From Streptomyces sp. NBC_00582 (GTDB lineage: Bacteria; Actinomycetota; Actinomycetes; Streptomycetales; Streptomycetaceae), in contig NZ_CP107772.1 of NCBI RefSeq assembly GCF_036345155.1, forward strand, positions 5,580,001 through 5,644,000: a stretch of DNA of 64,000 nucleotides, given 5' to 3'. Position numbers and translations under genes: made by a program. Positions within the stretch are counted from its first letter, which is position 1, and every line of letters starts with the position of its first letter. The notes under the pieces were generated by a model. The model was not told the DNA's origin. It did no database searches and worked only from the letters and a program-made list of their open reading frames with translations. This document shows positions 1-64,000 of the stretch, one piece after another.

Positions 1-459
1 CAGCTCCGCGCCCTGGCCCGCGCCTACCGCGGCCTGCTGGTCCGCCACCCCTGGCTGTCGCCGCTGGCGGGCACCTTCCTCAACATCGGCCCGAACAACC
101 TGGCGTTCTCCCGTACCGTCCAGCAGGTGATCCGCCGCACCGGGCTGCCGACGCACGGGCTGGCGGCGGCCATCTCCTCCGTCTTCCAGTTCGTGTACGG
201 CTTCGGCACGATCGAGGGCCACTTCATCGCCCGCTCCACGGCCGTCGGCCTGACGCCCGACGAGTACTTCCGCGAATCCCTGGCCACGGTCACCGAGGCA
301 CCCCAGGCCGCCGACGTCATCAGGGAGAGCGAGGACATCATGGCGGCCCGAGGCGGCGACACGGTCGAGGAGATGTGGGAACGCGACTTCGCATACGCCT
401 TGGACTTGCTGATCGCAGGCATCGAAGCCATGACACAAAGGTCCAGGCAGACCCCCTAG
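1..459 (+). CDS. TetR-family transcriptional regulator, C-terminal part (5' end outside window)
   Basis: Open from the first base of the window, so the N-terminal helix-turn-helix lies upstream. The visible 152 residues are all helical and look like the ligand-binding and dimerisation domain of the tetracycline-repressor-like TetR subgroup (TetR_C): a hydrophobic segment around FQFVYGFGTIEG, followed by an acidic C-terminal half ending in a helix rich in Leu and Ala (FAYALDLLIAGIEAM). The ligand cannot be guessed. No target gene is visible because the divergent neighbour, if there is one, lies outside the window. The downstream PPOX gene is convergent, so this gene ends its own transcription unit. 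Confidence 0.75.
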   Translation, partial: QLRALARAYRGLLVRHPWLSPLAGTFLNIGPNNLAFSRTVQQVIRRTGLPTHGLAAAISSVFQFVYGFGTIEGHFIARSTAVGLTPDEYFRESLATVTEAPQAADVIRESEDIMAARGGDTVEEMWERDFAYALDLLIAGIEAMTQRSRQTP

Positions 460-545
460 GGGCGCGGGGCCGCATCAATACGCGGCTCCGCCGCGTGGGC
501 GCGACAAGCCACATACGACCCGCACCCGCAAGACGACAAGGCGCC
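457..545. repeat. possible interspersed REP-like element
   Basis: The convergent gap after the tetR gene begins with a CCCCTAGGGGCGCGGGG stretch and continues with GCGCGACAAGCCACA-type sequence and an internal CGCGGCTCCGCCGCG hairpin. From memory, similar GGGGCGCGGGG...GCGCGAC...CCCGCA text recurs in the 3' intergenic gaps of many Streptomyces genomes. Only one copy is visible in this window, so the call rests on recall and not on repetition seen here. Confidence 0.3.
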
Positions 546-560
546 CGGAGTCAGCAGCCG

Positions 561-1031
561 TCAGTCCACTGAAACAAGCCGAGCCGGGAAACCGCCGGTC
601 GCGACCGGCCCCCACCGCACCGGGGTGATCCGGATGATCGACTTCCCCTGCCGCACCATCGCCGCCCGGTACTCCTCCCAGTCCGGGTGCTCCCCCGCGA
701 TGTTCCGGAAGTACTCCACCAGCGGCTCGACGGACTCCGGCACGTCGAGCACCTCCGCCGTCCCGTCGATCTGCACCCACGGCCCGTCCCAGTCGTCGCT
801 GAGCACGAGCACGCTCACCCGCTCGTCCCGCTTGGCGTTGCGCGTCTTGGCCCGCTCGGGGTAGGTGGAGACGACGATCCGCCCGGAGTCGTCGACGCCG
901 CAGGTCAGGGGCGACCCCTGGGGCCCGCCGTCACCGCGCCGGGTCAGCAGGATCGCGCGGTGACGGGGTCGTACGAAGTCCAGCAGCTCATCGAGCGAGA
1001 CGGCCGTGTTGGTCGCGATGTTCGGTGCCAT
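561..1031 (-). CDS. PPOX-class flavin/F420-dependent oxidoreductase
   Basis: A 156-residue protein with the single split-barrel fold of the pyridoxamine-phosphate-oxidase-like family. It opens with a helix (LDELLDFVRPRHRAILLT), then strands with GSPLTCGVDDSGRIVVSTYPERAKTRNAKRDERVSVLVL, the usual cofactor-phosphate-binding stretch in which Arg and Lys follow STYP. Length and order fit the small actinobacterial F420-dependent subgroup (TIGR03618-like) better than PdxH, which is longer and has a conserved C-terminal substrate region. The substrate is unknown; relatives reduce deazaflavin-dependent substrates or quinones. It is a monocistron convergent to tetR, with about 50 bp to the next minus-strand gene. 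Confidence 0.75.
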   Translation of the reverse strand: MAPNIATNTAVSLDELLDFVRPRHRAILLTRRGDGGPQGSPLTCGVDDSGRIVVSTYPERAKTRNAKRDERVSVLVLSDDWDGPWVQIDGTAEVLDVPESVEPLVEYFRNIAGEHPDWEEYRAAMVRQGKSIIRITPVRWGPVATGGFPARLVSVD

Positions 1032-1080
1032 GCGGTCAGCCTAGGCGGCCGGAGGGCCGCCCTGGGTGACCCTGCCGGTC

Positions 1081-1902
1081 CTACGCCCCGGGCAGCGACT
1101 CGCCCCGCACCGCCTGGATGTCCAGTTCCACCCGCAGGGTCGTGCCGATCGCGGCGACGCCCGCCTGGAGGACCTGGTTGTAGGTCATCGCGAAGTCCTC
1201 GCGGTGCAGTTCCGCCGTCGCGCGGAAGGCGACCCGGGTGCCGCCCCACGGGTCGGCGCCGGTGCCGAGGAGGGCGAGGTCCAGGTCGACGGGCCGTACG
1301 ACTCCCCGCAGGGACAGCTCACCGTGGACGGTCCAGCGGTCGGGGCCCGCGACCGTCAGACCGGTCGAGCGGTAGGTGATCTCGGGGTGCTTCTCGACGT
1401 CCAGGAAGTCCGCCGAGCGCAGATGCGTGTCGCGCGTGCCGTTGCCGGTGTCGATGGAGGCCGCCCGGATCACCGCCTCCACCCGGGACGTGGTGACGTC
1501 GTCCGGGGCGATCTCGATCGTCGCCGAGAAGTCGGTGAACCGGCCGCGCACACTGGAGATGCCCAGGTGCCGGGCGACCGCGCCGACCGTGGAGTGCGCC
1601 GGGTCGACGGTCCAGCGCCCGGGCGGCGGCAGCTCGGCCCCGCCCTGCCGGGCCAGGGTCACCGTGCCCACGTCCACCCGGCCGCTCGCGGTGACGAGCG
1701 CGGTGGAGGCGACGGGCCCGTGTCCGACCGCCGTGACGATCACGGTGTACGGCCCCGGCGCGAGGTCGGTCGCCTCGCGTACGGCGCCCTCCTCGTCCGC
1801 CTCCGCCCGCAGCACCTGCGTACCGGTCATGTCGGTCACCGTGACGACCGCGTGCGACACGGCCCATCCGTCGCGGGTGCGGATCCTCGCGGTCAGTGCC
1901 AT
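1081..1902 (-). CDS. YceI-family protein with N-terminal carboxypeptidase-regulatory-like domain
   Basis: Two domains are visible. Residues about 1-85 read as a carboxypeptidase-regulatory/CNA-B-like beta-sandwich (A-x-I-R-T-x-D-G-W then PGPYTVIVTAVGHGP). Residues about 100-270 are a YceI lipocalin-like barrel, recognised by GRWTVDPAHSTVGAVARHLGISSVRGRF and GNGTRDTHLRSADFLDVEKHPEITYRS. YceI proteins bind polyisoprenoids or amphiphiles. I chose the ATG at 1902 because GAGGAG lies nine bases upstream; an in-frame start 54 bases earlier would add a proline-rich stretch and has no ribosome-binding site. No signal peptide is seen, although many YceI proteins are periplasmic. It is last in the marR-MFS-yceI operon and shares its extra domain type with the MFS protein. 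Confidence 0.85.
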   Translation of the reverse strand: MALTARIRTRDGWAVSHAVVTVTDMTGTQVLRAEADEEGAVREATDLAPGPYTVIVTAVGHGPVASTALVTASGRVDVGTVTLARQGGAELPPPGRWTVDPAHSTVGAVARHLGISSVRGRFTDFSATIEIAPDDVTTSRVEAVIRAASIDTGNGTRDTHLRSADFLDVEKHPEITYRSTGLTVAGPDRWTVHGELSLRGVVRPVDLDLALLGTGADPWGGTRVAFRATAELHREDFAMTYNQVLQAGVAAIGTTLRVELDIQAVRGESLPGA

Positions 1903-1929
1903 CTCAGGTAACTCCTCGTGGGAAGAACG

Positions 1930-1967
1930 GGGCGGGGGCGGTGGGGCACCCCCCACCGCCCCCGCCC
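1930..1967 (-). terminator. 17-bp perfect hairpin between MFS and yceI genes
   Basis: The arms at 1930-1946 and 1951-1967 pair perfectly over 17 bp (GGGCGGGGGCGGTGGGG and its complement) around a four-base loop. There is no T tract. Since yceI lies directly downstream in the same direction, it may act as a partial terminator or a 3' stabiliser that lowers yceI expression relative to the transporter. Confidence 0.6.
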
Positions 1968-1976
1968 GCGGTCGTG

Positions 1977-4442
1977 CTACTCGCCCGGGTGGGCGAGCTC
2001 GATGTCATGGCCGTCGACGCCGGCCCCGGTCACCGTCAGCGCGGTGGCCACCGGCGGATAACCGGTCGCGATGACCGTGTACTCGCCGCCGTCGAGATCC
2101 GCGAAGGCGTACGCCCCGTCCGCGCCGGTCGTCGCCGTGCGCAGGACGTTGCCCGCCGCGTCCACGAGCGTCACCCGCGCGTCGGCCAGCGGCCCGTGCG
2201 GCGCCCGCACGACTCCCCGGAGCCGCGCGCCCGCGTCGAGCGCGACCTCCACCCGGGTCACCCCGGTCCCGCCGACCTCGACGGGCAGTGCCCGCGGCCG
2301 GAACCCGGCGGCGTTCACCGCGACGGTCACGGCACCCGGCACCAGCTCGCCGACGGCGAACTCGCCCTGGTCGCCGGTGGCCGCGGTGGCCACCAGCTCG
2401 CCGCGCACATCAGTGACGACGACCATCGCGTCCTTGACGCCCTCACCCGACGCGGAGGCCCGCACGAACCCGCTGAGCCCGCTGGTCCCGCTGAGCAGGA
2501 TGTCGTACGCGAGCGGCTCGCCGTCGACGACGATCGTGGACGCCTGCGGCTGGAACCCGTCCGCCGAGGCGATCAGGACGTACGACCCCGTCCCGGGCGC
2601 GTCCAGCGCGTAGGCGCCGTCGGCCTGCGCGACCGACCGGCCCAGCTGCCGTCCGGCCAGGGAGATCAGGGTGACGGCGGCCTGCGGGACCGGCGCGCTC
2701 TCGGCGCCCCGGACGAAACCGTGGACCGGGACACCGGAACCGGACTCCTGGACGGCGGTGTCGGCGACCGCCCAGCCGGGCGTGTGCTGCTCGGCCGGCG
2801 CGGGAGCCGGGGTCTGCGCCTCGGCCGGGGTCTGCGCCTCGGCCTCCGCCTCGGCCGCGTGGGCCAGGGCGCCCTTGGTCCGCAGCGGGACCTCCTTGAT
2901 GAACAGGGTGATCAGGAAGGCGAGCAGCGCCAGACCTGAGGCGATCAGGAAGACGTCCGCGATGCCGTGGCCGTACGCGTCCTCCATGACCGTGCGCAGC
3001 GGCGCCGGCAGCTTGTCCATGTCCGGGATCGTGCTGGAGGAGCTGGAACCGGACGCGAGCGCGGCGTACTTCGGGCCGAGCCCGGCGATGCCGTCCTTGG
3101 CGTAGTCGGTGATGCGGTTGGCCATGACGGCACCGAGCGCCGAGACGCCCATCGCACCGCCGAGGGAGCGGAAGAAGGTGACGGTCGAGCTGGCCGAGCC
3201 GAGGTCCTTCGGCTCCACCTGGTTCTGCGTGGACAGGACCAGGTTCTGCATCATCATGCCGACGCCGAGACCCAGCAGCGCCATGAAGACCGCGGTCTTC
3301 CAGTAGTCCGTGTCGTAGCGGACGGTGCCGAGCAGACCGAGGCCCGCCGTGATGAGCACACCGCCGCTGACCAGCCACGCCTTCCACTTGCCGGTGCGGG
3401 TGATGAACTGTCCGGAGACGGTGGAGGAGACGAACAGACCGCCGATCATCGGGATGGTCAGCACCCCGGACATGGTCGGGGACTCGTCGCGCGCCAGCTG
3501 GAAGTACTGGGCGAAGAACACCGTGCCGGAGAACATCGCCACGCCCACGAACATCGAGGCGATGGAGGAGAGGGTGATGGTCCGGTTGCGGAACAGCCGC
3601 AGCGGGATGATCGGCTCGCTCGCCCTCGACTCGACGAAGACGAAGACCAGCCCGAGCAGGACCGAACCGGCGACCATCGTGTACGTCTGCCAGGACAGCC
3701 AGTCGTACTTGTCACCCGCGAAGGTGACCCAGACGAGCAGCAGGGAGACGGCGGCCGAGATGAAGAACGCGCCGGCCCAGTCGACCTTCACGTCCCGCTT
3801 CACGACCGGCAGGTGCAGGGTCTTCTGCAGCACGATCAGCGCGATGACGGCGAAGGGGACGCCGACGTAGAAGCACCAGCGCCAGCCCAGCCAGGAGGTG
3901 TCGGTGATGACACCGCCGAGCAGCGGGCCGCCGACGGTGGCGACGGCGAAGGTGGCGCCGAGGTAGCCGGAGTAACGGCCGCGCTCCCGCGGCGAGATCA
4001 TCGCGGCCATCACGATCTGCGCGAGGGCGGACAGGCCGCCGACGCCGACGCCCTGGACGACGCGGCAGGCGATCAGCATGCCGGGGTTCTGCGAGAGCCC
4101 GGCCGCCGCCGATCCGAGGACGTAGATGACGAGCGCTGTCTGGACGAGCGCCTTCTTGTCGTAGAGGTCGGCGAGCTTGCCCCACAGCGGGGTGGTCGCC
4201 GTCATCGCCAGCAGGGTGGCGGTCACGACCCAGGTGTAGGCGGACTGGCCGCCGCCGAGGTCACCGATGATCTCCGGGAGGGCGTTGGAGACGATCGTGG
4301 ACGACAGGATCGCCACGAACATGCCGAGCAGAAGGCCGGACAGGGCCTCCATGATCTGCCGGTGCGTCATCGGGGCGTGGGCGTCGTGCCCGCCCCCGTG
4401 CTTGCCGTGGGCCCGCACACCGGCCGGTGTGGTCGTTGCCAT
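1977..4442 (-). CDS. DHA2/EmrB-QacA-type MFS exporter fused to three carboxypeptidase-regulatory-like domains
   Basis: 821 residues. Residues about 30-520 are a 14-helix drug:H+ antiporter with the family signatures: a motif-A-like GKLADLYDKKALVQ loop, the antiporter-type GGPLLGGVITD segment in helix 5, and WRWCFYVGVPFAVIAL. This part resembles multidrug exporters of the EmrB/QacA subfamily. It is followed by an Ala/Glu/Pro linker (AEAEAQTPAEAQTP region, about 525-560) and three beta-sandwich repeats of the CarboxypepD_reg type (about 575-655, 656-735, 736-815), each with a G-x-V/F-R start and a D-G-x-Y/F-A-x-x-x-L-x-x-G-x-Y/V-T core. Ordinary members of the family end near residue 520. The gene follows marR by 13 bp and is probably repressed by it. 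A GAAGGAAG ribosome-binding site precedes the ATG. Confidence 0.88.
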   Translation of the reverse strand: MATTTPAGVRAHGKHGGGHDAHAPMTHRQIMEALSGLLLGMFVAILSSTIVSNALPEIIGDLGGGQSAYTWVVTATLLAMTATTPLWGKLADLYDKKALVQTALVIYVLGSAAAGLSQNPGMLIACRVVQGVGVGGLSALAQIVMAAMISPRERGRYSGYLGATFAVATVGGPLLGGVITDTSWLGWRWCFYVGVPFAVIALIVLQKTLHLPVVKRDVKVDWAGAFFISAAVSLLLVWVTFAGDKYDWLSWQTYTMVAGSVLLGLVFVFVESRASEPIIPLRLFRNRTITLSSIASMFVGVAMFSGTVFFAQYFQLARDESPTMSGVLTIPMIGGLFVSSTVSGQFITRTGKWKAWLVSGGVLITAGLGLLGTVRYDTDYWKTAVFMALLGLGVGMMMQNLVLSTQNQVEPKDLGSASSTVTFFRSLGGAMGVSALGAVMANRITDYAKDGIAGLGPKYAALASGSSSSSTIPDMDKLPAPLRTVMEDAYGHGIADVFLIASGLALLAFLITLFIKEVPLRTKGALAHAAEAEAEAQTPAEAQTPAPAPAEQHTPGWAVADTAVQESGSGVPVHGFVRGAESAPVPQAAVTLISLAGRQLGRSVAQADGAYALDAPGTGSYVLIASADGFQPQASTIVVDGEPLAYDILLSGTSGLSGFVRASASGEGVKDAMVVVTDVRGELVATAATGDQGEFAVGELVPGAVTVAVNAAGFRPRALPVEVGGTGVTRVEVALDAGARLRGVVRAPHGPLADARVTLVDAAGNVLRTATTGADGAYAFADLDGGEYTVIATGYPPVATALTVTGAGVDGHDIELAHPGE

Positions 4443-4455
4443 GGACTTCCTTCTC

Positions 4456-4995
4456 TTACGCGGGTGTACGGGTGGTCTGGTGGAACGGGGGAGGCGGTGG
4501 CGGCTGGGGTGGCGGCTGCCGGTGCGGGGTGGTCCGGCAGTCGCCGAAGCTGGCGCGCAGCCGGGTCATCAGCCCGATGAGCTGGCCGATCTCGTCGTCG
4601 GACCAGTCACCGAGGCGCTCCGCCAGCAGGGCGACACTGCGCCGGGACAGCTCGGCGAGCACCGCGCGGCCCTCGGGGGTGAGGTGCAGGATGCGCGAGC
4701 GCTTGTCCGCCGGGTCCGCGGAACGGTCGATCCAGCCGCGTTCGGCGAGGTGCGCCACGTGCCGGCTGGTCACCGACATGTCGACCGCGAGCAGCTCGGA
4801 GAGATTGCTCATGCGCATGTCTCCGTGGCGGCCGAGGAGGGTGAGCACGGCGGCGGAGCCGGGCGAGCACTCGGCCGGCATGATCCGCCCGAGGTCCCGC
4901 TTCACGACGCCGAAGGCACTGAGCTGACGCGCCAGCTCCTCGTACTGCGTCTGCGCGGCCACCACACCTCCCTGTTCGTTGCTTGGGGCAACCAT
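4456..4995 (-). CDS. MarR-family regulator of the adjacent MFS/YceI operon
   Basis: A winged-helix MarR protein. The recognition region reads MRMSNLSELLAVDMSVTSRHVAHLAERGWIDRSADPADKRSRILHLTPEG, with the wing residues D-K-R-S-R in their usual place. It ends in a Pro/Gln/Thr-rich tail (from HRQPPPQPPPPPP). The longest reading starts at the ATG at 4995. However, one of a pair of operator-like palindromes overlaps its first codons, and a GGGAGG lies just before an in-frame GTG pair about 10 codons in (MAAQTQYEELARQ...), so the true start may be there. First gene of a three-gene operon; MarR proteins usually repress such operons and release on binding a phenolic or xenobiotic ligand. Confidence 0.88.
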   Translation of the reverse strand: MVAPSNEQGGVVAAQTQYEELARQLSAFGVVKRDLGRIMPAECSPGSAAVLTLLGRHGDMRMSNLSELLAVDMSVTSRHVAHLAERGWIDRSADPADKRSRILHLTPEGRAVLAELSRRSVALLAERLGDWSDDEIGQLIGLMTRLRASFGDCRTTPHRQPPPQPPPPPPFHQTTRTPA

Positions 4996-5020
4996 AAGAC
5001 TGGTTGGTTGCTGCAGGCAA
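4979..5020. promoter_or_regulatory. paired palindromes, probable MarR operator
   Basis: Two copies of TTGC-N5-GCAA occur 29 bp apart, at 4979-4991 (TTGCTTGGGGCAA) and 5008-5020 (TTGCTGCAGGCAA). A third inverted repeat, CAACCA-N6-TGGTTG (4989-5006), lies between them. They cover the start of marR and the DNA just upstream, the usual place for autorepression. Confidence 0.6.
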
Positions 5021-5203
5021 ATAAAACGGCCGAGGGGCGCCGCAAAAAGTTGGCAAAGGCAAGTATTGCGAGGGTAAATGTGCAGGTCAGGACAGTCCGG
5101 CCGGGCGTGCGTCGCGTGACCCGAGGATCGAACCCACTCGCCGAACCGGCCGGAGGCGGGCTCCTCGCGGGACCGCCGATGGGCGTCCTTGCGGGACCCC
5201 CAC

Positions 5204-5233
5204 TTGGGACGCCGCCGCCGTTTTCGCTAGTGT
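5204..5233 (+). promoter_or_regulatory. probable vegetative promoter giving a leaderless transcript
   Basis: TTGGGA at 5204-5209 and TAGTGT at 5228-5233 are 18 bp apart, and the ATG of the small membrane protein begins eight bases after the -10 hexamer. No Shine-Dalgarno sequence is present, so the mRNA would start at or next to the ATG. Confidence 0.45.
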
Positions 5234-5241
5234 CTCGGCCC

Positions 5242-5442
5242 ATGGCTAACACCCAGGGCCCGCAGGGCAACTACGACCCCGCCGGCAGCACCCAGATGTT
5301 CCGCGCGTTCGTCGACGAGGGCGGCCCCCAGGCCACCTCTCGTCAGGCCCCCGCGCCGGCCGGCCCCCGCATCGGCCTGATCATCGGCATCGTCGCCGCG
5401 GTGGCGATCGTGGCGGCCGTCGCCTGGCTGGCGCTGAAGTAA
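5242..5442 (+). CDS. small single-pass membrane protein
   Basis: 66 residues. The first 42 are polar and flexible (Gly, Pro, Gln rich, with STQMFRAFVDEGG). Residues 43-65 form one hydrophobic helix (IGLIIGIVAAVAIVAAVAWLAL) ending in Lys, so the protein is most likely an N-in or N-out bitopic membrane protein with almost nothing beyond the helix. There is no ribosome-binding site; a promoter-like pair upstream suggests leaderless translation. It lies between divergent marR and the convergent gene at 5468. No function is recognised; such short proteins are common in Streptomyces. Confidence 0.7.
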   Translation: MANTQGPQGNYDPAGSTQMFRAFVDEGGPQATSRQAPAPAGPRIGLIIGIVAAVAIVAAVAWLALK

Positions 5443-5467
5443 CCGACGCCGCCCCCCGCCGCGACCG

Positions 5468-6217
5468 CTACTCCCACCGCACGGACACGTCCCGCGTCTC
5501 GATCCGCATCCCCAGCGGTACGCGCCAGGCGTCCACGCACACCGTCCAGGTCCGTTCCTTGCGGGCGCCGGGCGCGATCGGCGTGGGCAGCGCCTCCGTC
5601 GACTCGACGGTGGACCAGTCGATGCCGAGGGCGTCGATGACGTGCGTCCCGAAGGTGACCGTGCCCGAACGCACCGGTCTGCCGCCCGGGTTGCGGAAGG
5701 TCAGCGTCACGTCCTCGCACCAGCGGTGGTCGGTGGGGGTGCGCACGGGGTCGCTCGCGACCAGGGCGGCCGGAGCGGCCGACGGAGGTGACGGGGTGGC
5801 CGTCGGGGGAGCGGAGCCCGAGGGCCGGGGCGGTGTGTGCGTGACCTCCGCCGGTGAGTCGGTTCCCGACGGGGGCGGCTCGACCACCGACTTCCCGGAG
5901 CCGCCCGGGGTTCCCCGGGCCACGGAACGTCCCTCGGCCCCGTCCCCGATCCCGGCCCCGTCCGCGCCGCTGCCCGTCGGATCGTCGAGCGGTACCAGTC
6001 GTACGCCTTCCGTGGGGCCCGCCCCCGGTGATCTCTCTCCCGGTGCGCTCTCCCCCGCGGCGCCGACCGCGGCGTAGTCGCCGCCGTGCCCGCCTCCGCC
6101 GTACGCCCCGAGGATGCCCGCCGCTCCCGCCACGACGGCGACGGCCGCCGACAGGCCCCACAGGGCGCGCCGACGGCCGCGTGACCGTGCTGGGGTCCCG
6201 TCCCGTGTCGTGCGCAT
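5468..6217 (-). CDS. membrane-anchored or secreted protein of unknown function
   Basis: 249 residues. An arginine-rich N-terminus (RSRGRRR) is followed by a hydrophobic segment at about 18-40 (LWGLSAAVAVVAGAAGILGAY), which is either an uncleaved signal anchor or a signal peptide. Residues about 45-160 are low-complexity Gly/Ser/Pro/Thr, typical of a wall-spanning stalk. The last 85 residues look folded and beta-rich, with two cysteines (HRWCEDVTLTFRN and WTVCVDAWR) that could form an extracytoplasmic disulfide. I do not recognise the domain; the strand pattern with NPGG turns is reminiscent of carbohydrate-binding or Ig-like sandwiches. It is convergent with the gene at 5242, and downstream of sigN on the same strand. 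Confidence 0.6.
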   Translation of the reverse strand: MRTTRDGTPARSRGRRRALWGLSAAVAVVAGAAGILGAYGGGGHGGDYAAVGAAGESAPGERSPGAGPTEGVRLVPLDDPTGSGADGAGIGDGAEGRSVARGTPGGSGKSVVEPPPSGTDSPAEVTHTPPRPSGSAPPTATPSPPSAAPAALVASDPVRTPTDHRWCEDVTLTFRNPGGRPVRSGTVTFGTHVIDALGIDWSTVESTEALPTPIAPGARKERTWTVCVDAWRVPLGMRIETRDVSVRWE

Positions 6218-6262
6218 CGCGTCAGTGTGGCTGACGGTGCGTCAGGAAGGAACCCCGCGGGC

Positions 6263-7162
6263 TCAGTCCGAGATCAGGCCCTCCCGCAACTGGGCCAGGG
6301 TCCGGGTCAGGAGACGGGAGACGTGCATCTGGGAGATGCCGACCTCCTCGCCGATCTGGGACTGCGTCATGTTGGCGAAGAAGCGCAGCATGATGATGCG
6401 GCGCTCGCGCGGCGGGAGCTTCGCGAGCAGGGGCTTCAGCGACTCCCGGTACTCCACGCCCTCCAGGGCCGTGTCCTCGTAGCCGAGGCGGTCGGCCAGG
6501 GAGCCCTCGCCGCCGTCGTCCTCGGGGGCCGGGGAGTCCAGCGAGGACGCCGTGTACGCGTTGCCGACGGCCAGGCCGTCGACCACGTCCTCCTCCGAGA
6601 CGCCGAGGACCGCGGCCAGTTCGGCGACCGTGGGCGAGCGGTCCAGCTTCTGGGAGAGCTCGTCGCTGGCCTTGGTGAGGGCCAGGCGCAGCTCCTGGAG
6701 CCGGCGCGGGACGCGGACGGACCACGAGGTGTCGCGGAAGAACCGCTTGATCTCGCCCACGACCGTCGGCATCGCGAACGTCGGGAACTCCACGCCCCGT
6801 TCGCAGTCGAAGCGGTCGATGGCCTTGATGAGGCCGATGGTGCCGACCTGGACGATGTCCTCCATCGGCTCGTTCCGCGAGCGGAAGCGCGCGGCGGCGT
6901 AGCGGACGAGGGGGAGGTTGAGCTCGATGAGGGTGTCCCGGACGTAGACCCGTTCGGGGCTGTTCTCGTCGAGTGCGGCCAGTCGCAGGAACAGGGAGCG
7001 GGACAGGGTGCGGGTGTCGATGGCACCGGTGGACGGGAGGGCCGGAGCCGGTGCGGCCTCGAGGGCCACGTCGTCGAGCACGTCGGGCTCGACAGGCGCG
7101 ACGGGCTCGGTCTCGCTCTTCGTGAGCGTGAGCACCTTCGAGCTGCCCTGGTCTGCGGACAT
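6263..7162 (-). CDS. sigN: SigF/SigB-type RNA polymerase sigma factor (probable SigN)
   Basis: 299 residues with no region 1.1, as in group-3 sigma factors. Region 2 is clear ([73 protein letters not shown]), and region 4 ends with the helix-turn-helix [28 protein letters not shown]. The N-terminal 70 residues are acidic and variable. In S. coelicolor the paralogue beside sigF is sigN, so the symbol is assigned by position relative to the gene at 7532 and to tadA/upp. AAGGGGGTGG precedes the ATG. No anti-sigma factor gene is adjacent. Members act in stress response or late development; which one applies here is inferred. Confidence 0.85.
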
Positions 7163-7531
7163 GCCACCCCCTTTGGGTCGCGGGACGGTCGCGGCGTTCG
7201 CTCTCCGCCGTGGAGAACGTCAGCCTCCACCTGAATACCGGAGCCGAAGCCCTGGCAAACGCGCTTCCAGGAGAATGTCACATGTCGGCAACACGCTGTA
7301 GTGACATGTCGACATCACAGTGACGAATCGGCCCTGGAAACAGAGGGTGTGACGGTTTTTCAGGGGAGTTGTGTCGGGAAGTGTCGAGGTGGGGGATTCG
7401 CTCTCACCGGTGACTTCTCGCTCTTGCTTGCGATACCCCATCGGATGACGTAACCAGAGCCGTGCGCCCTATGCGTGCGCCCCATCTGTGCGCCTGTGCA
7501 TACGGCCGTGCTCCCGCGTCCTCACGTCGTG
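7163..7531 (-). promoter_or_regulatory. sigN upstream region with palindrome and SigB-like -10
   Basis: A 369-bp gap with no gene. It contains a perfect 10-bp palindrome ATGTCGACAT (7306-7315) inside a larger imperfect dyad (GTGA at 7301, TCAC at 7315), with related CATGTCGGC text just upstream. On the minus strand, GGGTAT (about 7433-7438) preceded by GGTT 13 bp upstream resembles the SigB/SigF-class promoter pattern GNNT-N14-16-GGGTAY, with a spacer one base short. It would give a 5' leader of about 260 bases. Confidence 0.35.
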
Positions 7532-8359
7532 TCAGGCCTCGATGCGGTTCGCGGAACGCAGTCGCTGGAAGCTACGCGCGAGTAGCCGGGAGACGTGCAT
7601 TTGCGAGACGCCGAGTTCCGCGCTGATCTGAGACTGCGTGAGATTGCTGTAGTAGCGCAGCAGGAGAATTCTCTGTTCGCGTTCCGGGAGCTGGACGAGG
7701 AGATGGCGGACGAGGTCGCGGTGTTCGACGCCGTCGAGGGCCGGGTCCTCGTAGCCGAGGCGGTCGAGCAGACCCGGCAGTCCGTCGCCCTCCTGCGCCG
7801 CTTCCAGGGAGGTCGCGTGGTACGACCGCCCCGCCTCGATGCAGGACAGGACCTCGTCCTCGCCGATGCGCAGCCGCTCGGCGATCTCGGCGGTCGTCGG
7901 CGTGCGGCCGAAGGAGGTCGTGAGGTCCTCGGTCGCGCTGTTCACCTGCACCCACAGCTCGTGCAGCCGGCGCGGCACGTGGACGGTGCGGACGTTGTCC
8001 CGGAAGTAGCGCTTGATCTCGCCGACGACGGTCGGCATCGCGAAGGTCGGGAACTGCACGCCGCGGTCCGGGTCGAAGCGGTCGATGGCGTTGATCAGCC
8101 CGATGGTGCCGACCTGGACGACATCCTCCATCGGCTCGTTGCGGGAGCGGAAGCGGGCGGCCGCGTAGCGCACGAGCGGGAGGTTGGCCTCGATGAGCGC
8201 CCCGCGCACGCGGTGGTGTTCCGGGGTGCCGGGCTGCAGCTCCTTGAGTTCGGCGAAGAGCACCTGGGTGAGCGCCCGGGTGTCGGCGCCCCGGCGCCGC
8301 TCGGGGCCCGGGGCCGGTGCCTCTTCCTGAGGCGGCGCAGTACTGGCCGACACGGTCAC
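7532..8359 (-). CDS. sigF: SigF-type RNA polymerase sigma factor (probable SigF)
   Basis: 275 residues, a close paralogue of the downstream sigma gene, with near-identical region 2 ([64 protein letters not shown]) and a region 4 helix-turn-helix ([24 protein letters not shown]). The N-terminus is Pro/Ala/Glu rich. In S. coelicolor SigF is required late in spore maturation; that role is inferred here from gene order. The start is a GTG at 8359 preceded by GAAGAGGTGG. The two sigma genes are separated by 369 bp, so they are probably transcribed separately. No anti-sigma or anti-anti-sigma gene lies next to either. Confidence 0.85.
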
Positions 8360-8495
8360 GCCACCTCTTCATCAGGTCAACAACATCGGTCAACTCATCC
8401 ATCAAAAGCGGTCATAGCATCACAAGACATGTGCACTGTGTGCAAGCACCCCATAACACCGTGTTGGGGAAGAAGTTGGGGCATAGGACACGCGA

Positions 8496-8523
8496 GAGCC
8501 CCCCGCCGTTCGGCGGGGGGCTC
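8496..8523. terminator. 13-bp perfect GC hairpin terminator
   Basis: GAGCCCCCCGCCG (8496-8508) pairs with CGGCGGGGGGCTC (8511-8523) around a two-base loop. It lies just past the stop of the minus-strand Dabb gene and upstream of sigF, so it would end Dabb transcription. On the plus side it is followed by CCTTTG, a weak U tract. Confidence 0.7.
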
Positions 8524-8526
8524 CTT

Positions 8527-8566
8527 TGTTCTGCGGGTGCGGCTCATGTTCTGCGGGTGCGGCTCA
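8527..8566. repeat. 20-bp perfect tandem duplication across the Dabb stop codon
   Basis: TGTTCTGCGGGTGCGGCTCA occurs at 8527-8546 and immediately again at 8547-8566. The second copy contains the TGA of the minus-strand gene, so the 3' end of that gene carries a recent 20-bp duplication that puts a second TGA 20 bp downstream. Confidence 0.9.
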
Positions 8567-8863
8567 GAACGCGTAGTCGGCGACCACCCAGGTGGCGAAC
8601 TCCCGCCACAGCGCGACGCCCGCCTGGTGCGCCGGGTGCTCGAGGTACCGCTTCAGGGCGTCCGCGTCCTCGACCGCCGAGTTGATCGCGAAGTCGTAGG
8701 CGATGGGCCGCTCGCTGATGTTCCAGCCCAGTTCCCAGAAGGCCAGCTCCTCGATCTGCCCGCCGAGCGCCCGGAAGGCCTCTTCGCCCCGGACGACCCG
8801 GGGGTCGTCGCGCTCGACGCCCTCGTTCAGCTTGAACAGGACCAGATGGCGGATCATGGGCAC
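8564..8863 (-). CDS. Dabb-family (stress-responsive alpha/beta barrel) protein
   Basis: 99 residues, the usual size for a single Dabb ferredoxin-like domain. It opens with MIRHLVLFKLNEGV (the conserved H-x-V-x-F-K strand), then a helix containing EEAFRALGGQIEEL, the strand AYDFAINSAVEDADALKRYLEHPAHQAGV, and a closing strand near the C-terminus. Members form dimers; a few are cyclases or decarboxylases in polyketide or cannabinoid-like chemistry, but most stand-alone bacterial copies are uncharacterised. The neighbouring sigma genes suggest no clear link. Its stop codon lies in a tandem duplication. Confidence 0.8.
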   Translation of the reverse strand: MPMIRHLVLFKLNEGVERDDPRVVRGEEAFRALGGQIEELAFWELGWNISERPIAYDFAINSAVEDADALKRYLEHPAHQAGVALWREFATWVVADYAF

Positions 8864-8890
8864 TCCCGGTGCGTGCTGCTGGGCTCGCCG

Positions 8891-9061
8891 TCAGTGGGCC
8901 CCGTTGGCGAGCCAGGTGAAGAAGTCGCCGATGGCCTTGGCGGCGTCCGATATGCCCTCGAAGCCTATCTGGACGTAGTCCGCCGCTCTGGACGGGTCCG
9001 TGATGATCACATAGAGCGCGAAGACCACGAGTACGTAGACGGCGATCTTCTTGGCGTTCAC
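8891..9061 (-). CDS. small conserved membrane protein
   Basis: 56 residues, read as MNAKKIAVYVLVVFALYVIITDPSRAADYV... and ending ...FFTWLANGAH. Residues 5-21 form one transmembrane helix. A short amphipathic stretch follows (GFEGISDAAKAIGDFFTWL). The start is the GTG at 9061, because AGGGGAGG lies ten bases upstream; a second GTG six bases earlier sits too close to that site. From memory, close relatives beginning NAKKIAVYVLVVFALY are common in Streptomyces, with no assigned function. It is on the same strand as the Dabb gene, 27 bp upstream of it, so the two may be cotranscribed. Confidence 0.7.
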   Translation of the reverse strand: MNAKKIAVYVLVVFALYVIITDPSRAADYVQIGFEGISDAAKAIGDFFTWLANGAH

Positions 9062-9341
9062 CGCCACCTGGCCTCCCCTGTCGTGGCCGTGAGGCCCCTG
9101 TTGACGGCGGCGAGTGTAACCGTAAGTGCGATTTACGCACCGCCTTTGAGCGTCTGCGGCGCGCCCGTGAACGAATCCGCCCGCGCCGCGCCCGCCCCGC
9201 GCTCGCCCCGCGCTCGCCCCGCGAACCGATCAGAAAATTCGTGAGCCGATCCGTGAACCGATCGGGAGGCCTCGTCCGATGAGGGGGTGAAGGCCGGACG
9301 GAAGCGAGCCCGCGCAAGGGCCCGACCAAGGGAGAAGACGA

Positions 9342-9596
9342 ATGCTGCACATGATGGACCTGCCGATCTTCGTGCTGATCGCCCTGGTGGCCGTCTTCAC
9401 GATCTGGGCGCTGATCGACTGCATCCGCACCCCCGGGGAGCGCGTCCGGATCCTGCCCAAGCTGCTGTGGCTGCTCATCCTGCTCCACGGCTCGGTCGTC
9501 GCCGCCCTCGCCTGGACCTACTTCGGCAAGAAGCCGATAGCGGACACGACGAAGGGCCCGGTCCAGCGGACCGAGCCCTTCGCTCAAGCGCGGTAG
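9342..9596 (+). CDS. PLDc_N-domain small membrane protein
   Basis: 84 residues with the two-helix PLD-nuclease N-terminal-like fold: a first helix PIFVLIALVAVFTIWALIDCIRTP, then RILPKLLWLLILLHGSVVAALAWTYFG. The WALIDC and PKLLW patterns are typical. These stand-alone domains sit in the membrane and have no known enzyme activity. The start is an ATG preceded by GGGAGAAG. The last 15 residues or so and the stop codon are unusual: they are encoded by the terminator hairpin and the 3' end of the opposing tRNA-Ser gene, so the C-terminus is probably unselected. Confidence 0.8.
   Translation: MLHMMDLPIFVLIALVAVFTIWALIDCIRTPGERVRILPKLLWLLILLHGSVVAALAWTYFGKKPIADTTKGPVQRTEPFAQAR
9551..9581 (-). terminator. 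tRNA-Ser(CGA) terminator hairpin inside the PLDc_N gene
   Basis: Arms 9551-9564 and 9568-9581 pair over 14 bp with one wobble around a three-base loop. It lies 10 bases past the 3' end of the minus-strand tRNA and within the last codons of the plus-strand PLDc_N gene. Confidence 0.7.
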
Positions 9597-9675
9597 CGGA
9601 GGGATTTGAACCCTCGGTGACTTGCGCCACACTCGCTTTCGAGGCGAGCTCCTTCGGCCGCTCGGACACGCTACC
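9591..9675 (-). tRNA. tRNA-Ser(CGA)
   Basis: Minus-strand sequence begins GGTAGCGTGTCCGAGCGGCC and closes with the complementary CGCTACC plus a G discriminator base. The anticodon arm CTCGCCTCGAAAGCGAG carries CGA, reading UCG. The long variable arm and the 85-base length are typical of serine tRNAs. The 3' CCA is not encoded. Confidence 0.95.
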
Positions 9676-9744
9676 GAGGGAGACCTTACAGCACACGGGG
9701 GCGTGGTTTGAAATCGGTATTCGGGGAGGTCGGCGGCGACGTCG

Positions 9745-10176
9745 TCAGCGTGCGCGGAAGAACTCCGTGAGGAGCCCCGCGCACTCCTGCGCCAGGACGC
9801 CCTCGACGACCTCGGGCCGGTGGTTGAGCCGCCGGTCTCGGACGACGTCCCACAGGGAGCCGGCCGCGCCCGCCTTGTCGTCGCGGGCGCCGTAGACGAC
9901 CCGGTCCAGCCGGGACTGCACGAGCGCGCCCGCGCACATCGTGCAGGGTTCCAGCGTGACGACGAGTGTGCAGCCGGTCAGCCGCCACTCGCCGAGCCGC
10001 GCGGCCGCCCGCCGGATGGCGAGCACCTCCGCGTGGGCCGTCGGATCGCCGCCGGCCTCGCGTTCGTTGTGACCGGCCGCGAGGACGGTCGTGCCGTCCG
10101 GAGCCAGCACCACGGCGCCGACCGGGACGTCCCCGCCCCGGACGGCCAGCCGGGCCTCGTCCAGGGCGAGCCGCAT
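9745..10176 (-). CDS. tadA: tRNA-adenosine(34) deaminase TadA
   Basis: Converts A34 to inosine in tRNA-Arg(ACG). The zinc site is intact: HAE (in DPTAHAEVLAIRRAA, with the catalytic Glu) and PCTMC (in LEPCTMCAGALVQSRLDRVVYGARDDKAGA). That last part is the TadA-specific KAGAAGSL segment, which separates it from cytidine and guanine deaminases. From the ATG at 10176 it has 143 residues. The reading frame stays open upstream through DPVRDPWRAA to a CTG at 10230 that overlaps the stop of the preceding gene as CTGA. TadA proteins normally have a W-M-R-x-A-L start, so the longer form is possible. Coupled to the TadA-associated gene upstream. Confidence 0.92.
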   Translation of the reverse strand: MRLALDEARLAVRGGDVPVGAVVLAPDGTTVLAAGHNEREAGGDPTAHAEVLAIRRAAARLGEWRLTGCTLVVTLEPCTMCAGALVQSRLDRVVYGARDDKAGAAGSLWDVVRDRRLNHRPEVVEGVLAQECAGLLTEFFRAR

Positions 10177-10226
10177 GGCGGCCCGCCACGGGTCGCGTAC
10201 GGGGTCCGGCGGTGCCCCGGCTGCGG

Positions 10227-10763
10227 TCAGCGGACGGTCTCCAGGACCTCCGAGGCGCCCAGGGCGTCGGCGATCTCGCTGAGGGCGTCCTCGGACAGCG
10301 CCTTCAGCTCCTTCTCGCTGACGCCGAGGTCGTCGAGGATGCCGGGGTCGCCGACCGGGCCGTGCGGCACCGCCTCGGCGGAACCGGAGGCGCCGCCCTC
10401 GTCGTCGTCCTCGTCCTCCCGGTCCTCCCCGTCCTCGGTCCCGTCGAGGTCGAGGGCATCGAGGACATCGTCGTCACCCGGCTCCCTTCCGAGCAGTTCG
10501 TCGGTGAGCAGGAGCTCGCCGTAGGAACTGCGGGCGGCGGCAGCGGCGTCGGAGACGTAGATGCGAGGGTCCTCCTCACCATCGATGCGGACGACACCGA
10601 ACCAGGAGTCCTCCTGCTCGATGAGCACGAGCACCGTGTCCTCGTCAGGAGAGGCTTCCCGGGCCAGGTCGGCCAGATCCGACAGGGTTTCCACATCGTC
10701 GAGCTCTGTGTCGCTCGCTTCCCACCCGTCTTCGGTGCGCGCGAGCAGTGCGGCGAAGTACAC
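10227..10763 (-). CDS. TadA-associated acidic protein (TIGR03941-like)
   Basis: An actinobacterial partner gene that is almost always next to tadA. Residues 1-75 form a compact domain (MYFAALLARTEDGWEASDTELDDVETL..., then DTVLVLIEQEDSWFGVVRIDGEEDPRIYVSDAAAAARSSYGELLL). A very acidic linker follows (DGTEDGEDREDEDDDEGG), then a short helical C-terminus (SEKELKALSEDALSEIADALGASEVLETV). I prefer the GTG at 10763 because GGGAG lies seven bases upstream; the ATG at 10784 has no ribosome-binding site. Its stop codon overlaps the possible CTG start of tadA. The biochemical role is unknown; a TadA cofactor or tRNA-handling function is inferred from linkage only. Confidence 0.85.
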   Translation of the reverse strand: MYFAALLARTEDGWEASDTELDDVETLSDLADLAREASPDEDTVLVLIEQEDSWFGVVRIDGEEDPRIYVSDAAAAARSSYGELLLTDELLGREPGDDDVLDALDLDGTEDGEDREDEDDDEGGASGSAEAVPHGPVGDPGILDDLGVSEKELKALSEDALSEIADALGASEVLETVR

Positions 10764-10784
10764 CGTGACTCTCCCACTGGTCAT

Positions 10785-11097
10785 AGGCGTGCCGGTTGGG
10801 GGTCCCCCCGGCGGAGGTTACGGGCGGAGAGAGCTGTGCTCCGAGCCCCACCCACTCGGAATCGTGGCAGAAACAAGGCGTTCAGGGGACGTCTTCGGCT
10901 CCCTGTGTCCGGTGGTTTTGATCGCACGTCCGTGAGTACGTCCGCAGGCAACTCACCAGCACACTCGTTGCGGCCACTGCGGATCGTACGCGGCTTTCCC
11001 GTGCGCCCACGCACGCCCACCCCCCGCCGCCACCCGTGGCGGTGGCGATCTTCACCGAACGTCCCAAGTGCCGTACGGGCACAAGGGGATCGTTCGG
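10785..11097. other. gap without a recognised gene
   Basis: 313 bp between two minus-strand genes. It should hold the promoter of the TadA-associated gene. A CCGCCAC/GTGGCGG hairpin at 11027-11042 follows the stop of the gene at 11098 and could serve as its terminator. I see no convincing reading frame with a ribosome-binding site. Confidence 0.4.
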
Positions 11098-11304
11098 CTA
11101 CCAGCGGAACGTGCGCATACGCATCGCGTGGCGCAGGCGGGCGCTCTTGGCGCGTCGCGGCTGGACCCGGTCGCGCAGTTCGCGGGCCTCGGCGAGCTCG
11201 CGCAGGAAGCGGTCACGGCGCCGGCGGCGCTCGGCCTCGGTCTCCCGCGGTACGCCCGAGCGCTCGGTCGGCTCCGGCGCGTCGCGCTCTGGCAGGTCAG
11301 GCAT
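11098..11304 (-). CDS. small basic conserved protein
   Basis: 68 residues with a short acidic/proline start ([21 protein letters not shown]). A long, highly basic helix follows ([45 protein letters not shown]), with heptad-like Leu spacing. The basic C-terminus suggests nucleic-acid or membrane-phosphate contact. From memory, near-identical C-termini ([11 protein letters not shown]) occur in other Streptomyces at this location between tadA and upp, which supports it as a real gene. There is no strong ribosome-binding site before the ATG at 11304. Divergent from upp. Confidence 0.65.
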
Positions 11305-11457
11305 AGGCTTCACCACCCCGGGTCCGTCTTCACCACTTTCCCTCGCCCGGGCGGTTTGATGCCAGCGAACGGCCCAAGCGGTTCGGCGCGTCCGCGGGCC
11401 GCCGGACCAGGGAGTGGGGGGGCGCCGGGCCGGTCCCGCCCGGCTACTGTTGTGGAC

Positions 11458-12093
11458 ATGCGTCTCCACGTCGTCGACCACCCCCTGGTCGCCCACAAGC
11501 TCACCACGCTGCGCGACCAGCGCACGGACTCCGCGACCTTCCGCCGCCTGGCCGACGAACTGGTCACCCTGCTCGCCTACGAGGCCACGCGTGACGTGCG
11601 CACCGAACAGGTCGACATCACCACGCCGGTCGCCCGGACCACCGGGGTGAAGCTCTCCCACCCGCGTCCGCTGGTCGTGCCGATCCTGCGGGCGGGCCTC
11701 GGCATGCTGGACGGCATGGTCCGCCTGCTGCCGACCGCCGAGGTGGGCTTCCTGGGCATGATCCGCAACGAGGAGACGCTGGAGGCGTCCACGTACGCCA
11801 CGCGCATGCCGGAGGACCTCTCCGGCCGCCAGGTGTACGTCCTCGACCCGATGCTGGCCACGGGCGGCACCCTGGTCGCGGCGATCCACGAGCTGATCAA
11901 GCGGGGCGCCGACGACGTGACCGCTGTGGTCCTGCTGGCCGCCCCCGAGGGCGTCGAGCTCATGGAACGCGAACTCGCCGGCACCCCGGTGACGGTCGTG
12001 ACGGCGGCCGTCGACGACCACCTCAACGAGCACGGCTACATCGTCCCCGGCCTGGGCGACGCGGGCGACCGCCTCTACGGCGCGGCGGAGTAG
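11458..12093 (+). CDS. upp: uracil phosphoribosyltransferase
   Basis: Salvages uracil with PRPP to give UMP. 211 residues, the normal family length. It starts [29 protein letters not shown], the conserved UPRT opening. It has the PRPP-binding motif [16 protein letters not shown], the uracil-binding C-terminal region [23 protein letters not shown], and the [13 protein letters not shown] segment. The ATG at 11458 is chosen; a GTG two codons earlier is in frame. It stands alone, convergent with the LytR_C gene; a short CTCCTG-CGCC-CAGGAG hairpin lies at 12139-12154 in the gap. Confidence 0.97.
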
Positions 12094-12197
12094 GGCTGGA
12101 GCAGCTGGGTGGGGAGTGGCGAGGCCGTAGGCCTGCTACTCCTGCGCCCAGGAGACGGACCCGACGACCGGCGAAGCCCGCGGACGGCCTTCTCCTC

Positions 12198-12848
12198 TCA
12201 GCAGGCCTTCTTGGTGGCGGCCGTCGGCTGGGGCGACACCAGCGCGGTCAGCGCCTTCGTCGCCTCCCCCTCACTGCTGAGCGCCTTGAACGCGTTGCCG
12301 ATGATCAGGTCCACCTCGGCGCCCTTGCGCCCCGCCTCGGCCCGCCGTTCGGCACCGCCGACCTGGGTGGACAGCACCGAGAGCGAGGTGTTCAGCGCGG
12401 ACGCCGGGCCGAGGAGCAGCGCGGCGCCGTCGACCTTCTTGTCGAACTCCTTCGGCGCGTTGCCCACCTCGCCGATCTTGAAGCCGCGTTTCTCCAGCTC
12501 GTCGGCGGTGGACTTGGCGAGACCGCTGCGGGTGGTGGCGTTGAGGACGTTGACCGTGATCTGGGCGGGCTTGGGCAGCGCGGCCGGAGAGGCGGACGCC
12601 GACGGGCTCGCCTTCGCCGACTTCACCGCGCAGGAGGCCTTGGAACCGGCCGCGGAGGCCGTCCCTCCGCCCCCGGTGAAGACATCGATGAGCTGCAGGG
12701 TGCCCCAGCCGGCCACGCCGAGCGCGGCACCGCAGGCGACGACCACGACGACCAGCCTGCCGCGCCGTCGGCGGCGGCGCATACGGGGGTACTTGTCCCC
12801 CGTGATCCGGTATTTGCCGCCCATGCCGGGGGGAGTCAGCATGCTCAT
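12198..12848 (-). CDS. LytR_C-domain membrane-anchored protein
   Basis: 216 residues. A cytoplasmic N-terminus with a strongly basic patch (RMRRRRRRGR) is followed by a single transmembrane segment (LVVVVVACGAALGVAGWGTLQLI), then an Ala/Ser-rich extracytoplasmic linker and a C-terminal LytR_C (VanZ/CpsA-associated) domain: ITVNVLNATTRSGLAKSTADELEKRGFKIGEVGN, the typical NVLNAT-x-x-x-GLA pattern. Stand-alone LytR_C proteins are thought to act at the cell wall beside LCP glycopolymer ligases, but their role is not settled. There are two cysteines, one at the very C-terminus. The ATG at 12848 is used; the frame stays open upstream but that part lacks a ribosome-binding site. Confidence 0.8.
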   Translation of the reverse strand: MSMLTPPGMGGKYRITGDKYPRMRRRRRRGRLVVVVVACGAALGVAGWGTLQLIDVFTGGGGTASAAGSKASCAVKSAKASPSASASPAALPKPAQITVNVLNATTRSGLAKSTADELEKRGFKIGEVGNAPKEFDKKVDGAALLLGPASALNTSLSVLSTQVGGAERRAEAGRKGAEVDLIIGNAFKALSSEGEATKALTALVSPQPTAATKKAC

Positions 12849-12971
12849 GGGCGCAGCGTAGTGCGCCCGGGCGGCCGTGACTAATAAACGATCATCCGAC
12901 ATCGCTCGGGGGTGTGGGAAAGAACCCGAAAGGGCCAACACCGCACCGTCGGGGAGCGGCGGAGCGGCGCC

Positions 12972-13268
12972 TCAGTCCAGCTCGAGGACACGCGCGTGCA
13001 GCACCTGGCGCTGCTGGAGCGCCGCCCGCACCGCGCGGTGCAGCCCGTCTTCCAGGTACAGGTCGCCCTGCCACTTCACCACGTGCGCGAAGAGGTCGCC
13101 GTAGAAGGTCGAGTCCTCGGCGAGCAGGGTTTCCAGGTCGAGCTGCTGCTTGGTGGTCACCAGCTGATCGAGGCGGACCGGGCGCGGTGCGACGTCCGCC
13201 CACTGCCGGGTGCTTTCCCGGCCGTGGTCGGGGTACGGCCGGCCGTTTCCGATGCGCTTGAAGATCAC
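12972..13268 (-). CDS. ParB-nuclease-like small protein (VapB-annotated family in Streptomyces)
   Basis: 98 residues beginning MIFKRIGNGRPYPDHGRESTRQWADVAPRPVRLDQLVTTKQQLDLETLL. The middle, RPVRLDQLVTTK...L, and the end, DLYLEDGLHRAVRAALQQRQVLHARV, follow the layout of the ParB/sulfiredoxin-like fold, where D-G-x-H-R is the usual motif; here it reads DGLHR. I recall that close relatives are database-labelled as VapB-family antitoxins, but no toxin gene is adjacent and the sequence does not look like an RHH or AbrB antitoxin. Function unknown. Divergent neighbours are more than 300 bp away, so it is monocistronic. Confidence 0.7.
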   Translation of the reverse strand: MIFKRIGNGRPYPDHGRESTRQWADVAPRPVRLDQLVTTKQQLDLETLLAEDSTFYGDLFAHVVKWQGDLYLEDGLHRAVRAALQQRQVLHARVLELD

Positions 13269-13632
13269 ACGGAAAGCCTACCGGCCCAGACCTTCCGGGC
13301 GCAGCCATGGCGGCCGAGTGCGGCGCCGGAAAAGCCATGATGAACAGGGGCAAAACGGGAGGGAGGGGTCGGTCGGTGCGGGGTGCCGACGGGATCGCCA
13401 CCGGGTGCCCCTTCATCGGCGTCCACCCGGGACGTCCGGCTGATTCGCCCGAAAGGGGTCGGCGTGTTCTTCGTCACGCGGACTTCGGACCGGACGGTGC
13501 GGAAGCCGCCGCCGCGCGAGCGCTGTACACAGGGTGTGGACAGAGATTCGGGGTTCTCACGGGCGCCGCCCGGCGGAGGCGGTGGCCCACGGGACGCCTG
13601 CCGGGCGTCCGCGGGCCCCCGCCGCCTGCCGG
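13269..13632. other. gap without a gene; hairpin and dyad
   Basis: 364 bp. It contains a GGACGCC-N4-GGGCGTCC hairpin (about 13595-13614) just past the stop of the minus-strand gene at 13633, a plausible terminator. An imperfect dyad, CTGT-A-CACA-GGG-TGTG-G-ACAG, lies at 13523-13543. No reading frame here has both a ribosome-binding site and protein-like composition. Confidence 0.4.
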
Positions 13633-13833
13633 TCAGCGGTTCTGTTTCACCACGGCCGGCCGCTCCTGCTCGGTCTTCCTCGGCCGAGACTGAGGCCGAG
13701 GCCGAGGCTGAGACTGAGGCTGCGACTTGGGCTGCGACTTGGGCTGCGACTGAGGCAGGGGCTTCGGCGCGGCGCTGCGGGCGGCCTCCGCGCGCAGCAG
13801 GGCGCGCAGGACCGCGTACGGGTCGGTGGGCAT
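13633..13833 (-). CDS. small protein with Q-S-Q-P-K tail repeats
   Basis: 66 residues. Residues 1-20 (MPTDPYAVLRALLRAEAARS) form a short amphipathic helix. The rest is a repetitive Pro/Gln/Ser/Arg tail built from S-Q-P-K/R units, encoded by 12-base GGCTGCGACTTG-like repeats. AAGGAGC lies six bases before the ATG, a strong ribosome-binding site that supports translation. The N-terminal PTDPYAVLRALLRAEAAR block is what I would expect to be conserved, and the tail length is likely to vary between strains. No function recognised. Followed on the same strand, after a hairpin, by unrelated genes. Confidence 0.65.
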   Translation of the reverse strand: MPTDPYAVLRALLRAEAARSAAPKPLPQSQPKSQPKSQPQSQPRPRPQSRPRKTEQERPAVVKQNR

Positions 13834-13879
13834 GGCTGTGCTCCTTGCGTCGTGCTGACTGACCTGGTGCGGGCGTCGG

Positions 13880-14191
13880 TCAGCAGCGCAGGACCACGGT
13901 GAGCAGGATGTGGGGGGCGTACGGCGTCCCGGGCGGGGCGGGCAGCGGGCGTGCGGCCGGTTCGCCCGGCGCGGGGGCCGGCCGGGGCGCGGGGAGTGGT
14001 GGGGCGGCGGGCCGAGGGGCGCAGGGGGCGGGCCGGAACGCGGTGGCGTCGGCGTCGTACTCGATGATCTCGCCGACGACGACGGGTGCGGCGGACACCT
14101 CGGCGGGTGCGCCCGGCAGGAGCAGGGCGAGCACCAGCACGAGCACCCGCAGCCAGGCGCGGCTGCGGGGGAGGCGTGCTGCGGTGCTCAT
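13880..14191 (-). CDS. secreted proline-rich protein
   Basis: 103 residues with a signal peptide (RSRAWLRVLVLVLALLLPGAPAEVSAA, cleavage probably after AEVSA-A). Then comes a short folded stretch (PVVVGEIIEYDADATAFRPAPCAP), a Pro/Ala-rich segment, and a conserved-looking end (TPYAPHILLTVVLRC). Two cysteines remain after cleavage and could pair outside the cell. Function unknown. It lies 46 bp upstream of the gene at 13633 on the same strand, so both may be on one transcript. Confidence 0.6.
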   Translation of the reverse strand: MSTAARLPRSRAWLRVLVLVLALLLPGAPAEVSAAPVVVGEIIEYDADATAFRPAPCAPRPAAPPLPAPRPAPAPGEPAARPLPAPPGTPYAPHILLTVVLRC

Positions 14192-14303
14192 GGAGGGTCA
14201 TCTGCCCGCGACACGCCCACGGTTCAGCACGCGGGACGCCGGATGCACCCGTTCGGCCGACGGCGCGTTTCCCGCGCCGCGCGCCCCCGGGGGCCCGGGG
14301 CCC

Positions 14304-14888
14304 CTACTTCTTGGCCGCTTTCGCCGCCGCCTTCATCTCCTGCTTGTGCGCCCGTACCTTCGTCAGCGACTCCGGGCCGGTGATGTCGGCGACGGACCGG
14401 AAGGACTTCGGTTCGCCGTACGAGCCCGCGGCCTCCCGCCAGCCCTCCGGCCGCACACCGAGCTGCTTGCCGAGCAGGGCCAGGAAGATCTGGGCCTTCT
14501 GCTTGCCGAAGCCGGGCAGCTCCTGCAGCCGCTTCACCAGCTCCTTGCCGGTGGCGGCGTCCTTCCAGAGGGCCTCGGGATCACCGTCGTAGTGTTCGAC
14601 GAGGTACTGGCAGAGCTGCTGGATGCGCTTGGCCATGGAGCCCGGGTAGCGGTGCACGGCCGGCTTCTCGGAGAGCAGCGCGGAGAAGGCCTCCGGGTCC
14701 TGGGCGGCGATGTCGTGCGCGTCGAGGTCGTCGGCGCCGAGGCGGTCGGCGATCGTGCGGGGGCCCTTGAACGCCCACTCCATCGGGACCTGCTGGTCCA
14801 GCAGCATCCCGACCAGCGCGGCCAGCGGGGAACGGCCGAGCAACTCGTCGGCCTCGGGGTCCTGGGCGAGGTGAAGGGTGACGTCCAT
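14304..14888 (-). CDS. HhH-GPD-type DNA glycosylase-like protein
   Basis: 194 residues. It has the all-helical HhH-GPD fold: LVGMLLDQQVPMEWAFKGPRTIADRLG at the start and a helix-hairpin-helix at about residues 123-140 (VKRLQELPGFGKQKAQIFLALLGKQLGV). The C-terminus is Lys/Ala rich. It matches the uncharacterised actinobacterial HhH-GPD family (TIGR03252-like). The usual catalytic Lys of bifunctional glycosylases and the Fe-S cysteines of EndoIII/MutY are not seen, so it would be a mono-functional alkylated-base or uracil-type glycosylase, or a non-catalytic relative. Next to the siderophore-interacting protein gene with a 61-bp gap; no obvious functional link. Confidence 0.8.
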   Translation of the reverse strand: MDVTLHLAQDPEADELLGRSPLAALVGMLLDQQVPMEWAFKGPRTIADRLGADDLDAHDIAAQDPEAFSALLSEKPAVHRYPGSMAKRIQQLCQYLVEHYDGDPEALWKDAATGKELVKRLQELPGFGKQKAQIFLALLGKQLGVRPEGWREAAGSYGEPKSFRSVADITGPESLTKVRAHKQEMKAAAKAAKK

Positions 14889-14949
14889 GCGTCGATGATC
14901 CCGCGCGGGCCCGCGCCCCGCGCGCCGGTACCCCCGGTTCCCGCCTCGC

Positions 14950-15660
14950 TCAGCCCGCGCGCCAATAGCCCAGCGCGTGCAGCCGTTCCCTGGGGACGCC
15001 CAGCTCCTTGCGGGCGTACGACGCAAGCGTGCGGGTGGTGCGGGTGTCGCAGGCGATCCAGACGTACGGGTGTTCGGTGGCCGCGAGGAGGGCGGGCAGC
15101 TCGGCGCGGACCCGTTCGACCAGCTCCGCGCGCGGGACGTGCCGCAGTTCGTGCCGGCCCGGGTCGGTGCGGAAGGGGAGGCCGTCCGCCGCGCCCTCGA
15201 ACCAGACGGTGGCCGGGGTCTGGCCCAGCGCGTCGAGCAGGGAGTTGATCGCGGGCAGGGAGGCCGGGTCGCCGATCGCGAGGACATGGCCCGGCGCGGG
15301 CGCGGGCTGCTCGAACGCGCTGCCCTGGACGGTCGCCTCGATGGTGTCGCCGGGCCGGGCCGCGCGCGCCCAGTCGCTGGCCGCGCCCTCGTGCAGGGCG
15401 AACTCCAAGGAGAAGGCGCCGCCCGCCGGATCGGGGTCGACGAGGGTGTACGCCCGCTGGTGCGGCTTGCCGGCGTTGTCGAACCACAGCCGCACCCACA
15501 TCGTCGGATGGACGCCGGTCGCGGCGAGCAGCCCGCCGTCGGTGAGACGCACCCGGCGGAAACGCGGGGTGACGTCCTGCGCCTCGGTCACGGTCAGCGT
15601 GAAGTCCTTCGCCCGCATCAGCCTGAGGACAGCCCCCTCCCAGCCCCGCCCCTGCGCCAT
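14950..15660 (-). CDS. siderophore-interacting protein (ViuB/FscN-type ferric reductase)
   Basis: 236 residues. An N-terminal FAD-binding barrel (VTEAQDVTPRFRRVRLTDGGL, then HQRAYTLVDPDPAGGAFSLEFALHEGAASDWARAARPGDTIEAT, with the R-x-Y-T FAD motif) is followed by the SIP C-terminal NAD(P)H-like domain (VLAIGDPASLPAINSLLDALG... and WIACDTRTTRTLASYARKELGV). These cytoplasmic flavoproteins reduce Fe(III)-siderophore complexes to release iron. The ATG at 15660 is the natural start of the family; a longer open frame upstream is an artefact of GC bias. A 19-bp iron box begins 41 bp upstream, so it should be repressed by DmdR/IdeR in iron excess. Divergent from the acylase-acetyltransferase pair. Confidence 0.92.
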   Translation of the reverse strand: MAQGRGWEGAVLRLMRAKDFTLTVTEAQDVTPRFRRVRLTDGGLLAATGVHPTMWVRLWFDNAGKPHQRAYTLVDPDPAGGAFSLEFALHEGAASDWARAARPGDTIEATVQGSAFEQPAPAPGHVLAIGDPASLPAINSLLDALGQTPATVWFEGAADGLPFRTDPGRHELRHVPRAELVERVRAELPALLAATEHPYVWIACDTRTTRTLASYARKELGVPRERLHALGYWRAG

Positions 15661-15700
15661 GACCTCTTCACCCCTCGCGTACGATTCCTGAACCGATTGA

Positions 15701-15719
15701 TTAGGTAAGGCTAACCTAA
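15701..15719. promoter_or_regulatory. iron box (DmdR/IdeR operator)
   Basis: TTAGGTAAGGCTAACCTAA is a 19-bp dyad that differs at one or two positions from the remembered Streptomyces iron-box consensus (TTAGGTTAGGCTCACCTAA). It lies in the 88-bp divergent gap between the siderophore-interacting protein gene and the acylase gene and could control both. Confidence 0.9.
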
Positions 15720-15748
15720 AGGTAAATGCATGCGGGCCATAGCCTGCC

Positions 15749-18001
15749 ATGGAAGGGCCACAGGGTGACGACGTGACGACCGAGATCCACAGGGACGCGT
15801 GGGGCGTCCCGCATCTGCGGGCGGCCGACGCCCGGGAGCTCGCCCGCGCCCAGGGCCTGGTCACGGCCCGCGACCGCGCCTGGCAGCTCGAGGTCGAACG
15901 CCACCGCGCCCAGGGCACCTCCGCCTCCTTCCTCGGCCCCGAGGCCGTGGCCTGGGACGTCCTCGTCCGCCGCGCCCGCCTCGCCGACACCGCCCGCCGC
16001 TGCTTCGACCGGCTGGAGCGGCGTGATCCGGAGACCGCCGCGTGGGTACGGGCGTACGTCGACGGCGTCAACGAAGGGCTCCACCTCACCCCCGAGTTCA
16101 CCCGGGTCGGGCTCGCCCCGGGGCGCTGGGAGCCCTGGACGCCCCTCGCCGTCTGGCTCTCCGCGCACCTCCTGTTCGCCGGATTCCCCGCCAAGCTGTG
16201 GCGCGAGGAGGCCGTACGGCACCTCGGCCCGGGCGCGGTCGGGCTGTTCGCCACCGACGGGCCCGGCACCTCCGGCAGCAACGGCTGGCTGGTCGGCGGC
16301 GCCCGGACCGTCACCGGTCAGGCGGTCATCGCCGGCGATCCGCACCGGTTCATCGAGGACCCCGGCGTCTACCAGCAGATCCGTCTCGCGTGCGACGAGT
16401 TCGACGTCGTCGGGCTCGCCGTGCCCGGCGTCCCCGGCATCGCCCACTTCGGGCACACCGGCACGGTCGCCTGGGCCATCACCAACGCCATGGCCGACTA
16501 CCAGGACCTCTACCGCGAACGTCTGCGCCGCACCGGCGCCGGCATCGAGGCCCTCGGCCCGGACGGCGAGTGGCACCGCGCCGCCCGGCACACCGAGACC
16601 GTCGAGGTGGCCGGGGAGGAGCCGGTCGAGGTGGAGGTGATCGAGACGGACCGGGGGCCGGTGATCGCCGGGGGGCCGGAGGGGCTGGAGAGCGGGGTGC
16701 CGCACCCTGCGGAAGATACGTTTCCCTCTCTCGACGGGGTCGACGGGGTCGACGGGGCCGACAGGGCCGACAGGGCCGACGGGATCAACGGGATCAACGG
16801 GATCGACGAGGTCGACGGGACTGACGGGGTTGAGCCGATCGAGCCCGCCGGAATCGCCGGAACCGCCATCCCCTTGGCCCTCGCCCTCCGTCACCCGCCC
16901 CGCGTCACCGAGGACCTCGGCTTCGGTGCCCTCCTCCCCCTCCTGCGGGCCCGCCGCGTCGCCGATGTGGACGCCGCCTTCGACGTCTGGGCCGAGCCGG
17001 TCAACGTGGTCCAGGCCGCCGACACCGAGGGCGGGTCGCTGCACCGGGTCGCGGGCCGGGTCCCCGTCCGCGCCGAGGCCAACGGCATCCGGCTGGTCCC
17101 CGCCTGGGAACCCGGCCACGAGTGGACCGGCTGGCACGAGATGCCCCGCGCCGGTCTCACCCACGGCGTCGCGGTCATGGCCAACCAGCGCGGCCCGGCC
17201 GCCCCCCTGGGCGTCGAGTTCGCCCCGCCGCACCGCGCCGACCGCATCCGCGCCCTGCTGGCCGAGAAGGACGCCTGGTCCGCCTCCGACATGCCCGCGA
17301 TCCACACGGACACGCACCTCGCCTCCGCCGGCCCCCTCCTCGACCACCTCGCCGCCCTCGGCGACCTCACCGGCCCCGCCGCCGAACTGCGCGCACGCCT
17401 GCTGCGCTGGAACCGCCGTATGGACGCCGACAGCGAGGACGCGGCCCGGTACGCGGCCCTGCGCACCGCCGTCGTCCGCCGGCTCGCCGCACACCCGGCC
17501 TTCGCCGCCCTCGCCACCCCGCCCGCCTACCCCGAGGTCCTCCAGCCCTGGCTCGCCCTGCTGCCGCGCATCGGCTTCGCCCTCGAACACCTCCTGCGCG
17601 CCGAGGACCTCTACGGCGTCGACCGCCCCCGGCTGGTCCGGGAGGCCGTCGAGGAGGTCGCCGTACAGCCGCCCGCCCGCTGGGGCGACACCCACCGCCT
17701 CGCCCCCTGGCGGGCCCTGCCCGACCCGACGTACGAGGCACCGGCGCTCTCGGGCGACCACGACTGCGTGCTGTGCACCACGGCCGTGCCCGGCTGGACC
17801 GACCTCGCCGCGCGCGGCCCCGCGGCCCGTTACGTCTGGGACCTGGCCCGCCGCGAGGACAGCCGGTGGGTCGTCCCGCTCGGCGCCTCGGGCGACCCCG
17901 ACAGCCCCCACCACCACGACCAGCTGCCCCTGTGGCTCAAGGGCGAGCTGGCCCCGGTCGTCACCGACTGGGACCAGTTGACGAAGGAGAGCGATGTCTG
18001 A
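15749..18001 (+). CDS. penicillin-acylase-family Ntn hydrolase under iron-box control
   Basis: About 750 residues. The start ATG at 15749 or the GTG at 15773 (TTEIHRDAWGVPHLRAADARELARAQGLVTARDRAWQLEVERHRAQG) gives the conserved acylase opening. The catalytic Ser is in TSGSNGWLVGG (Ser177), the nucleophile that becomes the N-terminus of the beta chain after autoprocessing. NAMADYQDLY and GDPHRF are further family motifs. There is no signal peptide, so it is probably cytoplasmic, unlike PvdQ. Residues about 329-362 are an insertion of V-D-G/I-N-G tandem repeats. It overlaps the downstream acetyltransferase gene by eight bases, indicating translational coupling. Substrate unknown; an N-acyl siderophore or precursor is a reasonable inference from the iron box and the neighbours. 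Confidence 0.85.
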   Translation: MEGPQGDDVTTEIHRDAWGVPHLRAADARELARAQGLVTARDRAWQLEVERHRAQGTSASFLGPEAVAWDVLVRRARLADTARRCFDRLERRDPETAAWVRAYVDGVNEGLHLTPEFTRVGLAPGRWEPWTPLAVWLSAHLLFAGFPAKLWREEAVRHLGPGAVGLFATDGPGTSGSNGWLVGGARTVTGQAVIAGDPHRFIEDPGVYQQIRLACDEFDVVGLAVPGVPGIAHFGHTGTVAWAITNAMADYQDLYRERLRRTGAGIEALGPDGEWHRAARHTETVEVAGEEPVEVEVIETDRGPVIAGGPEGLESGVPHPAEDTFPSLDGVDGVDGADRADRADGINGINGIDEVDGTDGVEPIEPAGIAGTAIPLALALRHPPRVTEDLGFGALLPLLRARRVADVDAAFDVWAEPVNVVQAADTEGGSLHRVAGRVPVRAEANGIRLVPAWEPGHEWTGWHEMPRAGLTHGVAVMANQRGPAAPLGVEFAPPHRADRIRALLAEKDAWSASDMPAIHTDTHLASAGPLLDHLAALGDLTGPAAELRARLLRWNRRMDADSEDAARYAALRTAVVRRLAAHPAFAALATPPAYPEVLQPWLALLPRIGFALEHLLRAEDLYGVDRPRLVREAVEEVAVQPPARWGDTHRLAPWRALPDPTYEAPALSGDHDCVLCTTAVPGWTDLAARGPAARYVWDLARREDSRWVVPLGASGDPDSPHHHDQLPLWLKGELAPVVTDWDQLTKESDV
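16733..16832 (+). repeat. in-frame 9-bp tandem repeats in the acylase gene
   Basis: About eleven units of GTCGACGGG, GCCGACAGG and ATCAACGGG type encode V-D-G, A-D-R and I-N-G triplets. The period is a multiple of three, so the frame is kept. It lies between the alpha/N-terminal part and the rest of the beta chain and looks like a surface-loop expansion. Confidence 0.9.
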
Positions 18002-18596
18002 CCGGCACGTCCACGCACCCGTCCATACCGAGCACGCCGAAGGGTTCGGCACCATCGGCCTGCGTCCCCTGGACGCCGAGGGCGACGCGGACGTCGTGCA
18101 CGGCTGGGTGCGCGAGGAACGGGCCGCGTTCTGGGGCATGAACGGTCTGACGCGGGACCAGGTCGCCGAGATCTACGCCCACCTGGCCGGCCTCGACACC
18201 CACCACGCGTTCCTCGTCGAACTGGACGGCACGCCGGTCGGCCTGCTCCAGACGTACGAGCCCGCCGAGGACCGGGTCGGGGAGTGCTACGAGGTGGAGC
18301 CCGGCGACATCGGCGTCCATGTGCTGCTCGCGCCCGCCGGCCCGCGGGGAGCGCGTCCCGGCTGGTCGGCCGCGCTGATGCGGGCCTTCGCCGCGTACGT
18401 GCTGCTGGGTCTCGACCGGCGGCGGGTCGTGGTCGACCCGGACGTGCGCAACGAAAGGGCGATCGCCCGCTTCCTGCGCCAGGGCTTCGACGTCGGCCCC
18501 CTGGTCACCCTGCCGGAGATCGACCTGCCGGACGTGTACCTGCCGGAGAAGAAGGCCCAACTGGCGTTCCTCCGCCGCGAGGTGCTGTTCCCGTAG
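17994..18596 (+). CDS. GNAT acetyltransferase of the AlcB/RhbD siderophore type
   Basis: 200 residues. The layout fits Acetyltransf_8 (AlcB, RhbD, IucB C-terminal): IGLRPLDAEGDADVVHGWVREERAAFWGMNGLTRDQVAEIYAHLAGL, then FLVELDGTPVGLLQTYEPAEDRVGECYEVEPGDIGVHVLLAP, and the acetyl-CoA-binding stretch SAALMRAFAAYVLLGLDRRRVVVDPDVRNERAIARFLRQGFDV. In siderophore pathways these enzymes acetylate N-hydroxylated diamines such as N-hydroxycadaverine. It overlaps the acylase gene (ATG at 17994, upstream stop at 18001) and lies behind the iron box, which supports a siderophore role. No hydroxylase or NIS synthetase is nearby, so the pathway is not complete here. Confidence 0.88.
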   Translation: MSDRHVHAPVHTEHAEGFGTIGLRPLDAEGDADVVHGWVREERAAFWGMNGLTRDQVAEIYAHLAGLDTHHAFLVELDGTPVGLLQTYEPAEDRVGECYEVEPGDIGVHVLLAPAGPRGARPGWSAALMRAFAAYVLLGLDRRRVVVDPDVRNERAIARFLRQGFDVGPLVTLPEIDLPDVYLPEKKAQLAFLRREVLFP

Positions 18597-18622
18597 CCCT
18601 AGAGGTGCTGTTCCCGTAGCCC
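18579..18622 (+). repeat. tandem duplication across the acetyltransferase stop codon
   Basis: The 21-bp sequence beginning GAGGTGCTGTTCCCGTAGCC occurs at 18579-18599 and at 18602-18622 (period 23). The first copy contains the last sense codons and TAG stop of the acetyltransferase gene, and the second copy carries an extra TAG downstream. Confidence 0.9.
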
Positions 18623-18646
18623 GCGCTCTTCTCGTAGCCTTCCGGG

Positions 18647-19126
18647 GTGAGCGTCCCGCTGACCCCGGAAGATCTCGTCGCGCACTACCGGCTGGAGCCG
18701 ATCCCCCGCGAGGGCGGCCTCTTCCGCCGCACCTGGGCGGGGCCCGAGGCGCCCGACGGCCGACCGGCCGGCTCGGCGATCGTCGCGCTGCTCGCCGCGG
18801 GCGACTTCTCGGCCCTGCACCGGCTGCCCACCGACGAGGTCTGGCACCACTACCTCGGCGACCCGCTGGAGCTGCTGCTCCTCGCCCCCGACGGCACCTC
18901 CCGTACAGCTGTGCTCGGCCCGGACGTCCTCGGCGGACAGCATCCGCAGTTCACGGTCCCCGCCCGCACCTGGATGGGGGCGCGGACCGGGGGCGCCTGG
19001 ACCTTCTTCGGCTGCACCATGGCCCCCGGTTTCACGTACGAGGACTACGAGCACGGGGACGCGGCCGTCCTGACGGCGCGTCATCCGGACCGGGCCGCGC
19101 TGATCGCGGGACTGTGCCGTCCATGA
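18647..19126 (+). CDS. cupin_5 (DUF985) family protein
   Basis: 159 residues. A single jelly-roll cupin of the DUF985 family: LVAHYRLEPIPREGGLFRRTWAG at the start (the E-G-G-x-F-R motif), then SAIVALLAAGDFSALHRLPTDEVWHHYLGDPLELLLL, with the likely metal or ligand histidines in ALHRL and EVWHHYLG, and a closing GCTMAPGFTYEDYEHGD. Members are structurally sugar-epimerase-like, but few are characterised. It starts with GTG and overlaps the SDR gene by four bases (ATGA), so the two are translated together. The gap of 50 bp to the acetyltransferase allows it to be in the same iron-controlled transcript. Confidence 0.82.
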   Translation: MSVPLTPEDLVAHYRLEPIPREGGLFRRTWAGPEAPDGRPAGSAIVALLAAGDFSALHRLPTDEVWHHYLGDPLELLLLAPDGTSRTAVLGPDVLGGQHPQFTVPARTWMGARTGGAWTFFGCTMAPGFTYEDYEHGDAAVLTARHPDRAALIAGLCRP

Positions 19127-19890
19127 CGTTGCTGACGGGCCAGGTGGCCCTGATCACGGGAGCGGGCGGCGGGATCGGCCGGGGCGTCGCGCGCCGGTTC
19201 GCCCGGGAGGGCGCGGCGGTGGCCCTGCACTGCCGTACGAGCACCGAGGCGGCACAGGCGCTCGCCGAGGAGATCACCGAGGAGTTCGGCGCGCGCGCCG
19301 TGGTGCTGCCGGGCGCCGATCTCACCGTCGAGGACGCGTGCCGCGAGGTGGTGGCGCGGGCCGCCGACTGGGGCGGCGGACGACTCGACGCGCTGGTGAA
19401 CAACGCGGGCGTCCAGCCGGTGCGGGCCCTGCCCGGGATGCCGGTGGCGGACTGGCGGGCGGTCGTCGACACCAACCTGACCAGTGTGTTCGCCGTCACG
19501 CAGGCCGCGGCGGAGGTGATGCGGGAGCGGGGCGGCGGGACCGTCACGCACATCGCCTCGGTGGAGGCCCGGATGCCCGCGGTGGGCCACGCCCACTACG
19601 CCGCCGCCAAGGCCGCCGTGGTGATGCACGCGCGCGCGGCGGCGCTGGAGTACGGCCCCCACGGCATCCGCGTCAACACGGTCTCGCCCGGTCTGATCGA
19701 CCGAGAGGGACTTGTCGAGGCCTGGCCGGAGGGGGTACGGCGCTGGCGGGAGGCGGTCGCGATCGGCCGGCTGGGCCGCCCGGAGGACGTCGGTGACGCC
19801 TGTGTGTTCCTGGCCTCGCGGCTGGCGTCCTGGGTGACCGGCCACGACCTGGTGGTGGACGGCGGGGTATCGTCCCGGCCGACCTGGTAG
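19123..19890 (+). CDS. short-chain dehydrogenase/reductase
   Basis: 255 residues, a classical SDR. The cofactor motif is TGAGGGIGRG (residues about 11-20). NNAG is at about residue 89, the catalytic Ser in THIASVEAR, and the Tyr-Lys pair in HYAAAKAAV. It ends with FLASRLASWVTGHDLVVDGG as in most classical SDRs. The residue after the second strand (HCRTSTEAA) carries Arg, which suggests NADP(H). Similar to 3-oxoacyl-ACP reductase-like and sugar dehydrogenase SDRs; the substrate is not predictable. Start chosen at 19123, where ATGA overlaps the cupin stop; the cupin-SDR coupling suggests a shared small-molecule pathway. Confidence 0.88.
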   Translation: MTLLTGQVALITGAGGGIGRGVARRFAREGAAVALHCRTSTEAAQALAEEITEEFGARAVVLPGADLTVEDACREVVARAADWGGGRLDALVNNAGVQPVRALPGMPVADWRAVVDTNLTSVFAVTQAAAEVMRERGGGTVTHIASVEARMPAVGHAHYAAAKAAVVMHARAAALEYGPHGIRVNTVSPGLIDREGLVEAWPEGVRRWREAVAIGRLGRPEDVGDACVFLASRLASWVTGHDLVVDGGVSSRPTW

Positions 19891-20021
19891 AGGGCCTACC
19901 TGGGGAAGCGCCTACCTGGTGGAGGGCCGAGCGGGTGAGAAGGATGCCGTGTCCATCCGTACACATCCCCGAGCACACGAGACTCGAGTCCCGGGCAGTC
20001 CGGGTGGTTCGGAGCGGTGAC

Positions 20022-22100
20022 GTGAGCGAAGGGCGCGATGACGGACGACGCGGCAGTGCGCGAAGGCGACTTCAGGGGCTGGTGCTGCTGGGCACCGTGC
20101 TGGTCCTGCTCCTCCTCGGCGGCGGACCCGCCTCGGCGCACGCGGCCCTCCGCTCCACCGACCCCGTCGACGGAAGCGTCGTCAAGAAGAGCCCTCGGAG
20201 CATCACCCTCACCTTCACCGAGTCCGTAGGCCTGATCGACGACTCCTTCCGCCTCCTCGACCCCGACAACCAGCGGGTGAAACTGGGTGAGTCGGGGCAC
20301 GTGGAGGGCCGTTCGGACTCCGTCCGGGTCGAGCTGCCGACGAAGCTCGGCACCGGCACCTTCACGGTGGCCTGGCGGGTCGTCTCGGCCGACAGCCACC
20401 CGGTGTCCGGCGCCTTCACCTTCTCCGTGGGCAAGGCCTCCCCGACCCTGGCCGTCCTGCCCTCCGACGCCACCGAGGACCCGGCGACCGACGGCCTCTA
20501 CAACATCGGCCGCTACCTCGCGTACGTCGCGGCGGCCCTCCTCGTCGGCACGGCGGCCTTCGTCGCCGTCTGCCGCCCGCCGGACACCCGCCCGCTGCGC
20601 CGGCCGCTGCTGATCGGCGGCTGGACACTGGCCGGTTCGACGGCGTTCCTGTTCTTCCTGCGCGCCCCCTACGAAGCGGGCACCGGCCCGTCCGGCGCGC
20701 TCGACCCCTCCGGCCTCCTGCGCACCCTGGAGGGCCGCCCCGGCCTGGCCCTGGTGGCCCGCATGCTGCTCCTCGCGGCGGCGGTGGCCCTGCTGCTACG
20801 GCAGCGGGGGCGCCCCGAGCCGTCGAAGGCGGCCCTCGTGCTCGGCGCGGCCCTCGCGGTGGGCCTCGCACTGACCTGGGCGGGCGCCGAACACGCCTCG
20901 GCGGGCATCCAGGTCCCGCTGGCGATGACCTCCTCGGTCCTGCACCTGCTCGCCATGGCGGTGTGGCTGGGGGGCCTGGTCGCCCTGCTCACCCTGCTGC
21001 CCCGCGCGTCCGTCCCCTCGCGGGTGGTCACCCGGTTCTCCCGGCTGGCGGGCATCTCGGTGACCGTCCTCGTGGTGACGGGCGTCTACCAGTCCTGGCG
21101 CGGCCTCGGCTCCGTCGCGGCGCTGACGGACACGACGTACGGCAGGGTCCTCCTCGCCAAGCTGGCCGCGGTGGCGGTCCTGCTGGCGGCCGGGGCGTGG
21201 TCGAGGGCGACGGTGACGAGACAGATGACGGTGGCGAGGGAGAAGACGGGGGAGAGGAAGGCACAGGCCGAACAGACAGTGGGGACGGAGGAAGCCGTGA
21301 CGGACGAAGCCGTGACGGAGAAGGCGGTGACGGAGAAGGCGGTGACGGAGAAGGCGGTGACGGAGAAGGCGGTGACGGAGAAGGCGGTGACGGAGAAGGC
21401 GGTGACGGAGAAGGCGGTGTCGGTGGAGAACAAGGTCGTGGCGGCCAAGGTTCTCGAGAAGGCGACGGTGGGCGGAACGCCGGCGCGGGAGTCCGCCGAT
21501 GAGCCGTCGCGGGAGTCCGCCGGTCAGCCGGTGGCGGAGTCCCCGGAGCGTTCGGTGCCGGAGTCGAAGCAGCCGTCGTCCCCGGCCCCCCGTCTCACCC
21601 CGGCCGAGTCCGCGCACAGCCGCGCACTGCGCCGGTCGGTGCTCCTGGAGGTGGCCGTCTCCGTCGTCGTACTCGTCCTGACGACGATCCTGACGGGCAC
21701 CCTGCCGGGCCGGGCGGCGGCCGAGGCGGCGACGACCCAGCAGTCCGGCGGGCTGCCGGTCGCCTCCGTGACGATCGTCCCCTTCGACCTCGGCAAGCCC
21801 GGTCTGCGCGGCAAGGTGCAGGTCACCCTCGACCCCGGCACGGTCGGCGACAACACCCTTCAGGCCGTGGTCTACGGCCCCGACGGAGGCTTCGTCACCG
21901 TTCCCGAGCTGCGGATCTCCTTCACCCTCCCCAGCCAGGACATCGGCCCGCTCGACGCCAAACTGGTCGACAAGGGCGGCTACTGGGCCTCCGCCAAGGT
22001 CAGCCTGCCCATCGAGGGCACCTGGGAGATGAAGACGACGATCCGGGCGACGGACATCGACCAGGTGAGCGTGACGAAGGACGTGCAGATCGTCCGCTGA
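20022..22100 (+). CDS. CopC-CopD copper-resistance fusion protein
   Basis: 692 residues. After a signal segment (GLVLLGTVLVLLLLGGGPASA) the mature protein should start with HAALRSTDPVDGS, the CopC Cu(II) site that uses the N-terminal His. The second CopC copper motif, DSHPVSGAFTF, follows. A CopD domain of about eight helices spans residues about 150-410. Next comes an unusual linker of seven A-V-T-E-K repeats (about 427-466) and Ser/Pro/Glu-rich sequence, one more helix, and a beta-rich YtkA/FixH-like end. Imports or buffers copper at the membrane. Start: GTG at 20022 with GGAG seven bases upstream. Convergent with the next gene, stop to stop 11 bp apart. Confidence 0.88.
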   Translation: MSEGRDDGRRGSARRRLQGLVLLGTVLVLLLLGGGPASAHAALRSTDPVDGSVVKKSPRSITLTFTESVGLIDDSFRLLDPDNQRVKLGESGHVEGRSDSVRVELPTKLGTGTFTVAWRVVSADSHPVSGAFTFSVGKASPTLAVLPSDATEDPATDGLYNIGRYLAYVAAALLVGTAAFVAVCRPPDTRPLRRPLLIGGWTLAGSTAFLFFLRAPYEAGTGPSGALDPSGLLRTLEGRPGLALVARMLLLAAAVALLLRQRGRPEPSKAALVLGAALAVGLALTWAGAEHASAGIQVPLAMTSSVLHLLAMAVWLGGLVALLTLLPRASVPSRVVTRFSRLAGISVTVLVVTGVYQSWRGLGSVAALTDTTYGRVLLAKLAAVAVLLAAGAWSRATVTRQMTVAREKTGERKAQAEQTVGTEEAVTDEAVTEKAVTEKAVTEKAVTEKAVTEKAVTEKAVTEKAVSVENKVVAAKVLEKATVGGTPARESADEPSRESAGQPVAESPERSVPESKQPSSPAPRLTPAESAHSRALRRSVLLEVAVSVVVLVLTTILTGTLPGRAAAEAATTQQSGGLPVASVTIVPFDLGKPGLRGKVQVTLDPGTVGDNTLQAVVYGPDGGFVTVPELRISFTLPSQDIGPLDAKLVDKGGYWASAKVSLPIEGTWEMKTTIRATDIDQVSVTKDVQIVR
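21302..21420 (+). repeat. 15-bp minisatellite encoding A-V-T-E-K units
   Basis: The unit GTGACGGAGAAGGCG recurs seven times almost without change (from about 21312), flanked by degenerate units (GTGACGGACGAAGCC, GTGTCGGTGGAG). It keeps the frame and lengthens a charged cytoplasmic linker of the CopC-CopD protein. Confidence 0.95.
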
Positions 22101-22111
22101 CCGCAGGGTGT

Positions 22112-23155
22112 CTACGGCGCAACGACATCGGCGACATCGGTGATGTCGGCGATGCGCACCGGCCCCCCGCTGGTCACCGACCGCACGGCGGCGAGGGCCA
22201 CGGTCAGCGCGGCGCGGGCGTCCCGGCCGGTGACGCGGGGGGTGCGCCCGGTGCGGACGCTGTCGGTGAAGTCGGCGAGTTCGGCGACGTAGGCCTCATG
22301 GAAGAGGTCCTGGTCGTACGTGGTGCAGTCGGCGGTGATGCCGTCGGGGCCGTAGGCGGTGAGGTGGGTGCGGCGGATGTCTCCGAGGGTGAGCATGCCG
22401 TTCGAGCCGAAGACCTCGCCGCGGACGTCGTAGCCGTAGACCGCCTGGAAGCTGGCCTCGGCGGTGGCGAGGGCGCCGTTGTCGAAGCGGATGGTGACCA
22501 CCGCCGTGTCGAGGAGCCCCCGGTCCTTGAAGTCGGGGCGGACCAGGGCGTCGGCCATCGCGAAGACCTCGACGGGTTCGGCGCCGGGGTTCAGGTGGCG
22601 CAGGGCGTCGAAGTCGTGGATCAGGGTTTCCAGGAAGATGGTCCACGGCGGGATCGGCGACGGATCGGCCAGTCGGGGATCGCGGGTGAGCGAGCGCAGC
22701 AGCTGCGGGGTGCCGATGACACCGGCCGTGATCTTGTCGTGGGCGGCGCGGAAACCGGCGTCGTAGCGGCGGTTGAAGCCGACCTGGAGCGGTACGCCCG
22801 CCTTGTCGGCGGCGGCGATGGCCCGGTCGGCGTCGGCGAGGGTGATCGCCATGGGCTTCTCGCAGTAGACCGCCTTGCCCGCCAGGGCCGCGGCCTCGAC
22901 CAGGTCGGCGTGGGTACGGGCCGGGGTGGCGATCACGACCGCGTCGATCCGCGGGTCCGCGAGCAGCTCGGCGACGTCCGTGTGGGCGGTGGAGCAGCCC
23001 AGTCGTTCGCCGAGCCGCCGAGCGGCGCCCGGGGCGGGGTCGGCGAGGCCGGCGAGCCGCACGCCGGGCAGCCGCCACGCGAGCGTCTCGGCATGGAAGG
23101 AGCCCATACGGCCGGTGCCGATCAGGCCCACGGCCAGGGGCGGGGAGCTGGACAT
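22112..23155 (-). CDS. Gfo/Idh/MocA oxidoreductase (inositol 2-dehydrogenase-like)
   Basis: 347 residues. The N-terminal Rossmann fold starts AVGLIGTGRMGSFHAETLAWRLPGVRLAGLADP (GxGxxG), and CEKPMA at about residue 99 has the conserved E-K-P motif. The catalytic region has D-x-x-x-H (LIHDFDALRHLNPGAEPVEVFAM), where the Asp and His sit as in myo-inositol dehydrogenase. The order fits inositol 2-dehydrogenase or a related cyclitol or sugar dehydrogenase. It is downstream of the TIM-barrel isomerase on the same strand but separated from it by the 0.5-kb repeat array. The LacI operator upstream of that gene probably covers both. Confidence 0.88.
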   Translation of the reverse strand: MSSSPPLAVGLIGTGRMGSFHAETLAWRLPGVRLAGLADPAPGAARRLGERLGCSTAHTDVAELLADPRIDAVVIATPARTHADLVEAAALAGKAVYCEKPMAITLADADRAIAAADKAGVPLQVGFNRRYDAGFRAAHDKITAGVIGTPQLLRSLTRDPRLADPSPIPPWTIFLETLIHDFDALRHLNPGAEPVEVFAMADALVRPDFKDRGLLDTAVVTIRFDNGALATAEASFQAVYGYDVRGEVFGSNGMLTLGDIRRTHLTAYGPDGITADCTTYDQDLFHEAYVAELADFTDSVRTGRTPRVTGRDARAALTVALAAVRSVTSGGPVRIADITDVADVVAP

Positions 23156-23200
23156 GAGGATTCTCCGTATGTAGGGGCGTAGGGGGCGTAGGGGGTCTAC

Positions 23201-23715
23201 GGGGCCGGGGGCTTTGGGGCTGGGGTCTACGGGGCTACGGGGCCGGGGGCTTTGGGGCTGGGGCCTACGGGGCTACGGGGCCGGGGGCTTTGGGGCTGGG
23301 GCCTACGGGGCTACGGGGCCGGGGGCTTTGGGGGCTGGGGCCCACGGGGCTATGGGCTACGGGCTACGGGCCTTGTGGGACCTGCGGGGCGACGGGGCAG
23401 GGGGCTTTGGGGGCTGGGGCCTACGGGGCTATGGGCTACGGGCTACGGGCCTTGTGGGACCTGCGGGGCGACGGGGCCTGGGGCCACGGGGGCTGGGGCC
23501 TACGGGGCTACAGAGCTACGGGTCTTACGGGGCTACGGGTCCTGCGGGACCTGTGGGCCTACGGGTCTTGCGGGTCTACGGCCCCTGCGGGACTACGGGT
23601 CGTGCGGGACTACGGGTCGTGCGGGCAGCGTCCCGCGGGACTACGGGTCGTGCGGGCAGCGTCCCGCGGGACTACGGGTCGTGCGGGGCGTGTGTCCTGC
23701 GGGCAGCGTCCGCGA
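23201..23715. repeat. G-rich tandem repeat array between two operon genes
   Basis: Three repeat families follow one another. A 38-bp unit (starting GGGGCCGGGGGCTTTGGGGC) is present in copies at 23201-23238, 23239-23276 and 23277-23314. A 79-bp unit related to it occurs at 23321-23399 and 23400-23478. A 30-31-bp unit containing GGGACTACGGGTCGTGC occurs at about 23589, 23607, 23637 and 23668. The plus strand has many runs of four or five G with short spacers (quadruplex-prone). All three plus frames are open, but the 38- and 79-bp periods are not multiples of three and the same peptide appears in different frames, so it is not coding. Confidence 0.92.
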
Positions 23716-23731
23716 GGAAGCGCGGGCGGTG

Positions 23732-24514
23732 TCAGACGGTGAACGCGGTGCGGAAGCGGCGCAGGGCGCTCTCACTGTCCTGGGAGGCCCAGGCCTCCAT
23801 GGCGATCGTGCCGTCGTAGCCGAGGTCGGCGAGGGCGCGGGCGACGGCGGGGTAGTTGATCTCACCGGTGCCCGGTTCGCAACGGCCCGGCACATCGGCC
23901 ACCTGGATCTCGCCGATCAGCCCCTGGCCATGGGCCCGGCGGACCAGCTCGATCAGGTTCCCCTCGCCGATCTGCGCGTGGTACAGGTCCAGGTTCATGC
24001 GCAGACCGGGCCGGTCCACGGCGGCGACCAGCGCCAGCGTGTCGGCCGCCTTCGCGAACGGCACCCCGGGGTGATCGACGGCCGTGTTGAGGTTCTCCAG
24101 GCAGAAGACGACACCGGCCCGCTCGCCCAACTCGGCGACCCGGCCCAGGGTTTCCCGGGCGGCGGCCCACATCGCCTCGGTCGGCTCGCCCTTCACGGGC
24201 ACCACCGGCAGCCCCTCGCCGTCCAGACCGGTGCCGTGCAGGTTGAGCCGGGGGCAGCCGAGTTGCTCGGCCGCGTCGATCGACTCCCGGGCGGTGCGCA
24301 GCAGTTCGGCCACGCCGTCCGGGTCGGTGAGGTTCCCGCGTATGTAACCGGTCATCGAGGAGAACTCGGCCGGGGTGCGGGCCAGCGCGTCGAGGTCGTG
24401 CCGGGTCCAGTCCCAGATCTCGACCTGGAAACCCGCGTCGTGGATACGTCGTGCCCGCTCGTCGACGGGCAGGTCCCGGAAGACCATCTCGGCGCAGACC
24501 GCCAGCGTGAACAT
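23732..24514 (-). CDS. hydroxypyruvate-isomerase-like TIM-barrel sugar isomerase
   Basis: 260 residues, an AP-endonuclease-2-type TIM barrel of the Hyi/IolI group. Family features: MFTLAVCAEMVFRDLPVDERARRIHDAGFQVEIWDW, RLNLHGTG, the metal ligand Glu in VFCLENLNTAVDHPGVPF, MNLDLYHAQIGEGNL (Asp-x-x-His), IQVADVPGRCEPGTGEINY (the P-G-R-x-E-P-G-T-G-E-I-N motif of hydroxypyruvate isomerases) and TIAMEAW with the last Glu. All metal ligands appear present. It starts at an ATG 23 bp from a perfect 14-bp palindrome and diverges from the lacI-type gene, so it is probably the first gene of the regulated operon. Confidence 0.9.
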   Translation of the reverse strand: MFTLAVCAEMVFRDLPVDERARRIHDAGFQVEIWDWTRHDLDALARTPAEFSSMTGYIRGNLTDPDGVAELLRTARESIDAAEQLGCPRLNLHGTGLDGEGLPVVPVKGEPTEAMWAAARETLGRVAELGERAGVVFCLENLNTAVDHPGVPFAKAADTLALVAAVDRPGLRMNLDLYHAQIGEGNLIELVRRAHGQGLIGEIQVADVPGRCEPGTGEINYPAVARALADLGYDGTIAMEAWASQDSESALRRFRTAFTV

Positions 24515-24536
24515 CGTCGTTCGCCCCTCTCAGAGA

Positions 24537-24615
24537 CTAGAACGTTCTAGAAGTCTGCGGTCAGTACGCCAGCCCAGGAGGGCCATGTCAAGACATCCGG
24601 TCTAGAACGTTGCAG
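24537..24615. promoter_or_regulatory. LacI-type operator pair
   Basis: CTAGAACGTTCTAG at 24537-24550 is a perfect 14-bp palindrome. A second, degenerate copy, CTAGAACGTTGCAG, is at 24602-24615. The centres are 65 bp apart, inside the divergent gap between the isomerase and the LacI-type regulator, with the central CG typical of LacI-family operators. Confidence 0.8.
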
Positions 24616-24737
24616 TACACCTGACCAGAGAGTTCGTCCTCGTCTACGATCGTCGGCGGTACGGGAGCCGGCCCCCGCAGGCGCCGTCGGTCGGCCGCCG
24701 CACCCAGTGACCACGTACTCGACCAGGGAGGACCGCC

Positions 24738-25763
24738 GTGCCACCGTCCCCCGGGGCCCCCGACGGCCGTCGGCCGACACTCGCCGACGTCGCCGCACGC
24801 GCCGGTGTGTCCACGGCGCTGGTCTCCATCGTGATGCGCGGAGCCAAGGGCGCGAGCCCGGCCACCCGCGAGCGTGTCCTCGAAGCCGCCCGCGGGATCG
24901 GCTACCGCCCCGACTCCCGCGCCCGGCTGCTGCGCAGCAACCGCACCCACTTGATCGGCGTGCAGTTCGAGATCCAGGAGCCGTTCCACACCGACCTGGT
25001 CGAACAGCTCTACGCCGCCGCGGAGTCCGTCGGCTACCAGATCGCCCTCAGCCCCGTCGCCGCCGGCCGCAGCGAGCGCCAGGCGGTCGAGTCACTGCTC
25101 GGCGACCGCTGCGAAGCGCTGATCCTGCTCGGGCCCCGGGCCCCCGCCGCGCGCCTCGCCGAACTCGCCGCCCTCCTGCCGCTGGTCTCCGTGGCCCGGC
25201 GACTGCGCCCGGCGATCGAGGGCGTCCACGTCGTCCGCACGGCCGACGACGAGGGCGCCCGCCAGGCCGTCGACCACCTGGTGGCGCTCGGCCACCGCGA
25301 CATCGCCCACATCGACGGCGGCCGGGCACCGGGCGCGGCCGAACGCCGCCGCGGCTACCGCACCGCCATGAACCGTCACGGCCTCGCCGACCGCATCCGT
25401 GTCCTGCCCGGAGGACTCGCCGCCGAGGACGGCGCCGCCGCGGCCACCGCCCTCCTCGCCACCACCCCCCGGCCCGGCGCCCTCCTGGCCTTCAACGACG
25501 CGTGCGCCACCGGCGCGCTCCACACCCTCTTCCGCGCGGGTGTCCCGGTCCCCGGCGAGATCTCGGTGGTCGGCTTCGACGACAGCCGTCTGGCCCGCCT
25601 GCCCCACGTCGACCTCACGACCGTGGCCCAGGACATTCCCCGCATGGCCGAACTCGCGGTCACCCATGTCACGGCCCGCCTGGAGGCGAGCGACACCCCG
25701 GCCGGGGAGGAGGTCGTCGCACCCCGCCTGGTGACCCGCGGCACGACGGCGTCGGCGGGCTGA
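24738..25763 (+). CDS. LacI-family transcriptional repressor
   Basis: 341 residues. The N-terminal helix-turn-helix and hinge are clear: PTLADVAARAGVSTALVSIVMRGAKGASPATRERVLEAARGIGYRPDSRARLLRSNRT. A periplasmic-binding-protein-like sensor follows, with LIGVQFEIQEPFHTDLVEQLYAAAESVGY, the ALLAFNDACATGAL segment (F-N-D in place of C-N-D) and EISVVGFDDSRLARLPHVDLTTVAQDI. The GTG start at 24738 follows GGGAGG. Its likely sites are the CTAGAACGTT palindromes in the gap; the ligand is probably a sugar or cyclitol handled by the isomerase and the Gfo/Idh/MocA enzyme. Confidence 0.92.
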   Translation: MPPSPGAPDGRRPTLADVAARAGVSTALVSIVMRGAKGASPATRERVLEAARGIGYRPDSRARLLRSNRTHLIGVQFEIQEPFHTDLVEQLYAAAESVGYQIALSPVAAGRSERQAVESLLGDRCEALILLGPRAPAARLAELAALLPLVSVARRLRPAIEGVHVVRTADDEGARQAVDHLVALGHRDIAHIDGGRAPGAAERRRGYRTAMNRHGLADRIRVLPGGLAAEDGAAAATALLATTPRPGALLAFNDACATGALHTLFRAGVPVPGEISVVGFDDSRLARLPHVDLTTVAQDIPRMAELAVTHVTARLEASDTPAGEEVVAPRLVTRGTTASAG

Positions 25764-25821
25764 TCGAGCCGCCGTACAGCACCCCGGCCCCCTGCCCTCA
25801 TCCCCCGGTACGATCGGCCGG

Positions 25822-25866
25822 GTGAACACCTACTGGCACGTCGTTCTGCCGCCCCTCTGCGCCTGA
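25822..25866 (+). CDS. putative leaderless leader peptide MNTYWHVVLPPLCA
   Basis: A 14-codon reading frame (GTG to TGA) in the 225-bp gap before the EamA gene. There is no Shine-Dalgarno, but TACGAT (25809-25814) ends seven bases before the GTG, which places the expected transcription start on the GTG itself. The peptide has Trp, His, an L-P-P stall-like triplet and Cys near the end. A hairpin begins 32 bases after the stop. The layout (leaderless short peptide, hairpin, transporter) is that of a translation-dependent attenuator. No -35 sequence is clear. Which amino acid would be sensed is open. Confidence 0.5.
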   Translation: MNTYWHVVLPPLCA

Positions 25867-25897
25867 CGGGCGCGGACACCGGCGGTTGATCTCCCCG

Positions 25898-25926
25898 GCC
25901 CCCACCGAGCGAACTCGGTCAGGGGC
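25898..25926 (+). promoter_or_regulatory. hairpin downstream of the leader peptide
   Basis: ACCGAG-CGAA-CTCGGT forms a perfect tetraloop stem at 25904-25919. It is extended by GCCCC (25898-25902) with GGGGC (25922-25926) across one or two unpaired bases. No T tract follows, so it would act by terminating weakly or by controlling access to the downstream start region. Confidence 0.5.
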
Positions 25927-25988
25927 TGTTGTCGTGCGCCCGTTGCGGATCCAGTCCCCGACGCATGCGACAACGAAGGTTCACGACT

Positions 25989-26945
25989 GTGCCGAACCGC
26001 ACCACCCCCCTGACCCCCGCGCGCGCATCCGACGCCGCCCCGCGCCCCTCTCGCACCGCCGGCCTCCTCAGCGGCCCCGCCCCCATCCTGATCGCGGCCG
26101 TGATGTGGGGCACGACCGGAACCGCCGGCTCCCTGGCACCCGCCGACGCGCCCGCCGCGGCCATCGGCTCCGCCGGACTGGCCCTCGGCGGTCTCCTGCT
26201 GTTCCTCACCTCCCGGGGCGCCCGTTCCCTGCCCGCCGCCTGCACCCGCGGCGAACGCCGACTGCTCGCCCTGGGCGCGCTCGCGGTGGCCGGGTACCCC
26301 GTCACGTTCTACCCGGCCGTGGCCCGGACCGGGGTGGCGGTCGCCACCGTGATCGCGCTCGGCAGCGCGCCGGTCTTCGCCGGTCTGCTGTCCTGGCTCA
26401 CCGGACAGGCCCGCCCGACCGCACGCTGGACCGGCGCCACCGCGGCGGCCGTCCTCGGCTGCACGCTCCTGGTCCTCGGGCCCGAGCTCAGCGGCGAGGC
26501 CACCCCGATCGACCTGACCGGCGTGGCGCTCGCCGCCTGCGGGGGACTGTCCTACGCCGTCTACTCCCTGATCGGCGGCCGTCTGATCACCCGCGGACAC
26601 TCCTCGGACGCGGTGATGGGCGTGCTGTTCGGCGCGGCCGGGCTGCTCGTCCTGCCCCTGCTGGGTTCCATGGACCTGCGCTGGATCGCCACGCCCCGGG
26701 GCGCGGCGGTGACGGTGTACCTCGCCCTGTTCACCGTCTACCTGGCCTACCGCCTCTTCGGCCACGGGCTGCGCCGTACGTCCGCGTCGGCGGCCACGTC
26801 CCTGACCCTGGCCGAACCGGCGGTGGCCGCCGTCCTGGGCGTCACGGTCCTCGCCGAACGCCTCCCCGCCACCTCCTGGGCGGGCCTGGCCGTCCTCACC
26901 CTGTCCCTGACCCTCCTGACCTTCCCCACCCCCCGCCGCCGCTAG
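25989..26945 (+). CDS. EamA-family (DMT) transporter
   Basis: 318 residues from the GTG at 25989 (GAAGGT ten bases upstream). Ten transmembrane helices form two EamA repeats: first half APILIAAVMWGTTGTAGSLAP ... VTFYPAVARTGVAVATVIALGSAPVFAGLLSWL; second half DLTGVALAACGGLSYAVYSLIGGRLI ... SAATSLTLAEPAVAAVLGVTVLAERLPATSWAGLAVLTLSLTLL. The A-x-x-E-P-x-x-A motif in the penultimate helix is typical. Members export amino acids, metabolites or nucleosides. The upstream leader peptide suggests control by an amino acid or charged tRNA. In-frame ATG codons further upstream lack better ribosome-binding sites. Confidence 0.88.
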   Translation: MPNRTTPLTPARASDAAPRPSRTAGLLSGPAPILIAAVMWGTTGTAGSLAPADAPAAAIGSAGLALGGLLLFLTSRGARSLPAACTRGERRLLALGALAVAGYPVTFYPAVARTGVAVATVIALGSAPVFAGLLSWLTGQARPTARWTGATAAAVLGCTLLVLGPELSGEATPIDLTGVALAACGGLSYAVYSLIGGRLITRGHSSDAVMGVLFGAAGLLVLPLLGSMDLRWIATPRGAAVTVYLALFTVYLAYRLFGHGLRRTSASAATSLTLAEPAVAAVLGVTVLAERLPATSWAGLAVLTLSLTLLTFPTPRRR

Positions 26946-27016
26946 CGGTCCGGCCACTCGGCCCGCGCGGCCTGGTGCGCCAGGGGGCCTGACCACCGCC
27001 CCCGACGGCGTCCCGG

Positions 27017-27611
27017 TCAGGCCCCCTCCGCGGGGAACACCTCGTCGACGGCTCGGCGCAGTGTCTCGCGGACGACCGCGGGGTCGCCGAGTTCCGCTGC
27101 CTGGAACGCGCCGTCGTGCAGCAGGACGAGTACGCGCGCGGCATACCCGGGGTCCGGGTGGCCCAGATCGGCGGAGAGATCGCGGAGCACCTCGAACAGC
27201 CACGTGCGCTGGTCGTCGATGACCGCGCGCACGGGGTGGGTGCGGTCGGGGTATTCGGCGGCGGCGTTGAGGAACTGGCAGCCACGGAAGCCGTCTTCCA
27301 GGGTGGAGTCGCCGAGTACAGCCATCACCGCGCGGACCGCGTCATGCGGCCGGCTTGCCGGCTCGCGCCCGGCCGACCGCGTCCCGGATCCCCTCGGCCG
27401 TGGTCGTCAGGTAGGCGGAGACCAAGTCGTCCTTGCTGGGGTAGTGCCGGTAGAAGGTGGCGCGCGTGACCTTGGCCTCGGTGATGAGGCGTTCCACGCC
27501 GACGGCGTGGATGCCCTCGGCGTGGAACAGGCGGGACGCCGTGCGCAGCAGCCGGTCCTTGGGGTGGAGCTCCGGGGCAGTGGTCCACGGCGCCTTCGGC
27601 GACTCCGGCAT
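27017..27611 (-). pseudogene. frameshifted TetR/AcrR-family regulator
   Basis: Two reading frames together make one TetR protein. The first (27611 to the TGA at 27342) holds the DNA-binding domain (PKDRLLRTASRLFHAEGIHAVGVERLITEAKVTRATFYRHYPSKDDLVSAYL) and ends GRARAGKPAA-stop. The second, in another frame, resumes with DAVRAVMAVLGDSTLEDGFRGCQFLNAAAEYPDRTHPV and ends at 27017. The join is at GCC-GCA-T-GAC-GCG: one extra base relative to an intact gene. Either a recent inactivation or a sequencing error. The first 20 codons overlap, antisense, a fragment of an alpha/beta hydrolase gene. Confidence 0.8.
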
Positions 27612-27725
27612 GTGGAAGGGAGTCGTCGCCAAGCTCCAGGCACAGGGCTGCACCACCCTCGCCGTACCGAACCCGCTGCGCGGCCTGGAGTCCGACGCCC
27701 AGGTGGCGCGACTCTTCTCTGGGTC
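27580..27725 (+). pseudogene. 5' stub of an alpha/beta-hydrolase gene
   Basis: The translation VVHGAFGDSGMWKGVVAKLQAQGCTTLAVPNPLRGLESDAQVARL matches the first strand, oxyanion-hole loop and second strand of alpha/beta hydrolases of the H-G-A-F-A-D-x-x-x-W type. Nothing after about residue 50 belongs to the family: the nucleophile elbow (GxSxG), acid and His are all absent, and the frame runs into unrelated sequence before the ATPase gene. The gene seems to have been cut by whatever brought in the downstream accessory block. Confidence 0.65.
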
Positions 27726-27800
27726 TTGTGGCGCCCGCTGCCCGGAAAGCGGCGACTGGTGGTACCGCTCGCTCCGGTACCGACTGCCATGCCAGCTTGC

Positions 27801-29276
27801 TTACGCCTGGCCGTAGAGGCTTGTCAGGTCGACGAGTCGAATGCTCGGTGAGGTCTCAGTAGCGGCGTGTGCCTTGTCATGGAAGCCTGCTCCGCTGAAG
27901 CACAGCAAGCGAGTGCGCGTGGTGTCGTAGCGGCCGGCCTGGGCGATGAGCTCGCGGATGTGCTTGAGGCGTTCGATGTGGGCGACGCCCATGGTGTTGT
28001 TCCACTTGGCTTCGCCGATGGCCAGCAGCGGGGGCTTGGCGTGTCCGTCAGCGATGCCCACAACGGCCACGTCGACCTCGTGGCCGGTGCGGGCTTTGGG
28101 GTCGTGGACCACTCCATGGCCGACGCGGGCGGGCAGGCCACCGAGTACATCGGCGTCGGCATGATGCAGGGCCCAGTCGCGGCAGACCTGCTCGAAATGG
28201 GGACCCATGACGTTGCTGACGAAACGGCGACGGCTGGCCTGCCAGACCCGGGCAGCGCTGCCGGGGCGCTCCAGCTGGTCCCATACCGGGCGCATGATGG
28301 CGTGGTAGAAGCCGATCAGTGGTTCGGCGATGCGGTAGGTGGGGCGGTTGTCGCGGAAGGCGTCGGCGTCCCGGTACAGCAGACCGGCGTCCTCGAGGAC
28401 GTTGATGGGGTGTGCGATGTCGGTGGCCTTGCGCTCCAGATACCCGGCCATGCCTCCACGCGTGGCGTTGCCGTCGGCCACGGCCGCCAGAACGGACAGG
28501 TACAGGGCGGTGTCACGCAGGTCTGGTTCCTCGGCCAGCAGGTACCGAGCCTCGCGAAAGAGGGGCGTCTCGGGATTGAGGACCGTACGTACGACCCAAT
28601 CGTCGAAGTCCTCCAGCCCGGCTGGACTGTCACCTCGGGCGAACTCACGCCGATAGGCGGGAGTACCGCCGACGATCGAGTTGACCTGCAGTGCAAGACG
28701 GGGATCCGTGATGTTCCAGAACTCGGCGGCGAGACGGTGGTCGAGGGGGCGTACGACGAGTTCGAGTCCCGCCCGGCCGCGCAGAGGAGCGTTGCCTGAC
28801 AGCAGCCGGCCCATGAAGGACAAGGCCGACCCGCACAGCAGCAACCGGGTCCGGGAGCCGGTGCGCTGGTCACGCAGAGGACGCAGGGCCTCCTGGATGA
28901 TCGAGGGGAGCTCCGGGTTGGCCTTGGCGAGGTACGGAAACTCGTCGATCACAACGGGGACGGGGCGCTCGGAGCCGAGGGCGAGCAGAGCGTCGACGGC
29001 CTCCGACCAGTTGGCGAAGTGGTACGGGCTGGCGGGGCGGACGTGAGCGGTCAGCGCGGAGCTGATCCGGCGGAGCGACTCGGCGTCGGCTGCTTCGGTC
29101 GCGCCGAAATAGAACCCACCGGCGGCACGGCAGACGGCGTCCAACAAGAATGTCTTGCCCTGGCGGCGACGTCCGGAGACCACCCCGAGGGTCGCGCCTG
29201 GCTGCGGATCGGTGATGAACCGGCTCAGCGCTGACCACTCGTAGTCCCGGTCGAACATCTCGGCAGGCTTGTCCAT
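27801..29276 (-). CDS. AAA ATPase with DUF234/PD-(D/E)XK C-terminal domain
   Basis: 491 residues. Walker A is GRRRQGKT (about 35-42), Walker B-like VPVVIDEFPYLAKANPELPSIIQEAL (about 105-130), and sensor LLLCGSALSFMGRLLSGNAPLRGRAGLELVVRPL. A winged-helix section (GMAGYLERKATDIAHPINVLEDAGLLYRDADAF) is followed by the DUF234 region, where GHEVDVAVVGI and LLAIGEAKW place an E-V-D...E-x-K nuclease-like motif (about 399-425). This is the archaeal-type ATPase family, widespread on mobile DNA and proposed to act in defence or DNA processing. The promoter region (29280-29330) is AT-rich compared with the surroundings, a sign of transfer. It lies between a broken hydrolase gene and a tRNA-Ser scar. Confidence 0.82.
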   Translation of the reverse strand: MDKPAEMFDRDYEWSALSRFITDPQPGATLGVVSGRRRQGKTFLLDAVCRAAGGFYFGATEAADAESLRRISSALTAHVRPASPYHFANWSEAVDALLALGSERPVPVVIDEFPYLAKANPELPSIIQEALRPLRDQRTGSRTRLLLCGSALSFMGRLLSGNAPLRGRAGLELVVRPLDHRLAAEFWNITDPRLALQVNSIVGGTPAYRREFARGDSPAGLEDFDDWVVRTVLNPETPLFREARYLLAEEPDLRDTALYLSVLAAVADGNATRGGMAGYLERKATDIAHPINVLEDAGLLYRDADAFRDNRPTYRIAEPLIGFYHAIMRPVWDQLERPGSAARVWQASRRRFVSNVMGPHFEQVCRDWALHHADADVLGGLPARVGHGVVHDPKARTGHEVDVAVVGIADGHAKPPLLAIGEAKWNNTMGVAHIERLKHIRELIAQAGRYDTTRTRLLCFSGAGFHDKAHAATETSPSIRLVDLTSLYGQA

Positions 29277-29465
29277 GCCTCGTCCTTAGACATAGAAGTA
29301 CAGCTACATAAAACATACTCCTATATCTGTCGCATGCTGGACTGTGCAGACGTAAGCAGGAGGCAGGCCGATGGACGCCGCCCGCGGGCGCACCCCTTGA
29401 GTCCGAGCCGTATCCCGAGGGTTCGCCGGAAATAAGTGAGATCGAAACTGAGACCAGGGCACGCC

Positions 29466-29499
29466 GAAGACCCCGGCCGCTGAGCGGTCCGGGGTCTTC
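29466..29499. terminator. hairpin next to the tRNA-Ser 3' scar
   Basis: GAAGACCCCGG (29466-29476) pairs with CCGGGGTCTTC (29489-29499), with an inner CCGC-TGA-GCGG stem. It corresponds in position to the terminator after the intact tRNA-Ser(GGA) gene but has diverged from it in sequence. Confidence 0.75.
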
Positions 29500-29574
29500 G
29501 TTTCGCCTGTTCAGGCGGCTGCGGAGGATACGAGATTCGAACTCGTGAGGGGTTGCCCCCAACACGCTTTCCAA
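29495..29574 (-). repeat. tRNA-Ser(GGA) 3' fragment, probable att site (distal end of the islet)
   Basis: 80 bp identical to 35320-35399. It contains the tRNA 3' half from the anticodon loop to the discriminator plus about 25 bp of downstream sequence. The match stops inside the anticodon loop (after CCAA on the plus strand), where tRNA-targeting tyrosine integrases commonly cross over. The 5' half of a tRNA is absent, so this is not a gene. Confidence 0.85.
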
Positions 29575-29671
29575 ATGTTCGTCCGGGGGTTCTGGGGCGT
29601 ACGGGAACGTCCTGACCTGCGGTGCAGCGGGTACGGGCGGAGCTTCTGAACGGTGCTGTACGCCGGTGAAT

Positions 29672-29690
29672 GCAACCAGAACTGCAACCA
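29672..29690. repeat. arm-like repeat near the left islet end
   Basis: GCAACCAGAACTGCAACCA, 17 of 19 bases identical to 35262-35280 and in the same orientation. Each copy has GCAACC twice. Their places, about 100 bp inside the left repeat and 40 bp inside the right repeat, are those expected for integrase arm-type sites. Confidence 0.45.
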
Positions 29691-29758
29691 CGGAAGCGGG
29701 GCGGCGTGAGTGTGTCCAGCTTCTGCTCGTGGTTCCTGGTCGGCGGGGAATCGCCTCC

Positions 29759-30994
29759 TTACTCCCCCTTCTGCGACCAGGCTGAGGTGAGCGCGGTGAC
29801 CGGGTCGCTGTCGGCTGGTGCCGCGGGCCACCATTCGCCGTCGTCGTCCTGGAGGTAGGGGTGCCAGCGGGCGTCGGGGCCCAGACGCAGCTGGATGCCG
29901 TGGTGGGTGAGGGTGAGGCGGTTGCGCCAGGTTCTGAGGTGTGTGGGGGAGTCGGTCATGTCGGCGAGGGCCGCATCCAGGGCGGTTCGGGTGGCCTTCA
30001 TCACCGTTGGGTCGGGGGTGTACGGCTGTTCGGCGACGGTGATGCCCGTGGGGCCGCCGTGGCGCCAGGCGCGGGTGAGGCGTGCGAAGGCAGTGGGGTT
30101 GGTGCCAGTGTTCTGGATCAGGTGGTGGAACCACTCGGGTCCGGGGTTGCCTGCGGCGATGCGGACGGCGTCCTGGTGCTGGGTCATGTTCAGGTCGGTG
30201 GTGTCGCCCGCGAGGAGCCGGGCGGCGCGCGCGGTGGCGTCGGCCATGAGGCGTTCCAGGTCCGCGGCGGCCAGGCCGCTGCCGGGTGGCGGGGCGACGG
30301 GCAGTGCTGTGGTGTGGGCGGCGGGTTCCGGGAGTTCGGGCAGTTCGGGGGGCTCTTCGGCCCAGTGGGCGTACGCGGCGGCGGCCGGGATGCCGGCCGG
30401 TGCCGGCGGGGCGGCAGTCTCCTGTGCTGCCGTACGGAGTGCGCGCAGCTGGGCGAAGACCTCCTCGCGACCGCGGCCGCGCAGTGCGAAGAGCACGAAC
30501 GGGTCGGTGTCGATGGTGGCGGCGATGGCGTAGCAGAGCGCGGCGGCGTGCTTGCAGGGGTATCCCCAGTCGGGACAGGAGCACTCCGGATCAAGCTCGG
30601 TGGGCAGTGGGAGCAGTGGGACGCCTGCGTGCCGGGCGTCGTCCACGAGTTCGGCGGGCATCTCGTCGTCGAGAAGTGCCGCGAGATGCCCGGCGCGGGC
30701 CGCGATCGTGTCGAGCAGGGTGTCCCACTGAGGGTCGGTGAGGACGGGCAGGTGGACCGAGGAGCGGTACGGGCGCGGGCGGCTGCCCTGGACAGCGGCG
30801 TTGACCTGGCCCGGAGCGACGGTGACTGGGCCGACCATGCCTGTGCGGGCATAGGTGCGTCCGCGCGAGAGCCTTCCGGCGTCCAGGGTGGAGTCCTCCA
30901 GGGCGGCCACCCATGCCTGGCCCCACCAGGTCGTGGCGAAGGCTCGCTTGCCGCGGGCGGGCGCACGGCGCGGGCCGGGGACGGCGGGGCTCAT
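29759..30994 (-). CDS. SWIM zinc-finger protein coupled to the SNF2 helicase
   Basis: 411 residues. It starts at an ATG that overlaps the SNF2 stop (ATGA), so the two proteins are translated from one mRNA. N-terminus RGKRAFATTWWGQAWVAALEDSTLDAGRLSRGRTYARTGMVG is the typical opening of actinobacterial SWIM proteins. The zinc-binding motif C-x-C-x(n)-C-x-H is ECSCPDWGYPCKHAAALCYAIA (about 130-150). The rest is acidic and helical (PELPELPEPAAHT, then DLNMTQHQDAVRIAAGNPGPEWFHHLIQ). SWIM domains bind DNA or protein. The constant pairing with SNF2 helicases in Actinobacteria suggests one complex; its job is unknown, with repair or defence as candidates. Confidence 0.88.
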   Translation of the reverse strand: MSPAVPGPRRAPARGKRAFATTWWGQAWVAALEDSTLDAGRLSRGRTYARTGMVGPVTVAPGQVNAAVQGSRPRPYRSSVHLPVLTDPQWDTLLDTIAARAGHLAALLDDEMPAELVDDARHAGVPLLPLPTELDPECSCPDWGYPCKHAAALCYAIAATIDTDPFVLFALRGRGREEVFAQLRALRTAAQETAAPPAPAGIPAAAAYAHWAEEPPELPELPEPAAHTTALPVAPPPGSGLAAADLERLMADATARAARLLAGDTTDLNMTQHQDAVRIAAGNPGPEWFHHLIQNTGTNPTAFARLTRAWRHGGPTGITVAEQPYTPDPTVMKATRTALDAALADMTDSPTHLRTWRNRLTLTHHGIQLRLGPDARWHPYLQDDDGEWWPAAPADSDPVTALTSAWSQKGE

Positions 30995-33879
30995 GACTGC
31001 CTTCCCAGGGCGACGAGTTCGGCGAGTTCGGCGTCGGACAGTTCGGTGAGGGCTGCCTCGCCGGAGCCGACGACGGCGTCGGCGAGCGCGCGCTTGGCTT
31101 CGAGCAGCTTCGCCACCTTGTCCTCCACGGTTCCCTCCGCGAGGAGCTTGTGTACCTGGACGGGTCTGTCCTGGCCGATGCGGTAGGCACGGTCGGTGGC
31201 CTGGTCCTCGACGGCCGGGTTCCACCAGCGGTCGTAGTGCACGACGTGGCTGGCGCGGGTGAGGTTGAGTCCGGTGCCCGCCGCTTTCAACGACAGCAGG
31301 AACACCGGCACTTCACCACGCTGGAAGCGGTCCACCATCTCCTCGCGCCGCGCGACGGGGGTGCCGCCGTGCAGGAAGAGAGCGGGGACGCCGCGCTCGG
31401 CCAGATGCTTCTCCAGCAGAGCCGCCATCTGTTTGTACTGCGTGAAGACCAGCACGGATTCGCCTTCGGCGGTGATGGTGTCGAGAAGCTCGTCGAGCAG
31501 GTCGAGCTTGCCGGAGCGGCCCCGCAGGGGAGTGGACTGGCGCAGGCTGTGCTCTTTCAGATACTGGGCGGGGTGGTTGCAGATCTGCTTCAGCGCGGTG
31601 AGCAGCTTGAGCACCAGACCACGCCGGGCGATGCCCTCCGACTCCGCGATCTTCGCCATGGTCTCGCGGACCTGTGCCTCGTACAGGATGGTCTGCTCGG
31701 CCGTCAGCGGGACGACGCGGTCGGTCTCGGTCTTGGGCGGCAGTTCGGGCGCGATGCCGGGGTCGGACTTCTTGCGGCGCAACAGGAAGGGACGTACGAG
31801 ACGGGACAGGCGCTCGGCTGCCTCGGGATCCTCGCCCGCCTCGACGGCGCGGGCATGCCGGTCACGGAAGGCGGTGAGCGTGCCGAGGAGCCCGGGGGTG
31901 GTCCAGTCGAGCAGTGCCCACAGCTCCGAGAGGTTGTTCTCCACGGGGGTCCCGGTGAGAGCGACGCGGGCGCGGGCGGGCAGGGCGCGCAGTTCGCGGG
32001 CGGTGACGGCGTAGGGGTTCTTGACGTGCTGGGCCTCGTCGGCGGCCACCAGCGACCAGGCGGTCTCGGCGAGCACTTGGCGGTCACGGCGCAGCACCCC
32101 GTAGGTGACCAGGACGATCTCGTCGCCGGCCAGGTCCCCCAGGTGGCGGTCGCCGCCGTGATAGCGGCGTACGGGGGTGGACGGTGCGAATCTGGCGGCC
32201 TCGCGCTGCCAGTTGCCGAGCAGAGAGGCCGGGCAGACGACAAGGGTGGGGCCCGCGGTGGAGGGGTCGGTCTGGCGGTGCAGGTGCAGAGCGAGCAAGG
32301 TGATGGTCTTGCCCAGGCCCATGTCGTCGGCGAGACAGCCGCCGAGGCCGAGTGCGCACATCTCGGCCAGCCAGGCCAGACCTCGCTTCTGGTACTCGCG
32401 CAACGTGGCGTTGAGGGCGGCGGGCTGGGGCACGGGGGTGCGGGACTCGGGATCGCGGATACGAGCGACCAGGTCGCCGAGTGCACCGACCGCCGCACAG
32501 GGGACCCGGTCACCGTCTTGCTCGGTCTCGCCGGTCAGCGCGGCGCTCAACGCCTCCATGGGGGTGAGCGGTTCCATCCGGCGGCGCTTGGCGCGGGCCA
32601 CCAGCTTCGGGTCGGCGACCACCCACTGGTCGCGAAGCCGGACGAGGGGACGGCGGGACTCTGCGAGGGCATCCATCTCGGCTTCGGTGAGCGGCTCGCC
32701 GCCGAGGGAGACCTGCCAGCGGAAGTCGAGGAGGGCCTCGGTGTCCAGCAGGCCGCCCGCGGCGGAACCGGGGGCGGTGCGCTGCCCGATCTCCGCGGTC
32801 GCGGTGAGCGCCTTGACCAGTTCGCGCGGCCAGTGCACGTCGACACCGGCCGCGCGCAGCGCGTCCGTGGCGTCCCCGAGGAGCTCGAAGGCTTCGTCGT
32901 CGGTCAACCTGAGCTGATCGGGAGCGGCATCGTCGAGCATTCTCCGCAGCGGGGGCCAGGCACGGGCGCCGCGACGCAGGGCGAGCAGGGTCTCGGTCTC
33001 GGCGCGCGGGCCGAGCAGCCGCTCCACTTCGGTCGGCTCGCTCCACAGCCGCGCGGCCTCGATGACGAGCGCCGGGTCCGCCGCGGTGTGCAGTTGCAGG
33101 ACGGCCCGGAACTGCCGTCGGCGTCCTTCGGGTACGTCGACGCGCAGGGAGACACTGACCTCGGAGGTGAGCGCCGCCTGGGTTTCCTCGGCCCATTCAC
33201 GCAAGGCGGGCACGGCATGGGCCTCGCGCCAGGCGTACGGCAGCGCTCCCATGGCGAGCGGCGCGGCCGGCGTACGGACCAGATCATCGGCGACCGCGTC
33301 GCAGAACTGGCGTACCAGTGCGGCCGGTTCGGTGATCCGTACCGGCGCAGGGCCTGGCTCGGGCAGGCAGTGGGCGTGTGGCGGGAAGGCGGCGGCCAGG
33401 GCGTCCAGCGTCTGGCGCTGGGCGGCGGTAAAAGGACCCACCTGCCAGGTGTCGTAACCGGCGGGAGTGAGGGCCGGGTGCAGACGGCCGTCAGCGAGCA
33501 GCCGCAGCGCGAACCAGGCGGCGGCCTGCCAGGCGGCGCTGGAAGGATGCGTCGGCTCCGCATCGGCCAGGGCGGAGACGGCGACGGCGACAGGCAGCGC
33601 GTAACCCTCGACCTTGCGCCGCCTGACCGAGCGGCCGTGCGGCAGGACCAGCTCCACCGCCTCGGTCTCAAGGCCGGTGGGTTCCATGCTGTCTTCGGCT
33701 GCTGCCCCGGTCGGCTTCCACAGCAGTAGCCGCCCGAGGCGGGCGGGCTCACCGGCCAGGAACACCGCCGCCCAGCCGGCGCCGAGCAGTTCCCTCACGA
33801 AGGCGGATGTTTCCCGCCGGGCCAGCGGCGGTGCGTTCCTCGCGCCCGTACTCGGCTCTCGTACGACGACTCGTGCCAC
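30991..33879 (-). CDS. SNF2-family DNA-dependent ATPase/helicase
   Basis: About 962 residues. The N-terminal half (1-480) is the bacterial SNF2-associated region (DUF3670-like). The motor follows: LREYQKRGLAWLAEMCALGLGGCLADDMGLGKT (Walker A about residue 520), a DEAQ box (AADEAQHVKN, about 613), ALTGTPVENNLSELWALLDWTTPGLLG, SVLVFTQYKQMAALLEKHL and motif VI QATDRAYRIGQDRPVQVHKL (about 896). Starts with GTG; I prefer 33879 (RVVVREPS), preceded by GGCGGAAGAGA. An in-frame GTG at 33939 would add 20 basic residues. DEAQ instead of DEAH is seen in other SNF2 members. It is the first gene of the pair with the SWIM protein. Confidence 0.92.
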   Translation of the reverse strand: MARVVVREPSTGARNAPPLARRETSAFVRELLGAGWAAVFLAGEPARLGRLLLWKPTGAAAEDSMEPTGLETEAVELVLPHGRSVRRRKVEGYALPVAVAVSALADAEPTHPSSAAWQAAAWFALRLLADGRLHPALTPAGYDTWQVGPFTAAQRQTLDALAAAFPPHAHCLPEPGPAPVRITEPAALVRQFCDAVADDLVRTPAAPLAMGALPYAWREAHAVPALREWAEETQAALTSEVSVSLRVDVPEGRRRQFRAVLQLHTAADPALVIEAARLWSEPTEVERLLGPRAETETLLALRRGARAWPPLRRMLDDAAPDQLRLTDDEAFELLGDATDALRAAGVDVHWPRELVKALTATAEIGQRTAPGSAAGGLLDTEALLDFRWQVSLGGEPLTEAEMDALAESRRPLVRLRDQWVVADPKLVARAKRRRMEPLTPMEALSAALTGETEQDGDRVPCAAVGALGDLVARIRDPESRTPVPQPAALNATLREYQKRGLAWLAEMCALGLGGCLADDMGLGKTITLLALHLHRQTDPSTAGPTLVVCPASLLGNWQREAARFAPSTPVRRYHGGDRHLGDLAGDEIVLVTYGVLRRDRQVLAETAWSLVAADEAQHVKNPYAVTARELRALPARARVALTGTPVENNLSELWALLDWTTPGLLGTLTAFRDRHARAVEAGEDPEAAERLSRLVRPFLLRRKKSDPGIAPELPPKTETDRVVPLTAEQTILYEAQVRETMAKIAESEGIARRGLVLKLLTALKQICNHPAQYLKEHSLRQSTPLRGRSGKLDLLDELLDTITAEGESVLVFTQYKQMAALLEKHLAERGVPALFLHGGTPVARREEMVDRFQRGEVPVFLLSLKAAGTGLNLTRASHVVHYDRWWNPAVEDQATDRAYRIGQDRPVQVHKLLAEGTVEDKVAKLLEAKRALADAVVGSGEAALTELSDAELAELVALGRQS

Positions 33880-34062
33880 TCTCTTCCGCCCTGTTCGCTT
33901 GCCGGACGCTCCCCTGGCCTGCTCACCACCGAACCCCACCAGGCAACCTCACACGCTGGCAACCGCAGGCCCTGGCTTGACTGCTGGCGACGGCGCGCGG
34001 CGGATATGCCGCTGCTGAACACACCGGTCCTCAACCGTACGGTGCGGCGCTACGGTGAGGCC

Positions 34063-34374
34063 ATGAGCACCTGGGACCCAGCCGTGCTGGAGGCGTTGAT
34101 CGAAGAGGTCACCGTCGACGCCTACGGCGAGGATGAGCAGCTCACCGCCTTCTTCACGATGATCGAGGAGAGCCTTGCCGTACCGTTCGCCACGACTGTT
34201 CTCGGCGTCGAGGTGAACGTGGTCGGTGTCGATCTGGCCGAGGACGGGCGCGTGGTCGCACGCTGCGTCCGGGGGCCGGTCCGACAGGACATCGGAATTC
34301 TGGACCTGCCGCTGCCCGAGCCCGCCCCGGAGGGCTCGCAATGGATCGAGGCACACCGCTACTGGGCCCGCTGA
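34063..34374 (+). CDS. CcbP-like small acidic (calcium-binding type) protein
   Basis: 103 residues: STWDPAVLEALIEEVTVDAYGEDEQLTAFFTMIEESLAVPFATTVLGVEVNVVGVDLAEDGRVVARCVRGPVRQDIGILDLPLPEP, then EAHRYWAR. The all-acidic helix followed by a small barrel matches the Anabaena CcbP-like calcium-binding family as I remember it (E-A-Y-x-E-x-E-Q-x-x-A-F, P-F-x-x-x-V-x-G). The acidic clusters EEVTVDAYGEDEQ could bind Ca2+. Start at the ATG at 34063; an upstream ATG would add 19 unrelated residues. Divergent from the SNF2 gene. Inside the islet; no partner is evident. Confidence 0.65.
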   Translation: MSTWDPAVLEALIEEVTVDAYGEDEQLTAFFTMIEESLAVPFATTVLGVEVNVVGVDLAEDGRVVARCVRGPVRQDIGILDLPLPEPAPEGSQWIEAHRYWAR

Positions 34375-34500
34375 ACTGACGCGCCGCACAACTGCACAGC
34401 TGAGCCCGTGCTCGAACCGACCTGAGCCCGTGCTCGAACGGGCGGCCGCCCCGATTGCAGCTGACCGGACCGACCGCGGTAAACAGAGAGCACATAGCAC

Positions 34501-34516
34501 GCATACCGCAGTATGC
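34501..34516. promoter_or_regulatory. toxin-antitoxin operator palindrome
   Basis: GCATAC-CGCA-GTATGC is a perfect 6-bp inverted repeat, ending nine bases before the antitoxin ATG at 34525. It is unusually AT-rich for the region. Ribbon-helix-helix antitoxins bind such short palindromes to repress their own operon. Confidence 0.65.
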
Positions 34517-34524
34517 TTACCGCT

Positions 34525-34773
34525 ATGGCTGACACCACGCGCATCACGGTGACACTCCCCACCGAGCAGGTGGCGGAGCTGAAGAAGATCACGGACAACA
34601 TCTCCGGCTACGTGGCCGAAGCGGTTGCCAGACAGATCCGGCACCAGCTTCTGGGGGCCGACCTGCGCAGCCACGCAGACGAGCACGGGGCCTTCAGTGA
34701 GGAAGAGCTGGCCGAGGCGCGGGCGCGGATCTTCGGTACGACGCAGGCCGCCGGTGGCGCGAGCGCTGCGTGA
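34525..34773 (+). CDS. ribbon-helix-helix antitoxin
   Basis: 82 residues. The N-terminus ADTTRITVTLPTEQVAELKKITDNISGYVAEAVARQIRHQLL is a ribbon-helix-helix (beta strand RITVTLP, then two helices with the G-Y-V-A-E-A-V pattern of CopG/ParD/VapB types). The acidic C-terminal part (ADEHGAFSEEELAEARARIFG) would wrap around the toxin. The ATG at 34525 is preferred; an ATG at 34513 lies inside the operator palindrome. The stop overlaps the start of the PIN gene as GTGA, the usual antitoxin-toxin coupling. Confidence 0.85.
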   Translation: MADTTRITVTLPTEQVAELKKITDNISGYVAEAVARQIRHQLLGADLRSHADEHGAFSEEELAEARARIFGTTQAAGGASAA

Positions 34774-35171
34774 GCGGGCACATCGAGACTGTCGTCCTGG
34801 ACAGCGAGGGGTTGTCGGCCTGGGTGGCGCAGGATCGGAAGGTTCTGGCGATGTTCCAGGTGTTCCACGACATGGGAGCGGACCTTGTCGTCAGCGCCAA
34901 CACCATCGTGGAGGTGAGCCACACCAGGGTGAACCTGCCCCGACTGCAATGGGCGCTCTCCCGGGTCAAGGTGGAGCCGGTCACCGAGGCGACGGCCAAG
35001 GCGGCGGCACAACTGCTCAAGAGCGTCGGCCTGCACGGACACAAGTACGCGATCGACGCCACCGTCGCCGAAGCGGCCTTGCGTCAGCCTGGCCCGGTCG
35101 CCATTCTCACGTCGGATATCGATGACATGACCCGGCTGTGCGGCGGCAAGGTCCGGATGATCGGGCTATGA
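34770..35171 (+). CDS. PIN-domain ribonuclease toxin (VapC-like)
   Basis: 133 residues. PIN acidic residues are present in order: Asp in TVVLDSEGLSAW (about 11), Glu in NTIVEVSHTR (about 48), Asp in YAIDATVAEAAL (about 98) and Asp in ILTSDIDDMTRL (about 116). The fold and length fit VapC-type Mg2+-dependent RNases, which cleave tRNA or rRNA. The second-strand and C-terminal SDIDDM pattern is the actinobacterial variant that keeps the active site. Translated from a GTG overlapping the antitoxin stop. The TA pair sits next to the right att repeat, a frequent position for stabilising genes on integrated elements. Confidence 0.85.
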   Translation: MSGHIETVVLDSEGLSAWVAQDRKVLAMFQVFHDMGADLVVSANTIVEVSHTRVNLPRLQWALSRVKVEPVTEATAKAAAQLLKSVGLHGHKYAIDATVAEAALRQPGPVAILTSDIDDMTRLCGGKVRMIGL

Positions 35172-35261
35172 CGGCTGCCGTGACTCCGTCGTCAGTCGCC
35201 CCACGGATGCGAGCGTGCGTCTTTCTGCCTGGCAGGTATGTCCCGAATGTTGCCTATAAAC

Positions 35262-35280
35262 GCAACCGAAACTGCAACCA
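35262..35280. repeat. arm-like repeat near the right islet end
   Basis: GCAACCGAAACTGCAACCA, 17 of 19 bases identical to 29672-29690. It lies just inside the terminator of tRNA-Ser(GGA). A further diverged relative (CGAAACTGAGACCAGGGCA) lies left of the left att repeat. Confidence 0.45.
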
Positions 35281-35289
35281 GGGCATGCC

Positions 35290-35324
35290 GAAGAGCCGGA
35301 CCGCACTAAGCGGTCCGGCTCTTC
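35290..35324. terminator. terminator of tRNA-Ser(GGA)
   Basis: A perfect 15-bp stem GAAGAGCCGGACCGC (35290-35304) with its complement at 35310-35324 around ACTAA. It lies 23 bp past the 3' end of the minus-strand tRNA. The outer base pairs overlap the start of the 80-bp att repeat. Confidence 0.8.
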
Positions 35325-35399
35325 GTTTCGCCTGTTCAGGCGGCTGCGGAGGATACGAGATTCGAACTCGTGAGGGGTTGCCCCCAACACGCTTTCCAA
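35320..35399 (-). repeat. att repeat within the intact tRNA-Ser(GGA)
   Basis: Identical over 80 bp to 29495-29574. It covers the tRNA from the anticodon loop to the 3' end plus about 25 bp of flank. The base after the match differs (G here, A in the left copy), which marks the crossover limit. Confidence 0.85.
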
Positions 35400-35431
35400 G
35401 CGTGCGCCCTAGGCCTCTAGGCGAATCCTCC
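35347..35431 (-). tRNA. tRNA-Ser(GGA)
   Basis: Minus-strand sequence begins GGAGGATTCGCCTAGAGG and ends with ATCCTCC plus a G discriminator. The anticodon stem-loop CACGCTTGGAAAGCGTG carries GGA, reading UCC and UCU. A long variable arm (TGTTGGGGGCAACCCC) and TTCGAAT confirm serine. 85 bases, CCA not encoded. Its 3' part is the integration target of the islet to the left and is regenerated by it. Confidence 0.95.
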
Positions 35432-35527
35432 GCCGGAAACATTACATGACCGAGAGGAGTGCTCGCGAACTCGTTCCTCGACGGTCCGGCGGGGTCGTTC
35501 CTGGCCGTCGGCATCGGGTACTGTTTG

Positions 35528-35618
35528 GGCAGCCCCTCACGCGGCGCTATCTGACTGAACTCCCCCAGGGCCGGAAGGCAGCAAGGGTAGGTTGGCTCTG
35601 GCGGGTGCGTGGGGGGCG
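35528..35618 (+). ncRNA. ffs: signal recognition particle RNA, small bacterial type (4.5S)
   Basis: The conserved domain IV is unmistakable: CAGGGCCGGAAGGCAGCAAG, followed by GGTAGGTTGGCTCTGG. The ends CCCCTCACGC (about 35533) and GCGTGGGGGG (about 35607) pair to close the long hairpin. The exact ends are estimated. It partners Ffh in membrane protein targeting and lies just upstream of dnaX, a common place in actinobacteria. Confidence 0.92.
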
Positions 35619-35721
35619 CTCGCGTGTCCGGGGGCGGGCCGTTTCAAGGGCCGCGTTTCCGTGAGTGGCCCGGGATCGTGCGCGGGGCCGGATGTCAGTG
35701 GGCGCCTATAACCTCGTATGC

Positions 35722-38100
35722 GTGTCGTCTCTCGCGCTGTACCGCCGCTATCGCCCGGAGTCGTTCGCCGAGGTCATCGGGCAGGAGCATGTCACCGACC
35801 CGCTGCAGCAGGCGCTGCGGAACAACCGGGTCAATCACGCGTACCTGTTCAGCGGGCCGCGTGGGTGCGGGAAGACCACCAGCGCGCGCATCCTGGCCCG
35901 CTGTCTGAACTGCGAGAAGGGCCCGACGCCGACTCCCTGCGGGGAGTGCGACTCCTGCCGCGACCTCGCGCGCAACGGCCCGGGTTCGATCGACGTCATC
36001 GAGATCGACGCCGCTTCGCACGGTGGTGTGGACGACGCCCGTGACCTGCGCGAGAAGGCCTTCTTCGGGCCCGCCCGCAGCCGCTACAAGATCTACATCA
36101 TCGACGAGGCCCACATGGTCACGTCGGCCGGTTTCAACGCGCTCCTCAAGGTCGTCGAGGAGCCCCCGGAGCATCTGAAGTTCATCTTCGCCACCACCGA
36201 GCCCGAGAAGGTCATCGGGACGATCCGGTCGCGTACGCACCACTACCCGTTCCGGCTCGTCCCGCCCGGCACCCTCCGGGAGTACCTCGGCGAGGTGTGC
36301 CAGAAGGAGGACATCCCGGTCGAGGAAGGCGTGCTGCCGCTCGTCGTGCGCGCGGGCGCCGGTTCCGTGCGTGACTCCATGTCCGTCATGGACCAGCTCC
36401 TCGCGGGCGCGAGCGACGCCGGTGTGACGTACGCCATGGCCACCTCCCTCCTCGGCTACACGGACGGCACGCTGCTCGACTCGGTCGTCGAGGCCTTCGC
36501 CACGGGTGACGGGGCGGCCGCCTTCGAGGTCGTGGACCGGATCATCGAGGGGGGCAACGACCCACGGCGGTTCGTCGCCGACCTCCTGGAGCGGCTGCGT
36601 GACCTCGTCATCCTCGCCGCCGTCCCGGACGCCGCCGAGAAGGGGCTCTTCGACGCCCCCGCCGACGTCCTGGAGCGCATGCAGGCCCAGGCCGGTGTCT
36701 TCGGCGCCGCCGAGCTCAGCCGTGCCGCCGACCTCGTCAACGAGGGCCTCACCGAGATGCGCGGCGCCACCTCGCCCCGCCTCCAGCTCGAGCTGATCTG
36801 TGCGCGCGTGCTGCTTCCCGCCGCCTACGGCGACGAGCGCTCCGTCATGGCCCGCCTCGACCGCATCGAGCGCGGCGTGAACTTCTCCGCCGGTGGCGTC
36901 CAGGGCATGCCCCCCGTGGGGTACGTGCCCGGCCCCGAGGCCCACGGCGCTCCCGCCGCGACCGGCGGCGCCCCGATCCCGCCGGGAGGCGGAGCGGCCG
37001 CCGCCCGTGCGGCGGTGCGGGGCGGCGCGGGCGCCGGAGCAGCCGGTCCGGCCCCCTACGCCGGGCAGGCCCCGGCCCAGGGGCAGCCGCAGTCTCAGCC
37101 TTCCGGCCCGCCGGTTGGGCAGCCCCCCGCCCAGGCCCCGGCGCAGCCCTCCGCCACGCCCCCCGCCGCCGCGGCCTCCGCCCCGCCCGCAGGGCCCTCC
37201 GCGCCTCCCGCCCCGGAAGCCGGTCCCGCGCAGCCGCCCTCCCAGCCCCCCGCCGCCGGGGCCTGGCCCACCGCCACCGCCGCGGGCAGCGGACGCCGGC
37301 CGGGCGGCTGGCCCACGGCCACCCCCGCGGGTGGTGGAGCGGTACGTCCCCCAGCGGCATCCCCCGCCGCCCAGGCTCCGCAGCCCGCCCAGGCCCCTGC
37401 CCGGCCCCCCGCCTCCGCGGCCCCGCCAGCCGCCGGCGCACCGGCCGCCGGCGCCTACGCACCCACCGCCGGTGGCCTCGATCCCCGCATGCTGTGGCCC
37501 AACATCCTGGAGGCGGTCAAGAACCGACGCCGCTTCACCTGGATCCTCCTCAGCCAGAACGCCCATGTCGCCGGCTTCGACGGCACCACCCTCCAGCTCG
37601 GCTTCGTCAACGCCGGCGCCCGTGACAACTTCGCGAGCAGCGGCAGCGAGGACGTGCTGCGCCAGGCCCTGGCCGAGCAGTTCAACGTCCAGTGGAAGAT
37701 CGAGGCGGTCATCGACCCGTCGGGTGGACCGGCCCCCGCGCCGACCGGCGGTCACGGCGCTCCGGGCGGCGGCGGTGGTGCGCAGGGCGGATACGGCGCC
37801 TCCTCCTCCTACGGCGCTCCGGGCGGCGGCTACGGCGGCAGCGCCCCGTCCCCCCAGCCCCCGGCCTCCGCCGGTCCCGCCCCGCACACCCCGTCCCCCT
37901 CCACCTCTGCGCCCGCGTCCCCCAGCGGTCCCGCGGTGGCCCCCGCCCCTGCCCAGGCCCCTGCCCCGGAGCCGGTGGCCCCCGAGGACGACATTCCCGA
38001 GGACGACGACCCCGACCTCAACGAGTCGGCTCTCTCCGGCCACGAACTGATCGTGCGCGAGCTGGGGGCCACGGTGGTGGAGGAGTACACCAACGAGTAG
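35722..38100 (+). CDS. dnaX: DNA polymerase III subunit gamma/tau
   Basis: 792 residues from the GTG at 35722 (SSLALYRRYRPESFAEVIGQEHVTDPLQQALRNNRVNHAYLFSGPRGCGKTTSARILAR). Walker A is GPRGCGKT. The four-Cys zinc module is CLNCEKGPTPTPCGECDSC, the DExx box DEAHMV, and sensor 1 FIFATTEPEKV. It is the clamp-loader ATPase of the replisome. After the collar domain (about residue 390) comes a very long Pro/Ala/Gln-rich linker (about 400-580). A folded tau-like domain (LDPRMLWPNILEAVKNRRRFTWILLSQNAHVAGFDGTTLQLGF) is followed by another low-complexity tail. I see no A-rich slippery site for a gamma/tau frameshift. Actinobacterial DnaX is usually of this long type. Confidence 0.97.
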   Translation: MSSLALYRRYRPESFAEVIGQEHVTDPLQQALRNNRVNHAYLFSGPRGCGKTTSARILARCLNCEKGPTPTPCGECDSCRDLARNGPGSIDVIEIDAASHGGVDDARDLREKAFFGPARSRYKIYIIDEAHMVTSAGFNALLKVVEEPPEHLKFIFATTEPEKVIGTIRSRTHHYPFRLVPPGTLREYLGEVCQKEDIPVEEGVLPLVVRAGAGSVRDSMSVMDQLLAGASDAGVTYAMATSLLGYTDGTLLDSVVEAFATGDGAAAFEVVDRIIEGGNDPRRFVADLLERLRDLVILAAVPDAAEKGLFDAPADVLERMQAQAGVFGAAELSRAADLVNEGLTEMRGATSPRLQLELICARVLLPAAYGDERSVMARLDRIERGVNFSAGGVQGMPPVGYVPGPEAHGAPAATGGAPIPPGGGAAAARAAVRGGAGAGAAGPAPYAGQAPAQGQPQSQPSGPPVGQPPAQAPAQPSATPPAAAASAPPAGPSAPPAPEAGPAQPPSQPPAAGAWPTATAAGSGRRPGGWPTATPAGGGAVRPPAASPAAQAPQPAQAPARPPASAAPPAAGAPAAGAYAPTAGGLDPRMLWPNILEAVKNRRRFTWILLSQNAHVAGFDGTTLQLGFVNAGARDNFASSGSEDVLRQALAEQFNVQWKIEAVIDPSGGPAPAPTGGHGAPGGGGGAQGGYGASSSYGAPGGGYGGSAPSPQPPASAGPAPHTPSPSTSAPASPSGPAVAPAPAQAPAPEPVAPEDDIPEDDDPDLNESALSGHELIVRELGATVVEEYTNE

Positions 38101-38126
38101 GCGCCGCGGTCCCGGCCCGGCCCCCG

Positions 38127-38170
38127 GGAGCAGAGAGCTCGGCGCCGGGCGGAGCAGAGAGCTCGGCGCC
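38127..38170. repeat. 20-bp direct repeat after dnaX
   Basis: GGAGCAGAGAGCTCGGCGCC occurs at 38127-38146 and 38151-38170 (period 24). Each copy includes the palindrome GAGCTC. It is in the 202-bp gap between dnaX and purD; no role is evident. Confidence 0.85.
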
Positions 38171-38302
38171 CACCGGCCTGATCACCGCACCGCACCCCGC
38201 GCGACACGGCCCTCCTTCGGATAAACCTACGAACGCCCGACCCCCCCGTCCCTCAGCCTCCCGCACAAAGGGAACCCGCCCCCTCCCGTTAGGCTGACCC
38301 CT

Positions 38303-39556
38303 GTGAACGTCCTCGTCATCGGCAGCGGCGCCCGCGAACACGCCCTGTGCCGCTCACTGTCCCTCGACCCCGCGGTCACCGCCCTGCACTGCGCCCCCGG
38401 CAACGCCGGCATCGCCGAGGTCGCCGAGCTGCACGCGGTCGACGCCCTGGACGGCGACGCCGTGGCCGCGCTGGCGCGGGAGCTCGGCGCCGAGCTGGTC
38501 GTCGTAGGCCCGGAGGCGCCACTGGTGGCCGGGGTCGCCGACGCCGTACGGGAGGCGGGGATCCCGGTCTTCGGGCCGTCCCGGGAGGCCGCGCAGCTCG
38601 AGGGGTCGAAGGCCTTCGCCAAGGAGGTCATGGCCGGGGCCGCGGTCCCGACCGCCCGTTCGTACGTCTGCACGACCGCCGAGGAGGCCGCCGAGGCCCT
38701 CGACGCGTTCGGTGCGCCGTACGTCGTGAAGGACGACGGTCTCGCGGCCGGCAAGGGTGTCGTCGTGACCGCCGACCTCGAGGTGGCCAAGGCGCATGCC
38801 GCGGCCTGCGAGCGCGTGGTCATCGAGGAGTTCCTCGACGGCCCCGAGGTCTCCCTCTTCGCGATCACCGACGGCGAGACGGTCCTCCCGCTCCAGCCCG
38901 CCCAGGACTTCAAGCGCGCGCTCGACGGCGACGAGGGCCCGAACACCGGCGGCATGGGCGCGTACTCCCCGCTGCCGTGGGCCGACCCGAAGCTGGTCGA
39001 GGAGGTCCTGACGACCGTCCTCCAGCCGACCGTCGACGAGATGCGCCGCCGCGGCACCCCGTTCTCCGGGCTGCTCTACGCCGGCCTCGCGATCACCTCC
39101 CGCGGGGTGCGCGTCATCGAGTTCAACGCCCGGTTCGGCGACCCTGAGACACAGGTCGTCCTGGCCCGGCTGAGGACCCCGCTCGCGGGTGTCCTGCTCG
39201 CGGCGGCCACCGGCACCCTCGCCGACCTGGAGCCGCTGCGCTGGAGCGACGACGCGGCCGTCACCGTCGTCATCGCCTCGCACAACTACCCCGGCACCCC
39301 CCGCACCGGCGACCCGATCACCGGTCTCGCCGAGGTGGCCGCCGAGGACGCCCCGCACGCCTACGTGCTGCACGCGGGGACGAAGAAGGACGGCGAGACG
39401 GTCGTCAGCGCCGGTGGCCGCGTCCTGTCCGTCACCGCGACCGGCACGGACCTGACCGAGGCCCGCGAGCGGGCGTACGACGCCGTCGCGCGCATCGGTC
39501 TCGACGGTTCCCAGCACCGTACGGACATCGCCGCGAAGGCCGCGGCGGGCGCGTAG
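38303..39556 (+). CDS. purD: phosphoribosylamine-glycine ligase (GAR synthetase)
   Basis: Step 2 of de novo purine synthesis: phosphoribosylamine + glycine + ATP to GAR. 417 residues, the normal length. Signatures: MNVLVIGSGAREHAL at the start, the ATP-grasp loop YVVKDDGLAAGKGVVV (about 143-158), FKRALDGDEGPNTGGMGAYSPLP (the G-P-N-T-G-G-M-G-A signature, about 212-234), and RVIEFNARFGDPETQVVLARL with the metal-binding Glu and Asn. The GTG start follows TAGGCTGACCCCT without a strong ribosome-binding site, possibly leaderless. It stands alone, followed by a strong terminator-like hairpin. Confidence 0.98.
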   Translation: MNVLVIGSGAREHALCRSLSLDPAVTALHCAPGNAGIAEVAELHAVDALDGDAVAALARELGAELVVVGPEAPLVAGVADAVREAGIPVFGPSREAAQLEGSKAFAKEVMAGAAVPTARSYVCTTAEEAAEALDAFGAPYVVKDDGLAAGKGVVVTADLEVAKAHAAACERVVIEEFLDGPEVSLFAITDGETVLPLQPAQDFKRALDGDEGPNTGGMGAYSPLPWADPKLVEEVLTTVLQPTVDEMRRRGTPFSGLLYAGLAITSRGVRVIEFNARFGDPETQVVLARLRTPLAGVLLAAATGTLADLEPLRWSDDAAVTVVIASHNYPGTPRTGDPITGLAEVAAEDAPHAYVLHAGTKKDGETVVSAGGRVLSVTATGTDLTEARERAYDAVARIGLDGSQHRTDIAAKAAAGA

Positions 39557-39911
39557 CAGCCCGCGCGCACCCCGCGAAGAGCCAGGATCCGCCCAGCGCG
39601 GCCCCTGTGCGTCACCGACGCACCACCTGCGTACCTCAGGCCCCGGGCCCTGTGGGAGCCCCTCGCGGACTCCCGCGAAACCCGGGGCCTGATCGTTGCC
39701 CACCGTCCCGCACCTTTCCCCAAAGCCATTCCATCGAGTGAGCGCTGAGCTATCCGGCTGACGGAGACCGGAGCGCCAACTAGGGTGCGGCGCAAGCATT
39801 CCGGCACTTGGCCCACTTGCATTGCGATGTCAGTGGCGGGTGCCACAGTGGGGGAGTGAGCAAGAGCAGGCGAGCGAGGACCGCGAGACGGCGAGGGGGT
39901 GAGTTCCGGTC
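39557..39911 (+). terminator. purD 3' gap with compound hairpin at 39636-39692
   Basis: A 355-bp gap without a gene. TCAGGCCCCGGG (39636-39647) pairs perfectly with CCCGGGGCCTGA (39681-39692). An inner GGGAG/CTCCC stem (39654-39658 with 39670-39674) makes a cruciform-like structure. It lies 80 bp after purD and probably ends its transcript. The remainder should hold the promoter of the gene at 39912. Confidence 0.6.
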
Positions 39912-41837
39912 GTGACCGGCATGGGTGTGGAGGCGGGCACGCAGAGCGCGCGGGCCCGGGCGCTGGCCGTGCTGCGCATCCGCAGCCGGGCGCTCGCCGT
40001 CGCGCTGCTGCCCGCGGCCGCCGCCGTGATCCTGCTCGCCGGTGGCTCCACCGGGCACTTCATGGGCCCGGGCTGGGACGGCGCCCGCTGGGTGGTGGGC
40101 GTGGTCGCGCTGGTCGTGCTGCTCGCCGCGGGTGTCGTGGGCCTGGTCGTGGCCCGTGCCCGCCCCGCCGTCAGCCCCACGGTCGCCGTCGCCGAGGAGG
40201 CGGCACCCGATCTGTACCGGCTGGTGCGCGACCTCGCCGACCGTCTCGACGTCCCCGCGCCCTCCGCCATAGCGCTCACCCCGGACTGCGACAGCTGGCT
40301 GGAGGACCGCACCCATCCGGCCCACGGCCCGCCCGCGCCCCGCGTCGGCGACGAGATAGCCGGTGCCGGCCCGAGCCGCCACCACCTGCCCCGTCGTACG
40401 GCGACGGCGCCGGTCCTCGTCATCGGCTCCCCCTTCCTGTGGTGGATGCGCGTCGGCGAACTGCGCGCCGTCCTCGCCCCGGTCGTCGCCGGTACGGGCC
40501 CCTCGGCGCACCCCGACATAGCGGCGGCCCGGCGTTTCGTACGGGGACTGGACGCCGCCGTGGCCGTCTCCGCCGACCGTGGGCGCTGTCCCGCCTCCCG
40601 CCTCGTCTGTGCCGGGATCGAGTGGGTCAGCCGGCTGATGCTGCGGAACTGCCAGGTGCACGCCGCCGAGATGGAGCGGGGCGTGGCCGCGGCGGCGGCC
40701 GAGCGCGCACAGGCCGTGGACTACGGGCTGCGGATCGTCGCCCAGGAGCAGGTGGGCCTCGCGTACGCGGGCTGGGACCGGCTGCTGACCCGGGTCGCCC
40801 TGCCGGCCTGGCGGATGGGCCGCTGGCCCTCCCGGCTCGACGCGGGTGTGGTGGCGGCCCTGACGGAGCTCTCCCGCCGGGACCGCCTGGCCGAGGGTTT
40901 CGCCTCCCGCCTCGGGGAGCGGCCGGCCTGTGACCTTCTCGAAGAACCCGGCGCCGTCGACGAGGCCGCCTCCCTGCTCGCCGCCCGCCTCTTCCACGGC
41001 GGCCCCGCGGAGCCCGGCCCGGACTGGTCCCCGGTGGACTGGCAGGAGTACCCGGAGGAAGTCGTCGACCGTAAATGGCGCACCGATGCGGCCCGCCTCC
41101 ACCGCGTCCTCGACGCGCTCGTCGTCCGCCCCACCCCCGGCCCCCCGTCCCACCACCAGGCCGGCCCCACCCTGGCCCGCGTCCTGGACCACCTGACGAC
41201 CGACCCGACGGACCCGACCGACCCGACGGACCCGACAGACCCGACGGACCCGACCGGCCCGACAGACCCGACGGACCCGACCGGCCCGACAGAGCCCGAC
41301 TCACCGTCGAACGCGGGTGCCGCCCCGACGGCCTCCATGGCTCCCGTCGACCCCACAGGCTCCGTGGAGTCCACCCCCGCCCCGACCCCACCCCCCACCC
41401 TGGACGACGACTACGACGAGGACGAGCTCCCCGCCCCCAACCCCCACAGCACGGCCCTTGCCGCGCGGCTCGGTGTCGAGGTGGTGCGCGAGGAGGCGGC
41501 GACCCCGGCCGTGCCCAGCGGCGGTCAGGGCGGCCCCGACGGCCCGCTCTGGGAGGACGGCGCGCTCCCCCTTTTCCCGCTCCAGCCCCCGCGCACCGAC
41601 CGCGAACTGCTCGCCGACCACGTCACGGCGATGGTCTGCTGCGCCGCGATGGACACCGTCGGCGCGACCCCCGGTCTCGACTGGCTCGACGGCCCCACCC
41701 TCCTCGTCGACGGCGAACGCGTGGCCGATCTCGCTCCCCGTGTCCTCAGTCTCGTCGAGGAAGGCGACGCGGCCCCCCTGCGCGCCTGGCTGGTGGAACT
41801 GGGCATACGTCCGGAGAAGCCGGTGCGACTCGGCTGA
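39912..41837 (+). CDS. large conserved membrane protein of unknown function
   Basis: 641 residues from a GTG. Two transmembrane helices lie near the N-terminus (about 28-45, LAVALLPAAAAVILLAGG, and about 58-80, WVVGVVALVVLLAAGVVGLVVA). A large cytoplasmic or extracytoplasmic region follows (AEEAAPDLYRLVRDLADRLDVPAPSAIALTPDCDSWLED ... PVLVIGSPFLWWMRVGELRAVLAPVVAGTG). That part recalls the membrane-proximal region of M48-type peptidases (LVRDLADRLDVP..AIALTP..., then V-G-x-P-x-L-x-x-L-x-x-x-E-L-x-A-V-L-A), but the HExxH is missing, so it would be a non-catalytic relative. Residues about 428-460 are D-P-T repeats. C-terminus conserved-looking. Between purD and the dimethylformamidase-like gene. 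Confidence 0.7.
   Translation: MTGMGVEAGTQSARARALAVLRIRSRALAVALLPAAAAVILLAGGSTGHFMGPGWDGARWVVGVVALVVLLAAGVVGLVVARARPAVSPTVAVAEEAAPDLYRLVRDLADRLDVPAPSAIALTPDCDSWLEDRTHPAHGPPAPRVGDEIAGAGPSRHHLPRRTATAPVLVIGSPFLWWMRVGELRAVLAPVVAGTGPSAHPDIAAARRFVRGLDAAVAVSADRGRCPASRLVCAGIEWVSRLMLRNCQVHAAEMERGVAAAAAERAQAVDYGLRIVAQEQVGLAYAGWDRLLTRVALPAWRMGRWPSRLDAGVVAALTELSRRDRLAEGFASRLGERPACDLLEEPGAVDEAASLLAARLFHGGPAEPGPDWSPVDWQEYPEEVVDRKWRTDAARLHRVLDALVVRPTPGPPSHHQAGPTLARVLDHLTTDPTDPTDPTDPTDPTDPTGPTDPTDPTGPTEPDSPSNAGAAPTASMAPVDPTGSVESTPAPTPPPTLDDDYDEDELPAPNPHSTALAARLGVEVVREEAATPAVPSGGQGGPDGPLWEDGALPLFPLQPPRTDRELLADHVTAMVCCAAMDTVGATPGLDWLDGPTLLVDGERVADLAPRVLSLVEEGDAAPLRAWLVELGIRPEKPVRLG
41197..41293 (+). repeat. 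9-bp tandem repeats encoding D-P-T units
   Basis: About ten units of GACCCGACG and close variants (GGCCCGACA), in frame, encode (D/G)-P-T triplets in a linker of the membrane protein. The period keeps the frame, so copy number can vary without breaking the gene. Confidence 0.92.
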
Positions 41838-42104
41838 CCGGCGCATCGGCCCGCCCCGCGCCCCCGGAAGGCCCCGAAGCGCCGAGCCCCGCAGAACCCC
41901 GCCCGGAACGGACCCCCTGGTTCCACTTTCGGCCAATTCGCAACGAATAGTGACTGTCTGCGCGCGTTATGTGATGTGCTGGGACCGATCGCGCCCATGG
42001 CATGGGCGTGCGACATAGGACAGCCGTCAGCCGGCGGACCGGCCGGCGCGCACCGCGTAGCGACCGCACCGCCGGATCACGGGGGCACCAGGGAGGGGAG
42101 CGCC

Positions 42105-43631
42105 ATGGCACCGGGACCCGAGCACATCCGCCGCTGGGAGTCGGGAGCACTGGCCCACGCCGTGACGGATCCCTTCGGCCAGGGCCCCGTCCCCTGGCTG
42201 CGCGGCAGCGAGACGTACTTCGACGACACGGGCCAGGTCGTCCCCTGGTACGTCGACCAGGCCCCCGCGCGCAGGCCGGGCGGCACGGACCGCCCCAGGG
42301 TCCCGGGGCCCCGTACCGCACCCGGCCCGGCATCCGCGTCCGGCGTCCCCCGCTCCGCCGACGACGTCCGCCGCCAGATCAAGGGCTTCACCTCCACCGG
42401 CGCGGTCGCCCCCGGCGAGGCCGTCGACTTCCACATCACGGTCGACCCGCCGCAGGAGTTCAGCGTCGACATCTACCGCATCGGCCACTACGACGGCGCC
42501 GGCGCCGCCAAGATCACCACCAGCCCCCGGCTCTCCGGCATCGTCCAGCCCCCGCCGCTGACCGCCGACCGCACGGTCTCCTGCCACCACTGGTGGCTCT
42601 CCTGGCGGCTGCAGATCCCCTCGTACTGGCGTGTCGGCGCGTACGTCGCCGTCCTCACCACCGTCGACGGCTACCGCTCCCACGTCCCCTTCACCGTCCG
42701 CGACCAGCACCCCGCCGACCTGCTGCTGCTCCTGCCCGACGTCACCTGGCAGGCCTACAACCTCTACCCCGAGGACGGCCGCACCGGCGCCAGTTTCTAC
42801 CACGCCTGGGACAGGAACGGCCGGCTCCTCGGCGAGGCCGACGCCGCGACCACGGTCTCCTTCGACCGGCCGTACGCGGGCGCGGGCCTGCCCCTGCACG
42901 TCGGCCACGCCTACGACGTCATCCGCTGGGCCGAGCGCTACGGCTACGACCTCGCCTACGCCGACGCCCGCGATCTGCACTCCGGACAGGTCGACCCCAC
43001 CCGCTACCGAGGTCTGGTCTTCCCCGGCCACGACGAGTACTGGTCGACGACCATGCGCCGCACGGTCGAGCTCGCCCGGGACAGCGGCACCTCCCTCGTC
43101 TTCCTCTCCGCCAACACTCTGTACTGGCAGGTGGAGCTGGGCCCGTCCCCGTCCGGAGTCCCCGCCCGGCTGCTCACCTGCCGCAAACGCAAGGGCCCCG
43201 GCAAATCGGTCCTCTGGCGCGAGATCGACCGCGCCGAGCAGCAGCTCGTCGGCATCCAGTACGCGGGCAGGGTCCCCGAGCCGCATCCGCTGATCGTGCG
43301 CAACGCCGACCACTGGCTGTGGGAGGCCACCGGAACCCATGAGGGCGAGGGCATCGAGGGCCTGGTCGCGGGCGAGGCCGACCGCTACTTCCCCCGCACC
43401 CCGCTCCCGCCCCACGAGGAACGCATCCTCCTCGCCCACTCCCCGTACAGCGACCACGAGGGTGTCCTGCGCCACCAGGAGACCTCGCTCTACCGCGCCC
43501 CCTCCGGCGCCCTGGTCTTCGCCTCCGGCACCTTCGCCTGGTCCCCCGCCCTGGACCGCCCCGGCCATGTCGACCCCCGGATCCAGCGCGCCACCGCCAA
43601 CCTCCTCGACCGCATCTGCAAGCGCGACTGA
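42105..43631 (+). CDS. N,N-dimethylformamidase large-subunit-like protein (DMFA2_C-type)
   Basis: 508 residues from an ATG with GGGAGGGGAG upstream. After about 75 polar residues comes a beta domain (FTSTGAVAPGEAVDFHITVDPPQEFSVDIYRIGHYDGAGA), then the characteristic core LLLLPDVTWQAYNLYPEDGRTGASFYHAWDRNG, YDVIRWAERYGYDLAYADARDLHSG, and YRGLVFPGHDEYWSTTMRRTVELARDSGTSLVFLSANTLYWQVEL. These are the signatures of the C-terminal domain of DMFase beta subunits, whose mononuclear iron site uses Tyr-Tyr-Glu (E in GHDEYWS). The small alpha subunit is not present nearby, so the real substrate is unknown. Common in Streptomyces at this place before purC. Confidence 0.8.
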   Translation: MAPGPEHIRRWESGALAHAVTDPFGQGPVPWLRGSETYFDDTGQVVPWYVDQAPARRPGGTDRPRVPGPRTAPGPASASGVPRSADDVRRQIKGFTSTGAVAPGEAVDFHITVDPPQEFSVDIYRIGHYDGAGAAKITTSPRLSGIVQPPPLTADRTVSCHHWWLSWRLQIPSYWRVGAYVAVLTTVDGYRSHVPFTVRDQHPADLLLLLPDVTWQAYNLYPEDGRTGASFYHAWDRNGRLLGEADAATTVSFDRPYAGAGLPLHVGHAYDVIRWAERYGYDLAYADARDLHSGQVDPTRYRGLVFPGHDEYWSTTMRRTVELARDSGTSLVFLSANTLYWQVELGPSPSGVPARLLTCRKRKGPGKSVLWREIDRAEQQLVGIQYAGRVPEPHPLIVRNADHWLWEATGTHEGEGIEGLVAGEADRYFPRTPLPPHEERILLAHSPYSDHEGVLRHQETSLYRAPSGALVFASGTFAWSPALDRPGHVDPRIQRATANLLDRICKRD

Positions 43632-43661
43632 CGCCTCCCCCGTGGTCGACGGACCCTCCGT

Positions 43662-43695
43662 CCTTGATCAATCCCGATGTACGGGACAATCAAGG
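43662..43695. promoter_or_regulatory. inverted repeat upstream of purC
   Basis: CCTTGAT (43662-43668) pairs with ATCAAGG (43689-43695), and inside it TCCCG (43672-43676) pairs with CGGGA (43682-43686). The nested dyad ends 27 bp before the purC start, where a repressor or an mRNA hairpin could act. It resembles no operator I know. Confidence 0.5.
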
Positions 43696-43722
43696 CCTAG
43701 GACAGAACCACGGGGAGGAACC

Positions 43723-44622
43723 GTGTCCGGATTCGTAGAAAAGCCCGAGCCCCTTCAGGTGCCGGGCCTGGTGCATCTGCACACCGGCAAGGTGCGCGAG
43801 CTGTACCAGAACGAGGCGGGCGACCTCGTGATGGTCGCCAGCGACCGTATGTCCGCCTACGACTGGGTGCTGCCGACGGAGATCCCCGACAAGGGCCGTG
43901 TCCTCACCCAGCTCTCCCTGTGGTGGTTCGACCAGCTCGCCGATCTGATCCCCAACCACGTCCTCAGCACGGAACTGCCCGTCGGCGCCCCCGCCGACTG
44001 GGCCGGCCGCACCCTGATCTGCAAGTCCCTGCGGATGCTGCCCGTCGAGTGCGTGGCCCGCGGCTACCTCACCGGCTCCGGACTCGTCGAGTACGACGCG
44101 TCCCGCACGGTCTGCGGTCTCGCCCTCCCCGAAGGCCTGGTCGACGGCAGCGAACTCCCCGCCCCGATCTTCACCCCGGCCACCAAGGCCGCCGTCGGCG
44201 AACACGACGAGAACGTCTCCTACGAGGAAGTCGCCCGTCAGGTCGGCGCCGACACCGCCGCCCAGCTCCGCCAGGCCACCCTCGCCGTCTACGGCCGCGC
44301 CCGCGACATCGCCCGCGACCGGGGCATCCTCCTCGCCGACACCAAGTTCGAGTTCGGCTTCGACGGCGACACCCTTGTCATCGCCGACGAGGTCCTCACC
44401 CCGGACTCCTCCCGCTTCTGGCCGGCCGACCAGTGGCAGCCGGGCCGTGCCCAGCCGTCGTACGACAAGCAGTTCGTCCGCGACTGGCTCACCTCGCCCG
44501 CGTCCGGCTGGGACCGCAAGAGCGAGCAGCCCCCGCCGCGGCTTCCCCAGGAGATCGTCGACGCGACCCGCGCCAAGTACATCGAGGCGTACGAACTCCT
44601 CACCGGCACCCGCTGGTCCTGA
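43723..44622 (+). CDS. purC: phosphoribosylaminoimidazole-succinocarboxamide synthase
   Basis: SAICAR synthetase: CAIR + Asp + ATP to SAICAR. 299 residues, the long form found in actinobacteria and eukaryotic-like enzymes. Signatures: HTGKVRELYQNEAGDLVMVASDRMSAYDWVLPTEIPDKGRVLTQLSLWWF, the PVECVARGYLTGSG motif, LPAPIFTPATKAAVGEHDENVSYEE and LADTKFEFGFDGDTLVIADEVLTPDSSRFWPADQW. All ATP and CAIR binding segments appear intact. The GTG at 43723 follows GGGGAGGAACC. Followed by a tRNA-Gly on the opposite strand, so it is monocistronic. Confidence 0.98.
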   Translation: MSGFVEKPEPLQVPGLVHLHTGKVRELYQNEAGDLVMVASDRMSAYDWVLPTEIPDKGRVLTQLSLWWFDQLADLIPNHVLSTELPVGAPADWAGRTLICKSLRMLPVECVARGYLTGSGLVEYDASRTVCGLALPEGLVDGSELPAPIFTPATKAAVGEHDENVSYEEVARQVGADTAAQLRQATLAVYGRARDIARDRGILLADTKFEFGFDGDTLVIADEVLTPDSSRFWPADQWQPGRAQPSYDKQFVRDWLTSPASGWDRKSEQPPPRLPQEIVDATRAKYIEAYELLTGTRWS

Positions 44623-44691
44623 CCCGCACGGCGCGAACGGCCCCTGGGCAACCGGGGGCCGCCCCGCCCTGCCGAGCCCCGGCCCACGCAA

Positions 44692-44718
44692 AAACCCCGG
44701 TCCACCGGACCGGGGTTT
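44692..44718. terminator. tRNA-Gly(GCC) terminator, also convergent with purC
   Basis: AAACCCCGGTCC/GGACCGGGGTTT forms a perfect 12-bp stem with a three-base loop. On the minus strand it ends in TTTTT, a classical intrinsic terminator four bases past the tRNA CCA. Confidence 0.9.
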
Positions 44719-44721
44719 CAC

Positions 44722-44797
44722 TGGAGCGGACGACGAGGCTCGAACTCGCGACCTCAACCTTGGCAAGGTTGCGCTCTACCAACTGAGCTACGTCCGC
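44722..44797 (-). tRNA. tRNA-Gly(GCC), copy 1
   Basis: Minus strand GCGGACGTAGCTCAGTTGG...; anticodon arm AACCTTGCCAAGGTT gives GCC. Acceptor GCGGACG pairs with CGTCCGC, the discriminator is T, and CCA is encoded (44722-44724). Identical to the copy at 48605-48680. It lies 24 bp after the response-regulator stop on the same strand, so it may be processed from that operon's transcript. Confidence 0.95.
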
Positions 44798-44820
44798 AGT
44801 GCGCCGTGGCGCGAGGCCAA

Positions 44821-45429
44821 CTATACCCAACCCCGCTCCCGTGCGAGACGCACCGCCGCGTGCCGGTTCTCCGCGCCCAGCTTGGACACGGCCGACGACA
44901 GATAGTTCCGCACGGTCCCCTGCGACAGCCCCGCCCGCTCGGCGATCTCCATGACCGGCGCCCCCTCGGCGGCGAGTTCGAGCACCTCGGCCTCCCGCGC
45001 GGTCAGCGGCGAGTCCCCGGCCGCTATGGCGTCGGCGGCCAAGTCCGGGTCGACGTAACGGTTTCCGGAGTACACGGTCCGTATGATCTCCGCGAGCCGC
45101 TGGGCGCTCACCGTCTTCGGGACGAACCCGCGCACACCCGCCGCAAGCGCCCGCTTCAGATGGCCCGGCCGACCATGGCTGGTCACGATCAGCACCCGGC
45201 AGTCGGGCAGTTCGGTCCGCAACGATGTGGCGACCTTCACACCGTCCGCCCCGGGCATCTGAAGATCCAGCACGGCCACATCCGGTTCATGCGCCCGCGC
45301 CATCGCCAGCGCCTCCGGTCCGGTGGCCGCCTCGGCGACGATCACCAGATCGTCCTCCAGGGAGAGCAGCGCCGCCAGCGCACCCCGGATGAGGTGCTCG
45401 TCGTCGGCGAGCAGTACCCGCACCGTCAT
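44821..45429 (-). CDS. NarL/LuxR-type response regulator
   Basis: 202 residues. Receiver domain: VRVLLADDEHLIRGALAALLSLEDDL with the acidic pair, phospho-acceptor Asp in VAVLDLQMPGADG (about 54), Ser/Thr in VLIVTSHG, Lys in GFVPKTVS. LuxR-type helix-turn-helix at the C-terminus: LTAREAEVLELAAEGAPVMEIAERAGLSQGTVRNYLSSAVSKLGAENRHAAV. It overlaps the upstream sensor-kinase gene by four bases (ATGA). Last of a four-gene operon with an ABC transporter. Regulators of this DesR/LiaR-like group usually control their linked transporter; the nested palindrome at 48517-48547 is a candidate target. Confidence 0.93.
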   Translation of the reverse strand: MTVRVLLADDEHLIRGALAALLSLEDDLVIVAEAATGPEALAMARAHEPDVAVLDLQMPGADGVKVATSLRTELPDCRVLIVTSHGRPGHLKRALAAGVRGFVPKTVSAQRLAEIIRTVYSGNRYVDPDLAADAIAAGDSPLTAREAEVLELAAEGAPVMEIAERAGLSQGTVRNYLSSAVSKLGAENRHAAVRLARERGWV

Positions 45430-46664
45430 GAAGTGACCTCGCTCACAATGCCCGTCCTGTTCAGCGGCACCTCGGCCACCACCCGGAACACCCCGGGCCC
45501 CGTGAACCCGGCCTCCAACGTCCCGTCCACCCGCCGCAGTCGCTCTCGCAACCCGGCGAGCCCCGATCCGCCACCGCGGTCGCCGTCCCGTCCGGCCTCG
45601 GCCCCGTCGTTCTCCACGGTCAGCACCACGCGTCCCTCCGCGACCAGCAGCCCCACCGTGCACCGCCCGGCGTCCCCGTGCCGCAGCACGTTCGTCGTCG
45701 TCTCCCGCACCACCCAGCCGAGCGTCGACTGCACCTCGTCGGGCAGCCCCTCCGCCTCCCCGCTCATCTCGCAGGCGATCCCGGCGGCCGTCAACACCCC
45801 CTGGGCGCCCGCCAGTTCCACCGCGAGATCGGCCTCCCGGTACCCCCGTACGACCTCCCGCACCTCCCGCTGCGAGTCCTGCGCTATCCGCTGCACCTCG
45901 ATCATCTGCTCCACCGCCTCGGGCCGCTCACGCCGGGCGAGTTGCACCGCCAGCTCGGCCTTCAGCGCTATCACCGCCAGGTTGCGCCCCATCACATCGT
46001 GCAGATCCCGCCCGAACCGCAGCCGCTCCTCGGCGACGGCGAGCCGCGCCCGGGTCTCGCGGGCCTCGTCGAGCCGGTACACCGCGTCCAGCAGCCACAC
46101 GGAGAAGACGGAGGTGAAGGCGAGAAACCCACCGCCGACCACGACCGCCGTCATCGCCATGAGCGTGGCGAGCCCGTCCTGGGTGATCGAGTAGGCCATC
46201 AGTCCGCCGACGACGGCGAAGGCATGGACGACTCCGAACACCCGGCGCCGCTCCCGTATGCCGAGCGCGGTGACGCCGGCTCCGAAGATCAGGGAGATTC
46301 CGAACACCGCGCCAGCGGCGGCTTTGACGTCCTCCCGGTCCGGTCCGTGCTGCGAGATCCAGAGCGCTGCCGCGGCGACGGCCGCGGTGGCGGCGGCGAG
46401 GGCCCACAGCAGTCGCACGGGACGGGGGCGGCGCCCTCGCGTCCAGTCCAGCGCTCGCGATGCCGTCAGACCGGAGAGCGTGGAGTGCACGAGCATCATC
46501 CCCGGCAGCCAGAGCGTGGACCTGGTCCACAACGCCGCGCCCGTGAAGGGCAGCCCCACCGCGGCGAGCTCGGCCACCGCGAAGAAGTGGAACGACCACC
46601 GCGTGTAGGTCTCGACCTTCGCCGGTGTGCTCTTGCGTCGCCACCAGCCTCCCGGCCTGCGCAT
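45426..46664 (-). CDS. sensor histidine kinase (HisKA_3, DesK-like)
   Basis: 412 residues from the ATG at 46664. Six hydrophobic helices in the N-terminal half (about 25-200) make a membrane sensor with little extracytoplasmic sequence. A short coiled coil (RLDEARETRARLAVAEE) leads to the HisKA_3 dimerisation helix ERLRFGRDLHDVMGRNLAVIALKAELAV, with the phospho-His in DLHDVMG. The ATPase part has N box VVRETTTNVLRHGDAGR and G box DRGGGSGLAGLRERLRRVDGTLEAG. Such kinases sense membrane state or antibiotics through their transporter. Translationally coupled to the response regulator. Confidence 0.92.
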   Translation of the reverse strand: MRRPGGWWRRKSTPAKVETYTRWSFHFFAVAELAAVGLPFTGAALWTRSTLWLPGMMLVHSTLSGLTASRALDWTRGRRPRPVRLLWALAAATAAVAAAALWISQHGPDREDVKAAAGAVFGISLIFGAGVTALGIRERRRVFGVVHAFAVVGGLMAYSITQDGLATLMAMTAVVVGGGFLAFTSVFSVWLLDAVYRLDEARETRARLAVAEERLRFGRDLHDVMGRNLAVIALKAELAVQLARRERPEAVEQMIEVQRIAQDSQREVREVVRGYREADLAVELAGAQGVLTAAGIACEMSGEAEGLPDEVQSTLGWVVRETTTNVLRHGDAGRCTVGLLVAEGRVVLTVENDGAEAGRDGDRGGGSGLAGLRERLRRVDGTLEAGFTGPGVFRVVAEVPLNRTGIVSEVTS

Positions 46665-46692
46665 CCTCGTGTCTCCCCCGTCCCCCGGCAGG

Positions 46693-47517
46693 TCAGCGCC
46701 GGGGCTCCCACCGGAACCATCGCCGTACAGCAAACACCGCCAGCACTGTCCAGGCCAGGCCTGTGGATATCGCCCCCAGTGCCTCGTAGGCCGAGAGGTC
46801 GGCGGTCCATCCACCGCGTATCAGGGTGATCACCGGGGACAGCGGCAGCAGGGCGCAGAGCGTGGCGGCCCGGTCCGGCAGCATCTCCAGCGGGAAGGTC
46901 ACTCCGGAGCCCATCATCGAGACCATCACGAACGGCGCGGTGGTGACCTGGGCGCTCTCCACACTCCGGGTCAGGGCCGCAGTGACCGCCCCCAGCGCCG
47001 CGCACATCACCAGACCCAACAGCAGTCCCACGGCGGCCAGCTGGGGCACCTTCGGCGCGGGGATGTCCAGCACCACCGTGGAGGCCGCGACCAGGACCAG
47101 GGACTGGACCAGCGCCGTGGTCAGCACCGGCAGTGCGGAACCGCCCAGGATCTCGCCGTCCCGCAACTCGCCGATCCGCAGCCGCTTCAGGACCAGTTCC
47201 TCGCGCCTGGCGGTGTAGATGGCGGTCAGCGCCGAGTACACCCCGAAGAGCAGGGAGAAGCCGATCGCCGCCGGCACCAGCACCAGACCGGTCGTCAGAC
47301 CGATGTCCTCGACGTCCATGTCGTCGATCACGTTGGCGAAACTGAGCGGCAGCACGAGCGGTATCAGCACCGCTGTGACCAGCGTGCTCTTGCTGCGCCC
47401 CAGGAGGGTCAGCTCGGCCCGCGCGAGTGCGGCCATCCGGCTCGCCGGGCTCGTCACCGCGCCCCTGACCCCGCTCGCCGCCCCCACGGTCCCGCTGTTC
47501 ACGATGTCCCCGCTCAT
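46693..47517 (-). CDS. ABC-2-type transporter permease
   Basis: 274 residues with six transmembrane segments in ABC-2 order: VTAVLIPLVLPLSFANVI, LVLVPAAIGFSLLFGVYSALTAIYTARREELVLKRLRIGELRDGEILGG (the A-R-R-E-x-x-x-L-K-R-L-R coupling helix), VLTTALVQSLVLVAASTVVL, LAAVGLLLGLVMCAALGAVTAAL, TTAPFVMVSMMGSGVTFPLEMLPD, and a final helix before RRWFRWEPR. It is an exporter of a hydrophobic compound or drug by analogy. The ATG at 47517 overlaps the ATPase stop (ATGA). Confidence 0.9.
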   Translation of the reverse strand: MSGDIVNSGTVGAASGVRGAVTSPASRMAALARAELTLLGRSKSTLVTAVLIPLVLPLSFANVIDDMDVEDIGLTTGLVLVPAAIGFSLLFGVYSALTAIYTARREELVLKRLRIGELRDGEILGGSALPVLTTALVQSLVLVAASTVVLDIPAPKVPQLAAVGLLLGLVMCAALGAVTAALTRSVESAQVTTAPFVMVSMMGSGVTFPLEMLPDRAATLCALLPLSPVITLIRGGWTADLSAYEALGAISTGLAWTVLAVFAVRRWFRWEPRR

Positions 47518-48470
47518 GCCGCCGCAGCTCCCTCGGTCTCCGTACGCTCCGACGCCTCCCGGGCGATTCCCAGGAACGCCTCCTCCAGCGAGGCCGACCG
47601 GACGTCCAGCCCCCGCAACTCCACCCGCGCCCGCTCGGCCCACACCAGCAGCCCGGTGGCCGCCCGCTGCAACTCCCGGGTGCGCAGCCGGACCACGCGT
47701 CCCTCGACCTCGTGACCGCACACACCCAGCTCGCCCAGCGGGGGGAGATCGCCGACGAAGTACCCCTCGGGCAGCTCGAAGGCGATCCGTGACGGCTGGG
47801 CCGCCGTCACCTCGCCGGGCGTCCCGGAGGCGGCTATGCGCCCCTGGTGCAGAATGGCCAGCCGGTCGGCGAGCTGCTCGGCCTCCTCCAGGTAGTGCGT
47901 GGTCAGCAGCACCGTCGTACCGGATGCGCGCAGGGCGCGGACCAGATCCCAGGTGTCGCGGCGCCCCTCGGCGTCCAGACCGGTCGTCGGCTCGTCGAGG
48001 AAGAGCACTTCGGGATCGCCGAGCAGGGCGAGCGCCAGGTCGAGGCGGCGCCGCTCGCCGCCGGAGAGCTGCTTGATCCGTACGTCCGCCCGGCCGGCGA
48101 GCCCGACCAGGCTCAGCGCCTCTCCTAGGGGACGGGAGCCGCTCACGCAGCCGCCCCACATCTTCGCGGTCTCCGCGACGGTCAGCTCGGAGGGGAAGCC
48201 GCCCTCCTGCAGCATCACGCCGGTGCGCGGCCGGACCGCGGCCCGCTCGGCGTACGGGTCGTGGCCGAGGACACGGATGTCTCCGGCGTCGGGGCGCGCG
48301 AGCCCCTCCAGCAGTTCGACGGTCGATGTCTTGCCGGCGCCGTTGGTACCGAGCAGCGCGAAGATCTCACCGCGGTCGACGTGGAAGGAGATTCCACGGA
48401 CCGCCTCGAACCCGCCCCCGTACACACGCCGGAGGTCGGTGACCTCAATCACGTGTTCATTCGTGTCCAT
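47514..48470 (-). CDS. ABC transporter ATP-binding protein (DrrA-like)
   Basis: 318 residues. Walker A LLGTNGAGKTST (about 37-48), Q loop VMLQEGGFP, signature KQLSGGERRRLDLALALLGDPEVLFLDEPTTGLDAEGR with Walker B and D loop, H loop LLTTHYLEEAEQL. A DUF4162-like C-terminal extension (about 225-300) is typical of ATPases that pair with ABC-2 permeases. First gene of the operon ATPase-permease-kinase-regulator; all three junctions are overlapping or close. The operon lies between two identical tRNA-Gly(GCC) genes. Confidence 0.93.
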   Translation of the reverse strand: MDTNEHVIEVTDLRRVYGGGFEAVRGISFHVDRGEIFALLGTNGAGKTSTVELLEGLARPDAGDIRVLGHDPYAERAAVRPRTGVMLQEGGFPSELTVAETAKMWGGCVSGSRPLGEALSLVGLAGRADVRIKQLSGGERRRLDLALALLGDPEVLFLDEPTTGLDAEGRRDTWDLVRALRASGTTVLLTTHYLEEAEQLADRLAILHQGRIAASGTPGEVTAAQPSRIAFELPEGYFVGDLPPLGELGVCGHEVEGRVVRLRTRELQRAATGLLVWAERARVELRGLDVRSASLEEAFLGIAREASERTETEGAAAA

Positions 48471-48516
48471 GCCTCAAGGCTCCCGTCGGGCGCGGGCCGA
48501 CGGCAGTGCGAGGTGT

Positions 48517-48547
48517 CATCACTCCGTATGACAAATGTCAGGTGATG
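48517..48547. promoter_or_regulatory. nested palindrome upstream of the ABC/two-component operon
   Basis: TGACA-AA-TGTCA (48529-48540) is a perfect palindrome. It is enclosed by CATCAC (48517-48522) and GTGATG (48542-48547), slightly off-centre. It lies 47-77 bp upstream of the ATPase start, a good position for binding by the operon's own LuxR-type regulator. Confidence 0.6.
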
Positions 48548-48571
48548 GCCGCACCCGAGCGGGTACGCACG

Positions 48572-48598
48572 AAAAAACCCCGGTCCACTGGACCGGGG
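48572..48598 (-). terminator. intrinsic terminator of tRNA-Gly(GCC) copy 2
   Basis: CCCCGGTCC-ACT-GGACCGGGG stem followed on the minus strand by six T. It is homologous to the terminator of copy 1 with three or four base changes. Confidence 0.92.
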
Positions 48599-48604
48599 CT
48601 TCTC

Positions 48605-48680
48605 TGGAGCGGACGACGAGGCTCGAACTCGCGACCTCAACCTTGGCAAGGTTGCGCTCTACCAACTGAGCTACGTCCGC
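48605..48680 (-). tRNA. tRNA-Gly(GCC), copy 2
   Basis: Identical to copy 1 at 44722-44797 (identity spans 44721-44798 and 48604-48681), including the encoded CCA and the GCC anticodon in AACCTTGCCAAGGTT. Confidence 0.95.
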
Positions 48681-48760
48681 ATTGCCTCCGACCGGCTTTC
48701 ACCGATCGGCGCGAGCACCAGCCTACCTGATCCACAAGTGTGGTCGGGACGGCGGTGCAG

Positions 48761-48832
48761 AGCGGGTGACAGGGATCGCACACTGCGCCTTCCCCCTGGA
48801 AGGGGGATGTTCTGCTACTGAACTACACCCGC
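48761..48832 (-). tRNA. tRNA-Gly(TCC)
   Basis: Minus strand GCGGGTGTAGTTCAGTAGC...; anticodon arm CCCCCTTCCAGGGGG gives TCC, reading GGA and GGG. Acceptor GCGGGTG pairs with CACCCGC, discriminator T; CCA not encoded. 72 bases. It lies 80 bp upstream of tRNA-Gly(GCC) copy 2 on the same strand and is probably cotranscribed with it. Confidence 0.93.
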
Positions 48833-48988
48833 GTGGCCTCCGTGAGCTGGGCTTTTCGGCCCCGCCCGGCGGCGTGCTCCAGACATTAGCCGACCATGTG
48901 GGGGGTAACGCAAGTCGGTTGCCCCCGGGGTCCGCTGACGGACCCCGGGGCCGACCGGAGACTCACCCGAGTCCGGAGGGCGTACGGC

Positions 48989-49306
48989 TCACTGCGCCTC
49001 GGCGAACGCCTCGTAGACCTTCTTGGGGATGCGGCCGCGGGCGGGCACCTCCATCTTGTTGGCCTGGGCCCAGGCGCGGACGGCCGCCGGGTCGGGCGCG
49101 ACCTCCGTCTGCTTGTAGGCCCTGCCGGACTTCGACCGCTTGCGGCCGGCCTCCACGTAGGGCGCGAGCGCCTTACGCAGTTTCTTGGCATTGGCTTCAT
49201 TCAGGTCGATCTCGTACGACTTGCCGTCGAGTCCGAAGGCGATCGTTTCCGCCGCTTCCGAGCCGTCGATGTCGTCAAAGAGAGTGACCACGACCTTCTG
49301 CGCCAC
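48989..49306 (-). CDS. lsrL: Lsr2-family nucleoid protein (LsrL-like)
   Basis: 105 residues. N-terminal dimerisation/oligomerisation domain AQKVVVTLFDDIDGSEAAETIAFGLDGKSYEIDLNEANAKKLRKALAPYVEAGRK, a short linker, and the C-terminal DNA-binding domain DPAAVRAWAQANKMEVPARGRIPKKVYEAFAEA with the AT-hook-like R-G-R that inserts into the minor groove. Lsr2 silences AT-rich foreign DNA. Streptomyces has two: Lsr2 proper and the paralogue LsrL, which from memory is next to purS, as here. The intergenic region upstream is unusually AT-rich and may be its own target. Confidence 0.92.
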   Translation of the reverse strand: MAQKVVVTLFDDIDGSEAAETIAFGLDGKSYEIDLNEANAKKLRKALAPYVEAGRKRSKSGRAYKQTEVAPDPAAVRAWAQANKMEVPARGRIPKKVYEAFAEAQ

Positions 49307-49668
49307 GAATATCGGTCCCTTCGTGCGACAGCTCTGCGATGACGTGCCAAGACGCCACGGAGATGTCGACTGTCCGCCAGTTATGGGGCAAAGTATCGGC
49401 TATTGCCAATTCATTTGTACAGTGCCCGGCAATCGAATGTGAAGCCCGACTAAATCTGCCCGCGTGTCCCAGCGCAATAGGGAACACGGGTGCACCCCGG
49501 ATCTTTCCCTGAACTTTTCGTGAAGGCACTGGTCCGATACCTGATCGTGATGACGCTCACGTAGATTCCTACAACTCTACCCGCGTAGAAATTTTGTGCG
49601 GGTAGTCTGAAGGTGCCTGTCGGAGACACCTGCAGGAACCTGCTCAGCACCACACACCGGGAGTGCCA
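49307..49668 (+). promoter_or_regulatory. divergent lsrL/purS control region with inverted repeat at 49577-49605
   Basis: A 362-bp gap. CTACCCGC (49577-49584) and GCGGGTAG (49598-49605) are 8-bp inverted arms 13 bp apart; CTAC-CCGC-GTAG (49577-49588) is a smaller dyad inside. TAGTCT overlaps the right arm, and the purS start is 64 bp further. Around 49375-49430 the sequence is AT-rich for Streptomyces (TATTGCCAATTCATTTGTAC), fitting Lsr2-type binding near lsrL. Confidence 0.5.
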
Positions 49669-49932
49669 GTGGCACGCGTCGTAGTCGACGTCATGCTCAA
49701 GCCGGAGATCCTCGACCCCCAGGGCCAGGCGGTGCAGCGCGCACTGCCGCGTCTGGGTTTCGAAGGCATCTCCGACGTACGTCAGGGAAAGCGATTCGAA
49801 CTGGAAGTTGACGGCCCGGTCGACGAGGCCGCCCTCGCCCGCATCCACGATCTTGCGGAATCCTTCCTCGCCAACACCGTGATCGAGGACTTCACCGTCA
49901 AGGTGGAGGAAGTCGCGGAGGCCGTGAAGTGA
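49669..49932 (+). CDS. purS: FGAM synthase subunit PurS
   Basis: 87 residues. The small bridging subunit of the three-part formylglycinamidine synthase: [48 protein letters not shown], the conserved PurS pattern (V-x-L-K-x-x-x-L-D-P-Q-G-x-A-V-x-x-x-L). It contacts PurL and channels ammonia from PurQ. I chose the GTG at 49669 because GGGAG lies five bases upstream; the GTG at 49663 would touch that site. Its stop overlaps the purQ GTG by four bases. Confidence 0.97.
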
Positions 49933-50605
49933 CCGCTCGTATTGGCGTCGTCACTTTCCCGGGCAGCCTCGACGACCGGGACACACAGCGCGCGATCCGC
50001 CTCGCGGGCGCGGAACCGGTCGCCCTCTGGCACAAGGACAAGAACCTCCACCAGGTCGACGCGGTCGTCCTGCCCGGCGGTTTCTCCTACGGCGACTATC
50101 TGCGCGCCGGAGCCATCTCCCGCTTCTCGCCGGTGATGGAGACCGTCATCGAGCAGGCGAAGGCCGGCCTGCCGGTCCTCGGCATCTGCAACGGCTTCCA
50201 GGTCCTCACCGAGGCGCATCTGCTGCCCGGCGGGATGCTCGGCAACGACCACCTCCACTTCATCTGCCGCGACCAGAAGCTGCGGGTGGAGAACGCGGAC
50301 ACCGCCTGGACCGTCGACTACGCGTCCGGCCAGGAGATCCACATCCCGCTGAAGAACATGGACGGCCGCTACGTCGCCGACCAGTACACGCTGGACAAGC
50401 TCGAGGCCGAGGGCCGCGTGACCTTCCGCTACCTCGACTTCAACCCGAACGGCTCGCTCAACGACATCGCCGGCATCACCAACGAGGCCGGCAACGTCGT
50501 GGGCCTCATGCCGCACCCGGAGCACGCCGTCGAGCCCCTCATCGGGTCCGGCCGCACCGACGGTCTCCCCTTCTTCACCTCGATCCTCAAGAAGCTGGTC
50601 AACGC

Positions 50606-50609
<4 letters not shown>
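49929..50609 (+). CDS. purQ: FGAM synthase glutaminase subunit PurQ
   Basis: 226 residues, a class-I glutamine amidotransferase. The nucleophile Cys is in [22 protein letters not shown] (about 87) and the His-x-Glu in [14 protein letters not shown] (about 196-198). The N-terminus [63 protein letters not shown] is typical of the PurQ clade. It supplies ammonia to PurL. Both ends overlap neighbours by four bases (GTGA with purS, ATGA with purL), so the three subunits are made in step. Confidence 0.98.
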
Positions 50610-52864
<2,255 letters not shown>

Positions 52865-52915
52865 CCGACTCCGTACGCCGGCGCCGACGTCCGTGCGACG
52901 GCGCAGTACGCCGGT

Positions 52916-52949
52916 GAAGGCCCCGCCCGCTGAGACGGCCGGGGCCTTC
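52916..52949. terminator. purSQL terminator
   Basis: GAAGGCCCCG (52916-52925) pairs with CGGGGCCTTC (52940-52949); the loop holds CCCGCTGAGACGGC. It lies 52 bp past purL and between it and the convergent MFS gene, so it can serve both. Confidence 0.8.
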
Positions 52950-52982
52950 GCCGTACCCGCCTTGTCCCGGGCCGCCTCTTCG

Positions 52983-54443
52983 CTACACCGCGACCGGTTC
53001 GCCCACCGGCTCGGGTGAGCCCTCGGCCGGGCGGGGCCGGGGCAGCAGCAGGGCGAAGACCAGGCACAGGGCCATGACGCCCGCCCCGCACAGGAACACC
53101 GAGTCCATCGCGGAGACGTAGGACTCGATGCCCGCCGTCCGTGCCGCGCCCGACAGGGAGGCCAGGGGGCCGGGGCCGTCGTACAACCTGGTGATGAACG
53201 TCCCGAAGAGGGCCGCGCCGAGTGCTGTCCCCAGGGTCTGGAAGAAGCGGATGGCGGTGGTCGCGACACCGAGCTGAGGGCGTGGGGCCGCTTCCTGGAC
53301 GAGCTGGATGAGCTGGCCGAGCAGCAGTCCGAAGCCCATGCCGACCAGGAGGAGTTCGCCGCGCAGGAGCCAGAGCGAGGTGTGGGCGCCGAGGGTGGAC
53401 AGCAGCAGGAAGGCCGTGGTGGCGATCGCCGAGCCCGCGACGACGAAGGTCCGCTCGGGCAGGCCCCGCTCGGCGAGTCCGGCGGAGACGATCCCCACGG
53501 CCGTCATGCCGATCGCCATGGGGATGAGGTACAGCCCCGCCGAGGAACTGGCGACTCCCCGCGCGACCTGCAGGTACACCATCACGTAGTACATCGCGCC
53601 CACCATCGCCGCACCCATCAGCCCCTGTATCGCGAAGCCCAGGCGCAGTTCCGGCACCCGGAACAGGGACAGCGGCAGGATCGGCTCGGCGGCGGTGACC
53701 TGGCGCCACAGGAACAGGGCGAGGGCGGCGAGCGCGGCCAGGGTCAGCGAGACGATCTGCGGCGACGACCAGGCGTACTGCTTGCCGCCCCACTCGGTGA
53801 CCAGCAGCAACGCGGCGGAGAAGGCCGCGGCGAGGGCCGCGCCGAGGAAGTCGACGCGGTGCCGCTCGGTGTGCCGGGGCAGTTTCAGCACGAGGGCGCC
53901 CAGGGCCAGGACGGCGAGGCCGAGCGGCAGATTGACGTAAAAGATCCAGCGCCAGCTCGCGCGGTCGGCGAGCAGGCCGCCGATCCAGGGGCCGACCGCC
54001 ATGCCGCCTCCGGCAACGATCCCGCCCATGCCGGCGCCCTTGGCGTCCTTCGTGCCGGGCCCCTTGAGCTGGGCGATCACCACCATGGTGACGCTCATCA
54101 GACCGCCGGCCCCGACGCCCTGCACGGCCCTCGCGGCGATGAGCTGGCCGATCGACTGCGCCGCGCCGCACAGCGCGGAGCCGAGCAGGAACGAACCCAC
54201 GGCGCCCAGGAACACGTGCTTCGCGCCGAGGACGTCGCACAGCTTGCCGTACAGCGGGAGCACGGCGGCCGAGGCCAGGGCGAAGGCGCTGACCAGCCAG
54301 GGGATCTTGTCGATGCCGTGGTCGGGATCGAGGTCGCGGACGATCGGGACGGTGGCCGCGGACACGATCTGCATGTCCAGGACGGCCAGGACGATCGTGA
54401 CGAGGCAGACGAGGAAGCCGATTTTTCGCTGGGTCTCGGTCAT
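52983..54443 (-). CDS. DHA2/EmrB-type MFS exporter
   Basis: 486 residues from the ATG at 54443 (TETQRKIGFLVCLVTIVLAVLDMQIVSAATVPIVRDL). 14 helices. Signatures: PLYGKLCDVLGAKHVFLGAVGSFLLGSALCGAAQSIGQLIAARAVQGVGAGGL, the MAVGPWIGGLLADRASWRWIFYVNLPLGLAV antiporter region, then six later helices. The LDMQIVSAA in helix 1 is the typical L-D-x-T/Q-I-V-x-x-A motif. It lacks the extra C-terminal domains of the MFS at 1977. Divergent from a TetR regulator with a direct-repeat operator candidate in the gap, so it is the likely drug-inducible target. Confidence 0.92.
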   Translation of the reverse strand: MTETQRKIGFLVCLVTIVLAVLDMQIVSAATVPIVRDLDPDHGIDKIPWLVSAFALASAAVLPLYGKLCDVLGAKHVFLGAVGSFLLGSALCGAAQSIGQLIAARAVQGVGAGGLMSVTMVVIAQLKGPGTKDAKGAGMGGIVAGGGMAVGPWIGGLLADRASWRWIFYVNLPLGLAVLALGALVLKLPRHTERHRVDFLGAALAAAFSAALLLVTEWGGKQYAWSSPQIVSLTLAALAALALFLWRQVTAAEPILPLSLFRVPELRLGFAIQGLMGAAMVGAMYYVMVYLQVARGVASSSAGLYLIPMAIGMTAVGIVSAGLAERGLPERTFVVAGSAIATTAFLLLSTLGAHTSLWLLRGELLLVGMGFGLLLGQLIQLVQEAAPRPQLGVATTAIRFFQTLGTALGAALFGTFITRLYDGPGPLASLSGAARTAGIESYVSAMDSVFLCGAGVMALCLVFALLLPRPRPAEGSPEPVGEPVAV

Positions 54444-54487
54444 GCCACCACCATGGACCTGAGTTGTGTACCCGGTCAATGTTTTTT

Positions 54488-54540
54488 CCGGGATTATTTT
54501 TGTTCCCGAGCGAAAGTTCTGCCGGGACTATTTTTGTCCT
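54488..54540. promoter_or_regulatory. 34-bp-spaced direct repeats between MFS and tetR, probable operator
   Basis: CCGGGATTATTTTTGTTCC (54488-54506) and CCGGGACTATTTTTGTCCT (54522-54540) match at 16 of 19 positions, 34 bp apart. Each is itself a weak dyad (GGGAC-N6-GTCC type). They are very AT-rich for this genome. TACAGT (54544-54549) follows six bases before the tetR ATG, so tetR would be leaderless and both divergent promoters would be covered by the repeats. Confidence 0.6.
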
Positions 54541-54555
54541 TGGTACAGTGGAGGC

Positions 54556-55200
54556 ATGGGTGCTGAGGCGACGATGGGTCTGCGGGAGCGCAAGAAGCTG
54601 CAGACCGCGATGCGGATCTACCGGACGGCGGTGGAGCTGTTCCTGGAGAGGAGCTTCGACGCGGTGTCCGTGCAGGAGATCGCGGACGCCTCCGAGGTCT
54701 CGAAGATGACGGTCTTCAACTACTTCGGCACCAAGGAGGACCTGGTCTTCCGGCCGATGGAGGAGCACTTCTTCGACGCCGCCCGGGCCGTGCGTGAGCG
54801 CCCGTCGGGCGAGTCCGCCGTGGAAGCGGTCCGCCGGCAGTTCCTGGACATGGTGGAGAACCGGGACCCGGCGGTCGGTCTGCACGGCGAGCCCTTCGCC
54901 CGCCGGATCCGCTCCGTCATCATGGCCACTCCGGTCCTGCGGGAACGTGCCTACCTCCTGGCGGAGAAGGGCGCCCGCGAACTCGCCGACCTGCTCACCG
55001 AGGAGACCGGCGACGCCACCCTCGCCGTGATCGCCGCGTCCACGATCACCGCCGCCCGCAACGCCCTCATCGAGGAGCACCACCGCCGTATCGACGCCGG
55101 CGAGAGCGTCGACGCGGTCGCCGCCGATGCGGCCGACCGCGCCCGCGGCGCCTTCGCCCTGGTGGAGGGCGGCCTGCGGGACTTCGCCCGCCGACCATAG
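54556..55200 (+). CDS. TetR-family regulator
   Basis: 214 residues. DNA-binding domain: MGLRERKKLQTAMRIYRTAVELFLERSFDAVSVQEIADASEVSKMTVFNYFGTKEDLVFRPM, with the helix-turn-helix at about 35-60. The C-terminal ligand domain is helical (SAVEAVRRQFLDMVENRDPAVGLHGEPFARRIRSVIMATPVLRERAYLLAEKGARELADLLTEETGD). Start at the ATG at 54556, six bases after a TACAGT -10-like element (leaderless); an ATG 18 bases later with GAGG upstream is the alternative. Divergent from the MFS exporter it probably represses. Confidence 0.9.
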   Translation: MGAEATMGLRERKKLQTAMRIYRTAVELFLERSFDAVSVQEIADASEVSKMTVFNYFGTKEDLVFRPMEEHFFDAARAVRERPSGESAVEAVRRQFLDMVENRDPAVGLHGEPFARRIRSVIMATPVLRERAYLLAEKGARELADLLTEETGDATLAVIAASTITAARNALIEEHHRRIDAGESVDAVAADAADRARGAFALVEGGLRDFARRP

Positions 55201-55232
55201 TCCGCACATGACCGGCCGCTAGGCTCACCGCC

Positions 55233-56030
55233 ATGCCCCCGGCCAAGAAGCGCGCACGGACCTATGACCCCGCCAGGACCCGGGCGGCGGTTCTCGCTCA
55301 GTTCCGGGAGGTGCGGGAGGCGGTCGCCCGGCTGGAGGAGGGACAGCTCGCGTTGCCGACGCGGCTCGGGGAGTGGAGTGTGCGGGAGCTGGTCGCGCAC
55401 ATCGGGATGGCGCTCACCGCCATCGAGCGCGCCCTCGCGCTGCCGGAGCCGCCGAAGCAGGACGCCGTGCTGCTCGACTGGCCGTTCGCGACCTCCGCCA
55501 GCTCCTCGGCCATCGACGACTTCACCCGGCGGCTGACCGAGGAGCACCCCGATCTCGACGGCTACCTGGCCGCCATCGAGCGCGACCTCGTCGCACAGCT
55601 CGACACCCACCCCGGGACCCGGCTGCTGCAGACCAACGCGGGGGCCCTGCCGCTCGCCGACTACCTCGTCACCCGGACCGTCGAGCTGGTCGTCCACACC
55701 GACGACCTCAACGCCGCCGTCCCCGGCCTCGCCGTCCCCCTCGACCGGCAGGCCCTGGCCGCCGCCACCCGCCTCCTCGCGGACGCGCTCGCCGCCAAGG
55801 CGCCCGGTGGCGCGACGGAGGTGCGTGTCCCGCCGTACGCCGTCGTGCAGTGCGTCGAAGGCCCGCGGCACACCCGTGGCACCCCGCCCAACGTCGTCGA
55901 GACCGATCCGCTGACCTGGATCCGTCTGGCGACCGGCCGGCTGACGTGGGCCGATGCCAGGGACGCGGCGAAGGTGAGTGCGAGCGGCGAGCGGGCGGAC
56001 CTGGGAGCGCTCCTGCCCCTGATGTCCTGA
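55233..56030 (+). CDS. sterol-carrier/maleylpyruvate-isomerase-like protein
   Basis: 265 residues. N-terminal half (about 20-165) is a DinB/MDMPI-type four-helix bundle: TRAAVLAQFREVREAVARLEEGQLALPTRLGEWSVRELVAHIGMALTAIERAL, then LPLADYLVTRTVELVVHTDDLNAAVPG, where the His in AHIG and H-x-D-D-L are the usual metal ligands. The C-terminal third (EVRVPPYAVVQCVEGPRHTRGTPPNVVETDPLTWIRLATGRLTWADARDAAKVSASGERADL) is an SCP2-like sterol-carrier domain with the D-P-x-T-W-x-x-L-A-T-G motif. Members of this actinobacterial group may use mycothiol; the substrate is unknown. It starts with ATG and is transcribed towards purF, but purF has its own promoter. Confidence 0.8.
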   Translation: MPPAKKRARTYDPARTRAAVLAQFREVREAVARLEEGQLALPTRLGEWSVRELVAHIGMALTAIERALALPEPPKQDAVLLDWPFATSASSSAIDDFTRRLTEEHPDLDGYLAAIERDLVAQLDTHPGTRLLQTNAGALPLADYLVTRTVELVVHTDDLNAAVPGLAVPLDRQALAAATRLLADALAAKAPGGATEVRVPPYAVVQCVEGPRHTRGTPPNVVETDPLTWIRLATGRLTWADARDAAKVSASGERADLGALLPLMS

Positions 56031-56214
56031 CCCGGCCCACGCCGAATGGTGTGCGACACCTCACTCGTGTCTACGGAACGCGACCACCCGTGCTCGTCCC
56101 GGTGGCGTTCCGGTTGGCCGCCGTATCGCCGTATAGCCGGTCTGACCTGCGTAAACAAGTGGATCATGGGTCGATCGCAGTAATCAAGATCCAGTTACCG
56201 GCAGGTATCCCCAA

Positions 56215-56251
56215 TTCGGACCAGTGGTCGATCTCGCCTACACTCGATGGC
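56215..56251 (+). promoter_or_regulatory. purF promoter giving leaderless mRNA
   Basis: TTCGGA (56215-56220) and TACACT (56239-56244) are 18 bp apart, and the GTG of purF begins seven bases after the -10 hexamer, so transcription would start on the start codon. No Shine-Dalgarno is present. Confidence 0.6.
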
Positions 56252-57778
56252 GTGCCACGTGGTGACGGTCGACTCAATCACGATCTGCTTCCCGGCGAGA
56301 AGGGCCCCCAGGACGCTTGTGGCGTCTTCGGTGTCTGGGCTCCGGGCGAAGAGGTCGCAAAGCTCACGTACTTCGGGCTCTACGCCCTCCAGCATCGGGG
56401 CCAGGAATCCGCGGGTATCGCGGTCAGCAACGGCTCCCAGATCCTCGTCTTCAAGGACATGGGCCTCGTCTCCCAGGTCTTCGACGAGACCTCGCTCGGT
56501 TCGCTCCAGGGTCACATCGCGGTCGGACACGCCCGCTACTCGACCACCGGCGCCTCCGTGTGGGAGAACGCCCAGCCGACGTTCCGCGCCACCGCGCACG
56601 GCTCGATCGCGCTCGGCCACAACGGCAACCTCGTCAACACCGCCCAGCTCGCCGAGATGGTCGCCGACCTGCCCAAGCAGGAAGGCCGCACTCCGCGCGT
56701 CGCGGCGACCAACGACACCGACCTGCTGACCGCGCTGCTCGCGGCCCAGGTCGACGAGGACGGCAAGCCGCTCACCATCGAGGAAGCGGCCCACACGATC
56801 CTCCCGAAGGTCCGGGGCGCCTTCAGCCTCGTCTTCATGGACGAGCACACCCTCTACGCCGGCCGTGACCCCCAGGGCATCCGTCCGCTGGTCCTCGGCC
56901 GCCTCGAGCGCGGCTGGGTCGTCGCCTCCGAGAGCGCCGCCCTCGACATCTGCGGCGCCAGCTTCGTCCGCGAGATCGAGCCGGGCGAGTTCGTGGCGAT
57001 CGACGAGAACGGCCTCCGTACCTCTCGATTCGCGGACGCGAAGCCCAAGGGCTGTGTCTTCGAGTACGTGTACCTGGCCCGCCCCGACACCGACATCGCC
57101 GGCCGGAACGTGTACCTCTCCCGCGTGGAGATGGGCCGCAAGCTCGCCAAGGAAGCCCCCGTCGAGGCCGACCTGGTCATAGCGACCCCGGAGTCCGGCA
57201 CCCCCGCCGCCATCGGCTACGCGGAGGCCTCCGGCATCCCCTTCGGCGCGGGTCTCGTGAAGAACGCGTACGTCGGCCGTACGTTCATCCAGCCCTCGCA
57301 GACCATCCGCCAGCTCGGTATCCGCCTCAAGCTGAACCCGCTGAAGGAAGTCATCAAGGGCAAGCGCCTGGTCGTCGTCGACGACTCGATCGTGCGCGGC
57401 AACACCCAGCGCGCGCTGGTGCGGATGCTGCGCGAGGCCGGCGCCGCCGAGGTCCACATCCGGATCTCCTCCCCGCCCGTGAAGTGGCCCTGCTTCTTCG
57501 GCATCGACTTCGCCACGCGCGCGGAGCTGATCGCCAACGGCATGACCATCGACGAGATCGGCACCTCGCTCGGCGCCGACTCCCTGGCGTACATCTCCAT
57601 CGACGGCATGATCGAGGCGACCACCATCGCCAAGCCGAACCTCTGCCGTGCCTGCTTCGACGGCGAGTACCCGATGGAGCTCCCCGACCCCGAGCTGCTC
57701 GGCAAGCAGCTCCTGGAGACGGAGCTGGCCGCAGGCCCGGCCGCCACGGCCGCCGCCGACGCGATCCGCCGCCCGTAG
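56252..57778 (+). CDS. purF: amidophosphoribosyltransferase
   Basis: First step of purine synthesis: PRPP + Gln to phosphoribosylamine. 508 residues. A 22-residue propeptide (PRGDGRLNHDLLPGEKGPQDA) precedes Cys23 in CGVFGVWAPGEEVAKLTYFGLYALQHRGQESAGI, the N-terminal nucleophile after processing. PRPP motif RLVVVDDSIVRGNTQRALVRML (about 370-391). The Cys residues in VKWPCFFGIDF and NLCRACFDGEYP indicate the B. subtilis-like form with a 4Fe-4S cluster. The GTG at 56252 is chosen because the family starts there and a -10 element lies seven bases upstream. Followed 45 bp later by purM, so probably cotranscribed. Confidence 0.98.
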   Translation: MPRGDGRLNHDLLPGEKGPQDACGVFGVWAPGEEVAKLTYFGLYALQHRGQESAGIAVSNGSQILVFKDMGLVSQVFDETSLGSLQGHIAVGHARYSTTGASVWENAQPTFRATAHGSIALGHNGNLVNTAQLAEMVADLPKQEGRTPRVAATNDTDLLTALLAAQVDEDGKPLTIEEAAHTILPKVRGAFSLVFMDEHTLYAGRDPQGIRPLVLGRLERGWVVASESAALDICGASFVREIEPGEFVAIDENGLRTSRFADAKPKGCVFEYVYLARPDTDIAGRNVYLSRVEMGRKLAKEAPVEADLVIATPESGTPAAIGYAEASGIPFGAGLVKNAYVGRTFIQPSQTIRQLGIRLKLNPLKEVIKGKRLVVVDDSIVRGNTQRALVRMLREAGAAEVHIRISSPPVKWPCFFGIDFATRAELIANGMTIDEIGTSLGADSLAYISIDGMIEATTIAKPNLCRACFDGEYPMELPDPELLGKQLLETELAAGPAATAAADAIRRP

Positions 57779-57823
57779 ACGGCCCGTCACACCTGCCGTA
57801 CGACACGAAAGTTCTCACTAGCC

Positions 57824-58903
57824 ATGTCTGAGACACCTCTTGCCGGGGGCGGCGCCAGCTACGCAGCCGCGGGCGTCGACATCGAGGCGGGCGACCGCGC
57901 CGTCGAGCTGATGAAGGAGTGGGTGAAGAAGACGCAGCGCCCCGAGGTCCTCGGCGGCCTCGGCGGCTTCGCCGGCCTCTTCGACGCCTCCGCCCTCAAG
58001 CGCTACGAGCGGCCGCTGCTCGCCTCCGCCACGGACGGGGTGGGCACGAAGGTCGACATCGCCCGCCAGCTGGGCGTCTACGACACGATCGGCCACGACC
58101 TGGTCGCCATGGTCATGGACGACATCGTGGTGTGCGGCGCCGAGCCGCTGTTCATGACCGACTACATCTGCGTCGGCAAGGTCCACCCCGAGCGCGTCGC
58201 CGCCATCGTCAAGGGCATCGCCGAGGGCTGTGTGCTGGCAGGCTGCGCCCTGGTCGGTGGTGAGACGGCCGAACACCCGGGCCTGCTCGGTGAGGACGAC
58301 TTCGACGTCGCCGGCGCCGGTACGGGCGTCGTGGAGGCCGACCGGCTGCTCGGCGCGGATCGTATCCGCACGGGTGACACGGTGATCGCCATGGCGTCCT
58401 CCGGCCTTCACTCGAACGGGTACTCGCTGGTCCGGCACGTTCTGCTGAACCAGGCGGGTCTCGCCCTCGACGCGCGGATCGACGACCTCGGCCGCACCCT
58501 CGGCGAGGAGCTCCTGGAGCCCACCAAGATCTACTCGCTGGACTGCCTGGCCCTGACCCGCACGACGGATGTGCACGCGTTCTCGCACATCACCGGCGGT
58601 GGACTCGCGGCCAATCTGGCCCGCGTCATCCCCGACGGACTGCACGCGACGGTCGACCGCTCCACCTGGACCCCGGCCCCGGTCTTCGACCTCGTCGGCA
58701 GGACCGGCTCGGTCGAGCGCCTGGAGCTGGAGAAGACCCTGAACATGGGCGTCGGCATGATGGCGATCGTGCCCCAGGAGTCGACGGACGTGGCCCTGGC
58801 CACCCTGGCGGACCGGGGTGTCGAGGCATGGGTCGCCGGCGAGATCACCGAACGCGGTGAGCACACCACCGGAGCCGAACTCGTCGGGAACTACGCGAGC
58901 TGA
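57824..58903 (+). CDS. purM: phosphoribosylformylglycinamidine cyclo-ligase (AIR synthetase)
   Basis: Step 5: FGAM + ATP to AIR. 359 residues. SYAAAGVDIEAGDRAVELMKEWVKKT at the start, PLLASATDGVGTKVDIARQLGVYDTIGHDLVAMVMDDIVVCGAEPLFMTDYICVGKV (ATP-binding signature, D-D-I-x-x-x-G), GGETAEHPGLLGEDDFDVAGAGTGVVEAD and HAFSHITGGGLAANLARVIP. Same fold as PurL. It follows purF by 45 bp with no terminator between and ends before a bidirectional hairpin. Confidence 0.98.
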   Translation: MSETPLAGGGASYAAAGVDIEAGDRAVELMKEWVKKTQRPEVLGGLGGFAGLFDASALKRYERPLLASATDGVGTKVDIARQLGVYDTIGHDLVAMVMDDIVVCGAEPLFMTDYICVGKVHPERVAAIVKGIAEGCVLAGCALVGGETAEHPGLLGEDDFDVAGAGTGVVEADRLLGADRIRTGDTVIAMASSGLHSNGYSLVRHVLLNQAGLALDARIDDLGRTLGEELLEPTKIYSLDCLALTRTTDVHAFSHITGGGLAANLARVIPDGLHATVDRSTWTPAPVFDLVGRTGSVERLELEKTLNMGVGMMAIVPQESTDVALATLADRGVEAWVAGEITERGEHTTGAELVGNYAS

Positions 58904-58923
58904 GCCCCGCGGGGCAGCACAAG

Positions 58924-58955
58924 ACCCGGTCGGTGACCGAAGTCACCGACCGGGT
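58924..58955. terminator. bidirectional terminator between purM and the DUF3073 gene
   Basis: ACCCGGTCGGTGAC (58924-58937) pairs perfectly over 14 bp with 58942-58955 around a CGAA tetraloop. It lies between convergent stop codons. Confidence 0.9.
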
Positions 58956-58972
58956 GAGTGCTCAATGCGAGG

Positions 58973-59230
58973 TCAAGCGCCGCGACGATGTTGGTGGGAC
59001 GAGTCCTCGTCCTCGTCGTCCTCGTCGTCCCCGTACAGATCGGCGTACCGTGCGTACGGGTCGTCGTCTTGCTCATCGTCATCGTCCTCGAACGGCTCGC
59101 TATTCGGCGGCATGTTCGATGGCGATGCGCCCAGCTCTTCGGCCAGGCGTGAGAGATCCGTCCCGCCGCTGTTGTACTTCAGCTGGCGGGCGACCTTCGC
59201 TTGCTTGGCCTTGGCCCGGCCGCGCCCCAT
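58973..59230 (-). CDS. DUF3073 small acidic protein
   Basis: 85 residues. A basic start (MGRGRAKAKQAKVARQLKYNSGGTDLSRLAEELGAS) is followed by a very acidic tail (EPFEDDDDEQDDDPYARYADLYGDDEDDEDED), the hallmark of DUF3073, found across actinobacteria beside purM. The basic first 20 residues suggest RNA or DNA contact and the acidic tail a charge-mimic part. Function is not known. The start ATG is followed directly by the conserved G-R-G-R-A-K-A-K-Q-x-K-V-A-R pattern, so the start is certain. Confidence 0.9.
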   Translation of the reverse strand: MGRGRAKAKQAKVARQLKYNSGGTDLSRLAEELGASPSNMPPNSEPFEDDDDEQDDDPYARYADLYGDDEDDEDEDSSHQHRRGA

Positions 59231-59541
59231 GGCTCGACCCCCTCAACGACGGGGCTCGCTGGCCCCAGGTTGACACGCGTTCATGATCCAGAACGGCCTC
59301 TCCTCGGAGAGCCCGCCGTAGGGCTCCCACGGTACCTGAGCCCACGCCCGTACGGTACGTCGCCCGTAGCACGCGCGTGTGCGCAGGACCTGTGAGACGC
59401 CCCGTCCTCGCTGGTCAGTGGCGATTTTAACCACTTATTGGCGGCCGACCCGCCGGGAAGAGTGAGAGTTCTCTCTAACTTTCCACCCGGCGGTACCGAC
59501 CAAACCCTCGGGGCGCCCGGGGCGGACCCCCTACCGGAACC
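59231..59541. other. gap: DUF3073 promoter region and vdh 3' flank
   Basis: 311 bp between two minus-strand genes. Around 59415-59440 the sequence is locally AT-rich (GATTTTAACCACTTATTGG) and may contain a promoter. I see no open frame with a ribosome-binding site and no clear terminator for vdh. Confidence 0.35.
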
Positions 59542-60636
59542 TCACCATCCGCGCGCCTGGGCCGCCTCGTGCATCCGCTGCTCGGCGATCCGGTCGGCCG
59601 CCGCGGCCGGCGGAATCCCGTCCTCCTTCGCACGTGCGAAGATCGCGAGCGTGGTGTCGAAGATCTTCGACGCCTTGGCCTTGCACCGGTCGAAATCGAA
59701 CCCGTGGAGCTCGTCGGCGACCTGGATGACCCCGCCGGCGTTCACCACGTAGTCCGGCGCGTAGAGGATCCCGCGGTCGGCGAGATCCTTCTCGACGCCC
59801 GGGTGGGCGAGCTGGTTGTTGGCCGCGCCGCAGACGATTCCCGCCGTGAGCACCGGGACCGAGGCGTCGTTCAGCGCGCCGCCGAGGGCGCAGGGGGCGT
59901 AGATGTCGAGCCCTTCGGTCCTGATCAGGGCCTCGGTGTCGGCGACGGCCGTCACGCCCTGCGGGTGCCGGTCGAGGATGCGGCGTACGGCGTCCTCGCG
60001 GACGTCCGTGACGACGACCTCGGCGCCCTCGGCCCGCAGATGCTCCACCAGGTGGTGGCCGACCTTGCCGACGCCCGCGACGCCGACCCGGCGGCCGCGC
60101 AGCGAGGGGTCGCCCCAGGTGTGCTGGGCCGAGGCCCGCATGCCCTGGTAGACGCCGAAGGCGGTCAGCACCGACGAGTCGCCGGCGCCGCCGTTCTCCG
60201 GCGAGCGCCCGGTCGTCCAGCGGCACTCCCGGGCCACGACGTCCATGTCGGCGACATACGTGCCGACGTCGCAGGCGGTCACGTACCGGCCGCCGAGCGA
60301 GGCCACGAAACGGCCGTAGGCGAGCAGCAGCTGTTCGGTCTTGATCGTGTCGGGATTGCCGATGATCACGGCCTTCCCGCCGCCGTGGTCCAGACCGGCC
60401 ATGGCGTTCTTGTACGACATCCCGCGCGCGAGGTTGAGCGCGTCGGCGACGGCCTCCGCCTCGGTCGCGTAGGGGTAGAACCGGGTTCCGCCGAGCGCGG
60501 GGCCCAGCGCGGTGGAGTGGAGGGCGATGACGGCCTTGAGGCCGCTCTTGCGGTCCTGACAGAGCACGACTTGCTCGTGACCCCCCTGCTCCGAGTGGAA
60601 CAGGGTGTGCAGGACGCCGTTGTCTACGTCGGTCAC
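59542..60636 (-). CDS. vdh: valine (branched-chain amino acid) dehydrogenase
   Basis: 364 residues, the known length of Streptomyces valine dehydrogenase, which deaminates Val, Leu and Ile and feeds acyl-CoA precursors for polyketides. Catalytic part: [47 protein letters not shown], with the two Lys residues in [15 protein letters not shown]. The NAD-binding part is [32 protein letters not shown], then [33 protein letters not shown] and [17 protein letters not shown]. The start is the GTG at 60636 because AGGAG lies eight bases upstream; upstream in-frame codons encode unrelated residues. Divergent from the gene at 60880. Confidence 0.95.
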
Positions 60637-60879
60637 GGTGGTGACTCCTGGGTAACTGGCGGCGGTTGGGACGCAGGCGCCCAAGGGGTGGCGGGGCCTG
60701 TGGGGAGAGCGTAGAGCCTGCACGGCCCGCCGAACGCGCGCCGGTGCGGATCACCCTCTTCCGGATGCCGGATCACCTCCGCCCGGAGTACGTCCGTGCG
60801 ACGATCAGCGGGCTTTTCCGGTGTCCCCGCGCGCGGGTCGATCAGGTTTCCCGGCCGGGTGGCGGGGGAGGGAGCAGGC

Positions 60880-61722
60880 GTGCCCAAGGTGTCCTCGGTG
60901 ATCGTCCCCTACGCGGCCTACCTGCGCGTGTACGAGCCGCTGGCCGCCTTCCCCGAGCCCGAGCGCACCCACTGGGCGCGGTACGCCCGTCGCGGCGACC
61001 GCCCCTCCTACCAGGACGAGCTGCGCCGCTCGCTGGCCGACCTGCTGCCCACCCCGCCGGTCGCGGTGCCGGTGCACGAGAGCGGCGAGGCGTTCGTCGC
61101 CGAGGTGGACGGGGTGCTGCACATCTGTCCGTGGCGCACCCGGCTGCGCGGCTGGCAGGCGCTGTCCGAGCTGGGCGAGGAACTGCCCCGGTCGGTTCTG
61201 GAGGCGGTGCTTCCGGAGGTCGTGCGGGCGCAGGCGGCGAAGGACTACGAGCGCTGGCGGGAGCGCAATCCCGACGCGCGGCCCTGGATCCGCACGGCGA
61301 CCTGGCAGGTGCCGCTGAACTGGTTCGTGCTGGTCTCCGACGAGGAGCGGGTGTTCGACAAGGGGAGCGGCGAGTCGGCGCCCGTGCTGCGCTACCGGAC
61401 GCCGATGGTCCAGGCGCGGCGCCGGACGGCCCGGGGGCTGCGCACGCTCAAGGAGTCCATGGACGAGGGACCGCTCATCGAGGGTCTGCTGGACGTGGGG
61501 CGCTGGCTCGAGGAGTTCCATCCGCGTTCGCTGGTGGAACTGGATTACGGCGGCCTGGTGCACACCCTGCCGGCCGGGCATCTGGAGGACGATCACTCGG
61601 CGGCGGACGTCGCCGAGGGCATCGAGGCGCTGCGGGTGGGCGACGGGGCGGCGGCGGGCGAGGCGTACGGGCGGCTCGTGGAGCGGTGGCGGGCGGTCCG
61701 GGACCGTCGTTCGGCCAATTAG
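60880..61722 (+). CDS. conserved protein of unknown function upstream of bldC
   Basis: 280 residues from a GTG with GGGAGGGAG upstream. No signal peptide or membrane segment. The sequence is rich in Arg, Glu and Trp: SSVIVPYAAYLRVYEPLAAFPEPERTHWARYARRGDRPSYQDELRRSLADLL, VDGVLHICPWRTRLRGWQALSELGEELPRSVLEAVLPE, and WIRTATWQVPLNWFVLVSDEERVFDKG. I do not recognise a domain. It appears to be the standard neighbour of bldC in Streptomyces from memory of gene order. Divergent from vdh and transcribed towards bldC, but with a gap of nearly 600 bp. Confidence 0.7.
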   Translation: MPKVSSVIVPYAAYLRVYEPLAAFPEPERTHWARYARRGDRPSYQDELRRSLADLLPTPPVAVPVHESGEAFVAEVDGVLHICPWRTRLRGWQALSELGEELPRSVLEAVLPEVVRAQAAKDYERWRERNPDARPWIRTATWQVPLNWFVLVSDEERVFDKGSGESAPVLRYRTPMVQARRRTARGLRTLKESMDEGPLIEGLLDVGRWLEEFHPRSLVELDYGGLVHTLPAGHLEDDHSAADVAEGIEALRVGDGAAAGEAYGRLVERWRAVRDRRSAN

Positions 61723-62316
61723 GGGACCCCGTCGCACAGGTGTCGGACCAGGCATGCTGTGATCTGACGATGTGACAGTTGCGACAGCGCTTTCATAAGT
61801 GATCTGCGTCACGGCCGAAACGGGTCGAACGGCGTACGGTCAACCGCACTTCACGGAACTGACGGGACGTAGGTCCCCGATCCGGGCTTATGTCGCAAGG
61901 GTGACGGACCGCACGTACAGGGCCCTTGCGCCGCTTGCCCCTCCTCGTGCCAAAATAGGACAAGGAGTCCGGGGAGGGCTCCTCCGCCTACTTATGCTCC
62001 ATCGTGGGGGGAATCTCAGCATTGCACGCTTTGGGGGGTCTGGTGACTCCTGAGCGCCCCTGTGACTGATCGTCACAGTGACGTGACTGTCCGCTATGGC
62101 ATGGTCCATCGGCTTCCGTCGCCGATGAACACCTGGGGGGCAATTCCATCGGTTTGGCCGACGCGGCTGGACAGATGGTGTAGTTGTAGTGCCGAGGACA
62201 AGCCGTTCGTCCTATAACCGACTCGACTCGCGTCCGCCATTTCGGGCAACGCGGGTCAAGGTGCAGAATTTAGAGGAAAGAACCGAGAAGGTTCGGTTCT
62301 CCCGAGGAGGCCGCTC
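61723..62316 (+). promoter_or_regulatory. long bldC upstream region with palindromes
   Basis: A 594-bp gap without a convincing gene. TGTGAC-TGATC-GTCACA (62061-62077) is a perfect inverted repeat that resembles CRP-like sites but with one extra central base. AGGAC-N9-GTCCT (62195-62213) lies next to TATAAC (62213-62218), a possible bldC -10 giving a leader of about 90 bases. Around 61955 AAAATAGGAC, followed by a GGGGAGGGCTCCTCC hairpin, looks like another promoter and structured RNA; a short frame behind it (LHRGGNLSIARFGG) has no ribosome-binding site. Confidence 0.4.
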
Positions 62317-62523
62317 ATGACCGCTCGCACCCCTGATGCTGAGCCGCTGCTGACCCCGGCTGAGGTCGCCACCATGTTCCGCGTGGACCCGAAGACGGTC
62401 ACGCGGTGGGCGAAAGCCGGCAAGCTCACGTCGATCCGTACGCTCGGCGGACACCGCCGTTACCGCGAGGCCGAGGTCCGCGCCCTGCTGGCGGGCATTC
62501 CGCAGCAGCGCAGCGAGGCCTGA
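62317..62523 (+). CDS. bldC: developmental regulator BldC (MerR-like)
   Basis: 68 residues: TARTPDAEPLLTPAEVATMFRVDPKTVTRWAKAGKLTSIRTLGGHRRYREAEVRALLAGIPQQRSEA. It is a single winged helix-turn-helix of the MerR/excisionase type with no effector domain, and matches BldC as I remember it essentially along the full length. BldC binds head-to-tail on direct repeats and delays entry into development. Ribosome-binding site GAGGAGG lies seven bases before the ATG. Monocistronic, followed by a classical terminator. Confidence 0.98.
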   Translation: MTARTPDAEPLLTPAEVATMFRVDPKTVTRWAKAGKLTSIRTLGGHRRYREAEVRALLAGIPQQRSEA

Positions 62524-62640
62524 ACAACTGAATAACCGGGCAATACGTCAGGTCCCCCAACCTGTGCGGACGCCCGAAACCTAGCTCCAAGCGACGTGGG
62601 TCCTGCCCCAACAGGCCCCTCGCCCATCGGGAACGTCGTC

Positions 62641-62680
62641 GATCGCGCTGGACTCCGCCGGGTCCAGCGCGATCTTTTTT
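62641..62680 (+). terminator. bldC intrinsic terminator
   Basis: GATCGCGCTGGAC (62641-62653) pairs with GTCCAGCGCGATC (62662-62674), followed directly by TTTTTT. It is the most canonical terminator in the window, 118 bp past bldC. Confidence 0.95.
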
Positions 62681-62829
62681 GTGCGCTTGAGGGCGCTCGC
62701 GGGTGGCCGTGGGGCCGTATCGGGTCGGTCTGTGATCGACACTGTCGGACTCTGGGGAGGGTCTGCGGGGGTTCCTCGAAGCACCTGCGGGGCATCCCTC
62801 CGGGCATCCCGGGGACTTCCTCCGCAGTG

Positions 62830-62914
62830 GTGCAATTGCACATATTAAATTGACCAGTTGTAGGAGACGGGTAAGAACGCCCGGTTCCAAAACTTATTCC
62901 GTGACACCTGTCAC
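62830..62914 (+). promoter_or_regulatory. orphan promoter-like region with two palindromes
   Basis: GTGCAATTGCAC (62830-62841) is a perfect 12-bp palindrome. TTGACC (62850-62855) and TAAGAA (62872-62877) form a promoter-like pair with a 16-bp spacer. GTGACA-CC-TGTCAC (62901-62914) is a second dyad just downstream. The area is AT-rich. No plus-strand gene with a good start follows before the antisense DUF6274 gene, so any transcript would be a small or antisense RNA. Confidence 0.45.
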
Positions 62915-62994
62915 ATGCCACTGGCCTTGTTGGTGCGCGCTTCCCTGCGCTAGAGGAGGCGGTGGCCAACTACCCCTGTCGACGCCGCCGTTGG

Positions 62995-63186
62995 TCACGC
63001 GGCCGGGGAGCCGCCGTCCCCCGGGGTCTCCGCGGGGGTCTGTACGCCCCGTGGAGCGCCGTCCATGGCCAGCCGCAGCAGGCGGTGGCAGATCGGACAG
63101 TGGCGGGTCAGATGCCGATACGACGACGCGGCCGACAGATGCGCGCGGAGTAAGGCCCGCGTCTCGTGCCTAGCCGATGCCGCCAT
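62995..63186 (-). CDS. DUF6274-type small zinc-ribbon-like protein
   Basis: 63 residues: AASARHETRALLRAHLSAASSYRHLTRHCPICHRLLRLAMDGAPRGVQTP.... The core H-L-x-x-x-C-P-I-C-H could bind one metal ion with its two Cys and flanking His residues. GGAGG lies six bases before the ATG. From memory this matches the Streptomyces DUF6274 family, located between bldC and the tRNA-Asp/hrpA genes. Function unknown. Confidence 0.75.
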   Translation of the reverse strand: MAASARHETRALLRAHLSAASSYRHLTRHCPICHRLLRLAMDGAPRGVQTPAETPGDGGSPAA

Positions 63187-63280
63187 ACGCCACCTCCAGG
63201 AGGGCCACACGGGGAACGTGCCCTGAGTTCTGGGGTACCGAGCGAATGTGACGCCGTCAAGGGCGCCCGGACGCACGCGA

Positions 63281-63310
63281 AGAAGCCCGGATCCGAAGAT
63301 CCGGGCTTCT
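63281..63310. terminator. tRNA-Asp terminator
   Basis: AGAAGCCCGGAT (63281-63292) pairs perfectly with ATCCGGGCTTCT (63299-63310) around CCGAAG, starting eight bases past the tRNA 3' end on the minus strand. Confidence 0.85.
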
Positions 63311-63317
63311 CGCACTG

Positions 63318-63392
63318 CGGTCCTGACGGGATTTGAACCCGCGGCCTCCACCTTGACAGGGTGGCGAGCACTCCAAACTGCTCCACAGGACC
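63318..63392 (-). tRNA. tRNA-Asp(GTC)
   Basis: Minus strand GGTCCTGTGGAGCAGTTTGG...; anticodon arm CCACCCTGTCAAGGTGG gives GTC. Acceptor GGTCCTG pairs with CAGGACC, discriminator G. 75 bases, CCA not encoded. Confidence 0.95.
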
Positions 63393-63486
63393 AGGTTTCG
63401 CGGCACTTTGTCTTGCGCTGTGCTGCGAGAAGGACTGTACAGGAGGGTGAGCCCCTTGGTCGAACTCACCCTCCGTGCGTCTCCCG

Positions 63487-64000
63487 TCACGGAGCGGCCG
63501 CGTCGATCGCCTTCACGATCCGCTTGTCCGAGACCGGGTAGGCCGTGCCCAGCGCGTGGGCGAAATAGCTGACCCGGAGCTCCTCGATCATCCAGCGGAT
63601 GTCCAGCACGGAGGAGGGGACGGGCCGGCCCGGCGGGAGCTGCTCCAGCAGCCAGGCGTACTCGTCCTGCATCTCGTGCACCTTCTCCATGCGCGTGGTG
63701 TCCCGCTGGACGCCCGTGGGCATCTGCTGCAGACGCCGGTCGGCGGCCACCAGGTAGCGCATGAGGTCCGGCAGCCGGCGCAGGCCCGCCCATGTCACGA
63801 AGCCCGGCTTCACCAGGGCGTCGAGCTGCTTGCGCACGTCCGTCAGGTTCGCGAGCAGCGCGGGGCTGCGTACGCCCTTCAGACGGCGCTCACAGGCCTG
63901 CCAGGCGGCCAGCACCTGCTGCACCTGCCCGACGGTCCGCACGGTCGTGTAGACGATCTCCGCGCGCACCTTGTCGTACAGCTTCCGGTACGACTCCTCG
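63487..64000 (-). CDS. hrpA: ATP-dependent RNA helicase HrpA, C-terminal part (5' end outside window)
   Basis: The frame is open to the right edge. The 171 visible residues belong to the DUF3418-like C-terminal region of HrpA: VYTTVRTVGQVQQVLAAWQACERRLKGVRSPALLANLTDVRKQLDALVKPGFVTWAGLRRLPDLMRYLVAADRRLQQMPTGVQRDTTRMEKVHEMQDEYAWLLEQLPPGRPVPSSVLDIRWMIEELRVSYFAHALGTAYPVSDKRIVKAID. The L-x-x-x-x-W-M-I-E-E-L-R-V-S-x-F-A-x-x-L-G-T pattern is the family signature at the end of HrpA. The DEAH motor lies beyond the window. HrpA acts on RNA and ribosome rescue in other bacteria. Confidence 0.92.
   Translation of the reverse strand, partial: EESYRKLYDKVRAEIVYTTVRTVGQVQQVLAAWQACERRLKGVRSPALLANLTDVRKQLDALVKPGFVTWAGLRRLPDLMRYLVAADRRLQQMPTGVQRDTTRMEKVHEMQDEYAWLLEQLPPGRPVPSSVLDIRWMIEELRVSYFAHALGTAYPVSDKRIVKAIDAAAP

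Follow-up and report, generated by a model that had tools for sequence, protein, structure and literature searches.

Within the window (the whole 64,000-nucleotide stretch of Streptomyces sp. NBC_00582 DNA that was analysed), positions 29495-35399 are occupied by an islet whose ends are an exact 80-bp direct repeat (29495-29574 is identical to 35320-35399). The two copies are spaced 5,825 bp apart and are the only ones in the 11.1-Mb genome among matches at E 0.001 or better. The repeat consists of positions 33 to 86 of a tRNA-Ser(GGA) (54 bp) and 26 bp past its 3' end, and it breaks between tRNA positions 32 and 33, within the anticodon loop (ARAGORN places the anticodon at tRNA position 35).

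29495-29574, minus strand: left copy of the 80-bp repeat, a displaced tRNA 3' half and distal att core (exact match; two genome copies)
35320-35399, minus strand: right copy of the repeat, made up of the proximal att core and 26 bp of sequence 3' of the tRNA (exact match to 29495-29574)
35346-35431, minus strand: intact tRNA-Ser(GGA), the integration target (ARAGORN), its 3' half (54 bp, 35346-35399) islet-derived

As in a tRNA island, the direct repeats are the 3' part of a tRNA and the intact tRNA stands at one end, which bears out the tyrosine-integrase geometry proposed in a first-pass annotation of this DNA. The 80-bp identity, the break in the anticodon loop and the intact tRNA on which that proposal was built were likewise confirmed by exact matching and ARAGORN. 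It had also claimed that weak similarity continues outside both repeats. On the left this holds and can be extended, as the segment 29432-29480 matches the right end of the islet itself at 78% over 49 bp; on the right the similarity continues only weakly, for about 20 bp beyond the repeat (family D1, to 29596/35421).

Five cargo genes lie between the cores:

29759-30994, minus strand: SWIM zinc-finger protein gene (PF04434, 28.7 bits, cut-off 19.6)
30991-33939, minus strand: SNF2 helicase gene, SCO1167/SCO6262 family (Pfam; NCBIfam NF058637)
34063-34374, plus strand: CcbP-like small protein gene (PF11535, 21.4 bits, slightly below the cut-off of 21.5)
34525-34773, plus strand: CcdA-like antitoxin gene (PF07362, 21.6 bits, slightly below the cut-off of 22.4)
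34770-35171, plus strand: PIN-domain toxin gene (PF01850, 23.4 bits, slightly below the cut-off of 23.6)

The assignment of the SNF2 protein to the SCO1167/SCO6262 helicases follows from its NCBIfam NF058637 score (1476 bits, cut-off 1200), and the adjacent, overlapping CcdA-like and PIN genes both fall below their Pfam cut-offs and have no NCBIfam match. No integrase was found within the islet by a Pfam scan of the five genes or by two integrase HMM models run between the cores, and Pfam gave no relaxase or other conjugation domain in these genes. The content originally read from the sequence, SNF2-SWIM with a toxin-antitoxin pair and no integrase, stands on Pfam and integrase HMM evidence, with toxin and antitoxin scores below cut-off. 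In keeping attL and attR and in lacking integration and transfer genes, the islet resembles a CIME. A defence role for the SNF2 gene was considered and is unsupported, since its PADLOC matches involve the helicase portion of DpdE/ZorD, among others, and its NCBIfam family is SCO1167/SCO6262. Giant Streptomyces plasmids also carry the SWIM-SNF2 block, at about 85%; they are a possible source of it but give no evidence of a vehicle.

At each end of the islet lie further elements of its proposed attachment site:

29575-29694, plus strand: conserved left end, P' arm (core and arm alignment among genus genomes)
29671-29690, plus strand: arm-site pair TGCAACCAGAACTGCAACCA of the left end, 12-bp spacing, type IV (3 window matches against 0.01 expected)
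35238-35260, plus strand: right-end signature of the integrase-less family, repeated ATGTC-like words followed by an A-rich run
35261-35280, plus strand: arm-site pair CGCAACCGAAACTGCAACCA of the right end, type IV (same arm-pair search)
35289-35325, no strand assigned: islet-borne, terminator-like hairpin 3' of the tRNA (read from sequence)

We distinguish arm sites of type III (TGAGACC) from those of type IV (TGCAACC), and the studied islet is type IV at both ends. Core plus left arm could be matched to query position 100 or further in at least 95 of 392 genus genomes, a lower bound obtained with two candidates scored per genome.

Immediately outside the left repeat lies an older neighbouring islet, whose right end is the segment 29432-29480:

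27801-29276, minus strand: ATPase_2-like gene, cargo of the older islet (25.1 bits, below the cut-off of 33.2)
29437-29456, plus strand: arm-site pair TGAGATCGAAACTGAGACCA, type III, right end of the older islet (a like end adjoins the tRNA in genome G006)
29465-29500, no strand assigned: terminator-like hairpin of the older islet (a near-identical hairpin lies directly 3' of the tRNA in G006)

A left end of this older islet was not found, and in G006 the ATPase_2-like gene makes up a 2-kb core-bounded islet. That genome also supplies the empty site that had been predicted: an almost identical hairpin comes directly after the tRNA, and the left neighbour is the same; when the window flanks are joined, 382 bp align to it at 88.5% identity. 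Judged from this comparison, the older islet's hairpin is the one that adjoined the tRNA before the studied islet was inserted. The older right end also vindicates the earlier suggestion that the site has been used repeatedly.

The integrase-less SWIM/SNF2/toxin-antitoxin islet was found in 12 genomes, in 9 of which the tRNA lies within the examined stretch; apart from the present copy, it stands beside tRNA-Ser(GGA) in eight Streptomyces genomes and beside matching cores in three more. The left core was undetected in three copies (L133, L134 and G397) and the right core in one (L136), while two others (G196 and G336) have right arms that are type I-like or weak. At 4-fold synonymous sites the SNF2 gene is 80-94% identical between genomes versus 52-72% for the neighbouring dnaX, and it exceeds dnaX in all 36 pairs among nine genomes, from which we conclude that the islet spread horizontally. 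The dnaX start is only about 0.3 kb from the islet boundary and its similarity is not raised; the outer-left neighbours of the islet vary among genomes, and two genomes (G397 and G377) carry extra core-bounded islets on its tRNA side.

The first-pass annotation had proposed a search for these ends around different cargo, and such islets exist. Matches of at least 24 bp to the 54-bp tRNA core delimit 88 intervals in 85 regions; proportions among them are biased, because some of the regions were selected for having the best left-end match. Integrase-less islets were counted with an integrase model built from 12 seeds (7 frame-confirmed loci and 5 public IntIII sequences), and their cargo falls into about 29 groups at a loose threshold. 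Right-end motif counts and arm and end typing use an earlier 20-seed model, which has at least four seeds from the wrong strand and agrees with the 12-seed model for 87 of 88 islets, the difference being G233. Where both ends are of type III or IV, 31 of 34 integrase-less islets have matched ends (15 III-III, 16 IV-IV, 3 mixed; Fisher p=2e-6), a figure that was 32/35 before G233 turned out to hold an integrase fragment. Three more are of type III or IV on the left but of type I or II on the right, and others have one end too weak for typing. End types covary across islets with unrelated cargo. Of 43 right ends of integrase-less islets, 13 have the right-end motif in its strict form and 33 in its loose form, versus none of 29 integrase-bearing ones (17 IntIII and 12 other); these counts leave out 16 of the 88 islets, in which the right arm scored below 10.

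Larger elements at the same tRNA encode a group of tyrosine integrases that we call IntIII. These elements span 4-48 kb, and all 11 examined lie at tRNA-Ser(GGA) and have arms of type III or IV, the same type at both ends in 10; the exception (G081) is type III on the left and IV on the right. The conserved left end is found in 27 of 29 IntIII genomes versus 68 of 353 others, approximate figures that apply among the matches listed. The IntIII N-terminal domain has two forms, Tyr19/Arg29 accompanying TGAGACC and Phe19/Tyr29 accompanying TGCAACC. In all 19 elements compared, residue 29 agrees with arm type (type III Arg in 8/8, type IV Tyr in 11/11), a tally that counts the mixed-arm G081 apart and leaves out nine elements for want of N-terminal sequence or a typed arm (G275, G008, G377, G194, G109, G313, G218, G295 and G233). 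Mapped on a tree of 120 homologues from which the N-terminal domain was left out, the residue-29 label changes 15 times, with at least 10 changes forced. The catalytic domain was also tried as a correlate of arm type and failed, identity being 83.5% within and 83.2% between types. An AlphaFold model of IntIII is poor overall (mean pLDDT 57.6), and we rely on its N-terminal part alone (blocks 11-60 at 64-77), which is modelled as one helix and three strands, residue 19 falling in the first strand and residue 29 in the second; Pfam gives this part no arm-domain match. A close IntIII is absent from the present genome, where the best match is 43% identical and lies at a different site.

Taken together, we consider 29495-35399 to be a non-autonomous integrative islet whose integrase was most likely provided by the IntIII of another element (probability roughly 0.75). 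The islet would bring its own attachment site, composed of the tRNA-Ser(GGA) 3' half, the terminator and an arm-site pair at each end, and would insert at the anticodon loop; the tRNA would thereby be restored, so that later islets would stack between islet and tRNA. Integrase would be supplied by IntIII of the larger elements at the same tRNA, and since both islet ends have TGCAACC-type sites a Tyr29 enzyme is predicted to move it, acting in trans or in cis on a tandem composite. The geometry, empty site, horizontal spread, matched ends and integrase-arm covariation can be read directly from sequence; that IntIII integrases act on the integrase-less islets we infer, as we do the route between cells. 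As to that route, a phage or plasmid vehicle was considered and rejected: at a limit of E 1e-40 neither the phage nor the plasmid collection contains a match to IntIII of at least 50% identity, and the phage collection has no match to the left end of the islet.

The first-pass annotation had left the islet as either decayed or trans-mobilised. Another element's integrase is favoured over decay because the integrase-less unit is present in 12 genomes, shows horizontal spread in all nine open to the test, has varied outer neighbours and carries a distinct right end; a cis tandem composite is also possible. A classic CIME, formed by a single insertion of an integrase-bearing element followed by loss of the integrase in situ and vertical inheritance, has parallels, as Streptomyces AICEs are described as decaying likewise (PMC9513070), and within the family some large islets (G104, G118) have right ends that suggest decayed masters and G233 holds an integrase fragment. 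The synonymous-site test nonetheless leads us to reject decay in place as the main account, and we regard it as improbable, although the islet may descend from a lost integrase-bearing ancestor: it was the integrase-less form that spread, among differing neighbours, and with a right-end motif absent from every integrase-bearing end typed. Streptomyces recombine readily, and the islet might have been carried by homologous recombination of flanking chromosomal DNA with its att ends passive, but this would leave unexplained the lack of raised similarity in nearby dnaX, the varied outer-left neighbours and the covariation of end types across unrelated cargo, and is in our view highly improbable.

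Two further accounts differ in how, or from where, an integrase is borrowed. In one, the islet would always excise as a composite with an adjacent integrase element and transfer jointly with it, this master being lost later; tandem arrays of islet and IntIII element are seen in five genomes (G314, G333, G299, G244, G194), and mobilisation of tandem elements in cis is documented in other systems (PMC5704250). Yet the array neighbours are of opposite arm type in 4 of the 5 (the same in G194), and the 29 listed IntIII genomes (a listing that does not name every genome without a match) include none of the 24 relatives from the genus that have an integrase-less islet proximal to the tRNA. Both points are compatible with an exclusively cis route, which we consider less likely than the main reading. 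Type I or type II integrases of elements at the same tRNA could instead be the movers: the 54-bp core is common to islets and these elements, type I enzymes also have Arg29 (4 of 4 inspected), and in a few islets the right end is of type I or II. Their own elements, however, mostly carry other arms (GAGACGG, ACAACG) and have left ends that differ from those of the islets, and we think it quite improbable that they are responsible. Extending the IntIII reading from this islet to its family, we propose tentatively, at slightly less than even confidence, a tRNA-Ser(GGA) cassette system in which diverse integrase-less cargo with shared ends would be moved in trans by IntIII, under two mutually exclusive arm codes, which residues 19 and 29 of the integrase would determine and which have switched at least 10 times.

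We found no description of a tRNA-Ser(GGA) islet system in the literature searched, which covered few subscription papers or preprints. Integron gene cassettes form arrays of small integrase-less cargo units, toxin-antitoxin cassettes included, and in these respects are alike; here a tRNA half and arm sites take the place of attC/IntI, and the N-terminal domain of the candidate integrase is arm-binding-like. With a repeat core that is a tRNA half and no integrase inside, the islet fits an integron cassette poorly. Also comparable are the CIMEs and tandem accretions of ICESt1-related elements, which are similarly att-flanked, devoid of integration and transfer genes and stacked at one target gene, and which the sections of that account available to us describe as decay products of ICEs or IMEs (PMC5704250). 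Unlike these, the integrase-less islets have a common right end of their own, distinct from the integrase-bearing ends typed, and one of them spreads as a unit by horizontal transfer. The Dehalococcoides ssrA genomic islands also lie in tandem at one RNA gene, 15 lack an integration module and are suggested to be CIMEs, but they use a serine recombinase, and the portions consulted describe no matched-arm code (PMC3146451). AICEs and DAICEs at tRNA-Arg share the genus, a tRNA target, tandem arrangement and partial lack of integrase, but DAICEs keep traB and, as far as that source was available, remnants there are read as decay (PMC9513070). Tycheposons are likewise cargo units at a tRNA gene involving a tyrosine recombinase, but those described in the excerpts seen contain their own such gene (PMC10872708). 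Jumbo-phage tmRNA islands are small, sited at an RNA gene, diverse in cargo and free of transfer genes, but each of the three described in the part available encodes a tyrosine integrase (PMC12595487).

Integrase-less att-flanked islands are usually taken as remnants, whereas here at least one family member has spread between species. Islander, in the description available, ties islands to tyrosine integrases; as integrase-less units can spread, integrase-first searches could miss mobile units. A candidate helper and a two-residue prediction make integrase borrowing by tRNA-site islands directly testable, and the link between residue 29 and arm site may help explain how arm-site specificity evolves in tyrosine integrases. 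Among neighbouring islets, arm types are opposite in 8 cases versus the same in 4, which is only a hint that neighbours carry opposite types; perhaps arm-code switching keeps array neighbours from excising each other.

The segment at tRNA-Ser(GGA) is bounded, as the first-pass annotation had proposed, by perfect 80-bp repeats with an intact tRNA gene at one end; on sequence comparison the copies are identical and their match stops abruptly.

29495-29574, left copy of the 80-bp repeat
35320-35399, right copy of the 80-bp repeat
35346-35431, minus strand, tRNA-Ser(GGA), intact

A search of the 11.1-Mb genome at an E value of 0.001 returned no copies besides these two. The right copy contains the 3' 54 bp of the tRNA (the core), and the break therefore falls between tRNA positions 32 and 33, in the anticodon loop as had been claimed. 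A Pfam scan identified SWIM, SNF2, CcbP-like, CcdA-like and PIN genes in the islet, and the supposed lack of an integrase was borne out by two integrase models, neither of which found a match between the repeats. The SRP RNA and dnaX are found on the right-hand side of the tRNA, and to the left of the islet is an ATPase_2-like gene (27801-29276) that scores under the Pfam cut-off and has weak PADLOC PDC-S27 matches.

A relative with an empty site, in which the tRNA is followed directly by the hairpin, had been predicted and was found in genome G006, where the ATPase gene, hairpin and tRNA are contiguous. When the window's flanks were joined in silico, the alignment to G006 spanned the junction over 382 bp at 88.5% identity, and G006 therefore represents the state before islet insertion. 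In G006 this ATPase unit forms an islet of its own, 2 kb long, bounded by cores and devoid of an integrase. In the window the right end alone of this older islet is recognisable (29432-29494), with no further core or pair of arm-like sites to its left, and the ATPase_2-like gene is its cargo, the left end being missing.

Sixty relatives were searched, 36 of them from the same genus, and at least 15 of these 36 genomes have a minimum of one additional core copy, certain copies lying on separate contigs of draft assemblies. Repeated use of the site, previously only suspected, is evident from the 88 islets delimited by core matches in 85 fetched regions, although these counts are not population frequencies because the choice of regions depended in part on how well they matched the left end of the islet. 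An integrase match was present in 32 islets (median length 21.3 kb) and absent from 56 (median 4.7 kb), the latter including some of about 1.1 kb in which two cores enclose a toxin-antitoxin-like pair alone (G309, L102:6328-7438; G029, L052:4657-5746). Elsewhere the cargo includes helicase-WYL proteins, a DNA methylase, HNH and Mrr nucleases, two-component regulators and LytR-type proteins, as identified from 30 scanned proteins out of 478 called.

The same SWIM-SNF2-toxin-antitoxin islet adjoins tRNA-Ser(GGA), or lies one islet off, in G120, G196, G336, G387 and G397, and likewise in S. typhae (L135), Streptomyces sp. MA5143a (L136) and S. tuirus (L137). In G377, Streptomyces sp. AC555_RSS877 (L133) and S. 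griseus NRRL WC-3645 (L134) it sits beside matching cores, with the tRNA beyond the examined stretch. No integrase match was found inside any of these copies. Several are imperfect: the left arm is present and the left core undetected in L133, L134 and G397, the right-end core is lost in L136, the CcbP-like gene was not seen in L135, and SNF2 is broken in G387. Additional core-bounded islets occupy the tRNA-facing side in G397 and G377; a type III islet (types are defined below) follows in L136, and the window has its type III ATPase islet on the opposite side. The right arms in G196 (L097) and G336 (L116) are type I-like or weak, and resemble the trace of another element that inserted at this spot and later departed. 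Less similar SNF2 relatives (L138-L146, 66-89%; G022 and G012, 87%) showed no core or tRNA-Ser within the examined stretch. A SWIM-SNF2 block about 85% identical is present on two giant Streptomyces plasmids (NZ_CP109481.1 and NZ_CP109439.1), which may be where the islet's cargo came from.

A single ancient insertion inherited by all carriers is contradicted by two observations. In the 9 of 12 islet genomes with dnaX in the examined stretch, identity at 4-fold degenerate sites was 80-94% for SNF2 versus 52-72% for the 5' part of dnaX, SNF2 being the higher in 36/36 genome pairs; SWIM (82-97%) and PIN (86-99%) agree with SNF2. The sequence directly outside the left core also varies between genomes: in the window the end of a type III islet is found there, in G377 that of a type IV islet, and in G196 and G336 the remains of a type I element (G120, G387, L135, L136 and L137 were left untyped).

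A search for islets with the same ends and other cargo, as had been suggested, succeeded: islets of unrelated cargo share a left end whose conservation extends about 120 bp past the core. This left end terminates in two 6-mers 12 bp apart, GAGACC (type III) or GCAACC (type IV), and the right end has a similar pair about 84 bp from the core; three arm pairs were observed in the window versus 0.01 expected by chance. Both ends could be typed III or IV in 34 of the 56 integrase-less islets, comprising 15 III-III, 16 IV-IV and 3 mixed (Fisher p=2e-6). The remaining 22 include one Ib-Ib islet and three with a III or IV left and a I or II right end, the others having one end too weak to type. Integrase-less right ends bear repeated ATGTC-like words and then an A-rich stretch. 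After exclusion of 16 of the 88 islets, whose right arms were weak, a strict motif was found in 13/43 integrase-less versus 0/29 integrase-bearing ends, and a looser A-rich test gave 33/43 versus 0/29; the 43 include G233, which has an integrase fragment inside and neither feature.

Integrases at tRNA-Ser(GGA) fall into groups that correspond to arm types. Those of types I (GAGACGG), Ib and II mostly adjoin the right end, and the genes of a further group, IntIII, lie within elements with type III or IV arms. In the set examined, 11/11 IntIII elements are at this tRNA and 10/11 have the same arm type at both ends (G081 is mixed); ACT immediately precedes the arm pair in 17/17 IntIII right ends, and in a few large integrase-less ones (G104, G118). 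Genes for a relaxase and for type I restriction-like proteins are also present in the G025 element. By eye, 29 of 382 genus genomes have IntIII (at least 68% identity, fragments included), and 27 of these 29 have the conserved islet left end, which occurs in at least 95 genomes with two candidates scored per genome (Fisher p=5.5e-16, approximate given hand-compiled lists and 392 genomes for the left end versus 382 for IntIII). IntIII is also longer at its C terminus by about 175 residues (about 411-586, e.g. L044:6503-8260), a stretch without a Pfam match and mostly of high predicted confidence from about residue 430 in an AlphaFold model; the aligned region of more distantly related integrases, from this site and elsewhere, stops near residue 413.

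The N-terminal segment of IntIII reads IY.GKDGRWHGRV in GAGACC-arm elements and IF.GKDGRWHGYV in GCAACC-arm elements. Residue 29 is Arg in 8/8 type III elements (G010, G025, G035, G337, G227, G203, G299, G244) and Tyr in 11/11 type IV elements (G314, G333, G350, G134, G182, G190, G248, G340, G347, G028, G319), the far end being on another contig for G035, G340 and G347 and one end seen for G028 and G319. The mixed-arm G081 has Arg29, and G028 has His rather than Phe at residue 19. Type I integrases (GAGACG arms) have Arg29 in 4/4 inspected, G002 and G021 being identical to each other. Among the best 120 of 4053 public homologues, 88 have Arg and 32 Tyr at position 29, residues 19 and 29 are paired Y/R or F/Y in 103/104 that fit the pattern used, and on a tree built without the N-terminal domain the residue-29 label requires 15 changes, at least 10 of them forced by well-supported branches. 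Catalytic-domain identities (83.5 versus 83.2%) do not separate the arm types; those of the N-terminal 75 residues do (81.3 versus 74.8%). In the AlphaFold model, which is weak, the N-terminal domain consists of three strands and a helix, with residue 19 on strand 1 and residue 29 on strand 2; PMC8138268 gives this architecture for the arm-binding domains found in the IntTn916 group.

The geometry, spread, matched ends and integrase-arm covariation can all be read from the sequences. We conclude that this islet integrates as a non-autonomous unit and would depend on the Tyr29 form of IntIII, acting either in trans or via a tandem composite. We infer that IntIII would recombine the islet's ends, that excision would occur and that some route between cells would exist. 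The best match to IntIII in the window's own genome is only 43%, with no close IntIII found, and because no helper is seen there this copy may now be stranded. Earlier work describes accretion, CIMEs and ssrA islands that lack an integrase (PMC9513070, PMC5704250, PMC3146451); as far as our literature searches show, an integrase-less islet family with its own ends, evidence of spread for one such islet, and an integrase-arm code are new.

Where an integrase-less islet adjoins an IntIII element, the two have opposite arm types in G314, G333, G299 and G244 and the same type in G194; for neighbouring elements overall the tally is 8 opposite versus 4 same.
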